The notes under the pieces are model-generated. The model did not search any database. It saw nothing but the letters and a program-made list of their open reading frames with translations, and was not told the origin of the DNA. A program made the position numbers and the translations under genes. A DNA stretch of 40,344 nt, taken from Ruminiclostridium sp. (GTDB lineage: Bacteria > Bacillota > Clostridia > Oscillospirales > Ruminococcaceae). This document shows positions 1 through 40,344 of this stretch, in pieces. Location of the stretch: NCBI GenBank assembly GCA_017465545.1, contig JAFTVY010000004.1, forward strand, positions 1 to 40,344, given 5' to 3'. Numbering within the stretch: position 1 is the stretch's first letter; each line of letters begins with the position of its first letter.

Positions 1-386
1 ATAAGTCCGAAGAACGCCGCCGCAACAACTATGAATAAGGCGAAATGACGGATAAATCCAAAGTAGATAAAAATCAGGCTTGCCGCAAAGCAGCAATAGG
101 AGATAACTCTGAGGCAGGTAACGTTCTGCTTTATAAAGGCGTTGCCCTTCTTTATATTGGTGAGCAGTCTGTCAAGGGCGATAGTCAGTATAAGCGCAGG
201 GACGGCGGCACAGTAAAGAGTTATCAGAAGAGGAATATATACGCTGTCGATTCCGTAAGGGATTATGTAGCTCTGCTCGTAAAAGGATACGAGCCAGGGC
301 GCCGCAAAACAGCATATGATAATAAGCACAAAACCCACCTTCGTGAGAACAGATGATATAGCAAGAGAGATATTCTTGTTTTTCAT
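1..386 (-). CDS. DUF2975-like membrane protein, N-terminal part (3' end outside window)
   Basis: An open frame runs from the ATG at 386 to the window edge, giving 128 residues without a stop. It begins MKNKNISLAISSVLTKVGF and has about four hydrophobic segments, near residues 10-30, 48-68, 85-103 and 107-128. A short charged loop with LDRLLTNIKKGNAF lies between the second and third. That layout and loop resemble the DUF2975 family, small membrane proteins of unknown function often followed by a YozG-like helix-turn-helix regulator, which would lie outside the window. The start is supported by a GAAAGGAA ribosome site and a consensus promoter. The family call is from memory of the pattern and is moderately sure. 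Confidence 0.65.
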   Translation of the reverse strand, partial: MKNKNISLAISSVLTKVGFVLIIICCFAAPWLVSFYEQSYIIPYGIDSVYIPLLITLYCAAVPALILTIALDRLLTNIKKGNAFIKQNVTCLRVISYCCFAASLIFIYFGFIRHFALFIVVAAAFFGL

Positions 387-433
387 AGTGAAATTCCTTT
401 CGGGATATTTGAATTGTTTTCTTCTGTGACTAT

Positions 434-462
434 ATATTACCACATCTATTTTTGTTTGTCAA
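434..462 (-). promoter_or_regulatory. Sigma-A promoter of the DUF2975-like gene
   Basis: Read on the minus strand there is a perfect TTGACA (457-462), a 17-base spacer and TAATAT (434-439), about 50 bases upstream of the ATG at 386. Confidence 0.85.
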
Positions 463-469
463 TACTTTC

Positions 470-486
470 TTATCGTTTTTCGATAA
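470..486. promoter_or_regulatory. Inverted repeat TTATCG-N5-CGATAA, candidate operator
   Basis: A perfect 6+6 inverted repeat with a T5 spacer lies eight bases upstream of the -35 element of the DUF2975-like gene. This position suits a regulator-binding site. It is not a terminator, since no transcript is expected to end here. The binding protein is unknown. Confidence 0.4.
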
Positions 487-547
487 ATTTTTATTCTTTT
501 TCAAAAATAGATAATTTATGCAGGCTATCCTAAGGCAGGAGTTGACA

Positions 548-562
548 CAGGCGGCACGCCTG
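548..562 (-). other. GC-rich hairpin after spoVAE
   Basis: CAGGCG-GCA-CGCCTG is a perfect inverted repeat just past the spoVAE stop codon. No T-run follows on the minus strand, so it is at best a weak or factor-dependent terminator or an mRNA 3' stabiliser. Confidence 0.3.
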
Positions 563-566
563 CGCC

Positions 567-944
567 TTATTCCCAGCGGGTACGGTCTGTTCGTTTGAAG
601 ATAAGCGCTACTATAAGTCCGAATAACACCGCCGCCGTTATACCTGCCGCAGAGGAAGTAAAGCCACCTGTAAAGATTCCGAGAAAGCCGTCGGTATCTA
701 TTGCCTTCTTTACTCCCTTTGCAAGAAGATTTCCGAAGCCTGTCAAAGGAACTGTTGCTCCCGCTCCCGCAAAATCCACAAGTGGCTGATATACGCCAAG
801 TCCTCCAAGAACAACACCCGCAACCACGTAAGAAACGAGTATTCTTGCGGGAGTCAGCTTTGTGAGGTCGATAAGAAGCTGTCCGATGGCACAGAAGGCA
901 CCACCGACAAGAAAGGCTTTTAAATATTCTGAAAATATATCCAT
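567..944 (-). CDS. spoVAE: Stage V sporulation protein AE (SpoVAE/SpoVAEb)
   Basis: This 125-residue, very hydrophobic protein belongs to the SpoVAC/SpoVAEB family, inner-membrane parts of the channel that moves dipicolinic acid into the forespore and releases it on germination. Family features visible are the N-terminal FLVGGAFCAIGQLLIDLT, the central GLGVYQPLVDFAGAGATVPLTGFGN segment (here split over residues 48-72) and a C-terminal membrane helix ending in KRTDRTRW. The length is typical for the family. The gene starts six bases after the spoVAD stop, so the two are co-transcribed. The related spoVAC, normally next to these genes, is at 9489-9932. Confidence 0.95.
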   Translation of the reverse strand: MDIFSEYLKAFLVGGAFCAIGQLLIDLTKLTPARILVSYVVAGVVLGGLGVYQPLVDFAGAGATVPLTGFGNLLAKGVKKAIDTDGFLGIFTGGFTSSAAGITAAVLFGLIVALIFKRTDRTRWE

Positions 945-950
945 ATAAAC

Positions 951-1964
951 CTACTTTCTGTGGGAGATTTCCACCACGTGAGATATACCGGGTATGCTTT
1001 CGCCCTGCTGTGAAACGGTAGTAGACATAAGCGCACCCGTTGCGGCAAAGAGGATATTTTTAAGCTCTCCGCTTTTTACCCTCGGCAGAATATAGCCACA
1101 CAGCACACTTGCACTACAACCGCAACCCGAACCGCCTGCATGAACGTCCTGCTTTTTCCTGTCAAAGAGCATAAGTCCGCAGTCCTTATGAACGGTGCTT
1201 ATATCAGTTCCCTGATTTGCAAAAAGCTCGCATAGTATATCAGAGCCTACCTGACCTAAATCCCCCGTAAAAATTGCATCGTAATCGGATAACCTTTTAC
1301 CCGTATTTGAAAGATGGCGGCTTATTGAGTCATATGCCGCACCTGCCATTGCCGCTCCCATATTGTTGGCATCCTTTTCACCCATATCAACTATCTTTCC
1401 TATGGTGACAGCCTTTATAAAGGGCGGCTCGTCCGATATTCCGACAATACAACAGCCTGAGGCGGTCGCCGTCCATTGAGCTGTAGGCGTTCTGACTCCG
1501 CCGTAATTTATCGGAAAGCGGAACTGCCTTTCTGCTGAGCAGAAATGTGATGAGGTGATAGCCGCACAATATTCGCCTATACCGCTATCGGCAAATAGAG
1601 AAGCTACCGCAAGACTCTCCGCCATAGTGGAGCAAGCTCCGTATAGACCTAAAAACGGGAGATCATACTGTCTTAAGCCATAGGTAGAGCCTGTGCATTG
1701 GTTGAGTAGATCTCCTGCGAAGATAAAATCTATATCATCACTTAAAAAATTGCCTTTACGAAGAGCAAAATCAAAAGCATACTGCTGGAATTTACTTTCT
1801 GCCTTTTCCCAGGTTTCTTCTCCAAGCTCTGCACCTTTAGCTATATAATCAAAGCATTCACCGAGAGGGCCGTCTCCCTCCATCTTGCCTACCGCCGCCG
1901 CATAGGATAAAGCCGATACGGAGCTTGTAAGCCTTACTGTTCCGTCTTTTATAAACTGTGGCAT
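951..1964 (-). CDS. spoVAD: Stage V sporulation protein AD (SpoVAD)
   Basis: This 337-residue protein matches SpoVAD, a thiolase-fold protein that binds dipicolinic acid on the outer face of the spore inner membrane. Visible family features include GDLLNQCTGSTYGLRQYDLP near residues 84-103 and the following GLYGACSTMAESL stretch, the thiolase-like core. Length is as expected (B. subtilis SpoVAD is about 338). The start has a GGAAAGGA ribosome site. A sigma-G-like promoter lies 25-54 bases upstream, which agrees with forespore expression. SpoVAE follows six bases downstream. Confidence 0.96.
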   Translation of the reverse strand: MPQFIKDGTVRLTSSVSALSYAAAVGKMEGDGPLGECFDYIAKGAELGEETWEKAESKFQQYAFDFALRKGNFLSDDIDFIFAGDLLNQCTGSTYGLRQYDLPFLGLYGACSTMAESLAVASLFADSGIGEYCAAITSSHFCSAERQFRFPINYGGVRTPTAQWTATASGCCIVGISDEPPFIKAVTIGKIVDMGEKDANNMGAAMAGAAYDSISRHLSNTGKRLSDYDAIFTGDLGQVGSDILCELFANQGTDISTVHKDCGLMLFDRKKQDVHAGGSGCGCSASVLCGYILPRVKSGELKNILFAATGALMSTTVSQQGESIPGISHVVEISHRK

Positions 1965-1988
1965 AATTCTGTCCTTTCCTTTTTTGGA

Positions 1989-2018
1989 TAGTTTGTGCAG
2001 GGCTTTAAAACTTATTCA
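1989..2018 (-). promoter_or_regulatory. Sigma-G-like forespore promoter of spoVAD
   Basis: On the minus strand TGAATA (2013-2018), a 17-base spacer and CAAACTA (1989-1995) are close to the published sigma-G consensus (TGAATA, 17-18 bases, CATACTA), with one mismatch in the -10. It sits directly upstream of a gene known to be sigma-G controlled in Bacillus. Confidence 0.7.
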
Positions 2019-2036
2019 ATTAAAGAAAATATAACA

Positions 2037-2065
2037 TTTACAATCATCCCCCGGTATGGTATAAT
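2037..2065 (+). promoter_or_regulatory. Sigma-A promoter of the lipase-like gene
   Basis: TTTACA (2037-2042), 17 bases, TATAAT (2060-2065). It is divergent from the spoVAD promoter and 50 bases before the ATG at 2115. Confidence 0.8.
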
Positions 2066-2114
2066 TGTTATATCATATTTTAAGTAATACAGAAATTCAT
2101 TGTGGGGTGATATA

Positions 2115-3443
2115 ATGAAAATTAAATATATACTCACTTCCCTTTTCTATTTTTTAATATCAGCATTTATTGCAAACTCCTTTGTGATTATCACAGAAAT
2201 ACCACAGATACTGTTTGCGGTTATTCCCGTGTTTATTCTTATGAACATAGGTGCAGGGGTGCTGACTGTCAGAACACGGGAGCATACTCTTAAATATTGT
2301 TATCACGGGACGGTATTGCTAAGTGCCTTTTATCTGTCGCTGATATTATCGGTAATTTATCATATAGTGCTTGCTACAAAACGTCTGCCAGACGATTACG
2401 GAACGTTTATCTGGAGTGCAGTTATCTGCATAATCGTTCATTTCATCATTTTCTGGAACGGGATAATCTGCGTATATCTGACATCTACACAGCTTGGTAT
2501 CAAAATAAGGGTTATCGGGGTTATCTGCGGAATGATACCGATAGCGAATTTAGTAGCCTTGTTTTTTATTATAAAGACAACCGCAAGCGAGGTTTTCTTT
2601 GAAGTACAGAAGGAAAAGCTGAATCTTAAAAGACAAAAGGACAAAATCTGTGCAACAAAATATCCGATTCTTCTTGTACACGGAGTATTCTTCAGGGACT
2701 CAAAATTCTTCAACTACTGGGGTAGAATACCGAAGGAGCTTATTACTAACGGAGCAACTGTATTCTACGGCAATCAGCCCTCTGCCGCCGCAGTTTCAGA
2801 ATGTGCGGTATATATAAGGGACAGAGTACGGGAAATAATAGACGAGACGGGCGCTGAAAAGGTCAATATCATTGCTCATTCAAAGGGCGGTCTTGACTGC
2901 AGATACGCTGTGTCAAAGCTTGGAATTGAGGAAAACGTGGCTTCGCTCACTACTATAAACACACCACACAGGGGCTGCTTGTTTGCCGATTATCTGCTGA
3001 CAAAATTGCCGCCTGCTATAAAAAACAGAACGGCACAGACCTATAATATGGCGCTGAATAAATTCGGAGAGAAGGATTCGGATTTTTTAGCGGCAGTAAG
3101 CAATCTTACCGACAGCTACTGCTCTGTGCTTAATAATGAGCTTGAACAGCCGAAGAACGTATTCTGCCAGAGTGTTGGCTCGGTGCTTAAAAATGCCACG
3201 GGAGGAAAATTTCCGCTCAATTTCTCCTATCATTTAGTGCATCTGTTCAGCGGAGCAAATGACGGGCTTGTAAGTGAGGAAGCCTTCCCCTGGGGAGAAA
3301 AATATATACGCCTTACCCCGGCGGGTAAAAGAGGCATCTCCCACGGTGACGTAATCGACCTGAACAGAGAGAATATCAAGGGCTTTGACGTAAGGGAGTT
3401 CTACGTGAGGCTTGTAAGCGATCTGAAGAACAGAGGATTGTAA
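2115..3443 (+). CDS. Membrane-anchored alpha/beta hydrolase, lipase-like
   Basis: This 442-residue protein has two parts. Residues 1-155 hold about five hydrophobic helices, suggesting a membrane anchor. From about 183 there is an alpha/beta-hydrolase domain of the triacylglycerol lipase/PGAP1-like type: the oxyanion strand PILLVHGVFF, the nucleophile elbow AHSKGG with Ser256, a likely acid in GANDGLV (Asp383) and a likely His in GISHGDV (His410). The substrate is unknown; acyl esters or lipids are plausible. The ATG at 2115 is preferred over an in-frame TTG at 2100 because GGGGTGAT lies just before it. It stands alone between its own promoter and a strong terminator, inside the split spoVA locus. 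Confidence 0.8.
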   Translation: MKIKYILTSLFYFLISAFIANSFVIITEIPQILFAVIPVFILMNIGAGVLTVRTREHTLKYCYHGTVLLSAFYLSLILSVIYHIVLATKRLPDDYGTFIWSAVICIIVHFIIFWNGIICVYLTSTQLGIKIRVIGVICGMIPIANLVALFFIIKTTASEVFFEVQKEKLNLKRQKDKICATKYPILLVHGVFFRDSKFFNYWGRIPKELITNGATVFYGNQPSAAAVSECAVYIRDRVREIIDETGAEKVNIIAHSKGGLDCRYAVSKLGIEENVASLTTINTPHRGCLFADYLLTKLPPAIKNRTAQTYNMALNKFGEKDSDFLAAVSNLTDSYCSVLNNELEQPKNVFCQSVGSVLKNATGGKFPLNFSYHLVHLFSGANDGLVSEEAFPWGEKYIRLTPAGKRGISHGDVIDLNRENIKGFDVREFYVRLVSDLKNRGL

Positions 3444-3449
3444 ATAGCA

Positions 3450-3480
3450 AGACCATCGGTTTTATCCGATGGTCTTTTTG
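3450..3480 (+). terminator. Rho-independent terminator of the lipase-like gene
   Basis: A 10-bp stem (3450-3459 with 3466-3475, arms AGACCATCGG and CCGATGGTCT) with a 6-base loop is followed by a T-run. It lies between convergent genes. Confidence 0.9.
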
Positions 3481-3492
3481 TTATATCATTTA

Positions 3493-5805
3493 TCACATAA
3501 AAAGATACGCTTCGTCAGGGAAATAATATTCGCCCTCGCTGTTTTCAATACGCCAGAAGAATATGTACTCATCGTCAGAAATCGTTATTTCATCACCCTC
3601 CGATAATCCGGGGACACCGTCAATTCCTGAATCTATCACGCCTTTAAGAGGTGAAGTACCGGGAATTATTCTGACGAATATATCATCCTCGTCTGCGTAT
3701 TCGTCGCAATACTCTTCGGGTATATCCACGGTAAAGCCTGCAATAAGAATATCATCTTCAGAAATTTTTTCTGCAACCTTTCTGAAGGTGGCGTTCGCTA
3801 AAGCATATCTTTTGGCGTTCAGCTTTGCCGTATCACGGAATCTGAAAAGCTCCGTATCTTCTGTAGAAATTTCATTAAGAAGCAGAGTGGTAACTTCCCC
3901 GTCTTTAGTAAAGGAGATATACGGCACGGCAAATTCGCTATCCTCAAATTCCTGTGCATCGGGGTATACCGTTGTGGGAAGCTTCCAGCCGAACATTACC
4001 TGTGATTCCTCGTTATAGGAAACGCCGAAGGGTATCTCGGTATTTTCGTCAGGCATATTTCCGATTCCCGTCACGTAGGTGCATATCTGACTCATAAGTC
4101 TGACAATAAAATCGACGTTTTTCTCCTTGGCATTACGTACTATAAGCTGACGGGAGCCAAGCGTTGACAAGCCTGAAGTCATAAGGGCGATTTTATTGTC
4201 CTCACCCATCCCGAAGGCATAAACACGGAAAAGAAGATTGTCAATGGGCGGTACGTCAACCTCCGCCAGCATTTCTGCCCATCTGCACGGCAGAAGTCGG
4301 TAATTAACAAGCTCAAGTAAAAAGGGCGAAGCATCCTTGTTCAGCTTTACCGCAAGCTTTAAAAGCAGGAAAAGAAGTTCGTCTGCGGGCATTTCATCAC
4401 TATAACCGTTCAAGATAAGCATATAGCCGTAATCTTCTATAAAGCCTTCATATTCCGACTGTGTTACAGGATGAACGGCGTTAAAGCGGTCCATATCGTT
4501 ACAGATATCGCTGAGTCCCGCCACTATCTGAACGGACGCCTTGCTTTTCTCATCAGTAACTATGAACACAAGAGCGTCAGTTCTGTCATCAATATATCTT
4601 TCCTGGAGCTCTATGCCGTTTAAACTGATCAGGGCATCGTTTACCTCACTACCTGCGGGGAAGGAATCAGACGTTCTGAAGGGGATGGCAAGGGACAGCG
4701 GTATTTTATCGGCGGTGCTGTGACGGGGTAGCTTAAGTTCCTTTACAGGTGTTTCGGGGTACTGATACAGGAGTTTATCCATAAAGCTTGTGCTACCGTT
4801 TCTGTTATCGAATTTTTCTGCAAGTGCTTTTGCGGTATTATAGAAATATTCCTGAAGCTCTGATACCGAATAAAGGTTATCCTTATTATATTTTTCAAAG
4901 CTATGGGGCAAGGACATAGTAAGCTCGTCGCATCCCTGATCTGCTACGGATTTAAAGAATCTTGCAGAAGCGTCTGCAAAATAGAAGCGCATTTTAGGAT
5001 TGTGGCTTCTTACAAAAAAATCAAGGCTACGGGTAAACAGCTTAAACGCCTTGTCGGTATCGGTAAGAGCTTTTAAAAGGAGGATATGCGACGTTTCCAT
5101 AAGGAAATTATCGTTGTCGCCTATCATCGGCAGCAGCATATCCGCATAATGCTGAGCCTCGGATATTGCACCTATTTTCGTGAAATGCTCAACGCACTTT
5201 CCAAAGGTGACTTCCGGTACTTCTGCGCAGGAGATACCACGCTTTTTCATTTCTTCAAGCATAGAAATTGCCTTTTCCTCTGTGCCGAAGAGGAATTCTA
5301 CGCTGATATCGTGATTCATCTCACAAGCGGCACAGTCGCTTAAATCGTCACGCTCTGCCTGACGGAATTTCTGCCACAGCTCCTTTGATTTTTCGGGTTC
5401 TGTATCGGCGTAGAAAAGCATCGTCTTCATATAGTAGGTACGAAGAGAATATCCGTAACGCTCGCAGCGTATTCTGAACTCTTCAAAATAGCTTTCAGCC
5501 ATTTCCCTTGACACCTGATAGAAGTCCCTTATATCTTCAATTATCCATTTGAAGGCTATCATAAAGGAGTTTATATCCTCTTCACCGGGATTTGTCTGCT
5601 TATCGAAAAGCGACATATATTCAGGGAACATTATCACAGCCTTGTAGCAATCTCCGTTAAAGACCGACTCTCTTATGTACATATAACGAAGCTCAAGGGA
5701 CTGCGAGGAATCCTTTTCCTTGTCCGCTTCGTCGATACATTTTTTAAGATACTTCATTTTTTCTTCACCATCGGGAAGATTGTAAAAATATGCATTATCA
5801 AACAT
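3493..5805 (-). CDS. TPR-like protein with DUF4026/DUF2314-like C-terminal region, partner of HSP90-like ATPase
   Basis: This 770-residue, acidic, soluble protein has no signal peptide or membrane helix. Residues 1-350 look like a helical repeat solenoid of TPR type, with recurring 35-40-residue helix pairs rich in Tyr, Phe and Ala. A middle segment (about 375-600), including SGLSTLGSRQLIVRNAKEKN, resembles DUF4026. The last 150 residues, with VPGLSEGDEITISDDEYIFF, resemble the DUF2314 layout. These family links are from pattern memory and are uncertain. The gene starts 14 bases after the HSP90-like gene stops and has its own AAAGGAGC site, so the two form an operon. The context suggests a co-chaperone or client adaptor. 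No catalytic motif is visible. Confidence 0.6.
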   Translation of the reverse strand: MFDNAYFYNLPDGEEKMKYLKKCIDEADKEKDSSQSLELRYMYIRESVFNGDCYKAVIMFPEYMSLFDKQTNPGEEDINSFMIAFKWIIEDIRDFYQVSREMAESYFEEFRIRCERYGYSLRTYYMKTMLFYADTEPEKSKELWQKFRQAERDDLSDCAACEMNHDISVEFLFGTEEKAISMLEEMKKRGISCAEVPEVTFGKCVEHFTKIGAISEAQHYADMLLPMIGDNDNFLMETSHILLLKALTDTDKAFKLFTRSLDFFVRSHNPKMRFYFADASARFFKSVADQGCDELTMSLPHSFEKYNKDNLYSVSELQEYFYNTAKALAEKFDNRNGSTSFMDKLLYQYPETPVKELKLPRHSTADKIPLSLAIPFRTSDSFPAGSEVNDALISLNGIELQERYIDDRTDALVFIVTDEKSKASVQIVAGLSDICNDMDRFNAVHPVTQSEYEGFIEDYGYMLILNGYSDEMPADELLFLLLKLAVKLNKDASPFLLELVNYRLLPCRWAEMLAEVDVPPIDNLLFRVYAFGMGEDNKIALMTSGLSTLGSRQLIVRNAKEKNVDFIVRLMSQICTYVTGIGNMPDENTEIPFGVSYNEESQVMFGWKLPTTVYPDAQEFEDSEFAVPYISFTKDGEVTTLLLNEISTEDTELFRFRDTAKLNAKRYALANATFRKVAEKISEDDILIAGFTVDIPEEYCDEYADEDDIFVRIIPGTSPLKGVIDSGIDGVPGLSEGDEITISDDEYIFFWRIENSEGEYYFPDEAYLFM

Positions 5806-5819
5806 TTTAATAGCTCCTT

Positions 5820-7580
5820 TTATTCAATGCCCCACTCAATAAGCTTTATGAGGTTCTGATTCATTATATTCATTTCACTGCTATGAACGGGAAAGCCGCC
5901 AGCAATAAGCGATTGCACGTATAAAATCTGTGCATAGACCGACAGCTTTTCCTCGTCCGCTATTTCTGAAAGCTTTTTTATAAGGTGATTTTCACAGTTC
6001 AGATAAAGTACCGCAAAGGCTGAATTGTCAAGCTCCTCGCCAAAGGCGTCAAGCATACTGTCAAAAAGCCCTGATGAATTTTCCTTTGATTTGTTTATAT
6101 CACGTTTAAGCTCCGCTTCGCTACTCAGGGTATAGAGTGACGCCAGCTGATACGGAGAAAAGCCTTTAAGCACTACCCTGCAATCGTAAGGGTACAGCAC
6201 GCTATTAAAGGTATCCAGCATATAGCTGAAATCCTCTTCGTTTTCGGCATCCTCAAGAAGCTCCTCCAGCAGACTATCGTGCATCTGCTCGGTGTCTGAT
6301 ATTCCAAGAGCGGAAAGCATCGTGAGAAGCGCCCTGTCGTGCACGTATCCGCTGTTTACCAGAAGCTCGTTCTTTTCGGCAAACACAGGGCGGAGTTGTC
6401 GGAAGGCGTCTATATCGGAGGTGTAAAAAAGCTTGCCTTTATACTGCATGAGCTCCTTGCCGCTCAGATTACCGAAGCTGGTTTCAAAAACGAAATAAGG
6501 CATAAATATTCTGAACAGACGTTCATTTTCTGCACAGACGGATTTTAACGCCACTCCGTGAAGGGCTACGAGTTTCCCGAGCATAACGGGATCCTTTACG
6601 GATATTTTTTCAAGATATGCTGATATGCAGGCTGAAAGCTCTTCTTTGGCTTCATCAAGTAACGAATCCTTATAAAAATCCTCTCTTGAGGCTGTAGGGC
6701 TTAGCTTATCGGTATTGAAAAAGCATTGGATAAAGAATGCCCATTCGGGAAGCAGAGAGCTTCCGTCCTCGGTAAGAAGCATATTTTTAAGATAAATCCT
6801 ATGCTTGCTCTTTGAGGCGGCAGAGACCGTATAGGGCAGAATATAGGCTATTCCGCTGAATAGTCCCTTTTTAGAGTTAAGAGGAATATAATCAAGATAA
6901 TCGTAATCCGTGCCGAATATATTTTTACCCATACTGAGTATATCTCGGCGTTCGTCTCCGCTGTTTTCCGAAATCAGTATATTGACACGGAATTTTATAT
7001 TTTCATCTGTATGAACGTATACGGGATAAGGAATCGGGAGTCCGTAATATCTTATTATTTCAGTCACCTTTTCACGGGTGAAAAGATAGCTGTAGCTTTT
7101 TTCTGCTATTATAGTTATTTCCGTACCAACGGGCATATCGCTTTTTATTTCCTTTACGGAATATCTGCCATCGGAAAAGCCGTGCCATTCATAAGCCCTG
7201 TCGGGAGTTTTTATAGAACGGGTGCGAAGGGTTATCTCATCGGTGACGATAAAGCAGGATAAAAGTCCTATACCGAAACGCCCGATAAAGCCGCCGTCCT
7301 CTCCCCTTTTGGATGACTGACCGATAACCGAAATAAATTTATGTATCTCTTCTTCAGTAAGACCTGCGCCGTTATCTGAAAAGCTCAAAGAATTTTCCTC
7401 GTTCACTTTTATATCTATCTGCGGCTCACTGTAGGATGAGTCCAGCTGTTTGCGAAGGCTTATCGCATCGGCACAGTTCTGGAGAAGCTCTCTCAGGAAA
7501 ACTCCGGGACTACTGTACAGATGATTTGACAGTATATCTATCATACCGCCAAGATTTACGCTGAATGAATAATCGTTCAT
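5820..7580 (-). CDS. HSP90-family (HtpG-like) chaperone ATPase
   Basis: This 586-residue protein carries the GHKL ATP-binding fold and the Hsp90 middle domain. N-terminal motifs are FLRELLQNCADAI (Glu31, Asn35, Asp38), SDNGAGL (Asp69) and GRFGIG (100-105). The middle domain keeps LLPEW and NTDKLSPTASRED with the catalytic-loop Arg299 typical of Hsp90. The C-terminal 190 residues do not obviously match the HtpG dimerisation domain, and the protein is somewhat short for HtpG (about 620). It is therefore a divergent Hsp90 paralogue rather than plain HtpG. It leads an operon with the TPR-like protein at 3493-5805. Ribosome site AAAGGAG. No CIRCE or other heat-shock element is seen upstream. Confidence 0.85.
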   Translation of the reverse strand: MNDYSFSVNLGGMIDILSNHLYSSPGVFLRELLQNCADAISLRKQLDSSYSEPQIDIKVNEENSLSFSDNGAGLTEEEIHKFISVIGQSSKRGEDGGFIGRFGIGLLSCFIVTDEITLRTRSIKTPDRAYEWHGFSDGRYSVKEIKSDMPVGTEITIIAEKSYSYLFTREKVTEIIRYYGLPIPYPVYVHTDENIKFRVNILISENSGDERRDILSMGKNIFGTDYDYLDYIPLNSKKGLFSGIAYILPYTVSAASKSKHRIYLKNMLLTEDGSSLLPEWAFFIQCFFNTDKLSPTASREDFYKDSLLDEAKEELSACISAYLEKISVKDPVMLGKLVALHGVALKSVCAENERLFRIFMPYFVFETSFGNLSGKELMQYKGKLFYTSDIDAFRQLRPVFAEKNELLVNSGYVHDRALLTMLSALGISDTEQMHDSLLEELLEDAENEEDFSYMLDTFNSVLYPYDCRVVLKGFSPYQLASLYTLSSEAELKRDINKSKENSSGLFDSMLDAFGEELDNSAFAVLYLNCENHLIKKLSEIADEEKLSVYAQILYVQSLIAGGFPVHSSEMNIMNQNLIKLIEWGIE

Positions 7581-7614
7581 TGCCGCTCCTTTTCTGTCTA
7601 TAAATTTCTATTTA

Positions 7615-7643
7615 ATTATAGCACTTTTACATCCGGAATTCAA
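7615..7643 (-). promoter_or_regulatory. Sigma-A promoter of the HSP90-like operon
   Basis: TTGAAT (7638-7643), 17 bases and TATAAT (7615-7620) with an extended TGC before the -10, read on the minus strand. Confidence 0.8.
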
Positions 7644-7713
7644 TAAAAGACGGCTTTAAATGGCTGTACAGATATAAAATTTTTTATTACGTCAGAAAAA
7701 CGACTATTACCCC

Positions 7714-7742
7714 TTGACAAATAATAGGTAATATGTTATCAT
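7714..7742 (+). promoter_or_regulatory. Sigma-A promoter of the marR-flavodoxin operon
   Basis: TTGACA (7714-7719), 17 bases, TATCAT (7737-7742). It overlaps the first of two MarR-type sites. Confidence 0.8.
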
Positions 7743-7760
7743 TTATATGTAATATATTAC
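7728..7760. promoter_or_regulatory. Two MarR-type operator palindromes
   Basis: GTAATATATTAC (7749-7760) is a perfect 12-bp palindrome. GTAATATGTTAT (7728-7739) matches it at 10 of 12 positions and overlaps the -10 element. Their centres are 21 bases apart, two helical turns. This layout fits autorepression by the MarR protein encoded just downstream. Confidence 0.65.
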
Positions 7761-7782
7761 TTAATTTACTGAGGAGGTAAAA

Positions 7783-8259
7783 ATGGACATCAAGGAAGTT
7801 ATTAACAGCGGCAAGGTGGATTTTTCGGGTATCGAGTCATCTTATTTTCTCATCGGCTTATTAAGTGCCTTTGATAACAGATTTCAGGCGATGGCTGATA
7901 GTATGATGGAGGAAATCAGCTGGAAGCAGTTTTTTGCTATCATATGCATAAATATGTATAACGGAAAGCCGACTGTAAAGGAGCTTGCCGAAATAATGGG
8001 CAGCTCTCATCAGAACGTAAAGCAGATACTGATAAAATTAGAAAAGAAGGGTTTTGTAAGCATCGCCACAGACGAAACCGATAAAAGAAAGCAACGGATT
8101 GAGCTGACGGAATACTGCAGGGAGTTCTGTGAAAGAAACGACGAAACAAGTATGAATATTATGAAAACAATGTTCAGCGGTATTTCTGAAGAGCAGCTAC
8201 AAACCACTATAAAAACTATCATACAGATTGAAAATAATTTAAAGGAGATAGAGAAATGA
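7783..8259 (+). CDS. MarR-family transcriptional regulator
   Basis: This 158-residue protein has the winged helix-turn-helix of MarR regulators at about residues 62-112: KPTVKELAEIMGSSHQNVKQ forms the recognition region, followed by the wing segment with TDETDKRKQRIEL. MarR proteins bind as dimers to short palindromes and are released by small ligands or oxidation. An AGGAGG ribosome site precedes the ATG. The next gene overlaps by four bases (ATGA), so the regulator and flavodoxin are translated together. Two palindromes in its own promoter suggest autoregulation. The inducing signal is unknown; a redox link is inferred only from the flavodoxin neighbour. Confidence 0.9.
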   Translation: MDIKEVINSGKVDFSGIESSYFLIGLLSAFDNRFQAMADSMMEEISWKQFFAIICINMYNGKPTVKELAEIMGSSHQNVKQILIKLEKKGFVSIATDETDKRKQRIELTEYCREFCERNDETSMNIMKTMFSGISEEQLQTTIKTIIQIENNLKEIEK

Positions 8260-8783
8260 GCAAGGGAATTATTTTATATCAGTCAAAATACGGTTCAACT
8301 AAAAAATATGCAGACTGGCTTACGGAAATGACGGGCTTTGACCTTATTGAAACGAAAAAAGCCAAGGCTTCTGACCTTGGCAAGTATGACGTTATAATCT
8401 TAGGTGGTGGCGTATATGCATCTGGTATTCTGGGATTTTCCTTTTTAAAGAAGAATGTAAAGCTTTTTGCAGATAAGAAAATTGCAGTGTTTGCAGTCGG
8501 TGCTTCTCCCTATGATGAAAAGGCGATAGAGCAGATAAGACAGCTTCACTTCAAGGACACGCTTGAAAGCGTTCCGCTGTTCTACTGCAGAGGTGCCTGG
8601 GATGAGGAAAAGATGAAATTCGGTGACAGAACGCTTTGCAAAATGCTTCAGAAGGCGGTGGCAAAGCAGGACCCTGAGACGTTCGAACCGTGGCAGATGG
8701 CTCTTATGTCTGCGGTGGGGCAAAAATGCGACTGGACGAACAAGAAATATCTTGAACCGCTGATAAATTTTATAGAAGTATAA
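8256..8783 (+). CDS. Flavodoxin-domain protein (HemG/Flavodoxin_5-like)
   Basis: This 175-residue protein begins with a flavodoxin fold. The FMN phosphate loop is YQSKYGSTKKYA (residues 8-19), followed by DVIILGGGVYASGILG and IAVFAVGAS. The layout fits the flavodoxin-domain family that includes menaquinone-dependent protoporphyrinogen oxidase HemG, but many clostridial members have no known substrate. I therefore call only the fold and likely FMN binding. It overlaps the upstream marR gene by ATGA and is presumably under that regulator's control. It is unrelated in sequence to the short flavodoxin at 20725-21135. Confidence 0.85.
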   Translation: MSKGIILYQSKYGSTKKYADWLTEMTGFDLIETKKAKASDLGKYDVIILGGGVYASGILGFSFLKKNVKLFADKKIAVFAVGASPYDEKAIEQIRQLHFKDTLESVPLFYCRGAWDEEKMKFGDRTLCKMLQKAVAKQDPETFEPWQMALMSAVGQKCDWTNKKYLEPLINFIEV

Positions 8784-8804
8784 TCCGACAAAAAACTCAA
8801 TTAT

Positions 8805-8833
8805 TTGACACGTCCCGCAAATTGTGTTATTAT
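8805..8833 (+). promoter_or_regulatory. Sigma-A promoter of the small lipoprotein gene
   Basis: TTGACA (8805-8810), 17 bases, TATTAT (8828-8833) with an extended TG. Confidence 0.8.
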
Positions 8834-8883
8834 TATATTATAGAGAAACGAAGCTACACAGAATTAAAAGTGGGAGGTATAAA

Positions 8884-9453
8884 ATGAAAATGAGAAAAAC
8901 TTTAACAGCGCTTATCCTTACAGCGGTATTTGCGGTTACTTGTTCAGGCTGTGGTCAGATAGCAATGCCCTCCTTACCGTCAGGATCTACGGATAAGAAA
9001 GAAAGCAGTTATTCCGACACGGTTTCATCAGACACGCAGAACGATAATGCGGAAAGCGACAGCAACGAATCTGCCCCTTCTGAAACGAAGAAGCCTGAAA
9101 CAGACGAGTCAAAGCCTGAAACCACCACAACGAAGGCACCCGAAACAGAGAAGCCTGCAAGGGATAACTATTCTGTATCTATCAGCATTGAGTGTGAAGA
9201 GAATCTGGCATTCAGCAGATATGACGTTGACGTGTATGTAGACGGAAAGCATATAGGCACTATGGATCACGGCATCAAGAAGACCTTTGATCTTACGCTG
9301 AAGGGCGGAAAGCACGAAATCACCTTCACCAAGGAGGGCGATACCTCTATAGACGGCTCAACGGACGTTACAATTTCCGATGACTGTGTGTACAGCATAC
9401 TGATACATTGCAGAAAGGATCAGGTAAAGATAAAGGAAGTAAACAACGGATAA
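8884..9453 (+). CDS. Putative lipoprotein with Ser/Thr/Glu/Pro-rich linker
   Basis: This 189-residue protein starts at the ATG at 8884 (MKMRKTLTALILT), where GGGAGG is correctly placed; an upstream in-frame start lies in the promoter. A lipoprotein-type signal peptide ends near TCSGCGQ, with Cys19 or Cys22 as the lipidated residue. Residues 35-95 are low-complexity linker (Ser, Asp, Glu, Lys, Thr, Pro), including TTTTKAPETEKPA. The last 95 residues form a likely beta-sandwich (VDVYVDGKHIGTMDHG, then KGGKHEITFTKEG), reminiscent of PEGA-type surface domains. It is probably anchored to the outer face of the membrane. The function is unknown. The linker style matches the deacetylase at 23243. Confidence 0.75.
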   Translation: MKMRKTLTALILTAVFAVTCSGCGQIAMPSLPSGSTDKKESSYSDTVSSDTQNDNAESDSNESAPSETKKPETDESKPETTTTKAPETEKPARDNYSVSISIECEENLAFSRYDVDVYVDGKHIGTMDHGIKKTFDLTLKGGKHEITFTKEGDTSIDGSTDVTISDDCVYSILIHCRKDQVKIKEVNNG

Positions 9454-9460
9454 AACATTG

Positions 9461-9487
9461 AAGCTTGCCAATCGGCAAGCCTTTTTT
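9461..9487 (+). terminator. Rho-independent terminator of the lipoprotein gene
   Basis: Stem GCTTGCC/GGCAAGC (9463-9469 with 9474-9480), loop AATC, then a run of six T. Confidence 0.9.
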
Positions 9488-9488
9488 G

Positions 9489-9932
9489 TTATAATAACGT
9501 CATAATCCAGTAGATAACCCCATAGGTAACGCTTGCCGTTATGCCGTAGACTATTACGGGACCTGCGATTATAAACATTTTTGCGCCCGTACCTAAAATA
9601 TAACCTTCGGTCTTGAATTCAAGAGCGGGAGATACTACGGCGTTTGCAAAACCTGTGATAGGCACAAGAGTACCTGCGCCGCCGTGCTTTGCTATTCTTT
9701 CATACAGTCCGAAGCCGGTCAGCACCGCACTTATCAGTATAAGCGTTATAGAAGTAAATGCCGCCGCCTGCTCTTCGTCAAGTCCCGTATTTTTATAAAG
9801 ATTAAGAAAAAACTGTCCTACCATACAGATAAATCCGCCTATCAGGTATGCCTTTGGAACGGTTTTATACAGCTTTGACTTGCCTGAATGCTTTTTACTT
9901 ATCCTGCTGTATTCCGTTTTGCTGATATTCAT
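9489..9932 (-). CDS. spoVAC: Stage V sporulation protein AC (SpoVAC)
   Basis: This 147-residue membrane protein of the SpoVAC/SpoVAEB family forms part of the dipicolinate channel. It shows KAYLIGGFICMVGQFFLNLY, GFGLYERIAKHGGAGTLVPI and GFANAVVSPALEFKTEGYIL, each typical of SpoVAC. The ATG at 9932 has a GGAGG site five bases upstream. A longer frame from 9989 is rejected because its start overlaps the likely promoter. Its expected partners spoVAD and spoVAE are 7.5 kb downstream on the same strand, with unrelated genes between, many on the opposite strand. That is unusual, because these genes normally sit in one operon. Confidence 0.95.
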   Translation of the reverse strand: MNISKTEYSRISKKHSGKSKLYKTVPKAYLIGGFICMVGQFFLNLYKNTGLDEEQAAAFTSITLILISAVLTGFGLYERIAKHGGAGTLVPITGFANAVVSPALEFKTEGYILGTGAKMFIIAGPVIVYGITASVTYGVIYWIMTLL

Positions 9933-9958
9933 AATATCCTCCGCCTTCCCTTTTTTGT

Positions 9959-9988
9959 TATTTTCTACAGTACGGAGTGATTTATTCA
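9959..9988 (-). promoter_or_regulatory. Possible sigma-G-like promoter of spoVAC
   Basis: TGAATA (9983-9988) with the same TTGAATAA context as the spoVAD promoter, 17 bases, then GAAAATA (9959-9965), which matches the sigma-G -10 at four of seven positions. The -35 is good and the -10 is weak. Confidence 0.5.
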
Positions 9989-10002
9989 ATGATTTTCAAG
10001 AA

Positions 10003-10020
10003 TTATTGCTATTGCAATAA
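10003..10020. promoter_or_regulatory. Inverted repeat TTATTGC-N4-GCAATAA over the mutase -35
   Basis: Perfect 7+7 inverted repeat (10003-10009 and 10014-10020) in the divergent spoVAC/mutase promoter region. It overlaps the mutase -35 element, where a repressor would act. The binding protein is unknown. Confidence 0.4.
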
Positions 10021-10040
10021 GCGAAAAAGTGTGATATAAT
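10012..10040 (+). promoter_or_regulatory. Sigma-A promoter of the phosphoglycerate mutase gene
   Basis: TTGCAA (10012-10017), 17 bases, TATAAT (10035-10040) with TGTGA just before the -10. Confidence 0.7.
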
Positions 10041-10079
10041 TTTAACAGACAATTTTTGAACAAAAAGAAAGGCGAAATT

Positions 10080-11279
10080 ATGAAATACGTAGTTTTACTT
10101 TGCGACGGTATGGCTGACCTTTACAGAGATGATTTAAACGGCACACCTATGAGCGTTGCAAACAAGCCCTATATGGATATGCTTTGCAAGAAGTCAAGAA
10201 TCGGTCTTGTAAAGACTGTAGCTGACAATTTAAAGCCAGGTAGTGACGTGGCTAATCTCTCGGTTTTAGGCTATGACCCTGCTATATACTATTCAGGCAG
10301 AAGTCCTTTAGAGGCGGGCAGTATCGGTATTGATATGAAGCCTACGGACGTTTCCTTCAGAACAAACCTCGTTACTGTAACGGATGAAGAAAAGTACGAG
10401 GACAAGACTATACTCGACTACTGCGCTGATGATATTTCAACCGAAGAAGCGGCTGAAATCATTAAGTTTATCGACGAAAAATTAGGTACGGATGAGTTCA
10501 GATTCTACAGCGGTGTAAGCTACCGTCATTGCCTTATCTGGGATAAGGGTACAATGGACGTAGGCAAGCTGACACCTCCTCACGATATTACGGGCAAGCC
10601 AGTAAAGGAATATCTCGGTGCAAATGAAAATGGTCAGGTTCTTATCGATATGATGAAGAAGAGCTATGAGCTTTTAAAGGATCATCCCGTTAACTTAAAG
10701 AGAATTGAAAGAGGTCTCCGCCCTGCAAACAGCATATGGTTCTGGGGTGAGGGTGTCCGCAAGGAGCTTACTCCCTTCAAGGAAAAGTACGGCAAGAGTG
10801 CGGCTATGATCTCCGCAGTCGATCTGCTCAAGGGCATCGGTAAGTTTACCGAAATGGACGTAATAAACGTTGAGGGTGCTACCGGCTACATAGATACAAA
10901 CTTTGACGGCAAGGCGCAGGCGGCTGTTGAAGCGTTAAAGAGCGGCAAGGATTTTGTATATATCCACGTTGAAGCTCCCGACGAATGCGGTCACCGTTTT
11001 GAAATTGCAAACAAGGTAAAGGCTATAGAGCTTATCGACGAAAAGATTCTTGGGGTTATATTAAAGGAATTCCAGGGTGAAGATATAAAGATCCTTATCT
11101 GCCCCGACCATCCCACACCCTTAGAGCTTAAGACTCATACCAATGCGCCTGTTCCCTTTATGATATATGACAGCACAAAGGCTGTAAACGGTGCAGACAG
11201 ATTCTGTGAGGAATCTGCCGCAGCAACAAAGGATTACGTAGCGGTAGGTCACGAGCTTATGGCACAGTTTCTTGCTTAA
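10080..11279 (+). CDS. apgM: 2,3-bisphosphoglycerate-independent phosphoglycerate mutase, archaeal type
   Basis: This 399-residue enzyme belongs to the alkaline-phosphatase superfamily ApgM-type mutases, which interconvert 3- and 2-phosphoglycerate using two metal ions. It begins YVVLLCDGMAD with the first metal Asp and has the catalytic-Ser segment LKPGSDVANLSVLGYDP (about residues 57-73), followed by SPLEAGSIGIDM. The C-terminal HVEAPDECGHR and CPDHPTPLELKTHT hold further metal ligands. Length is typical (about 400). The ATG at 10080 has AAAGGCG upstream. It has its own promoter and terminator and stands alone. Related proteins have been annotated as homoserine kinase-like, but the mutase call fits better. 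Confidence 0.88.
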   Translation: MKYVVLLCDGMADLYRDDLNGTPMSVANKPYMDMLCKKSRIGLVKTVADNLKPGSDVANLSVLGYDPAIYYSGRSPLEAGSIGIDMKPTDVSFRTNLVTVTDEEKYEDKTILDYCADDISTEEAAEIIKFIDEKLGTDEFRFYSGVSYRHCLIWDKGTMDVGKLTPPHDITGKPVKEYLGANENGQVLIDMMKKSYELLKDHPVNLKRIERGLRPANSIWFWGEGVRKELTPFKEKYGKSAAMISAVDLLKGIGKFTEMDVINVEGATGYIDTNFDGKAQAAVEALKSGKDFVYIHVEAPDECGHRFEIANKVKAIELIDEKILGVILKEFQGEDIKILICPDHPTPLELKTHTNAPVPFMIYDSTKAVNGADRFCEESAAATKDYVAVGHELMAQFLA

Positions 11280-11291
11280 CTGAATATCACG

Positions 11292-11326
11292 ATCCGCAGG
11301 AGAAAATCCTGCGGATTTTAATTTTT
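11292..11326 (+). terminator. Rho-independent terminator of the mutase gene
   Basis: Stem ATCCGCAGGA/TCCTGCGGAT (11292-11301 with 11307-11316), loop GAAAA, then a T-rich tail. Confidence 0.88.
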
Positions 11327-11338
11327 AAAAATTCTTAA

Positions 11339-11360
11339 ATTATTTAAGGATTATTTAATA
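11339..11360 (+). promoter_or_regulatory. Tandem direct repeat, likely response-regulator site
   Basis: ATTATTTAA occurs twice in tandem with an 11-base period (11339-11349 and 11350-11360), immediately upstream of the extended -10 and in place of a consensus -35. A half-overlapping palindrome CTTAAA-TTA-TTTAAG covers 11334-11348. OmpR-family regulators bind such 10-11-base direct repeats, and one is encoded in the same cluster. Confidence 0.6.
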
Positions 11361-11367
11361 ATTGCTA

Positions 11368-11376
11368 TGTTATACT
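11368..11376 (+). promoter_or_regulatory. Extended -10 promoter of the ABC exporter operon
   Basis: TG-T-TATACT at 11368-11376 with no recognisable -35, which suggests an activator-dependent promoter. Confidence 0.6.
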
Positions 11377-11406
11377 GTAGTCACAACAACGAAAGGAGCA
11401 TAAGAA

Positions 11407-13773
11407 ATGTATCTTAACATTCTTAAAAAAGACCTTAAAAGAAAAAAGGCAATGAATATAATTCTGCTTTTGTTCATTATACTTGCGACGATGTTTGTAG
11501 CAAGCGGTCTGAATAACGTGTTCACAGTTATAAACGGCACGGATTATTACCTTGACAAAGCGGAAATAGAAGACTTTGTAGTTATTACGATGGGTGACGA
11601 TTCGAGAGGACACGCCGACGGTATACTCGAAAAAGCGGACTGTGTAAAAAGCCACAAGATCGAAACCTGTATTTTCGGCTCGCAGGACAGCGTTTCACGG
11701 GTTGATGGATCGGCGGTTGAAACTAAAAACACCGCATTATTCCAGTCAATATCCGATGCAAAGCTCAAATTCTTTGACACGGCAAACGAAACTGTTACCG
11801 AGGTTAAGCCCGGTGAAGTGAAGATAGCAGGCGGCTTTATAAAAAACAATAATCTTAAAAACGGCGATTATATCCGCATCAAATTAGGCGACGTAGAGAT
11901 GGAGCTTAAAATTGCGGGAAAAGTCAAGGATGCATTTTTAGGCTCTGATTTTATGGGCAATACACGATTTCTGCTGAATCAGGCGGATTACGATAAATTT
12001 CTCGCAGATGATATGATAAAGGCACACTATCAGGGTGAGGTTGCTTATATCGAAACAGATGACGTGGCATCGACTATATCAGCTATTGCAGATATTCCCG
12101 GGATCGCCTTTTCGGGTACAAGAAGCACTCTTGTAATGTGCTACGTAATGGAAATGATAGTAGCGTTTGTAGTGCTTATTTTAAGCATATGCCTTATTAT
12201 CGTATCCTTTGTAGTGCTTCGTTTTTCAATCGGCTTTACAATCGCCGAAGAATACAGAGAAATCGGCGTTATGAAGGCTATCGGTATCAGAAATCACAAA
12301 ATAAGAGGTCTTTACATAGTAAAGTATCTGCTTATGGCTTTAGTCGGTGGTGTTATAGGCTTTTTCGCCAGCATCCCCTTCGGTAATCTGCTGATGGCGT
12401 CTGTAACTGAAAATATGGTACTTGGTAATAATGCGGGTGTGATTATAAACGTTATCAGTACAATAGGTACAATAATTGTTATTCTTGCATTTGCATACGG
12501 ATGCACGGGTAAGGTAAAGAAGCTGACGCCTATTGACGCTATCCGTTCAGGACAGACGGGTGAGCGTTTTGGTAAAAAGAGCATTCTGAGAATCAGCAAA
12601 ACCAGAGTAAGACCTGCGGTATTTATGGCTTTAAATGACGTTATGAGTGCACCTAAACGCTTTATGACGATTATAATTTCATTCTTCCTCTGCACACTTT
12701 TCGTACTTATGCTGGTAAATACCGTTGCTACTATGAAAAGTCCTAACCTTATTACGACCTTCGGAACAGAAAGCGACCTTTATATAACAGATGTAAATGG
12801 TGCAATGGAATTAATGAATACGGGCGACAAGGAAAGCCTTGAAAAAGAGCTCGAAAAGCTTTCTGATAAGATTTCTGACGAGGGAATGCCCTGTGACGTA
12901 AGCGTAGATATACAGTATAAATATAAGATTACAGTCAAAGAAAATGAATTTTCCTTATCCTGTGCGCAGAGTATTAATATTCCCGTAGAGAAATATGATT
13001 ATTTTGAGGGCTCTGCTCCTGAAAACAGAAACGAGATTGCCATAACACCCCAGGTTTCAAAGCTTCTTAATGCTGAAATAGGCGATACTGTTACAATTGA
13101 CTTCGGAAGTGAAAAAATCGACTGTATAGTAACGGCATATTTCCAGACGATGAATAACTTGGGCGAGCTTATACGACTTCACGATGACGCACCTGTCGAT
13201 ATGAGCTACGTTTCGGCTATCAGACAATTTCAGGTGGACTTTACCGACAACCCTTCTGCTACAGAGATAGAAAACAGAAAGGGAAAAATCAAAGAGCTTT
13301 TAGATATAGAAGATGTAATGAATGCAACAGAATACTGCATAGACTGCGTATCGGTAGTTCCCACATTGGAAGCTGTTCAGTTTATGCTTTTAGCAATAAC
13401 TATTATTGTAGTTATTCTTGTTACGATTCTTGTCGAACGCTCCTTTATCTCCGATGAAAAGAGTCAGATTGCGCTTTTAAAGGCTATCGGCTTCAGAAAC
13501 GGAACAATAATCTGCTGGAATGCTTTGCGCTTTGGTATAGTGGCGCTTGCGGCGACAGTTCTTGCGGCGGCGGTTTCAATACCTATGACGGAGCTTTGTA
13601 TCACACCGATTTTCGGAATGATGGGTGCTACAAAAATCATATTCAATATCGATCCATTACAGATATTCCTGATTTACCCTGCAATCATCTTTGCGGTAAC
13701 GATTATTTCAGCACTGCTCACCTCCCTTTACACAAGGAAAATCAAGTCATCCGATACAGCTAACATTGAATAA
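11407..13773 (+). CDS. ABC transporter permease, FtsX/MacB type
   Basis: This 788-residue permease has the two-copy FtsX layout: an N-terminal helix (residues 18-40), a large extracytoplasmic domain to about 245, three helices (about 250-375), then a second block with a helix near 420-440, another external domain and three C-terminal helices (about 660-780). Each FtsX half has the coupling segment EYREIGVMKAIGIRNHKIRG or EKSQIALLKAIGFRNGTI. Such permeases use ATP to move or sense peptides and lipids at the membrane rather than to import nutrients. The ATPase follows 14 bases downstream and a two-component system follows that. The substrate is unknown; antimicrobial peptide resistance is a reasonable guess. 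Confidence 0.9.
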   Translation: MYLNILKKDLKRKKAMNIILLLFIILATMFVASGLNNVFTVINGTDYYLDKAEIEDFVVITMGDDSRGHADGILEKADCVKSHKIETCIFGSQDSVSRVDGSAVETKNTALFQSISDAKLKFFDTANETVTEVKPGEVKIAGGFIKNNNLKNGDYIRIKLGDVEMELKIAGKVKDAFLGSDFMGNTRFLLNQADYDKFLADDMIKAHYQGEVAYIETDDVASTISAIADIPGIAFSGTRSTLVMCYVMEMIVAFVVLILSICLIIVSFVVLRFSIGFTIAEEYREIGVMKAIGIRNHKIRGLYIVKYLLMALVGGVIGFFASIPFGNLLMASVTENMVLGNNAGVIINVISTIGTIIVILAFAYGCTGKVKKLTPIDAIRSGQTGERFGKKSILRISKTRVRPAVFMALNDVMSAPKRFMTIIISFFLCTLFVLMLVNTVATMKSPNLITTFGTESDLYITDVNGAMELMNTGDKESLEKELEKLSDKISDEGMPCDVSVDIQYKYKITVKENEFSLSCAQSINIPVEKYDYFEGSAPENRNEIAITPQVSKLLNAEIGDTVTIDFGSEKIDCIVTAYFQTMNNLGELIRLHDDAPVDMSYVSAIRQFQVDFTDNPSATEIENRKGKIKELLDIEDVMNATEYCIDCVSVVPTLEAVQFMLLAITIIVVILVTILVERSFISDEKSQIALLKAIGFRNGTIICWNALRFGIVALAATVLAAAVSIPMTELCITPIFGMMGATKIIFNIDPLQIFLIYPAIIFAVTIISALLTSLYTRKIKSSDTANIE

Positions 13774-13787
13774 GAAAGGAAATCACT

Positions 13788-14552
13788 ATGAATATTTTAG
13801 AAGTAAAAGACCTTTGCAAAACTTATATCGTAAACAAGCGCCAGAACAACGTACTCAAAAACGTAAGCTTTTCGGTTTCCGAGGGTGAAATGGTAGCAAT
13901 AATGGGGCCCTCGGGCTCAGGTAAGTCTACCCTGCTCTATGCGGTATCGGGTATGGACGGCATCACCTCGGGAGAGGTAAAGTTCTGTGGAAAGGACATT
14001 GCAAAGCTCGGTGCAAAGGAGCTTGCAGATTTAAGACTTGACGAGATGGGCTTTATCTTTCAGCAGATGTATATGTTAAAAAATCTCACGGTACTTGACA
14101 ATATCATACTTCCTGCGGTACAATCAGATAAGGCGGATGAAAGCCGCAAGGAAACGGTACAGCGTGGTCAGGAGCTTATGCGTAAGCTTGGTATTATCGA
14201 TATTGCCGACAACGATATAAACGAGGTATCTGGCGGTCAGTTGCAGCGTGCTTGTATCTGCCGCAGTATGATAAACAACCCGAAGATGATCTTTGCCGAC
14301 GAGCCTACCGGCGCATTAAACCGCACCAGCTCCGATGAGGTTATGGATGAGCTTGCAAAGCTCAATGCCGATGGCACTACGATCATGCTTGTAACTCACG
14401 ACGTAAAGGTAGCGGCAAAATGTACAAGAGTGCTTTATATAGTTGACGGAAACATAAAAGGAGAGTATAATTTAGATAGGTACGAAAATGCCTCCCAGAT
14501 GAGAGAGCGTGAACGTGCACTGAGCAACTGGCTTATGGAAATGGGCTGGTAA
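13788..14552 (+). CDS. ABC transporter ATP-binding protein (LolD/MacB/BceA type)
   Basis: This 254-residue ATPase has Walker A GPSGSGKST (about 40-48), a Q-loop in FIFQQMYMLKNLTVLDNI, signature EVSGGQLQRACI, Walker B MIFADEPTGALNR and the switch His in LVTHD. The FIFQQ..L...TVLDN and DEPTGALN wording places it in the LolD/MacB/BceA clade that pairs with FtsX-type permeases such as the gene just before it. It is about 25 residues longer than a minimal LolD, with a charged C-terminal tail (RYENASQMRERERALSNW). AAAGGAAATC serves as the ribosome site. Confidence 0.93.
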   Translation: MNILEVKDLCKTYIVNKRQNNVLKNVSFSVSEGEMVAIMGPSGSGKSTLLYAVSGMDGITSGEVKFCGKDIAKLGAKELADLRLDEMGFIFQQMYMLKNLTVLDNIILPAVQSDKADESRKETVQRGQELMRKLGIIDIADNDINEVSGGQLQRACICRSMINNPKMIFADEPTGALNRTSSDEVMDELAKLNADGTTIMLVTHDVKVAAKCTRVLYIVDGNIKGEYNLDRYENASQMRERERALSNWLMEMGW

Positions 14553-14575
14553 ACGCAGGGCGTTTAATCCCAGTT

Positions 14576-14622
14576 CCGCCGTGTCACAGAAAGAGATAAT
14601 CCGAAGATGTTCTACATGGCGG
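14576..14622 (+). other. Long-range stem in the spacer before the response regulator
   Basis: CCGCCGTGT (14576-14584) can pair with ACATGGCGG (14614-14622) over nine positions including one G-U, enclosing about 29 bases. A small hairpin AAACGC-AGG-GCGTTT (14551-14565) precedes it. Neither has a T-run. They may stabilise or separate the transcript between ABC and regulator genes. Confidence 0.3.
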
Positions 14623-14691
14623 GGTAAGAAATATAATCTATTAATTCGTATTCTCTGTACCCTCTAATTAAATCTTCTGAAAGGAAACGTT

Positions 14692-15360
14692 ATGACCGAC
14701 ATTCTTATAGTTGAAGATAACAAAGAATTAGCTACCCTGCTGTGTGATTTTCTCCGTGGGGAAAATTACACGGTAGCAGTAGCCGAAACAGGAGAAAAAG
14801 CTTTGTCCCTTTATGAAAGTAACGGGGCAAGGCTTATTGTCCTTGATATAATGCTACCCGGTATTGACGGCTTTGCGGTATGCAGGAAAATACGTGAAGA
14901 AAGTAATACTCCTATTCTTATCGTAAGTGCCAAAAATGAAAAGGACGATAAGCTGACCGGTCTTACTCTCGGGGCGGATGATTACATAGAAAAGCCTTAT
15001 GATATTGATATAATGCTGGCAAAGATTTCAGGTATATTCAAGCGCAGATATGCCGTAGACGAGATTATTGACGGTGATATAAGAATAAACAAGGCAAGCC
15101 GCAGCGTTTATAAAAACGATATAGAAATAGAGATGACCGCCAAGGAATATGAGCTACTTGTTCTGCTGATGGAAAACAAGGGTAAGGCTATGACAAAGGA
15201 ATATCTTTTCAATCAGATTTGGGGTAGCGACAGCTTTTCGGAGCAACAGACGCTGACTGTACATATAAAATGGCTGAGGCAGAAGATAGAGGATGACGCA
15301 AAAAATCCGAAAAGAATACTGACGGTATGGGGAGTAGGCTACAGATATGAAAGCATTTAA
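14692..15360 (+). CDS. Two-component response regulator, OmpR/PhoB family
   Basis: This 222-residue protein has a receiver domain (residues 1-115) with acidic pocket VEDN, phospho-acceptor Asp52 in LDIMLPG and a conserved Lys in EKPYD. It is followed by an OmpR-type winged helix (about 125-222) with MTAKEYELLVLLMENKGKAM and TVHIKWLRQKIE, ending in the usual GVGYRYE. It likely activates the ABC operon, whose promoter carries a tandem direct repeat in place of a -35. The histidine kinase start overlaps its 3' end by 14 bases. Ribosome site AAAGGAAAC. Confidence 0.95.
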   Translation: MTDILIVEDNKELATLLCDFLRGENYTVAVAETGEKALSLYESNGARLIVLDIMLPGIDGFAVCRKIREESNTPILIVSAKNEKDDKLTGLTLGADDYIEKPYDIDIMLAKISGIFKRRYAVDEIIDGDIRINKASRSVYKNDIEIEMTAKEYELLVLLMENKGKAMTKEYLFNQIWGSDSFSEQQTLTVHIKWLRQKIEDDAKNPKRILTVWGVGYRYESI

Positions 15361-16573
15361 CAGAATCTCTGTAATAGTCAGTATAGCGATAATCCTTCTT
15401 TTTGCCGTATCAAATATAATTCTGATAAGTGGCGACAAGGACAGCGGCAGACCGTATCTTGTCGAGGTTTCAAGACTATCGGGAGAAATTGAGAAAAGCG
15501 GGAATATTCCTGATTTAAACGGATTAAAATACGTTACGGCTGTTGTAAAGCAGGGAGATGACTTTTATACCTCCCACAGCGATTACGTCATAAGAGAAAT
15601 AAAGGGCGAGCTTTACCGCTTTGATTATACGGCAGACAACAGCGTTAAACAGAGGGGGTTTATTATTACCGTTAATATAATTCTTGGTATAATGGCTCTG
15701 CTGATAATAGCGGTAATGATTTTTATAAGAATAAAAATTCTTACGCCCTTCGAAAAGCTGACAGACGTACCCTATGAGCTTTCAAAGGGTAATCTTACCA
15801 CTCCCGTAAAGGAAACGAAAAACCGCTTTTTCGGGCGGTTTATCTGGGGTGTGGATATGCTCCGTGAAAATATGGAGGAGCAGAAGGAACGGGAGCTTAA
15901 GCTACAGCGGGATAAAAAGATGCTGTTACTTTCCCTTTCCCACGATATAAAGACTCCCCTTTCCGCAATAAAGCTGTATTCAAAGGCACTTTCAAAGGGG
16001 CTTTATTCCGACAAGGAAAAACAGCTTGAAATCGCAGAAAATATAAATAGCAAGGCTGACGAAATAGAAGGATACGTATCTCAGATAATCACCGCATCAA
16101 GAGAGGACTTTTTAAGTTTAGACGTGAACAACGGCGAATTTTATCTATCGGAGCTTGTCAGCAAGATAAAAGTATATTACACCGAAAAACTCTCGCTTAT
16201 AAAAACGGAGTTTATCGTAGACGAATACAATGACTGTATCCTTAAAGGAGATATTGACCGAAGCGTTGAGGTGATACAGAACATTGTAGAAAACGCCATA
16301 AAATACGGAGACGGTAAAAAAATCAGCATTGAATTTTCTACGGAAGACGGCTGTATTCTTGTAACTGTAAGAAACAGCGGAAATTCTCTTTCCCCTTCTG
16401 ATCTGCCGCATATTTTTGAAAGCTTCTGGAGAGGTGAAAATGCTGAAAAGGAAAAAGGCAGCGGTCTTGGATTATACATCTGCCGCCAGCTTATGCTTAA
16501 AATGAACGGTGAAGCCTTTGCTGAAATCAAGGGCGATGATACCTGTGTTACGGCGGTGTTTACAAAGGCGTAA
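15347..16573 (+). CDS. Sensor histidine kinase
   Basis: This 408-residue kinase has TM1 (about 7-27), an extracytoplasmic sensor of about 75 residues (28-103), TM2 (104-128), a HAMP-like linker, the H-box SLSHDIKTPLSAIKL with phospho-acceptor His199, an N-box IQNIVENAIKYG and the G-boxes in VRNSGNSLSPSD and GSGLGLYICRQL. The external sensor is larger than in BceS-type intramembrane sensors, so it probably detects a ligand directly rather than only through the ABC transporter. It pairs with the regulator at 14692 by gene overlap. The ligand is unknown. Confidence 0.94.
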   Translation: MKAFNRISVIVSIAIILLFAVSNIILISGDKDSGRPYLVEVSRLSGEIEKSGNIPDLNGLKYVTAVVKQGDDFYTSHSDYVIREIKGELYRFDYTADNSVKQRGFIITVNIILGIMALLIIAVMIFIRIKILTPFEKLTDVPYELSKGNLTTPVKETKNRFFGRFIWGVDMLRENMEEQKERELKLQRDKKMLLLSLSHDIKTPLSAIKLYSKALSKGLYSDKEKQLEIAENINSKADEIEGYVSQIITASREDFLSLDVNNGEFYLSELVSKIKVYYTEKLSLIKTEFIVDEYNDCILKGDIDRSVEVIQNIVENAIKYGDGKKISIEFSTEDGCILVTVRNSGNSLSPSDLPHIFESFWRGENAEKEKGSGLGLYICRQLMLKMNGEAFAEIKGDDTCVTAVFTKA

Positions 16574-16592
16574 AAATATATTTCAAAAACGA

Positions 16593-16628
16593 AAACAGCT
16601 CCCGATTTACATCGGAAGCTGTTTTTTT
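16593..16628. terminator. Bidirectional terminator between the kinase and HD-GYP genes
   Basis: Stem AACAGCT-C-CCGAT / ATCGG-A-AGCTGTT with a TTAC loop. T-runs flank it on both strands, so it can end both convergent transcripts. Confidence 0.85.
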
Positions 16629-16646
16629 CACAAAGAAGGTTTATCA

Positions 16647-17246
16647 TTAATTGGTATAATACGCTGTAAGTTCATCCCAATCAGAAAGAGCAAGCTTTGC
16701 AATTTCGGGATCGTACATAACGCCTATATTCTTTTCTATCTCTTCCCTGCAGACGCTTTTTGGAAGAGCATTTCTGTAGGAGCGTTTTGTAAGCATTGCG
16801 TCTATCGAATCGCAGACGGCTATTATTCTTGCACCGAGGGGAATTTCTTCACCCTTTGCGCCGAATGGATAGCCCTTACCGTCATATCTCTCATGATGGT
16901 GAAGGATTATTGCCGAAACTCTGCCGAACTTTTCTGATTTTGATAATATATCCGCACCTATTTCGGGATGCTTTTTCATTACCTGCCATTCTTCATCGTC
17001 AAGTCTTCCCTCTTTAAGAAGTATTCTGTCGGGAATTCCTATTTTGCCGATATCGTGAAGGTGGGCGGCAATATGAATCTCCATCGTTTCCTCTTCGGAA
17101 AGTCCTAAATGACCGCAAAGATGGCACGCCATATCGCTGACACGCTTTGAGTGATTTCCCGTGTAGGGATCTCTCGCATCAAGGGCGGAAGATATGCACT
17201 CCACAAATTCGTGATATTCATAATCCTGTTCACAGCTACAGTTCAT
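16647..17246 (-). CDS. HD-GYP domain protein, putative cyclic-di-GMP phosphodiesterase
   Basis: This 199-residue protein is nearly all one HD-GYP domain: NHSKRV, AAHLHDIGKIGIPD (HD pair), HHHERYDGKGYP (the GYP-containing motif) and a closing RIIAVCDSIDAM. HD-GYP enzymes hydrolyse cyclic dinucleotides, usually c-di-GMP, at a two- or three-metal centre that often holds iron. There is no receiver or sensor domain. Its start overlaps the stop of the HMA protein by ATGA, making it the last gene of the feo operon. No GGDEF cyclase is in the window. A signalling output tied to iron supply is an inference from position. Confidence 0.9.
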   Translation of the reverse strand: MNCSCEQDYEYHEFVECISSALDARDPYTGNHSKRVSDMACHLCGHLGLSEEETMEIHIAAHLHDIGKIGIPDRILLKEGRLDDEEWQVMKKHPEIGADILSKSEKFGRVSAIILHHHERYDGKGYPFGAKGEEIPLGARIIAVCDSIDAMLTKRSYRNALPKSVCREEIEKNIGVMYDPEIAKLALSDWDELTAYYTN

Positions 17247-17629
17247 ATTTCCTCCGTTATACCGCTGACGGAATAGCCAAGTCCTACGATAGTCTGTCTG
17301 ATTGATAAATCTTTAAGCGACTCTTTTGAATAGATAATCGCACAGCCGTCCTCATAGCTTACGTCAGCTAAAATTCCGTCCTTTCGGTTAAAGACGTTTG
17401 ATATTCTTATACTGCAGTTTTTACAGGTCATACCTGCAATTTCTACAGTATATTTATATTTATACTCCGAAAAGTCGGATTTGTCAACCGATATTTCGTT
17501 TTCTTTACCGCCACCTGAACCACAGCAACCCTGCGTCAGATTTTTAAGATAGGTCTTTACCGAAATTATTGCTATAATAACAAGTGCTGATACTATAACT
17601 GCAGGAATTATTATTTGTAAAATTTCCAT
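17243..17629 (-). CDS. Membrane-anchored heavy-metal-associated (HMA) domain protein
   Basis: This 128-residue protein has an N-terminal membrane helix (residues 3-24), a short Cys/Gly-rich segment QGCCGSGGGKE and a C-terminal HMA domain with the metal site GMTCKNCS (about 67-74). HMA domains bind Cu(I) or related soft metals. The Cys-Cys-Gly motif also resembles FeoB-associated Cys-rich peptides. The start at 17629 is chosen because it overlaps the stop of the preceding small gene as TAATG; a longer frame would run back through that gene. It lies between FeoB-associated genes and HD-GYP, so its metal may be iron or copper. Confidence 0.85.
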   Translation of the reverse strand: MEILQIIIPAVIVSALVIIAIISVKTYLKNLTQGCCGSGGGKENEISVDKSDFSEYKYKYTVEIAGMTCKNCSIRISNVFNRKDGILADVSYEDGCAIIYSKESLKDLSIRQTIVGLGYSVSGITEEI

Positions 17630-17799
17630 TATGAGTTTTCGTTTTCTGCCTTTCTCTGGGAGGCACAAAGCACTCCATTCGGGCAATTTGAACATTGTCC
17701 TCCGCAAAGAGGCTTTCCTGCCTTTTTATCACGTCTTAACTGTACGACAGCTAAGACGAGTACCGCCGCTACTATAAGCGAAACAATTACTGTAGGCAT
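17629..17799 (-). CDS. FeoB-associated Cys-rich membrane protein
   Basis: A 56-residue frame not evident from length alone: it begins MPTVIVSLIVAAVLVLAVVQ (one membrane helix), then a basic stretch RRDKKAGK and a Cys cluster LCGGQCSNCPNGVLC. This is the pattern of FeoB-associated Cys-rich membrane proteins (FeoB_associated family), thought to help Fe(II) uptake by FeoB. It starts 17 bases after feoB with an AAAGGAGAAC ribosome site, and its stop overlaps the next start as TAATG. Context and motif agree well. Confidence 0.88.
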   Translation of the reverse strand: MPTVIVSLIVAAVLVLAVVQLRRDKKAGKPLCGGQCSNCPNGVLCASQRKAENENS

Positions 17800-17816
17800 A
17801 ACGTTCTCCTTTCAAA

Positions 17817-20216
17817 TCAGGACTTTGTCTTTGCTTTAGCTCTGTAATCCTTCTGCGGTCTTACAAGCATAAAGATTATGAACGCAAGAGCAAGGATACC
17901 GAAAATAAGTCCCACTACGTTTAACGTACCTGTAAAGATACTGCCGATCTGGAATACAATAAGTGAAACGAGGTAAGCGAATACGCACTGATACGTAATT
18001 GCAAAGGCTGTCCACTTGGCGCTGTTCATCTCTCTCTTGATTGCACCCATTGCCGCAAAGCAAGGAGCGCAGAGAAGGTTGAAGATAAGGAAGGAATAGC
18101 CTGCAAGAGGAGTCATACCCATAAAGTCGAGTACGCCGAGTACCGCAACAACCTCTTCCTTGGCTATAAGTCCCATAATCGTTGCAATTGCAGAAACGGG
18201 ATTGCCGAAGCCTAAGGGAGCAAATAACCAGCAGATAGCGTTACCAATCATACCGAGTACGCTGTCTGTAAGCTCGATCTCTGTGCTGAAGCCGAAGGTA
18301 CCGTCTGCGAGTGTTCCGAAGCAGGAGCCTGCCCAGATGATAACTGTTGAGAGCAGAATAACAGTACCTGCTTTTTTGATGAAGGACCAGCCACGTTCCC
18401 ACATGCTTCTGAAAAGATTTCCGATTGTAGGAAGGTGATATGCAGGAAGCTCTAAAACGAAGGGAGCGGGCTCACCTGCAAAGGGTCTTGTTTTCTTGAG
18501 CATAATACCTGAAATAACGATAGCCGCACAGCCTACAAAGAAGGCACTGGGAGCTACCCACCAGGCATTGCCGAATAATGAACCTGCAATAAGTGCTACG
18601 ATAGGCATCTTTGCACCGCAGGGGATAAAGGTTGTAGTCATAATCGTCATACGGCGGTCACGTTCGTTTTCGATGGTACGGGACGCCATAACACCCGGAA
18701 CGCCACAGCCTACGCCGATAAGCATAGGAATAAAGGACTTGCCTGAAAGACCGAATTTTCTGAAAATTCTGTCCATAACGAAGGCAATTCTTGACATATA
18801 GCCGCAAGCCTCAAGGAATGCAAGCATAAGGAAAAGTACAAGCATCTGGGGAACGAAGCCGAGTACCGCACCAACGCCTGCTACGATACCGTCAAGGATA
18901 AGAGACTTCAGCCAGCCGTCAACGGAGATTGCATCAAGTCCCTGCTCTACAAGAACGGGAATACCGGGTACCCATACGCCATAGTCTTCGGGAGCGGGAG
19001 CGCCCTCCATAGCCTCTTCTACAAGAGCATTTACGTCATAGCCAGACTGAGCAAGGCTGTCGCCGTAAGAGCCGAGAGCTTCTTCAAAAGCACCGTAGTC
19101 GCCATCCTGCACAGCGCCAAGTACGTCCTCTGCACCAATAACACCCTTATCTGTTGCCGCCTGAGTTAAGTTCAGGACTTCTTCTGTAAAGATATTTTCT
19201 GAAGCGTAGGCGTCTGTTGCTTCTTCAAACTCGCCTACACCGATATTGAACAGATGGAAGCCATCACCGAAAAGTCCGTCATTTGTCCAGTCTGTTACCC
19301 AGGTACCTACCGTTGTAACAGATATGTAATATACGATAAACATAATTATCGCAAAAATAGGTAAAGCTAAAATTCTGTTTGTTACTACCCTGTCTATTTT
19401 ATCGGAAATGGTAAGAGCGCCCTTGTTCTTCTTTACAAAGCACTTTTTAACCACGTCCTCGATATAGAGGTATCTTTCGTTTATGATGATGCTTTCTGAG
19501 TCGTCGTCAAGCTCTTCTTCTGCAGAGAGAATGTCCTTTTCAATATGGCTTGAAATCTCTTCTGAAAGATTCATCACTTCAAGCACCTTTTCATCTCTTT
19601 CAAAGAGCTTTATTGAATACCATCTCTGCTGTTCCTCGGGAATATCGTGAAGAAGATATTCTTCGATATGAGCAAGTGCATGCTCTACGCAACCGCCGAA
19701 GCGATGTCTTGGAGGAGTGATAGTTTTTTCTCTGGCAGCCTTTATTGCAAGCTCTGCCGCCTCGGTTATACCTGTTTCCTTTAAAGCGGAAATGGTAACC
19801 ACCTTACATCCAAGCTCCTTTGAGAGCTTTTCGATATCGATCTTATCGCCGTTCTTTTCTACTATATCCATCATATTGATAGCGCAGACAACGGGTATGC
19901 CTATTTCTATGAGCTGGGTGGTAAGATAGAGGTTACGCTCTATATTCGTACCGTCCACGATATTGAGAATGGCGTCAGGCTGTTCGCCTACAAGATAGTT
20001 TCTTGCTACTACTTCTTCGAGGGTGTAGGGTGATAAGGAATAGATACCGGGCAGGTCGGTGATTATTACACCTTCTACACCCTTCATCTTGCCTTCCTTC
20101 TTCTCTACAGTAACGCCCGGCCAGTTTCCTACGAACTGGTTTGAACCCGTAAGGGCGTTGAATAACGTCGTTTTGCCGCAGTTAGGATTACCTGCAAGCG
20201 CAATTCTGATTTCCAT
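17817..20216 (-). CDS. feoB: Ferrous iron transport protein B (FeoB)
   Basis: This 799-residue protein has the cytoplasmic GTPase domain (residues 1-165) with G1 GNPNCGKTT, G2 NWPGVTVEKKEG, G3 DLPGIYSLSPY and G4 NMMD, and the membrane domain with gate motifs FIPMLIGVGCGVPG and FIPCGAKMPI. It is the Fe(II) permease of the Feo system. An acidic stretch of about 100 residues (about 312-420) between the first and second membrane helices is longer than in typical FeoB. It lies in an operon after feoA and before a Cys-rich FeoB helper. A GTTAG-N6-CTAAC operator and a -10-like TATAAT lie upstream. Confidence 0.97.
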   Translation of the reverse strand: MEIRIALAGNPNCGKTTLFNALTGSNQFVGNWPGVTVEKKEGKMKGVEGVIITDLPGIYSLSPYTLEEVVARNYLVGEQPDAILNIVDGTNIERNLYLTTQLIEIGIPVVCAINMMDIVEKNGDKIDIEKLSKELGCKVVTISALKETGITEAAELAIKAAREKTITPPRHRFGGCVEHALAHIEEYLLHDIPEEQQRWYSIKLFERDEKVLEVMNLSEEISSHIEKDILSAEEELDDDSESIIINERYLYIEDVVKKCFVKKNKGALTISDKIDRVVTNRILALPIFAIIMFIVYYISVTTVGTWVTDWTNDGLFGDGFHLFNIGVGEFEEATDAYASENIFTEEVLNLTQAATDKGVIGAEDVLGAVQDGDYGAFEEALGSYGDSLAQSGYDVNALVEEAMEGAPAPEDYGVWVPGIPVLVEQGLDAISVDGWLKSLILDGIVAGVGAVLGFVPQMLVLFLMLAFLEACGYMSRIAFVMDRIFRKFGLSGKSFIPMLIGVGCGVPGVMASRTIENERDRRMTIMTTTFIPCGAKMPIVALIAGSLFGNAWWVAPSAFFVGCAAIVISGIMLKKTRPFAGEPAPFVLELPAYHLPTIGNLFRSMWERGWSFIKKAGTVILLSTVIIWAGSCFGTLADGTFGFSTEIELTDSVLGMIGNAICWLFAPLGFGNPVSAIATIMGLIAKEEVVAVLGVLDFMGMTPLAGYSFLIFNLLCAPCFAAMGAIKREMNSAKWTAFAITYQCVFAYLVSLIVFQIGSIFTGTLNVVGLIFGILALAFIIFMLVRPQKDYRAKAKTKS

Positions 20217-20243
20217 ATATCCTTGATGTCCCTTTCTTTAGCT

Positions 20244-20259
20244 GTTAGTTTTAGCTAAC
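20244..20259. promoter_or_regulatory. Metal-repressor operator A, upstream of feoB
   Basis: GTTAG-TTTTAG-CTAAC. A TATAAT on the minus strand (20263-20268) lies three bases upstream of it, so the site would cover the start of an internal feoB transcript. Confidence 0.75.
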
Positions 20260-20293
20260 TGCATTATATTGTAAAAAGATTGTTTTTTCAGAC

Positions 20294-20515
20294 TTATTCT
20301 GTTTCTATCATTTCGGCGTCAGCCTTACGAAGTGATAATTCATAGCCTCTTACGTTTATTTCGATAGGATCTCCCAGGGGAGCTACTTTTCTGACTGTTA
20401 TTTCTACACCCTTTGTGATGCCCATATCCATAATTCTGCGTCTCAATGCGCCCTGACCACCTACCTTTACCACCTTTACAGGCTTGCCGATCTTCGCATC
20501 CTTTAACGTTGCCAT
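20294..20515 (-). CDS. feoA: Ferrous iron transport protein A (FeoA)
   Basis: This 73-residue protein is a single SH3-like FeoA domain: GQGALRRRIMDMGITKGVEI and RKVAPLGDPIEINVRGYELS are the family hallmarks. FeoA is a small cytoplasmic partner of FeoB that supports Fe(II) uptake. It is the first gene of the feo operon, with an AAAAGGAG ribosome site, a consensus promoter upstream and two GTTAG-N6-CTAAC operators between promoter and gene. Confidence 0.96.
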   Translation of the reverse strand: MATLKDAKIGKPVKVVKVGGQGALRRRIMDMGITKGVEITVRKVAPLGDPIEINVRGYELSLRKADAEMIETE

Positions 20516-20552
20516 ATACCTTTTCTCCTTTTCGGATTTATTTCAATACCAA

Positions 20553-20568
20553 GTTAGGTTTTACTAAC
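20553..20568. promoter_or_regulatory. Metal-repressor operator B in the feoA leader
   Basis: GTTAG-GTTTTA-CTAAC, extended by A/T on each side to AGTTAG and CTAACT. It lies in the feoA 5' leader, downstream of operator C. Confidence 0.75.
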
Positions 20569-20586
20569 TGCACTTGTTTTTAAATA

Positions 20587-20602
20587 GTTAGCATCTGCTA
20601 AC
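20587..20602. promoter_or_regulatory. Metal-repressor operator C at the feoA transcription start
   Basis: GTTAG-CATCTG-CTAAC. It begins about seven bases after the -10, covering the expected start point, where bound repressor would block transcription. Confidence 0.8.
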
Positions 20603-20609
20603 CATAGAT

Positions 20610-20638
20610 ATTATACTACCTTGACACATATTTGTCAA
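20610..20638 (-). promoter_or_regulatory. Sigma-A promoter of the feoAB operon
   Basis: TTGACA (20633-20638), 17 bases, TATAAT (20610-20615), both perfect, on the minus strand. The -35 lies in a perfect 9+9 inverted repeat ACCTTGACA-N6-TGTCAAGGT (20618-20641), which may be a second operator. Confidence 0.9.
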
Positions 20639-20687
20639 GGTAAATTATGGGTTATTTTTTGTTTTGTAGGTTTGCACATAACACTCG

Positions 20688-20703
20688 GTTAGTTTATGCT
20701 AAC
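20688..20703. promoter_or_regulatory. Metal-repressor operator D, upstream of the feoA promoter
   Basis: GTTAG-TTTATG-CTAAC, located between the flavodoxin stop and the feoA -35. No promoter is obvious next to it; it may help looping or cooperative binding. Confidence 0.65.
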
Positions 20704-20724
20704 TTATAGTTAAAATGACAACAT

Positions 20725-21135
20725 TCAGCTTATAGCTGACAAAGTATTTCCAAGCTTTCTGCAAACTCCAAGCTGGTCGTCGGTGGGTGTTTCGTTTACG
20801 ATATAGCCTTCGTCCACAAGGTTTGCACCTGCCGTTTTGCAACGTTCTACCCAGCTTCTCATCCATTCACCATCACCCCAACCGTAAGAGCCGAAAAGAA
20901 GAAGCGTTTTTCCGTTAAGTTTGCCCTCTATCGAGTCAAAGAAGGGAGCAAATTCGGTTTCCTCCAGCTCCTCTGCACCCATTGAAGGACAACCTAAAGC
21001 AATTCTGTCATAATCCTCAATATTACCGCTGAAAGCAGATACCTCAAAAAGCTCTGCTCCTGCGCCTTCGGCAACTGCTTCTGCCATTGCCTTTGTGTTT
21101 CCTGTGCCGCTCCAATAAATAACTCCTGTTTTCAT
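20725..21135 (-). CDS. Short-chain flavodoxin
   Basis: This 136-residue flavodoxin has the FMN phosphate loop YWSGTGNT (residues 7-14), the isoalloxazine-binding segments CPSMGAEELEE and LFGSYGWGDGEWM, and the typical clostridial short-chain length. Flavodoxins replace ferredoxin as electron carriers when iron is scarce, which fits its place next to feoA and behind a metal-repressor operator. It follows the DUF3793 gene by 19 bases and is co-transcribed with it. Confidence 0.93.
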   Translation of the reverse strand: MKTGVIYWSGTGNTKAMAEAVAEGAGAELFEVSAFSGNIEDYDRIALGCPSMGAEELEETEFAPFFDSIEGKLNGKTLLLFGSYGWGDGEWMRSWVERCKTAGANLVDEGYIVNETPTDDQLGVCRKLGNTLSAIS

Positions 21136-21154
21136 AATTTTCTACCTTTCTTTT

Positions 21155-21727
21155 TTATGATATTTTAAGGGCCTGATATAAATCAACGCCCTCGCTAAGC
21201 CTGTTGCAAAGAAATTTTCTGCATTTTTCATAATTACTGAATATGCATTTTGCTTTTTCGGGACATCCGTAGACCTTCCAATAGCCGCAAAGCTTGTAAT
21301 TCTTGCCCTTGTTTTCTATAAAGCCTTCCACGTCCTCGATGGGATAACCTAAAAACAAACCGATCTCGTGGGGGAAATCCTGAGCTTCTCTTATCCTTCG
21401 GGAAAGATAATTGATATATCCCTCTGTGTCGCAATCGGCAGGATAGCCGCAGAGCGTCAGTATTCTTACTGCATCCTTGTCGGATAATCTTTCGGAAAGT
21501 TGTTTTTCGTTATATACAAGAAGCAACGTACGGCTCTGACATTCGCAGAGTATTCTGCTTTTAAGGCCCTTCACCGCTACCCTTTTATTAAAGCTGTCAC
21601 TTTGTCCATACAGCTCATACTCGCCCGTAACAAGCGAAACAAGGCTTGCACACTTTATTCCGAGCAGAGTGGGAGCTGTATGGAAGGCAAGTTTTTTCGT
21701 GAAATCGTTACATAATTTATTATACAT
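21155..21727 (-). CDS. DUF3793 family protein
   Basis: This 190-residue soluble protein matches the DUF3793 family, found in clostridia next to flavodoxin and iron genes. Signatures are FPHEIGLFLGYPIEDVEGFI (about residues 118-137), KLCGYWKVYGC and a Cys-containing tail KCIFSNYEKCRKFLC. Several conserved Cys suggest metal or cofactor binding or a role in heme or flavin handling, but the function is unknown. Ribosome site GAAGGAGCG. An operator (site E) lies 14 bases upstream of the start. Confidence 0.88.
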   Translation of the reverse strand: MYNKLCNDFTKKLAFHTAPTLLGIKCASLVSLVTGEYELYGQSDSFNKRVAVKGLKSRILCECQSRTLLLVYNEKQLSERLSDKDAVRILTLCGYPADCDTEGYINYLSRRIREAQDFPHEIGLFLGYPIEDVEGFIENKGKNYKLCGYWKVYGCPEKAKCIFSNYEKCRKFLCNRLSEGVDLYQALKIS

Positions 21728-21740
21728 AGCCGCTCCTTCG

Positions 21741-21756
21741 GTTAGCCTTAACTAAC
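21741..21756. promoter_or_regulatory. Metal-repressor operator E, upstream of DUF3793
   Basis: GTTAG-CCTTAA-CTAAC between the DUF2325 stop and the DUF3793 start. No clear -35 is seen; the site may act on read-through from the DUF2325 promoter or on a weak internal one. Confidence 0.75.
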
Positions 21757-21780
21757 CTATCTGTAAAATAATAAGCAGAT

Positions 21781-22062
21781 TTATCTGCAATACTGTTCGA
21801 GTACGGATTTTAATGCTGTTGCGCCGGCGGTACGTATTCTGACTACGGGAATACCCGTCTTACCTGATTTTTTATTTACGCTGTTCAGCATTTTATGGGA
21901 GCAGGTATTTGTGAATACAACCATAAGATCCGGAGTACCGAGCTTGCTTTCAAAATCCGTCTGCATTTTTGTAAACACCTTTGCTTTGCAGTTATAGGAT
22001 TTACAAATATCCTTGTAACGGGACGCCATACAGTCGTTACCGCCTATCAGAACTACACTCAT
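21781..22062 (-). CDS. DUF2325 domain protein
   Basis: This 93-residue protein is a single DUF2325 domain: MSVVLIGGNDCMASRYKDIC at the start, VVFTNTCSHKML in the middle and GIPVVRIRTAGATALKSVLE near the end. The Rossmann-like pattern with conserved His/Cys may bind metal. The function is not established. It is first in the minus-strand iron cluster, with a perfect promoter and an operator just after it. Ribosome site AGAAAGGAA. Confidence 0.88.
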   Translation of the reverse strand: MSVVLIGGNDCMASRYKDICKSYNCKAKVFTKMQTDFESKLGTPDLMVVFTNTCSHKMLNSVNKKSGKTGIPVVRIRTAGATALKSVLEQYCR

Positions 22063-22081
22063 ATTTATTCCTTTCTTTTTA

Positions 22082-22097
22082 GTTAGTCTTAACTAAC
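22082..22097. promoter_or_regulatory. Metal-repressor operator F, DUF2325 promoter
   Basis: GTTAG-TCTTAA-CTAAC, 11 bases downstream of the -10, so near the transcription start. This is the same architecture as operator C. Confidence 0.8.
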
Positions 22098-22108
22098 TTG
22101 CTGTAGTA

Positions 22109-22137
22109 AGTATAACACGGTCGGCTTTATTTGTCAA
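22109..22137 (-). promoter_or_regulatory. Sigma-A promoter of DUF2325-DUF3793-flavodoxin
   Basis: TTGACA (22132-22137), 17 bases, TATACT (22109-22114) with extended TG, on the minus strand. Confidence 0.9.
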
Positions 22138-22147
22138 GAGTTTTTTA

Positions 22148-22176
22148 TTGATTTTTCTAAAAAACGGTGGTATAAT
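22148..22176 (+). promoter_or_regulatory. Sigma-A promoter of the GNAT gene
   Basis: TTGATT (22148-22153), 17 bases, TATAAT (22171-22176) with TGG before it. It is divergent from the DUF2325 promoter. Confidence 0.75.
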
Positions 22177-22207
22177 TATCAGAGAAGTAAAAAGGAAGTG
22201 TAGTAAA

Positions 22208-22696
22208 TTGAATATAACAATCAGGAAATATACAGATAAAGACATACAAAAAATGATAGCAATCTGGAATGAGATTGTAGAGGAAGGTATCGCCTTTCCG
22301 CAGGAGGATATTCTTGACGAAAGCTCTGCAAGAGAGTTTTTCGGTAGTCAGAGCTATACGGGAGTAGCCGAGGATGAAAAAGGCAATATACTTGGTCTTT
22401 ACATACTGCATCCTAACAATACAGGCAGGTGCGGTCATATCTCAAACGCAAGCTATGCGGTGTCTTCTTCTGAAAGAGGTAAGCATATCGGGGAAAAGCT
22501 GGTACTGGACTGTATAAGTAAGGCAAAGGAGCTTGGCTTTGGAGTACTGCAGTTCAATGCGGTGGTAGCTACGAATATTCACGCAAGGCATCTGTATGAG
22601 CGTATCGGCTTTAAGCAGCTTGGTACTATTCCTAAGGGCTTTCGTATGAAGGATGGGCATTATGAGGATATCTGTCCGTATTATATAGAACTATAA
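22208..22696 (+). CDS. GNAT-family N-acetyltransferase
   Basis: This 162-residue protein has a GNAT fold, with the acetyl-CoA loop as SSERGKHIGEKLV (about residues 80-92) and C-terminal NIHARHLYERIGFKQLGTI. It resembles the phosphinothricin/ribosomal-type acetyltransferases, but the substrate cannot be named. The start is taken as the TTG at 22208, with AAGGAAGTG upstream; a longer frame from 22148 begins inside the -35 element and is impossible for this promoter. It ends at a terminator. Confidence 0.85.
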   Translation: MNITIRKYTDKDIQKMIAIWNEIVEEGIAFPQEDILDESSAREFFGSQSYTGVAEDEKGNILGLYILHPNNTGRCGHISNASYAVSSSERGKHIGEKLVLDCISKAKELGFGVLQFNAVVATNIHARHLYERIGFKQLGTIPKGFRMKDGHYEDICPYYIEL

Positions 22697-22700
22697 AATT

Positions 22701-22736
22701 ACTCGGGAAGATTTTATTCCTCCCGAGTCTTTTTTA
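22701..22736 (+). terminator. Rho-independent terminator of the GNAT gene
   Basis: Stem ACTCGGGA/TCCCGAGT (22701-22708 with 22721-22728), then a T-run. It slightly overlaps the end of the convergent cyclophilin gene. Confidence 0.85.
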
Positions 22737-23204
22737 TTCGATTGTAACTGACTTCATAACCTGCTTTGTCTTGGGCTTATCCTGCCAGTCGGTTTCTACT
22801 GCGGCGATCTCATCTACCACTTCGATACCTTCTATTACCTTACCGAATGCGGCATAGTTACCGTCAAGGTGGGGAGCATCCTCGTGCATAATGAAGAACT
22901 GGGAGCTTGCAGAATCGGGCATCATTGAACGAGCCATAGAGATAACGCCACGTGTGTGCTTTAAGTCATTCTTAACGCCGTTTGCTAAAAATTCGCCCTT
23001 GATGTTTTCCTTTGCACCGCCCATACCTGTGCCGTCGGGACAGCCGCCCTGAATCATAAAGCCGCTGATAACACGGTGGAAGGTAAGACCGTTGTAGAAG
23101 CCTTCCTTTACGAGCTTTTCAAAGTTTGCAACTGTGATGGGTGCATGTTCGGGATAAAGCTCCAGCTTTATCTTCTTGCCGTTTTCCATTTCAATAACTA
23201 CCAT
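22734..23204 (-). CDS. Peptidyl-prolyl cis-trans isomerase, cyclophilin type
   Basis: This 156-residue protein is a bare cyclophilin domain with no signal peptide. Active-site segments are FHRVISGFMIQGG (catalytic Arg), SSQFFIMHEDAPHLDGNYAAFG and the preceding ARSMMPDSA. It speeds proline isomerisation in the cytoplasm. It lies 38 bases after the deacetylase and probably shares its transcript. Ribosome site GAAAGGAAAT. Confidence 0.95.
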   Translation of the reverse strand: MVVIEMENGKKIKLELYPEHAPITVANFEKLVKEGFYNGLTFHRVISGFMIQGGCPDGTGMGGAKENIKGEFLANGVKNDLKHTRGVISMARSMMPDSASSQFFIMHEDAPHLDGNYAAFGKVIEGIEVVDEIAAVETDWQDKPKTKQVMKSVTIE

Positions 23205-23242
23205 TTTATTTATTTCCTTTCATTATCGGTTTAAAACCGTTT

Positions 23243-24241
23243 TTACCACTGTGAATCCTGAGGTACTTTAGAATATATCTTTTTGTCCGTACCATCTGTT
23301 GTAACGCCCTTTGCTTCAAAAAGCTCGGATAAGGTTACGAGCTGATAGCCTTCATCTAAAAGATAAGGGATAAGGTTTTTTAACATTTCTACAGTATTGT
23401 CATTACCCTCTGCATCGTGAAGGAGGAATATTGCGCCGTCCTTCGCACGCATCTTCATTACTAAAAATCTCTTTTCTGCAGTAACCTTTGCATCCCAGTC
23501 GTTACAGCCTGTGCCGTTTATAAAGGTGAGGTCGATATTGTTGAACATAGGATCGCTTACTGCTATGTAGGGAGGGCGGAAATACTTTTCACGCTGACCG
23601 GTTATTTCAAAAATCTTATCGGATACGTACTGTATCTCTTCCTTCATTTCGTCTTCGGTCATCTTGTCCATATAGGAATGAGTCTTCGAGTGGTTACCAA
23701 TCTCACAACCCATATCAAAGGCACGCTTTACGGACTTTGCTGATTCGTCATTTATATTGGCGCCGATAAGGAAGAAGGTTGCCTTTACGTTGTATTCTTC
23801 TAAAATATCAAGTATCTGGTTTGTTGTTGTAGTGTTAGGACCATCGTCGAAGGTGAGAGCAATATATTTAGCCTCTGTGGGGGCAGGCTTTTCTGCATCG
23901 GGTGTGGTTTCAGGTGCAGGCGTAGCCTGTGTTTCAGGTTCCTTTGTCGTAGTTGTTTCGGGAGCCTTTGACGTAGTTGTTTCCGTAGTTGTTTCGGGGG
24001 CTGAGGTTGTGGTAGCCTCTGTTGTTGTTTCGGGTGCAGAAGAGTCCTCTGAGGTTACATCCTCAGTTTTGGACTGTGTGCTTTCCTGCTTGCTTTCATC
24101 GTTATCCTCAGATACTACCGAAGAGGTCGCAGATGACGTCTCCTGCTGTGAGGAAGCGAGAGACGAATTTGCATTATCCCCTGAACAACCTGACATAAGC
24201 ATTGATACTGCAAGAGTCAGGGCTAAAATTTTCTTTTTCAT
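23243..24241 (-). CDS. Lipoprotein polysaccharide deacetylase (NodB/CE4)
   Basis: This 332-residue protein has a lipoprotein signal (MLMSGC, lipidated Cys19), a long low-complexity linker (residues 24-122) built of Ser/Glu and repeats of APETTT, then a CE4 domain. Catalytic features are LTFDDGPNTTTT (Asp132 base, Asp133 metal), HSKTH (His184, His188 metal), YFRPPY and a C-terminal LLHDAEG. Such enzymes remove acetyl groups from peptidoglycan or other cell-surface glycans. Its start overlaps the transglutaminase-like gene by ATGA, tying the two together on the outer face of the cell. Confidence 0.93.
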   Translation of the reverse strand: MKKKILALTLAVSMLMSGCSGDNANSSLASSQQETSSATSSVVSEDNDESKQESTQSKTEDVTSEDSSAPETTTEATTTSAPETTTETTTSKAPETTTTKEPETQATPAPETTPDAEKPAPTEAKYIALTFDDGPNTTTTNQILDILEEYNVKATFFLIGANINDESAKSVKRAFDMGCEIGNHSKTHSYMDKMTEDEMKEEIQYVSDKIFEITGQREKYFRPPYIAVSDPMFNNIDLTFINGTGCNDWDAKVTAEKRFLVMKMRAKDGAIFLLHDAEGNDNTVEMLKNLIPYLLDEGYQLVTLSELFEAKGVTTDGTDKKIYSKVPQDSQW

Positions 24242-25629
24242 TTTTCATTTTCCTTATCTTTGTTTTCTTTAAAAAATATCAGATATCCTATATCTGTGAT
24301 AATTAAAATTACCGCTATTATGGCAAGGGCGATTATCCACGGCCATAGATTCTTTTCTTCATCCGGCTGTGCTTCGCTGTTTTCAGGATGGCTGTCTGTA
24401 GCGGAGCTTTCGGGAGTTACGGAAGAGGTGTAGTTTTCTGTTTCTTCTGTAGCGGAAGAAACCTCTGCGGGTTTACTTTCCGTAGTTACCATGACTGTTG
24501 TTGTCTCTTCGGTCTGAACGGTGGTTTCAGGCAAAGCGGTTTCGGTAGCAGTTGTTGTGGTGGTTTCCTGCTTTTCAAAATACTCGGTCGCTCTGAAATA
24601 ATATCTGCTTTCGGCAAGATAAGCGCAATGATCGAAGGACAGAGCAAGAGGTGAAATATCGGTATATTTCTGATAGCACTTGCCTTTTCTGAATTCGCCG
24701 TTTTCGTATTTGTTACCGCTGTTCCATACGGTATCGATAACTACCCATCTGTCATCCAGCCATACGGCGCTCCATTCGTGATTTACCTGCCCGTCAGCAA
24801 GATTCTCATAGGATATATCGTTTGACGTAACAGTACCTTTTATGTTGACAGCCTTTATCCCTTGTGCTTCAAGTAGAGCACAGAAAAGATTTGAATAACC
24901 TGCGCAGACTGTACGTTTTCTTTGCAGTACGTTTTTTATACAGATAGTATCCTGAGTCACCGAGCTGTCTCTTGCATCACGGTCATAGTAAATATTTTCA
25001 GATACCCAGTCTGCAATTGCTACAGTCTTATTATAATCCCCTTTTATATCTTTTGCAATATAATCGGACAAATATTTTATATCATCCAGCGTTTTTCTGA
25101 CACTTTCCTCGGTCATTTCGTCGGTAAGATACCCTACCCAGCTTTTTGCGGAGGTGGGCATTATCTTTTCCAGAACCTTTTCGTTCTGCTGTGACAGACC
25201 ATTATCGGGAAAATACCAGCCGCCGTTTGCAAAGCCTACTCTGTAGGTAAGGTGTACGCCTGAAGTAAGGGTTATATCAATCATATCCTCCGCTTTAAGA
25301 GATTCGGAGGGATTTATGGTTGCGGTAAAGGTACCATTGCTCTCGCTTTTAAGGGTAGTGGAGATTGTACCTGCATTCCTCAACGTTACTTCCTTGACAG
25401 GGTCGGACTTGTAGCAGCCTGACAGAGATATGCTTCTGCTGTATATACTTATTTTACAGCTGTATTCGGGGTTGCTTGAGGTTATAAGCTCGTAAACCTT
25501 CTGTGGTTTCTTGTTTTCGGTCTCGCTTTGCTCTGCACCTGCCGTTAAAAATAACGAAAGGCTTATCACGAGAGCTGTAAATACCGAAAACAAACGGCGT
25601 ATTATATCAGAGAACCTCGTATCCTGCAT
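24238..25629 (-). CDS. Membrane-anchored transglutaminase-like protein
   Basis: This 463-residue protein has an N-terminal signal or anchor (residues 10-31), a beta-rich region, a transglutaminase/protease-like core with Cys242 in RTVCAGYSNLFCALLEAQGI, His284 in NHEWSAVWLDDRW and Asp299, then a Thr/Glu/Ser linker, one C-terminal membrane helix (about 430-452) and a Lys-rich tail. The triad is complete. It may act on peptides or wall material outside the cell. It begins inside the end of copA (overlap 23 bases) and overlaps the deacetylase by ATGA. The start is less certain than usual because the upstream AAAGCAGG site is weak. Confidence 0.85.
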   Translation of the reverse strand: MQDTRFSDIIRRLFSVFTALVISLSLFLTAGAEQSETENKKPQKVYELITSSNPEYSCKISIYSRSISLSGCYKSDPVKEVTLRNAGTISTTLKSESNGTFTATINPSESLKAEDMIDITLTSGVHLTYRVGFANGGWYFPDNGLSQQNEKVLEKIMPTSAKSWVGYLTDEMTEESVRKTLDDIKYLSDYIAKDIKGDYNKTVAIADWVSENIYYDRDARDSSVTQDTICIKNVLQRKRTVCAGYSNLFCALLEAQGIKAVNIKGTVTSNDISYENLADGQVNHEWSAVWLDDRWVVIDTVWNSGNKYENGEFRKGKCYQKYTDISPLALSFDHCAYLAESRYYFRATEYFEKQETTTTTATETALPETTVQTEETTTVMVTTESKPAEVSSATEETENYTSSVTPESSATDSHPENSEAQPDEEKNLWPWIIALAIIAVILIITDIGYLIFFKENKDKENEK

Positions 25630-25804
25630 CGATTATTACCTGCTTTAAAGTTTCTACGCTTACGCTTTCAGGGTGTTCTACTACCGCCTGCTTATTTTCG
25701 AGATCTGCCGTTGCACTTACACCGTCGATTGCGTTAAGCACCTTTTCTACCATCGCTTTACAATGTCCGCACATCATACCTTCTACTTTTATAACTGTTG
25801 TCAT
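25607..25804 (-). CDS. copZ: Possible separately translated CopZ from an internal start in copA
   Basis: The ATG at 25804 is in frame with copA and would give a 65-residue CopZ-like protein (MTTVIKVEGMMCGHCKAM to GYEVL). AAAGGAG (25813-25819) lies exactly eight bases upstream, a near-ideal spacing. No stop codon separates it from copA, so a fused and a free form could both be made. This is inference from the site only. Confidence 0.5.
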   Translation of the reverse strand: MTTVIKVEGMMCGHCKAMVEKVLNAIDGVSATADLENKQAVVEHPESVSVETLKQVIIDAGYEVL

Positions 25805-28114
25805 TTTCTTTTCTCCTTTTTCTTCACGTATTGTTTTATTTTCTTCCGTCTTAGTAAAGCCTATAGGCTTCCACAGACGTAATCTTAACGAATTTGATAC
25901 TACACAGAATGAGCTTAAGCTCATTGCCGCCGCCGCTATCATAGGATTCAGGGTTATGCCGAATATGGGATAAAGCACGCCTGCGGCTACGGGGATGCCT
26001 ATAGCATTGTAGATAAACGCCCAGAAAAGATTCTGCTTTATATTCCGCATTACCTTTCTGGAAAGAGCTACTGAATCGGATACCGACGTAAGCTCGCTAC
26101 CCATAAGCACGATATCTGCACAGTCTATAGCTATATCCGTACCTGCTCCGACGGCTATACCCGTATCAGCGGTAGTAAGAGCAGGAGCGTCGTTTATACC
26201 GTCCCCCACCATTGCCACTCTTTTACCCTGCGACATAAGTGTTTTTATTATTTCGGATTTATCCTCAGGCATAAGGGAGCTTTTCACCTCGTCTATACCT
26301 GCCATCTTTGCGATTGCGGTTGCAGTCTGCTCATTATCTCCCGTCAGCATAAGAGTTTTTATATTCATACCGTGAAGGCGGGAAATTGCCTCCTTACTGC
26401 TTTCCTTTATGGTATCCGCTACAGCGATAAGTCCGAGAACAGATTTTTCATCTGCAAGGATAAGCACGGTCTTTCCGCTGTCGGAAAGTTTTACAATATC
26501 CTTCTGTGCATCTGCCACTGATATATTATTATCACGCATCAGCTTTTCATTTCCGAGGAAATAACGCTTATCTTCAATCTGAGCCGATATGCCCTTGCCT
26601 ACGACTATATCATAATTTTCTGCTGTATCAGGCTTTACGGAAAGAGACTGTGCTTTGCTCATAACCGCACGGGACAGAGGGTGTTCTGAGCCGTTTTCAA
26701 GTCCTGAAGCTATTCTTATAAGCTCTGTATCGGTTTTTTCATAGGAAATAACATCGGTAACAGAGGGCTCACCCTTAGTTATGGTACCCGTCTTATCAAA
26801 GACCACAACGTCGGTTTTTCCTGTTATTTCAAGCGCACCTGCGGATTTTATGAGGATTCCGTTTTTTGCCGCTGTGCCGGTACCTACCATAACCGCAACG
26901 GGAGTTGCAAGTCCCAATGCGCAGGGGCAGGATATAACGAGTACCGCTATACCACGGGAAAGAGCAAACTCGAAATTTTGTCCGCAGAGCATCCAGACTA
27001 AGAAGGTTATGACTGCTATAGTCATTACTACGGGAACGAAAATTCCGCTTATCTTATCTGCAAGTCTTGCTATGGGTGCCTTTGTAGCCGACGCCTCCTC
27101 CACAAGTCTTATTATCTGGGAGAGTGTGGTATCTTCGCCGGTTTTCTGTACCTTCATCTCAAAATAGCCGCCGGTATTTACGGTAGCACAGATAACCTTA
27201 TCTCCGACCGTCTTTTCTACGGGGATGCTTTCTCCCGTGATAGCCGCCTCGTTCAGGCTACCGTTTCCCTTTATTATCTCGCCGTCTGCGGCAACGGATT
27301 CGCCCGCCTTTACTGCGAGAATATCACCGACTATTATCTCTTCTGCGGGGATGGTTATTCTTTCTCCGTCACGGATGACGGTTGCCATTCTAGGTGCTAA
27401 ATCTATAAGCTCTGCTATTGCATCGGTAGTCTTTTTCTTTGATTTTGCTTCAAGCGTCTTGCCGAGAGTAATGAGAGTAAGAATCATTGCAGAGCCTTCA
27501 AAATAAAGGTCTGACGCATATTGTCCGACAAGAGCTATATCCCCGTGTCCGAGTCCGTAGCCTATGCGATAGATTGCGAAAATCCCGTATAAAAAGGATG
27601 CCGCTGAGCCTGTCGCTATAAGCGTATCCATATTTGGTGCGCCGTGAAGTAGCGATCTGAAGCCGTTTATAAAATAGTTTCTGTTTATATAGATTACCGG
27701 AAGGCATAACAGAAGCTGGGTAAAGGCGTAGGTCATTACGTTTTCCGTACCCGTCATAAAGGGTGGCTGTGGAAATCCCAGCATACGCCCCATAGAAATA
27801 TAGAACAAGGGCAGAAGAAAAACAAGGGACGCTATAAAACGTCTTAACATCGGTACCGACGTATCCTGTGCAGGTGTGGATGCAGTTTTTTTCTGCTCTG
27901 TGGCGCCTTTTTCTGATGCACCGTAGCCTGCCTTTTCTATTGCCTTTATTAGTTCTTCGGCTTTGCCCTGACTTTCAATTTCGCAGGTCATAGAATTTTT
28001 CAGAAGATTTACCGATATATTCTCTACACCTTCTATTCCCTTTGCCGCTTTTTCTACTCTTGCCGAGCAGGCGGCACAGGTCATACCCGTTATATCCAAG
28101 TGTAGTTTTTTCAA
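25607..28114 (-). CDS. copA: Copper-translocating P-type ATPase fused to a C-terminal CopZ domain
   Basis: This 835-residue protein starts with an HMA domain (GMTCAACSARV, residues 10-20), then membrane helices, the A-domain ITGES, the copper-site SCPCALG, phosphorylation site DKTGT, SEHPL and hinge GDGINDAPAL. This is a PIB-type Cu(I) exporter. After the usual C-terminal helices a linker of about 20 residues (ENKTIREEKGEKK) leads into a second HMA domain, GMMCGHCKAM, that looks like a complete CopZ chaperone. An internal Met with its own ribosome site begins that domain. The start is TTG at 28114 with AAGAAGGAAAT. An inverted repeat overlaps the promoter. Confidence 0.95.
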   Translation of the reverse strand: MKKLHLDITGMTCAACSARVEKAAKGIEGVENISVNLLKNSMTCEIESQGKAEELIKAIEKAGYGASEKGATEQKKTASTPAQDTSVPMLRRFIASLVFLLPLFYISMGRMLGFPQPPFMTGTENVMTYAFTQLLLCLPVIYINRNYFINGFRSLLHGAPNMDTLIATGSAASFLYGIFAIYRIGYGLGHGDIALVGQYASDLYFEGSAMILTLITLGKTLEAKSKKKTTDAIAELIDLAPRMATVIRDGERITIPAEEIIVGDILAVKAGESVAADGEIIKGNGSLNEAAITGESIPVEKTVGDKVICATVNTGGYFEMKVQKTGEDTTLSQIIRLVEEASATKAPIARLADKISGIFVPVVMTIAVITFLVWMLCGQNFEFALSRGIAVLVISCPCALGLATPVAVMVGTGTAAKNGILIKSAGALEITGKTDVVVFDKTGTITKGEPSVTDVISYEKTDTELIRIASGLENGSEHPLSRAVMSKAQSLSVKPDTAENYDIVVGKGISAQIEDKRYFLGNEKLMRDNNISVADAQKDIVKLSDSGKTVLILADEKSVLGLIAVADTIKESSKEAISRLHGMNIKTLMLTGDNEQTATAIAKMAGIDEVKSSLMPEDKSEIIKTLMSQGKRVAMVGDGINDAPALTTADTGIAVGAGTDIAIDCADIVLMGSELTSVSDSVALSRKVMRNIKQNLFWAFIYNAIGIPVAAGVLYPIFGITLNPMIAAAAMSLSSFCVVSNSLRLRLWKPIGFTKTEENKTIREEKGEKKMTTVIKVEGMMCGHCKAMVEKVLNAIDGVSATADLENKQAVVEHPESVSVETLKQVIIDAGYEVL

Positions 28115-28139
28115 ATTTATTTCCTTCTTTCTTAAAGCG

Positions 28140-28172
28140 ATTAAAAGCGCACTTATTTTGTCCGCTTTTAAT
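28140..28172. promoter_or_regulatory. Inverted repeat in the copA promoter, candidate copper operator
   Basis: ATTAAAAGCG (28140-28149) and CGCTTTTAAT (28163-28172) form a perfect 10+10 inverted repeat with 13 bases between. It reaches from the -10 past the expected start. A further TTAAAGCG sits at 28132-28139. It does not match CopY or CsoR consensus sites I know. Confidence 0.5.
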
Positions 28173-28199
28173 TATACACTATCTGTGAGGAAATTTCAA
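28171..28199 (-). promoter_or_regulatory. Sigma-A promoter of the copA operon
   Basis: TTGAAA (28194-28199), 17 bases, TATAAT (28171-28176) on the minus strand. The -35 overlaps the stop codon region of the GNAT gene upstream. Confidence 0.8.
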
Positions 28200-28693
28200 G
28201 AGTTAATATTCTTTTTCATAAAATGGTCGTCCATATAATAGCCGCCGCCTATATCGGTGCATTCATCCTTGAAAATCACAAAGCCCTTTCGTTTATAGGC
28301 GTTTATAGCGGTATGGTTGTTCACGTTGACGGTAAGCCATATATAAGACAGATTATCCTTTCTGCATCTTTCTTCAAGATAATCCATAACAAAGGATGCA
28401 AGTCCTTTTTTTCTGTACTCATTTTTAACGTAGAGCTTACTTAAAAAGAGTGATTCTTCTTCCCTTCTGAAGGCTGTGAAGCCGGCTATTTCGTTATCAT
28501 ATTCTATAAAATAATACTCGTAACCTTCTTTTTCTATCTGCATTGAGATAGCATCGGGAGACAGAAATTTATCGGTCATATAATCCACCTGACCTGTTGA
28601 CAGTATCTCGCTGTAGCATTCTGTCCATATACTTTTAGCAAGAAGGCTCAGACTGATTATATCTTCGCTTTTAGTAACGTTTATAAGATTCAC
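28196..28693 (-). CDS. GNAT-family N-acetyltransferase
   Basis: This 165-residue protein has a GNAT fold: LYVKNEYRKKGLASFVMDYL is the acetyl-CoA loop (about residues 88-107) and NNHTAINAYKRKGFVIF the C-terminal motif. The substrate is unknown. The start codon is GTG at 28693, with a perfect promoter about 50 bases upstream. It lies just before copA on the same strand, but copA has its own promoter in its tail. Confidence 0.87.
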   Translation of the reverse strand: MNLINVTKSEDIISLSLLAKSIWTECYSEILSTGQVDYMTDKFLSPDAISMQIEKEGYEYYFIEYDNEIAGFTAFRREEESLFLSKLYVKNEYRKKGLASFVMDYLEERCRKDNLSYIWLTVNVNNHTAINAYKRKGFVIFKDECTDIGGGYYMDDHFMKKNINS

Positions 28694-28739
28694 CTAAAAA
28701 CACTTCTTTCACTTGACTTATTAAAATAATTATATTATA

Positions 28740-28768
28740 ATTATACAGTATGGCGTTCTTTATGTCAA
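28740..28768 (-). promoter_or_regulatory. Sigma-A promoter of the GNAT gene at 28196
   Basis: TTGACA (28763-28768), 17 bases, TATAAT (28740-28745), fully consensus, on the minus strand. Confidence 0.9.
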
Positions 28769-28855
28769 GAAATTGTCAATGCTATCGGTCTGTATTTTCC
28801 CTCTACAAGGACAGATAATAGCAAAAGGAAATAATAAAGCTGAAAGGTATAATAT

Positions 28856-30205
28856 ATGGAAAAAAGTACAAACAAGGTTGGATTCGGAAGCAGGCTGGGC
28901 TTCATACTTGCCGCGGCAGGCTCTGCCGTAGGTCTTGGCAACATATGGAGATTCCCCTATCTTGCCGCAAAATACGGTGGAGGAATTTTTCTGCTGGTTT
29001 ATCTTATTCTGACTGTCACCTTCGGATTTACCCTTATGATAACGGAAATATCAATAGGCAGAAGAACCGGCAAAAGCGTGCTTGACGCCTATGGTCTTGT
29101 AAATAAAAAATTCAAGCCACTTGGCTTTGTTGCTACTCTTGTTCCGATAATAGTTCTTCCCTACTACTGTGTAATAGGCGGATGGGTACTGAAGTATCTT
29201 ACCGTATTCGTAACGTTTCAGGGGGATGCGGCGGCAAATACCGATGGGTATTTCGGTGCATTCATTTCAAACACTCCGCAGGCCGCTCTGTTCCTGGTAG
29301 TATACGTTCTGCTTACTGCAGGTGTTGTACTTATGGGCGTACAGAAGGGCATTGAAAAGATGAGTAAGATAATGATGCCTATTCTGATATTTATGACTAT
29401 AGGTATCTCAATATATTCGCTCACGGTTGAGGGTGCGCTTGAAGGTCTCAAATTCTATCTGCTCCCTGATTTTTCAAGATTCTCTATTGAAACGATAATC
29501 GCCGCTATGGGACAGCTCTTCTACTCACTTTCCATAGCAATGGGTATTATGATAACCTACGGCTCGTATATGCCGAAATCCGCATCGATTGAGACTTCCA
29601 CAAGACAGATCGAATTATTTGATACGGGTGTTGCATTTTTATCAGGTCTTATGATAATTCCTGCAGTAGTTGCCTTTTCAGGCGGTCCTGAGGGAATAAA
29701 AGCAGGTCCCGGACTTATGTTTGAGACGTTGCCAAAGGTATTCATTTCAATGCCCGGCGGTAATATAGTAGGTATCGTGTTCTTCTTACTCGTGTTACTT
29801 GCGGCGCTTACTTCTTCCATTTCGCTTATGGAAACGATAGTTGCGGCTATATGCGAAAAGACAAAGCTGAAAAGAAAAATGGCGTGTGTTGTAGTTATGA
29901 TAGGAGCTATTGCAGTCGGAATGCTTTCGGTTCTTGGCTACAGCGTGTGGAAGGACGTAAGAATACTCGGCAAGGATATACTCGACTTCTTCGACTTTAT
30001 CAGTAACAACGCTATAATGCCCCTTGTAGCAATGTTCACCTGCATTCTTATCGGTTATATCGTCAAAACAAAGTACGTTGAGGAAGAAATCGAATCGAGT
30101 GGCGTATTCAAATCAAAGAAGCTTTATCGTGTAATGGTTAAATTCATCGCACCTGTGTGCCTTCTCGTTATCTTCATCTGGTCTGTATTTATGCCCGCTC
30201 TTTAA
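28856..30205 (+). CDS. Sodium:neurotransmitter symporter (SNF) family transporter
   Basis: This 449-residue protein has about 11 membrane helices and the SNF signature near the start: FILAAAGSAVGLGNIWRFPY (residues 14-33), the Na+ and substrate site. Bacterial members such as TnaT and MhsT move hydrophobic amino acids with sodium. The length fits this 11-helix group. Ribosome site GAAAGG. I see no convincing promoter in the 85 bases upstream. A strong terminator ends the gene. The substrate is not certain. Confidence 0.93.
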   Translation: MEKSTNKVGFGSRLGFILAAAGSAVGLGNIWRFPYLAAKYGGGIFLLVYLILTVTFGFTLMITEISIGRRTGKSVLDAYGLVNKKFKPLGFVATLVPIIVLPYYCVIGGWVLKYLTVFVTFQGDAAANTDGYFGAFISNTPQAALFLVVYVLLTAGVVLMGVQKGIEKMSKIMMPILIFMTIGISIYSLTVEGALEGLKFYLLPDFSRFSIETIIAAMGQLFYSLSIAMGIMITYGSYMPKSASIETSTRQIELFDTGVAFLSGLMIIPAVVAFSGGPEGIKAGPGLMFETLPKVFISMPGGNIVGIVFFLLVLLAALTSSISLMETIVAAICEKTKLKRKMACVVVMIGAIAVGMLSVLGYSVWKDVRILGKDILDFFDFISNNAIMPLVAMFTCILIGYIVKTKYVEEEIESSGVFKSKKLYRVMVKFIAPVCLLVIFIWSVFMPAL

Positions 30206-30214
30206 TAGCAGATT

Positions 30215-30248
30215 ATCCCGTTTCGCTATAACGAAACGGGATTTTTTT
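30215..30248 (+). terminator. Rho-independent terminator of the SNF transporter gene
   Basis: Stem ATCCCGTTTCG/CGAAACGGGAT (30215-30225 with 30232-30242), loop CTATAA, then seven T. Confidence 0.92.
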
Positions 30249-30342
30249 GCTGTAAAGCTGAACAATTTGAGGTTATTATTTTTGTTTAAATTTACAAATA
30301 TCACAAAATTTCAGCAAATTAATTAAAATTTTTAAAATTAAA

Positions 30343-30371
30343 TTGACTTTTTTTGCAGGCTGTAATATAAT
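30343..30371 (+). promoter_or_regulatory. Sigma-A promoter with AT-rich upstream element
   Basis: TTGACT (30343-30348), 17 bases, TATAAT (30366-30371). The 30 bases before the -35 are almost all A/T and may act as an UP element. Confidence 0.82.
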
Positions 30372-30451
30372 GATTATGGATATGTATGTATATTAGTATA
30401 TATCTGATTAAGAAGACAAAGCAAGCGACACTGCAAAATCAGGAGAAAGAT

Positions 30452-31105
30452 ATGAATTTCGGATTTGAACATTGGTTATTCACCTTCTGCTTTTACTGCT
30501 TGATTGGTTGGTTACAGGAATCTGCAATAGAATCCTTGTATCACAAAAAACCGATAAACAGAGGCTTTTTAAAAGGTCCTTATATTCCTATATACGGTGT
30601 AGGCGGTATCATACTGCTTCTTGTTACAACCCCCTTCAGAGACAACGGCTTTGCCGTATTCTTTGTAGCGATGGCGTTCTGTACAGTACTTGAATATTTC
30701 ACGGGCTGGCTTATGGAGACTATGTTCAACAAGCAGTTCTGGGATTACAGTATGCTGAAGCTGGTATATAAGAACCGTATATCACTCGTTTCATCTCTGT
30801 TCTGGGGTGTAATGGGACTGTTTATGGCTTACGTGGTTTCCCACGTAACGTACTTTGTTATAGACCACCTGCCCTATCAGTTCATATGCGGTACTGCAAT
30901 AGTAATTCCGCTTATTATGACGGTAGATTTCCTTATCACGGCTAAAAAGCAGATAGATAAGGAGAGAATAACAAAGACCTTCAGTCTTACCAACATCGGT
31001 GCGAAGATAAACGTTTTTTCAAGAATAAGAGACAGATACAACTATTTCAGAGACAGCAGAGAAAAAGAAGAATACAGCGATAAGGACGATTTTGATAATG
31101 AATAA
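30452..31105 (+). CDS. CmpB-type putative ABC transporter permease (PF06541-like)
   Basis: This 217-residue membrane protein starts MNFGFEHWL (ATG at 30452, AGGAGAAAG upstream) and has about five helices. The motif GWLQES followed by NRGFLKGPYIPIYGVGGI and LEYFTGWLMETMF is typical of the family labelled ABC_trans_CmpB, whose true function is unknown. A charged tail (about 185-217) is cytoplasmic. The HD-domain gene overlaps its end, so both are co-transcribed. No ATPase is adjacent, so the transporter label may be wrong. Confidence 0.85.
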   Translation: MNFGFEHWLFTFCFYCLIGWLQESAIESLYHKKPINRGFLKGPYIPIYGVGGIILLLVTTPFRDNGFAVFFVAMAFCTVLEYFTGWLMETMFNKQFWDYSMLKLVYKNRISLVSSLFWGVMGLFMAYVVSHVTYFVIDHLPYQFICGTAIVIPLIMTVDFLITAKKQIDKERITKTFSLTNIGAKINVFSRIRDRYNYFRDSREKEEYSDKDDFDNE

Positions 31106-31574
31106 CTCTGCAGAATTTTCAGCAAGAGATAAAGAATTTATAAAAACGGCAAAGGAAATACTTTCCCACAAAAGAGTAAAGCTGATGAAGAATTTCACTC
31201 AGCACGGCGACGTATCCTGCTATCAGCACTGTACTATGGTATGCCTCTACGCTTATTTGTACGCTAAAAGGCTCGGCTGGGATATTGACGTAAAGGCGCT
31301 TGTAAGAGGCGCATTACTCCACGATTTCTTTTTATATGACTGGCACGATCAGGCATTTACTCCCGACGGTCTGCACGGCTTTTCACATCCGATAACGGCT
31401 GAAAGAAACGCCCGCAATACCTTTCCACTTACAAAAAAAGAAAGAAATATAATATCCAATCACATGTGGCCTCTGACTCTCACAAGGATTCCCGACAGTA
31501 AGGAAGCGTGGCTTGTATGTATGGCGGATAAATACTGTTCTTTGAAGGAAACGTTATTAAAGAATCCCTATTAA
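31098..31574 (+). CDS. HD-domain protein, putative metal-dependent phosphohydrolase
   Basis: This 158-residue protein has an HD domain: His in YQHCTMV, HD pair in GALLHDFFLYDW and a later Asp in MADKYC. The substrate is unknown; such small HD proteins cleave nucleotides or other phosphates. The ATG at 31098 overlaps the end of the CmpB-like gene by eight bases; a TTG at 31092 is the alternative. The coupling suggests a shared task with that membrane protein. Confidence 0.83.
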   Translation: MNNSAEFSARDKEFIKTAKEILSHKRVKLMKNFTQHGDVSCYQHCTMVCLYAYLYAKRLGWDIDVKALVRGALLHDFFLYDWHDQAFTPDGLHGFSHPITAERNARNTFPLTKKERNIISNHMWPLTLTRIPDSKEAWLVCMADKYCSLKETLLKNPY

Positions 31575-31580
31575 TAAAAT

Positions 31581-31621
31581 AACCACCGTAGATTTAAACG
31601 TCTACGGTGGTTCTGTTTTTG
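31581..31621 (+). terminator. Rho-independent terminator of the CmpB-HD operon
   Basis: Stem AACCACCGTAGA/TCTACGGTGGTT (31581-31592 with 31601-31612) and a T-rich tail. The minus strand is also T-rich beyond the stem, so it may serve the convergent YtxH-like gene too. Confidence 0.88.
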
Positions 31622-31634
31622 TATTATACTCTGA

Positions 31635-32063
31635 TTAAAGAGCTTCTGAACCTTCTTCGGGTTCTTCGAGGACTTCTTCTGTAAATTCTGCATCAGAAGT
31701 ATATTCGGTTTCCTGTGTATTTTCCTCTTCCTCTTCATAGAAGTCAACTTCTGCACTCTTACCTGCAGAAGTGATCTTTTCCTTGAGGCTGTTGAGTTCA
31801 TCCCTGAAGCTGCTTGTTGAAGACTTTGCCATTTTAGCAAAATCAGAGCCTTTTTCCTTGCCTGTTTCTACAATCTTGCTTATATTCTTTGAGAGCTTGT
31901 CGCTACCACTCTTAACTACGTCTGAAGCTGTACGGAATTTTTCTGTGCAGTTTTCCTTTACGTCGGATACTAATTCAGGATTTTCTTCCATCAGCTTCTT
32001 ACCAAGATAATAACCTGCTCCGACTGCCGCCGCAACACCGATAAATGCCCATAACTTGCTCAT
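31635..32063 (-). CDS. YtxH-like single-pass membrane protein
   Basis: This 142-residue protein has one N-terminal helix (AFIGVAAAVGAGYYLGKKLM), a long charged amphipathic region with many Lys and Ser (about 25-105) and a very acidic tail (EEEEENTQETEYTSD). The layout matches YtxH-like proteins, linked to general stress in Bacillus though their role is unclear. It has its own promoter, with a perfect 16-bp palindrome between promoter and gene. Confidence 0.72.
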   Translation of the reverse strand: MSKLWAFIGVAAAVGAGYYLGKKLMEENPELVSDVKENCTEKFRTASDVVKSGSDKLSKNISKIVETGKEKGSDFAKMAKSSTSSFRDELNSLKEKITSAGKSAEVDFYEEEEENTQETEYTSDAEFTEEVLEEPEEGSEAL

Positions 32064-32097
32064 ATTGATATACCTTGCCTGTCATTATATTCTATCT

Positions 32098-32113
32098 ACC
32101 TGAAATTTCAGGT
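32098..32113. promoter_or_regulatory. Perfect 16-bp palindrome, candidate operator of the ytxH-like gene
   Basis: ACCTGAAATTTCAGGT lies about ten bases downstream of the -10, so just past the transcription start. It has no T-run and no loop, so it is a DNA site rather than a terminator. The binding protein is unknown. Confidence 0.55.
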
Positions 32114-32122
32114 GCTATATAT

Positions 32123-32151
32123 AGTATATACCATATTTTTTAAAAAGTAAA
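32123..32151 (-). promoter_or_regulatory. Sigma-A promoter of the ytxH-like gene
   Basis: TTTACT (32146-32151), 17 bases, TATACT (32123-32128) on the minus strand. Confidence 0.72.
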
Positions 32152-32158
32152 GATATTT

Positions 32159-32830
32159 TTATGAATTAATTGCTTCTAATCTGTAAATCGGGAAACCTGC
32201 ATCAGAAAAACGCTTTTCATATTCTGTCACGATATTACCTTCAAAGTCGCTGTTGTGAAGGTCGAGACTTATATTCTTAAGTCTGAAGCCACACTGTGAA
32301 AAGCTTTCGATAGAAAACTCAAAAAGCTTCATATTGTCTGTTTTCTGATGTATTTCGCCACCGTCTATGAGGATTCTTTTATAAATTTCAAGGAATCCGC
32401 TATGAGTAAGACGGTGCTTTTTATAAGTTTCCTTAGGGTACGGACAACTGAAATTGAGATATATTCTTTCCACGGATTTTTCCGGGAAGAATTTTTCAAG
32501 ATATTCAGCCTTGCCCATCAGAAATTTAAGGTTGGGGAGTCCGGCTTCTCTTGCCTGCTCCATAGCGCTGACTATAACGTTACGTGCCATTTCGACGGCA
32601 ATATAGTTTATATCGGGATTTCTTTTTGCCGCTTCTACCACAAAGCCACCCTTACCGCATCCGACTTCAAGATGAACAGGATTATTATTGCCGAATATTT
32701 TCATTGTATCAAGGGTACACTGCTGTGTTTCACCTCTTGCCTCGGCGGCGTAGTCAACAAGCCAGCCTAAATTCACCGAGGAGCAATCCAGAAGACGCTC
32801 TTCAAGGTGTTTTTTTCTTCTCATTCTCAT
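32159..32830 (-). CDS. trmB: tRNA (guanine-N7-)-methyltransferase
   Basis: This 223-residue enzyme places m7G at position 46 of tRNAs using S-adenosylmethionine. It has motif I HLEVGCGKGGF (residues 53-63), IAVEMARNVI and LNFSCPYPKETYKKHRLTH, the TrmB equivalent of NFPDPWPK with an unusual SCPYPK. It ends with the family's YEKRFSDAGFPIYRLEA. Ribosome site GGAGATTA. It starts 21 bases after the EpsG-like gene and shares its transcript. Confidence 0.95.
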   Translation of the reverse strand: MRMRRKKHLEERLLDCSSVNLGWLVDYAAEARGETQQCTLDTMKIFGNNNPVHLEVGCGKGGFVVEAAKRNPDINYIAVEMARNVIVSAMEQAREAGLPNLKFLMGKAEYLEKFFPEKSVERIYLNFSCPYPKETYKKHRLTHSGFLEIYKRILIDGGEIHQKTDNMKLFEFSIESFSQCGFRLKNISLDLHNSDFEGNIVTEYEKRFSDAGFPIYRLEAINS

Positions 32831-32851
32831 ATATTTATAATCTCCTGATAT

Positions 32852-34828
32852 TTATCTTGTAGCCGTAAGCATTACGTAATAGGTCTTGAAGCGTACCTTA
32901 TCAACGACCTTATTGTTCTTGGAATCAAGAACTACTATATTGAGTCCGCTTTCGTTAAGAGAAAAGTCCTTAGTGCCGATTACGATGGAGGACAGAGGTC
33001 CTTCTGCTTTCATAGTCACGTCGTAGTTCATTACCTTGTCCTTATGATAAATGGGCTGTTTAGATGAGCTTTCGTATATGATCTTGCCATCACATACAAT
33101 TGCTGCGTAATTCTCGCCCAGCCCTATATCGGCAAGCTTAGTAAATCCGAGATGTGCAAATGCCGCTCTGACGCCATCGTTGAGTCCGTTTGACGTATTA
33201 CCTCTGTTGGTGATGAATATTGTATATTCGTCACATTCCATAAGCTTATAGAAGTAGGACATGATATTCGTTTCCTTGCGCAACCACTTTGCTTTATCCG
33301 CAGTTTCCATATTTTCGCCATTGTTTGTCATTTCCATATAGAACGGCAGATTACTGCGATACGGTACTACTCCATGGAAGCCCTTTGATGAAACGGTAAG
33401 TCCGAAATAATTATACCACAGGCAGGAAACCACAGCCACTGCCATAAAGATACTATATGCGCTGGCAGGATGCTTTATCAGGTTAATAAGCTTGTTACCT
33501 GACTTGTTGCGACGATATTTATAATTTTCGGGCAGATAGCTTTCATCCGACTTCAGCTGTTTTTTCTTTTCGACTATAACCTCTTTGGGCTTGTTATCGG
33601 GTGCAAGGGCGGACTGAAGATCGTTTGCTTCTTCGCCAAGTATTTCCTTGATAAGATCGAGACGCTGTTGTTCCTTTTCGTCTACAACGGGTTCTTCAGT
33701 AGCTTCAGGCTCAGGCTCCTGCACAACGGGCTCTTCCGTTTTTTCTGTAGCGGCTTTCTTTGCACGACGTTTTTCAAGGTATTCGTCTACGGTTATATCA
33801 AAACGCAGACGCTTTACCTTCTTACCTTCTTCGTAGGCTTTCTGTGCCTTTCTTTCATAAAGGTATTTCTGGAGCTTCTTTCTGTAATAGTTTGCAATGG
33901 ATGGCAGGAAAAAGACCATCATAATATACGAATACATTGAGAAGCGCTCTAAAACAAAGTGCTTTGTTGAAATGAGCCATATAAAGAAATTATAGATTGC
34001 AAAGTTTGTAAATACGGAGGACACCAACGGATATGCTTTTCCGTAGCCCGTGAAATGAGCAACAAGAGATAATACCATAATCACCGTCGGCACGATAAGA
34101 TATACCGGTGAAAAGCCGTTCTGTATAAAATTAAGAGACAGGTAGTTCTTGTACTGAGGGAGTATAAGCACCGCAATATCGAGAATCTGCCAGGAGAAGA
34201 AATATACGCCTGCAAACAGTATACCGTAGAGTACAACCGTTGTTTTTGTTACACGGACAAACATTGCAAGCAGGTAAATCGGTATAAGTATTATTGCCGA
34301 GCTGTGGAACAGACAGGCAATGAAGATATAGACCATAACCTTGAAATGCTTACCCTCTTTTATATGTCTGTATGCAAGAAGAATTATAGCAAAGGCTATT
34401 GCCTGACGAACGAAGTTGAGCGAGCAATAGAAGAAGGTAAGTCCTATAAACAGCATTGAGGACATCCAGAGGTTTTCGCTGTATCTGAATATTGCATAGG
34501 CGGTAGGAACAAGTATCAATGCTCCGTAAATTACGTAAAGCACATCAGTGTTGGTTGTAAACAGGGTAATGAGCTTTGTGATGAGAACGAAGCCTGGCTC
34601 GTAGCCCATGCCGAATATCTCTAAGAAGGAGGCTTTATCCACAAGTCGCATAATGTAGATATAGGAGTAATAGTCGTTTCCGAGTCCGTATCTGAAAATT
34701 GTCAGATAGAACATAAAGGAGAACACTATGGCTATATAGATAACCTTTTTGGTGAGCGTCGGTTTTATCTCGATCAGCGGGATTCCAAGCAGTACGGTCA
34801 CTGCCATTAAAATAAGATATACTTCCAT
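32852..34828 (-). CDS. EpsG-like membrane protein with cytoplasmic linker and ILEI-like C-terminal domain
   Basis: This 658-residue protein has three parts. Residues 1-330 hold about ten membrane helices in the EpsG pattern, including FRYGLGNDYYSYI and SLNFVRQAIAFAIILLA; EpsG proteins are putative polysaccharide polymerases. Residues 330-455 are highly charged (Lys/Arg then Glu/Pro/Val) and probably cytoplasmic. After one more helix (about 462-482) an external domain of 175 residues follows, with CDEYTIFITNRGNTSNGLND and ESGLNIVVLDSKNNKVVD, which resembles the ILEI/PANDER carbohydrate-binding-like fold. The last link is inference. trmB follows 21 bases downstream. Ribosome site AAAAGGAG. Confidence 0.8.
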   Translation of the reverse strand: MEVYLILMAVTVLLGIPLIEIKPTLTKKVIYIAIVFSFMFYLTIFRYGLGNDYYSYIYIMRLVDKASFLEIFGMGYEPGFVLITKLITLFTTNTDVLYVIYGALILVPTAYAIFRYSENLWMSSMLFIGLTFFYCSLNFVRQAIAFAIILLAYRHIKEGKHFKVMVYIFIACLFHSSAIILIPIYLLAMFVRVTKTTVVLYGILFAGVYFFSWQILDIAVLILPQYKNYLSLNFIQNGFSPVYLIVPTVIMVLSLVAHFTGYGKAYPLVSSVFTNFAIYNFFIWLISTKHFVLERFSMYSYIMMVFFLPSIANYYRKKLQKYLYERKAQKAYEEGKKVKRLRFDITVDEYLEKRRAKKAATEKTEEPVVQEPEPEATEEPVVDEKEQQRLDLIKEILGEEANDLQSALAPDNKPKEVIVEKKKQLKSDESYLPENYKYRRNKSGNKLINLIKHPASAYSIFMAVAVVSCLWYNYFGLTVSSKGFHGVVPYRSNLPFYMEMTNNGENMETADKAKWLRKETNIMSYFYKLMECDEYTIFITNRGNTSNGLNDGVRAAFAHLGFTKLADIGLGENYAAIVCDGKIIYESSSKQPIYHKDKVMNYDVTMKAEGPLSSIVIGTKDFSLNESGLNIVVLDSKNNKVVDKVRFKTYYVMLTATR

Positions 34829-34844
34829 AAATTCATTCTCCTTT

Positions 34845-34898
34845 TACTAAAACAAAAACTACTTCAACCGTTTTCAGAAAACCTGTTGAAATAGTTTT
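34845..34898 (-). terminator. Long imperfect stem-loop after walJ
   Basis: Arms 34855-34868 and 34885-34898 pair over 14 positions on the minus strand (one G-U), and the inner GTTTTC-T-GAAAAC closes the stem further. TTTTTGTTTTAG follows. It ends the murA-walJ transcript just before the EpsG-like gene; since no other promoter is clear there, it could also act as a partial read-through control. Confidence 0.75.
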
Positions 34899-34907
34899 AA
34901 AGCATTG

Positions 34908-35699
34908 TCAGACTATTATGTATTTTCCGTCATTCCTTACAGGAGCAACGCTGAGAGTATAGTCGATACCTGATTTTATACCGTTTGATAAAAGCCTCTG
35001 GCTTACTGCTTTAAACGCATCTGACGGTGTGTTGTTTTCCTGACTTAAATGTCCTAAAATGATATTTCTCGCACCGCTTTTTACAAGCTCTGTACAGAAA
35101 TCTGCCGAATCGTTATTGGAAAGATGCCCTCTGTCCGAGGCTATTCTCTCCTTGAGAAAAACCGGATATTTAACGTTGCCTTTCAGCAGTGACGGTTCGT
35201 AATTTGCTTCGATATAGACCGTATCCGAGCCCGAAAGGTTTCTTCTCACTTCCTCTGTAACGTGACCAAGGTCTGTACAGCAGGCTATTTTATGCTCGCC
35301 CCAGGAGAAGGTGTAGCCAACGCTTTCCACACTATCGTGGGGTGTATGAAACCAGTTTATCTCAATATCCGTGGGAGCGGATGAAAGCTCACTGCATTCG
35401 TGCAGATTGCCGTTATCCAGTATATATCCACATCTCAGCATTTCCTTCATTGTTCCTGCTGAAGCGTATACAGGTATATCCGTGTGCTTTGTAATCTGCA
35501 GAAGTGCTTTTATATGATCTGTATGCTCGTGTGTTACTACTATAAGCTTTACGGCATCAAAGGAGATATCGCCAAGAGCAAGTCCATCCTTCAGCGCCTT
35601 GAAGCTACAGCCTGCATCTACAAGTATTCCTCTGCTTGTATCACCGATAAAAACAGAGTTACCCTTGCTTGAGCTACAGATAGGTAAAAGCCTTGCCAT
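34908..35699 (-). CDS. walJ: Metallo-beta-lactamase-fold hydrolase, WalJ/YycJ type
   Basis: This 263-residue protein has the MBL metal motif THEHTDH (His57, His59, Asp61, His62), an N-terminal PICSSSKGNSVFI and later ILGHLSQENNTPSDAF, all typical of YycJ/WalJ. These enzymes are putative 5'-3' DNA exonucleases tied to cell-wall and division control. Here the gene starts one base after murA stops, without the walRK genes usually next to it in Bacillus. A terminator-like stem follows. Confidence 0.9.
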   Translation of the reverse strand: MARLLPICSSSKGNSVFIGDTSRGILVDAGCSFKALKDGLALGDISFDAVKLIVVTHEHTDHIKALLQITKHTDIPVYASAGTMKEMLRCGYILDNGNLHECSELSSAPTDIEINWFHTPHDSVESVGYTFSWGEHKIACCTDLGHVTEEVRRNLSGSDTVYIEANYEPSLLKGNVKYPVFLKERIASDRGHLSNNDSADFCTELVKSGARNIILGHLSQENNTPSDAFKAVSQRLLSNGIKSGIDYTLSVAPVRNDGKYIIV

Positions 35700-35700
35700 A

Positions 35701-36990
35701 TTATAAAGCCTTTCTCAGCTTTTCCTCATCAAACTGTTTTTTTACTATGTCAGCTCCGAGGCTTCTGAGCTTGATTTCCATATTTTCATATCCACGCTCG
35801 ATGTGGTAGATGTCTTCAATTTCTGTTACGCCCTTTGCGGCAAGACCTGCTATGATAAGCGCCGCACCTGCTCTTAAATCGCAAGCCTTTACGGGTGCGC
35901 CTGTCAGAGTTTCTACTCCGTTGACAACAGCTACACGTCCGTCAACCTTAATAGATGCACCCATTCTGCAAAGCTCGTCAACGTACTTGAAGCGGGTATC
36001 AAAGATGCTCTCTGTTACCATACTTGTACCCTTTGCTATTGTCAGAAGGGTTGTTATCTGAGGCTGCATATCTGTGGGGAAGCCGGGATGAGGTGCCGTC
36101 TTTACGTCAGCTGCAACGTAGTTTAAGTTGCCTATAACTCTTACGGTATCGCTATCCTTGGCAATTTCTACGGTAACGCCCATTTTTCTGAGCTTTGCTG
36201 TAATAGGCTCAAGATGCTTGGGTATAACGTTTGTAAGTGTGATGTCTCCGCCTGTAGCCGCAGCAGCTACCATAAAAGTACCTGCTTCTATCTGGTCGGG
36301 GATAACCGTATATTCTGTGCCGTGAAGCTTCTGTACGCCCTTTACCTTGATAACGTCTGTACCTGCGCCCATAATATCCGCACCCATAGAGTTGAGGAAG
36401 TTTGCCAGGTCAACGATGTGAGGTTCCTTAGCGGCGTTTTCGATAATCGTCAGTCCCTCTGCCATAGCGCAGGCAAGAAGGGCGTTTATTGTACCGCCTA
36501 CCGTAACCTTATCAAAGAAAATCTGTGTACCGATAAGCTTGTCAGCTTTTATATCAACAACTCCGTGCTGAAGATCTGTTTCTGCACCGAGTGCCTCAAA
36601 GCATCTGATATGCAGGTCGATAGGTCTGCTACCTAAATCACAACCACCGGGAAGGGGTACCTGCGCCTTTTTGAAGCGTCCTAAAAGTGCGCCTAAAAAA
36701 TAACTGCTGCCTCTTGTTGAACGGGCAAGGTCATGAGAAACTCTTCCGTCACGGATACAGGAGGTATCGATCTCTATCTTTGACTTGTTGAGTCTTCTGA
36801 TAGTTGCACCCATATCTGCAAGGATTTCAAGAGCAACGTTTACGTCGCTGATTGAAGGTACGTTATCTAAAATGCACTTGTCCGCCGCTAAAATTGCAGC
36901 AGGTATAATCGCTACAGCGGCATTTTTTGCGCCACTGATCTGAACCTCGCCTCTCAGCGGAGTTCCACCATTTATAATGAATTTATCCAA
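35701..36990 (-). CDS. murA: UDP-N-acetylglucosamine 1-carboxyvinyltransferase
   Basis: This 429-residue enzyme catalyses the first committed step of peptidoglycan synthesis, joining enolpyruvate from PEP to UDP-GlcNAc. Visible are ISGAKNAA near the start, RSTRGSSYFLGALLGRFK, the catalytic loop PLPGGCDLGSRPIDLH with Cys117 (the fosfomycin target, so no intrinsic Asp variant) and PDQIEAGTFM. The TTG at 36990 (MDKFIINGG) is chosen over GTG at 36999 because GAGGA then has proper spacing and the N-terminus matches known MurA. walJ follows one base later. Confidence 0.96.
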   Translation of the reverse strand: MDKFIINGGTPLRGEVQISGAKNAAVAIIPAAILAADKCILDNVPSISDVNVALEILADMGATIRRLNKSKIEIDTSCIRDGRVSHDLARSTRGSSYFLGALLGRFKKAQVPLPGGCDLGSRPIDLHIRCFEALGAETDLQHGVVDIKADKLIGTQIFFDKVTVGGTINALLACAMAEGLTIIENAAKEPHIVDLANFLNSMGADIMGAGTDVIKVKGVQKLHGTEYTVIPDQIEAGTFMVAAAATGGDITLTNVIPKHLEPITAKLRKMGVTVEIAKDSDTVRVIGNLNYVAADVKTAPHPGFPTDMQPQITTLLTIAKGTSMVTESIFDTRFKYVDELCRMGASIKVDGRVAVVNGVETLTGAPVKACDLRAGAALIIAGLAAKGVTEIEDIYHIERGYENMEIKLRSLGADIVKKQFDEEKLRKAL

Positions 36991-37119
36991 AATTAACACT
37001 TCCTCAATATCTTATTATAATGTATCTGTGATGCTTCCTTTTAATGCGGAAACGATAGTATCTTTATGAAACGGTTATCGTCAACAGGCATAGCTATACC
37101 CGACATAAATCCGCTTATT

Positions 37120-37131
37120 AATATTATAGCA
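37120..37131 (-). promoter_or_regulatory. Extended -10 promoter of murA-walJ
   Basis: TGC-TATAAT on the minus strand (-10 at 37123-37128) without a good -35, about 130 bases before murA. Confidence 0.6.
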
Positions 37132-37277
37132 TAAATGCGAACAAAATAAAAGCCTTTTTTTTGGTAATATTGCTTTTCGTCGAATTGCACTATATTACTG
37201 TTTATTTTTGGTTATTTTTTATAGATATAGTGTAAGCAATTATAAAAATACAGCTTATATTGTGGATGAAGTTGCGG

Positions 37278-37652
37278 TTATATAACCTCTGTACTGAGAA
37301 TCAGCTGGATACCGCCGTATATATAGATAACAGAAAATCCCGTGCCAAGCGGAAGTCTGTATCGTGCTATAACGGGAGGCTTATCGGTTCTTATGAACGT
37401 GTGCTTTTTTATAATGATTCCTGAGGTGATTTTAAGGCACCTGTCCCCTCTTTCGTAGCTTACCGAAACGAAATATAAGGTAAGCCACAATGAAATTATC
37501 ATCAGAGCGGATAGCATAATGCAGACAGCTACAAAAAAAGCCGTACTTCCCTTCAGAAGAAAGCGTAGTATCATCACTACAGCAGATCCTGACAGCAGAA
37601 GGACAAGCAGAAGAAGAACAAGTAACCTTTTATCTGCTTTAAGGCTTGTCAT
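37278..37652 (-). CDS. Small membrane protein with PH-like domain
   Basis: This 124-residue protein has two N-terminal helices (about 9-28 and 37-62) and a C-terminal part, SVSYERGDRCLKITSGIIIKKHTFI and onward, that looks like the start of a bacterial PH domain of the YdbS/YdbT type. The function is unknown. It has a consensus promoter and an AAAGGAG site, and is divergent from the AGCS symporter. The 278 bases between it and murA hold the murA promoter and a loose inverted repeat, and I see no gene there. Confidence 0.7.
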   Translation of the reverse strand: MTSLKADKRLLVLLLLVLLLSGSAVVMILRFLLKGSTAFFVAVCIMLSALMIISLWLTLYFVSVSYERGDRCLKITSGIIIKKHTFIRTDKPPVIARYRLPLGTGFSVIYIYGGIQLILSTEVI

Positions 37653-37669
37653 ATAATCACTCCTTTGTA

Positions 37670-37698
37670 AGTATAAATGTAGAAATACAGATTTTCAA
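37670..37698 (-). promoter_or_regulatory. Sigma-A promoter of the PH-like membrane protein gene
   Basis: TTGAAA (37693-37698), 17 bases, TATACT (37670-37675) on the minus strand. Confidence 0.75.
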
Positions 37699-37707
37699 GG
37701 GGGACTT

Positions 37708-39036
37708 ATGGATATAATCAGGTGGCTGAACGAAAATATAGTATGGGGCGTACCGATGCTTTTACTTTTCTCCTTTACGGGATTTATATTCACCGTAAGG
37801 CTCGGCGGCTTCAGGGTTTTGTCGGGAATAGGGGAAATATTCAGAAAAAGCAGGGATGGTGAAAGCGGAATATCGCCCTTTGCGGCACTTACGGCAACTC
37901 TTGGTACTACGCTCGGAACAGGAAATATTATAGCCATAGGTACGGCAATAACCTTTGGCGGTGCGGGTTCTGTGTTCTGGATGTGGGTTGCGGCACTACT
38001 CGGTATGATGACCTGCTACGCAGAAAATTATCTTGGTCACAGATACAAAACAAAGTCCAAAAAAGGAGACAGCGAAGTTCCCTTCAGGTATATCAGAAAA
38101 GCATTCGGCGATAAAAAGGCAGGAAAAGTCATAGCGGAGATTTTTGCCGTGCTTTGCATAGGAGCAAGCTTTGGTATGGGGAATATGGCGCAGATAAATT
38201 CTGCAGGCACGGTGCTGAAAAGGAGTGCAGGCGTTCCTTTATGGGTGACGGGAATAGTATGTGCCGTGCTGGTTTTATTCTTTGCAGGAAAAGGAGTAAA
38301 ACGGCTGTCGGAAATCACCGTCTGGCTGATTCCGTTCATTTCCCTGCTATACGTAATCGGATGTACGTGGGTTATATTATCGGGAATAGACAGAATAGGA
38401 GAAGTCCTGAACAAAATCCTGAGCGAGGCTTTTTCTCTTGAAGCAATTGCCGGAGGTACAGCGGGCGGAGTTATGCTGAATGCTATGGCGTGGGGTGTGA
38501 AGCGGGGTGTTTTTTCCAACGAAGCAGGACTTGGTACGTCGGTTATGATAAACGCGGATTCCGATTGTGATACCGCCCGCAAGCAAGGACAATGGGCGAT
38601 GCTCCAGGTATTCATTGATACGATAGTTATGTGCAGTCTGACTGCCTTTGCGATACTTATCAGCGGAGCGGACAGAATATCCGCTGATGGAATAGATATA
38701 GCCGCCATTGCATTTGAAAGTGTGATGGGAGAAGCGGGAAACGTATTTTTATCGGTTCTGGTGCTTATTTTTGCGGTAGCTACGGTTTCAGGGTGGTGTA
38801 TATACGGCAGAAAATGCATCAGATACCTTATGGGAGAGCAATGGACTAAAGGGTATTTTTATATATTCATTCTGCTGTGCTTTGTGGGAGCGATATCGAA
38901 AACGGATTTTGTATGGGAGTTGTCCGACCTGCTCAACGGACTTATGGCGATACCGAATCTCATAGCATTACTGATTCTTCGTAAAGAAATAAAAGGATAC
39001 GAAAAAAGAAATAATTTGATAAAAAAATCACGATAA
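37708..39036 (+). CDS. Sodium:alanine symporter (AGCS) family transporter
   Basis: This 442-residue protein has about 10-11 membrane helices and the AGCS signatures: ALTATLGTTLGTGNIIAIGTA (split over about residues 70-90), AENYLGHRYK and MAWGVKRGVFSNEAGLGTS. It likely imports alanine or glycine with sodium. Ribosome site AAGGGGGAC. It faces away from the PH-like gene with only 55 bases between, and I could not place its promoter with confidence. No terminator is evident before the pckG promoter. Confidence 0.92.
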   Translation: MDIIRWLNENIVWGVPMLLLFSFTGFIFTVRLGGFRVLSGIGEIFRKSRDGESGISPFAALTATLGTTLGTGNIIAIGTAITFGGAGSVFWMWVAALLGMMTCYAENYLGHRYKTKSKKGDSEVPFRYIRKAFGDKKAGKVIAEIFAVLCIGASFGMGNMAQINSAGTVLKRSAGVPLWVTGIVCAVLVLFFAGKGVKRLSEITVWLIPFISLLYVIGCTWVILSGIDRIGEVLNKILSEAFSLEAIAGGTAGGVMLNAMAWGVKRGVFSNEAGLGTSVMINADSDCDTARKQGQWAMLQVFIDTIVMCSLTAFAILISGADRISADGIDIAAIAFESVMGEAGNVFLSVLVLIFAVATVSGWCIYGRKCIRYLMGEQWTKGYFYIFILLCFVGAISKTDFVWELSDLLNGLMAIPNLIALLILRKEIKGYEKRNNLIKKSR

Positions 39037-39039
39037 CTA

Positions 39040-39068
39040 TTGACCTATTGACAAAAATAAGATATAAT
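39040..39068 (+). promoter_or_regulatory. Sigma-A promoter of pckG
   Basis: TTGACC (39040-39045), 17 bases, TATAAT (39063-39068). The -35 is part of a direct repeat CTATTGAC-CTATTGAC (39037-39052). Confidence 0.82.
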
Positions 39069-39097
39069 ATTAAAAGGAGTACGTTGTATTCCAATAA

Positions 39098-39124
39098 ATG
39101 AATTTCTATCAGCTATGCTGGTAA
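39098..39124 (+). other. Possible 8-residue leader ORF before pckG
   Basis: ATG at 39098 reads MNFYQLCW and stops at three TAA codons in a row (39122-39130). It lies in the pckG leader over a small hairpin (ATCAGC-TAT-GCTGGT). Its ATG overlaps the stop of an even shorter TTG-started frame with a better-spaced GGAG. It may well be chance. Confidence 0.2.
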
Positions 39125-39154
39125 TAATAAAAGGAAAAGGAGAACACCAAAGTT

Positions 39155-40344
39155 ATGACAAATAACCAGAATGTGTTAAAATGGGTTGAAGAAATGACAG
39201 CCCTCACAAAGCCTGAAAAGGTTGTATGGATTGACGGTAGTGACGAACAGCTCCAGGCTCTTCGTGACGAAGCGATCGCAACAGGCGAAATGATCAAGCT
39301 TAACCAGGAAAAGCTTCCCGGTTGTCTTTATCACAGAACAGCTGAAAACGACGTTGCACGTGTTGAGGACAGAACTTTCATCTGCTCAAGAGAGAAGGAA
39401 AATGCAGGTCCTACAAACAACTGGTGCGACCCCAAGGAAATGTACGAAAAGCTCACAAAGCTTTATGACGGCGTTATGAAGGGCCGTACAATGTACGTAA
39501 TTCCCTACTCTATGGGTCCTATCGGCTCACCTATCGCAAAGGTTGGCGTTGAGCTTACAGACTCTATCTACGTTGTACTCAACATGGATATTATGACAAG
39601 AATGGGTAAGCAGGCATTTGAAAACCTTCCCGATGATTCCAACGACTTTGTAAGATGCTTACACTCCAAGGCTGACGTTGATCCTGAAAAGAGATACATC
39701 GTTCAGTTCCCCGAGGATAATGCAATCTGGTCAATAAACTCTGCTTACGGCGGTAACGTACTTCTCGGTAAGAAGTGCTTCGCACTCCGTATAGCTTCCT
39801 ACCAGGGCTGGAAGGAAGGCTGGATGGCAGAACACATGCTCATCTTAGGTGTTAAGAAGCCTGACGGTGACATCAAGTACATCACAGCAGCATTCCCCTC
39901 TGCTTGCGGTAAGACAAACCTTGCTATGCTTATTCCTCCCGAGGGATACAAGAAGGCAGGCTATGAAGTATTCACAGTAGGTGATGACATTGCATGGATG
40001 AAGCAGGGTCCCGACGGCAGACTTTACGCTATCAACCCCGAAAACGGTTTCTTCGGCGTAGCTCCCGGTACAAATGCAAAGTCCAACTTCAACGCTTTAC
40101 AGTCAACAATGAAGAACACAATCTTCACAAACGTTGCTATCAATGATGACGATATGACAGTATGGTGGGAAGGTCTTGACAAGAATCCTCCTGAAAATGC
40201 AACAGAGTGGAAGGGCGCAAAGGTAAACGGTAAGGAATACACAGCAGCAGGTAATAAGCTTGCACATCCCAACTCACGTTTTACAGCTCCTGCAAAGAAC
40301 TGCCCCTGCATTTCTTCTGAATTTGACAATCCTCAGGGTGTTCC
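39155..40344 (+). CDS. pckG: Phosphoenolpyruvate carboxykinase (GTP), 3' end outside window
   Basis: The first 396 residues of about 600 are present. The enzyme interconverts oxaloacetate and PEP with GTP/GDP; in rumen and gut anaerobes it commonly runs toward oxaloacetate and succinate. GTP-type features are the P-loop with the hyper-reactive Cys, [12 protein letters not shown] (Cys251, Lys253), [26 protein letters not shown] split over residues 274-300, the early [10 protein letters not shown] and SAYGGN. Codons end strongly in C or G for Asn, Phe, Tyr and Lys, unlike the neighbours, which suggests high expression. It has AAAAGGAG upstream and its own promoter. Confidence 0.96.

Follow-up and report, generated by a model that had tools for sequence, protein, structure and literature searches.

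Two co-directional genes lie side by side in the window, by which we mean the whole 40,344-nucleotide stretch of Ruminiclostridium sp. DNA analyzed here (Table 1). The product of the upstream gene is a full-length though divergent HSP90. It belongs to NF010683 (also PRK14083), whose name, "HSP90 family protein," is silent on any partner. Against the NCBIfam model this protein scored 570.7 bits (cut-off 455) over residues 4–585, its full length, and the Glu31, Asn35, and Asp69 residues of the N-domain and Arg299 of the middle domain were identical in 32 of 32 aligned HSP90s, in agreement with a first-pass annotation that had recognized the ATPase motifs of a divergent HSP90. That annotation had also called the C-terminal third unusual, but profile alignment showed it to be homologous to the C-terminal part of HtpG (98%), which ruled out an alien domain at this end; all three parts aligned with HtpG in this way. 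Domain order is likewise that of HtpG (NF003555). Identity as an ordinary HtpG was nonetheless rejected, as the window protein scored only 160.3 bits against an HtpG cut-off of 371 and the genome encodes a separate HtpG preceded by a CIRCE element. In a tree of 32 HSP90s, the NF010683-type proteins formed their own clade apart from HtpG, with support of 100/99 (four near-duplicates, L032, L035, L038, and the split L040, were omitted, as were 6 of 12 HtpG-type loci that failed the motif filter). The predicted structure of the window HSP90 was poor (single chain, pLDDT 64.5) and was kept out of fold searches.

Table 1. Positions of the genes, domains, and putative control elements in the window.
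Feature	Coordinates	Strand	Basis
Divergent HSP90, 586 aa	5820..7580	(-)	NF010683 score, ATPase residues, and own clade
Partner, 770 aa: N-terminal TPR superhelix and C-terminal DUF4026-like half	3493..5805	(-)	
TPR half of partner, residues 1–351, common to all lineages seen	4753..5805	(-)	Short partners are this part alone
Cysteine motif of partner, DCxAC (Cys158, Cys161) and Cys193	5227..5337	(-)	Alignment
DUF4026-like C-terminal half of partner, residues 352–770	3496..4752	(-)	Pfam matches of relatives
14-nt intergenic gap with AAAGGAG ribosome-binding site for partner	5806..5819	(-)	Sequence
Candidate sigma-70 promoter (TTGAAT-17-TATAAT) preceding the HSP90 gene	7615..7643	(-)	Consensus scan

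The spacing of 14 nucleotides between the two genes, reported previously, was confirmed from the sequence. The candidate promoter is one of 10 promoter-like sites between positions 3300 and 8000, where 10.8 were expected, and thus represents no excess over chance. No CIRCE element was present in the window at up to three mismatches, which bears out the earlier statement that the promoter has no such element; as a positive control, the HtpG gene of the same genome (688 bits, cut-off 371) had a perfect CIRCE 36 nucleotides upstream. These sequence features support assignment of the window HSP90 as a second Hsp90 of this genome, probably outside the HrcA/CIRCE regulon.

The downstream gene encodes the partner. 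Its first ~350 residues were predicted to form a TPR superhelix of stacked antiparallel helix pairs, with structure matches covering residues 1–351, as anticipated from the helical repeat proposed for the N-terminal half. All three Streptomyces partners also contain this half, and the shortest partners (324–366 residues) consist of nothing else. Judged from alignments, what the lineages have in common in this protein is the TPR half, with its DCxAC...C motif. Across 23 N-domains (Clostridia, Bacilli, Streptomyces, and one gut record), Cys158, Cys161, and Cys193 were each present in 21, and DCxAC occurred in 30 of 31 Paenibacillaceae loci, the exception being L075. Any role for these cysteines is one that we infer. 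The C-terminal half varies by lineage, being absent in some partners, DUF4026-like in the window, and composed of further TPRs in S. globosus. Because the window protein scored 14.1 bits against DUF4026 (Pfam gathering cut-off 27) and its relatives do match, with DUF4026_N found in 5 and DUF4026_C in 3 of 10 members of alignment A1 and E-values reaching 6.8e-10, we call this half DUF4026-like. A profile of it had no match in loci L043–L052 (Bacilli, Streptomyces, Proteobacteria, Cyanobacteria, and gut) or L058–L062 (Paenibacillaceae). These empty searches, together with the short partners that lack it, mark the DUF4026-like half as a lineage-specific addition and led us to reject it as part of the core, a correction to the original TPR-like/DUF4026-like description. 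Among the partners scanned against NCBIfam, no family exceeded its cut-off, and a PDB sequence search with the window partner gave no match.

The two genes almost always occur together in the genomes sampled. First, in line with the adjacency sought in related genomes, a partner homolog lay directly downstream and on the same strand of 73 of 75 NF010683-type HSP90s: 13 of 14 in Clostridia (window included), 53 of 54 in Paenibacillaceae, and 7 of 7 in plasmid- or phage-collection records (Listeria, Paenibacillus, Streptomyces, and gut). Besides the window protein, 18 HSP90s from the set were scored individually, and all 18 exceeded the NF010683 cut-off; adjacency was taken from coordinates for the Listeria locus H2 and from neighbors for the split L040, neither of which was scored. 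In Paenibacillaceae, 52 of 53 HSP90s had the partner downstream with 8–47 nucleotides between the matched stretches, and genome G735 adds one further case. By comparison, partners flanked 0 of 31 HtpG-type loci (10 of which were scored, all 10 above the HtpG cut-off). Second, both proteins were found in the same 2 of 291 genomes of the class sample and the same 6 of 398 genomes of the phylum sample, and among 148 Paenibacillaceae genomes the HSP90 occurred in 53, the partner in 53, and both in 52 (Fisher p 9e-38). Third, tree distances of HSP90s and partners were correlated across 19 pairs (Mantel r 0.91; none of 9999 permutations gave as high a value), although shared descent also contributes to this figure. 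Exceptions were few: L037 and G745 have the HSP90 without a partner, and G024 and Actinomyces oris have a partner homolog without a neighboring HSP90. The G024 genome, which is 72% complete, gave no Hsp90 match at E 1e-30. Divergent orphan partners may have been missed because the partner query, A3, was made from HSP90 neighbors; Actinomycetota were sampled through plasmid records only. Rows L058, L059, and L060 of A3 were read stop to stop, and the starts of these rows may be spurious.

Eukaryotic TPR co-chaperones such as Hop and FKBP51 dock on the C-terminal MEEVD of Hsp90. MEEVD was absent from the ends of all 24 family or related HSP90 tails compared. The window HSP90 ends in LIEWGIE, and an IEWG or VEWG end is shared with ten other partner-bearing Clostridia HSP90s (L032–L036 and L038–L042) and is missing from the partnerless L037. 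The same end is also missing from the partner-bearing HSP90s of L030, L031, Paenibacillus cellulosilyticus, Listeria, and Streptomyces, and we therefore rejected it as a general MEEVD-like docking tail. IEWG/VEWG is confined to part of the Clostridia, and no tail that could dock a TPR protein is common to the whole family.

The near-constant pairing suggests, from gene content and order, that this Hsp90 has a helper of its own, a type of protein described chiefly in eukaryotes. We favor the reading, with a probability of roughly 0.6, that the pair is a dedicated Hsp90–TPR module in which the TPR protein would act as a co-chaperone or client adaptor. Support comes from a complete Hsp90 that retains its ATPase residues, the predicted TPR fold, the almost invariable pairing of the two genes, by position and by presence, in the sampled genomes, the correlation between their tree distances, and the lack of CIRCE at the window although the genome's HtpG has one. 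Counting against this reading are the two HSP90s without a partner, the two partner homologs without a neighboring HSP90, and the lack of a family-wide docking tail. In the proposed module, the HSP90 would be an ATP-driven and presumably dimeric chaperone from a paralog family other than that of HtpG. It would be bound by the conserved TPR superhelix through a route other than MEEVD, and this binding would serve either to control the ATPase cycle or to hand over clients; the choice of clients or surfaces may lie with the variable C-terminal half.

A rather less probable alternative is that the TPR protein is an obligate client or effector, a signal sensor of the Rap, NprR, or MalT kind, whose folding or activation depends on this Hsp90. 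Against it, TPR superhelices look alike whatever their function, the partners scanned with Pfam gave no match to a DNA-binding domain or a phosphatase, and the short partners contain nothing beyond the TPR part. It is less likely still that the pair is a mobile accessory module, for example in phage defense or stress, with the HSP90 fold serving as a sensor or effector ATPase rather than a general chaperone. Its presence is indeed patchy (scores exceeded the cut-off in 2 of 60 relatives and in the 53 of 148 Paenibacillaceae), it is absent from the corresponding site of the near relative G028, both proteins have PHROG families, and the PADLOC model for TmtA of Tiamat matched the HSP90 ATPase region (E 1e-12). 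PADLOC matches spanned only ~100 residues of the ATPase domain, however, with no full-length match to TmtA (the best model was covered at positions 24–125 of 1302), and the protein retains the rest of an Hsp90, its middle and C-terminal portions. In addition, the partner and eight neighbors scanned with PADLOC gave no clear defense family, and two pattern scans of IMG/VR contigs (A3 and A2) found no relatives. Finally, chance sharing of an operon by two unrelated genes, which co-direction and a 14-nucleotide gap would allow, is highly improbable given the 73/75 adjacency, the matched presence in sampled genomes, and a gene order kept in Bacillota and Streptomyces although flanking genes differ.

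A comparable HSP90-like/TPR pair occurs in Gammaproteobacteria (E. coli, Salmonella, P. aeruginosa, and Xanthomonas), including 149 of 5426 E. coli genomes. There, an HSP90-like gene is followed at 1–36 nucleotides by one for a 764–774-residue protein with a CxxC motif and, where scanned, weak TPR matches. These HSP90s scored 277–293 bits, under the NF010683 cut-off that the window protein exceeds, and grouped with the NF010683 type against HtpG (97/91, from a tree rooted at its midpoint that carried a long-branch warning); hhalign between the two kinds of partner gave 13%, a comparison that does not establish homology. A tentative extension, possible but doubtful, of the co-chaperone or adaptor reading is an old, purely bacterial Hsp90–TPR machine common to Bacillota and Actinomycetota. 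Its TPR co-chaperone would be near-obligate and independent of MEEVD, with a conserved three-cysteine site (DCxAC and Cys193) that may act in redox switching or metal binding, and would change its C-terminal half to change client; the Gammaproteobacterial pair would be a second branch.

Our searches of literature accessible without subscription turned up no description of such an Hsp90–TPR pair. A paralog almost always paired with one TPR protein in the genomes sampled offers a simple two-protein system for asking what a co-chaperone adds to Hsp90, and bears on the number of origins of TPR partnership and on the function of a neglected second bacterial Hsp90. The window HSP90 is probably the hsp90C paralog (HTPG Group C), recognized since 2006 as a bacterial lineage apart from HtpG (Group A) and present in Firmicutes and Actinobacteria, some species of which also have an ordinary HtpG (Chen et al., 2006, PMC1525184; Press et al., 2013, PMC3708813); in our tree, the window protein falls in a clade apart from HtpG. 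The hsp90C passages of these two papers mention no neighboring gene, and Press et al. (2013) state that hsp90B and hsp90C were excluded from their analysis and that no obligate bacterial Hsp90 co-chaperone had been identified. E. coli HtpG is described in PMC4428384 as a stand-alone machine. Bacterial HtpG with DnaK/DnaJ partners, as in the M. tuberculosis HtpG–DnaJ2 case of PMC10269695, is likewise a bacterial Hsp90 joined to a protein partner; by the title of that paper, the partner belongs to the Hsp70 system and is not a TPR protein encoded alongside. The eukaryotic Hsp90–TPR systems, whose co-chaperones include Sti1 and Cpr6 (PMC4428384), resemble the window locus in joining an Hsp90 to a TPR protein, whereas the window HSP90 has no MEEVD, its family shares no common tail, and its partner is one 350-residue superhelix that in some lineages is fused to another domain.

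The two-ORF layout proposed in the first-pass annotation held, with the coordinates collected below. The HSP90 of the window scored 570.7 bits against the NCBIfam model NF010683 (residues 4-585; cut-off 455) and just 160 bits against the NCBIfam HtpG model NF003555 (cut-off 371), and the solved proteins closest to it by sequence were HtpG and TRAP1. Its ATPase residues Glu31, Asn35, Asp38, Asp69, and Arg299 had been named correctly and were identical in 32/32 aligned HSP90s. Because profile comparison aligned all three parts of the protein with HtpG (N-terminal, middle, and C-terminal probabilities of 99.9%, 95%, and 98%), the C-terminal third, previously called unusual, is divergent but not new. 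In the tree, the HSP90s formed a clade (100/99) separate from HtpG.

Features of the HSP90 locus in the window
Feature	Positions	Strand	Length	Family or content
TPR partner	3493-5805	minus	770 aa	
HSP90	5820-7580	minus	586 aa	NCBIfam NF010683
Genes divergent from the pair	7783-9453			MarR regulator, flavodoxin, 209-aa protein

Conserved adjacency, suggested earlier as a check on the two-gene module, was found in several collections. First, a partner homologue lay directly downstream of HSP90 in 13 of 14 Clostridia loci (11 from a GTDB contig scan, including L032 and L038, which were near-identical to the window, plus genomes G235 and G021 and the window itself); in the exception, L037, an intact HSP90 was followed by unrelated genes, with no partner match anywhere in its 13.7 kb. 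Second, HSP90 (E ≤ 1e-110) and partner (E ≤ 1e-10) were each detected in 53/148 Paenibacillaceae genomes, and in the 52 with both, the two genes shared a strand and 8-47 nt separated the matched stretches. Genome G745 had HSP90 without a partner, and the seemingly partner-only G735 had a 531-aa HSP90 ORF, unlisted at E ≤ 1e-110, right upstream of its partner. Third, the partner adjoined HSP90 in 7/7 records from plasmid and phage collections (two Listeria, Paenibacillus cellulosilyticus, three Streptomyces, and one gut record); both Listeria records contained many chromosomal-type genes. In total, 73/75 HSP90s had a partner next door, compared to 0/31 HtpG-type loci (~1.5 kb searched on each side, some clipped by contig ends). 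The 53 Paenibacillaceae HSP90s of the E ≤ 1e-110 set and all 19 of the other HSP90s that were scored singly exceeded the NF010683 cut-off, as did 10/10 scored HtpG-type controls the HtpG cut-off. Finally, the same 2/291 genomes of a class sample and the same 6/398 of an overlapping phylum sample carried both genes, and HSP90 and partner tree distances were correlated (r 0.91, 19 pairs, reached by 0/9999 permutations), as shared descent would also yield. In Ruminococcus UBA3286 (L040:4299-6337), HSP90 was split into two ORFs beside an intact partner, reflecting either sequencing error or decay.

The window's genome contained three perfect copies of CIRCE, the HrcA heat-shock operator, one of them 36 nt upstream of the HtpG match start on contig C57 (688 bits against HtpG). 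None was present in the window at up to 3 mismatches, in agreement with the earlier description of a promoter without CIRCE. Because of this contrast, this cell likely controls its two Hsp90s differently. A promoter-like TTGAAT-17-TATAAT lay 34 nt before the HSP90 start, although such sites are no commoner than chance. The Listeria HSP90 adjoins fri and is evidently lmo0942, as gene order and a 202-bp gap match the table excerpt available from PMC3534079; the listing of lmo0942 among heat-shock genes in an excerpt of PMC10393277 speaks for a heat role for this protein.

The partner matched no Pfam family above cut-off, no NCBIfam family, and no solved relative by sequence. Short partners of 324-371 aa (Listeria, Paenibacillaceae, some Clostridia) comprised the TPR part alone, those of the window's clade had the DUF4026-like half, and the 1033-aa S. 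globosus partner had extra TPR matches C-terminal to the common part. Tandem double partners occurred in Listeria and in genomes G447, G765, G822, and G838. In Listeria, a SUKH (SMI1/KNR4) gene (L044:8882-9628) followed the two partners (L044:6818-8786). If one of these partners is lmo0941, then it is a gene, its function given as unknown, for which the portion of PMC6901971 available reports selection signatures. Cys158 and Cys161 (DCxAC) together with Cys193 were present in 21/23 partner N-domains (DCxAC was missing in loci L004 and L031), and DCxAC was present in 30/31 Paenibacillaceae loci (missing in L075). As the helix list of the predicted model places Cys158 and Cys161 at the start of one helix and Cys193 directly ahead of the second helix after that one, these cysteines may be near one another.

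From the families, fold prediction, adjacency, co-occurrence, and CIRCE contrast, we assign a probability of about 0.6 to the TPR protein serving this Hsp90 as its dedicated co-chaperone or client adaptor. It would bind this Hsp90, affect its ATPase, and bear on client choice, and the conserved cysteines may have a role. That the TPR protein is instead a client or a sensor seems unlikely to us, if the stronger of two alternatives.

As to the history of the site, SpoVAD was found in 33/40 genomes of the genus, and spoVAC, spoVAD, and spoVAE were together in 27/30 same-genus loci, with one further locus ending at a contig edge; in the window (567-1964 and 9489-9989), spoVAC lies ~7.5 kb from spoVAD/spoVAE. 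In G028, whose SpoVAD is the most similar among the relatives, spoVA is split by a shorter insert (an esterase and a small gene), the site has neither the HSP90 pair nor the MarR-flavodoxin genes, and the genome yielded no second NF010683-type match. Since spoVA is split there too, without the pair, the gain or loss of the pair took place at a site already interrupted. The pair behaves as an accessory unit. PHROGs has families for both proteins (phrog_32952, 312 bits, and phrog_34905, 99 bits), so phage-labelled records have carried both gene kinds; matches also came from short Listeria fragments labelled as phage. The second alternative, a mobile defence or stress module, is an improbable reading of the pair, and we prefer the co-chaperone or adaptor.

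HSP90-like and TPR-like genes were also paired in Gammaproteobacteria (L063:8001-12144, L052, L048, and L049), whose HSP90-like proteins joined the HSP90 clade at 97/91 in a midpoint-rooted tree that carries a long-branch warning. If the P. aeruginosa partner (L048:6831-9125) is PA1069, the table excerpt from PMC4957987 bears on it, giving log2 values at elevated temperature of -1.98 for PA1069 versus +2.83 for htpG. The Gammaproteobacterial-type pair occurred in 149/5426 complete E. coli genomes, every one chromosomal, and lay between fdhD and yiiG in FDAARGOS_144; the accessory E. coli htpG_2 listed in an excerpt of PMC9837563 is perhaps the same HSP90-like gene. On a Pseudanabaena plasmid (L050:4213-9795), a TIR-domain gene precedes genes for a long HSP90-like ATPase (877 aa), a protein of 232 aa, and a TPR protein, possibly a defence island.

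Two cases are points against strict HSP90-partner pairing. In genome G024 (72% complete), which yielded no Hsp90 match at E 1e-30, a 3.8-kb contig carries a divergent partner of 29% identity that lacks the cysteine motif. In Actinomyces oris (L152:3199-7916), genes for a YbjN-domain protein and a protein of 283 aa precede a 1011-aa partner homologue, and the 5 kb around the homologue contained no HSP90. An ORF upstream of the G024 homologue (L004:3073-3786) matches residues 517-646 of the partner C-terminal half, possibly making the two tandem DUF4026-like paralogues.

The literature excerpts available contained no description of the HSP90-TPR pair. The sections available of Chen et al., 2006 (PMC1525184) and Press et al., 2013 (PMC3708813) recognise three bacterial paralogues of Hsp90 (A, B, and C), the latter leaving B and C aside in its analysis; we believe that the window family is probably paralogue C. 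Those sections of Press et al., 2013 also state that no obligate Hsp90 co-chaperone had been identified in bacteria, and later work (PMC10269695) describes HtpG together with DnaJ2 in M. tuberculosis.
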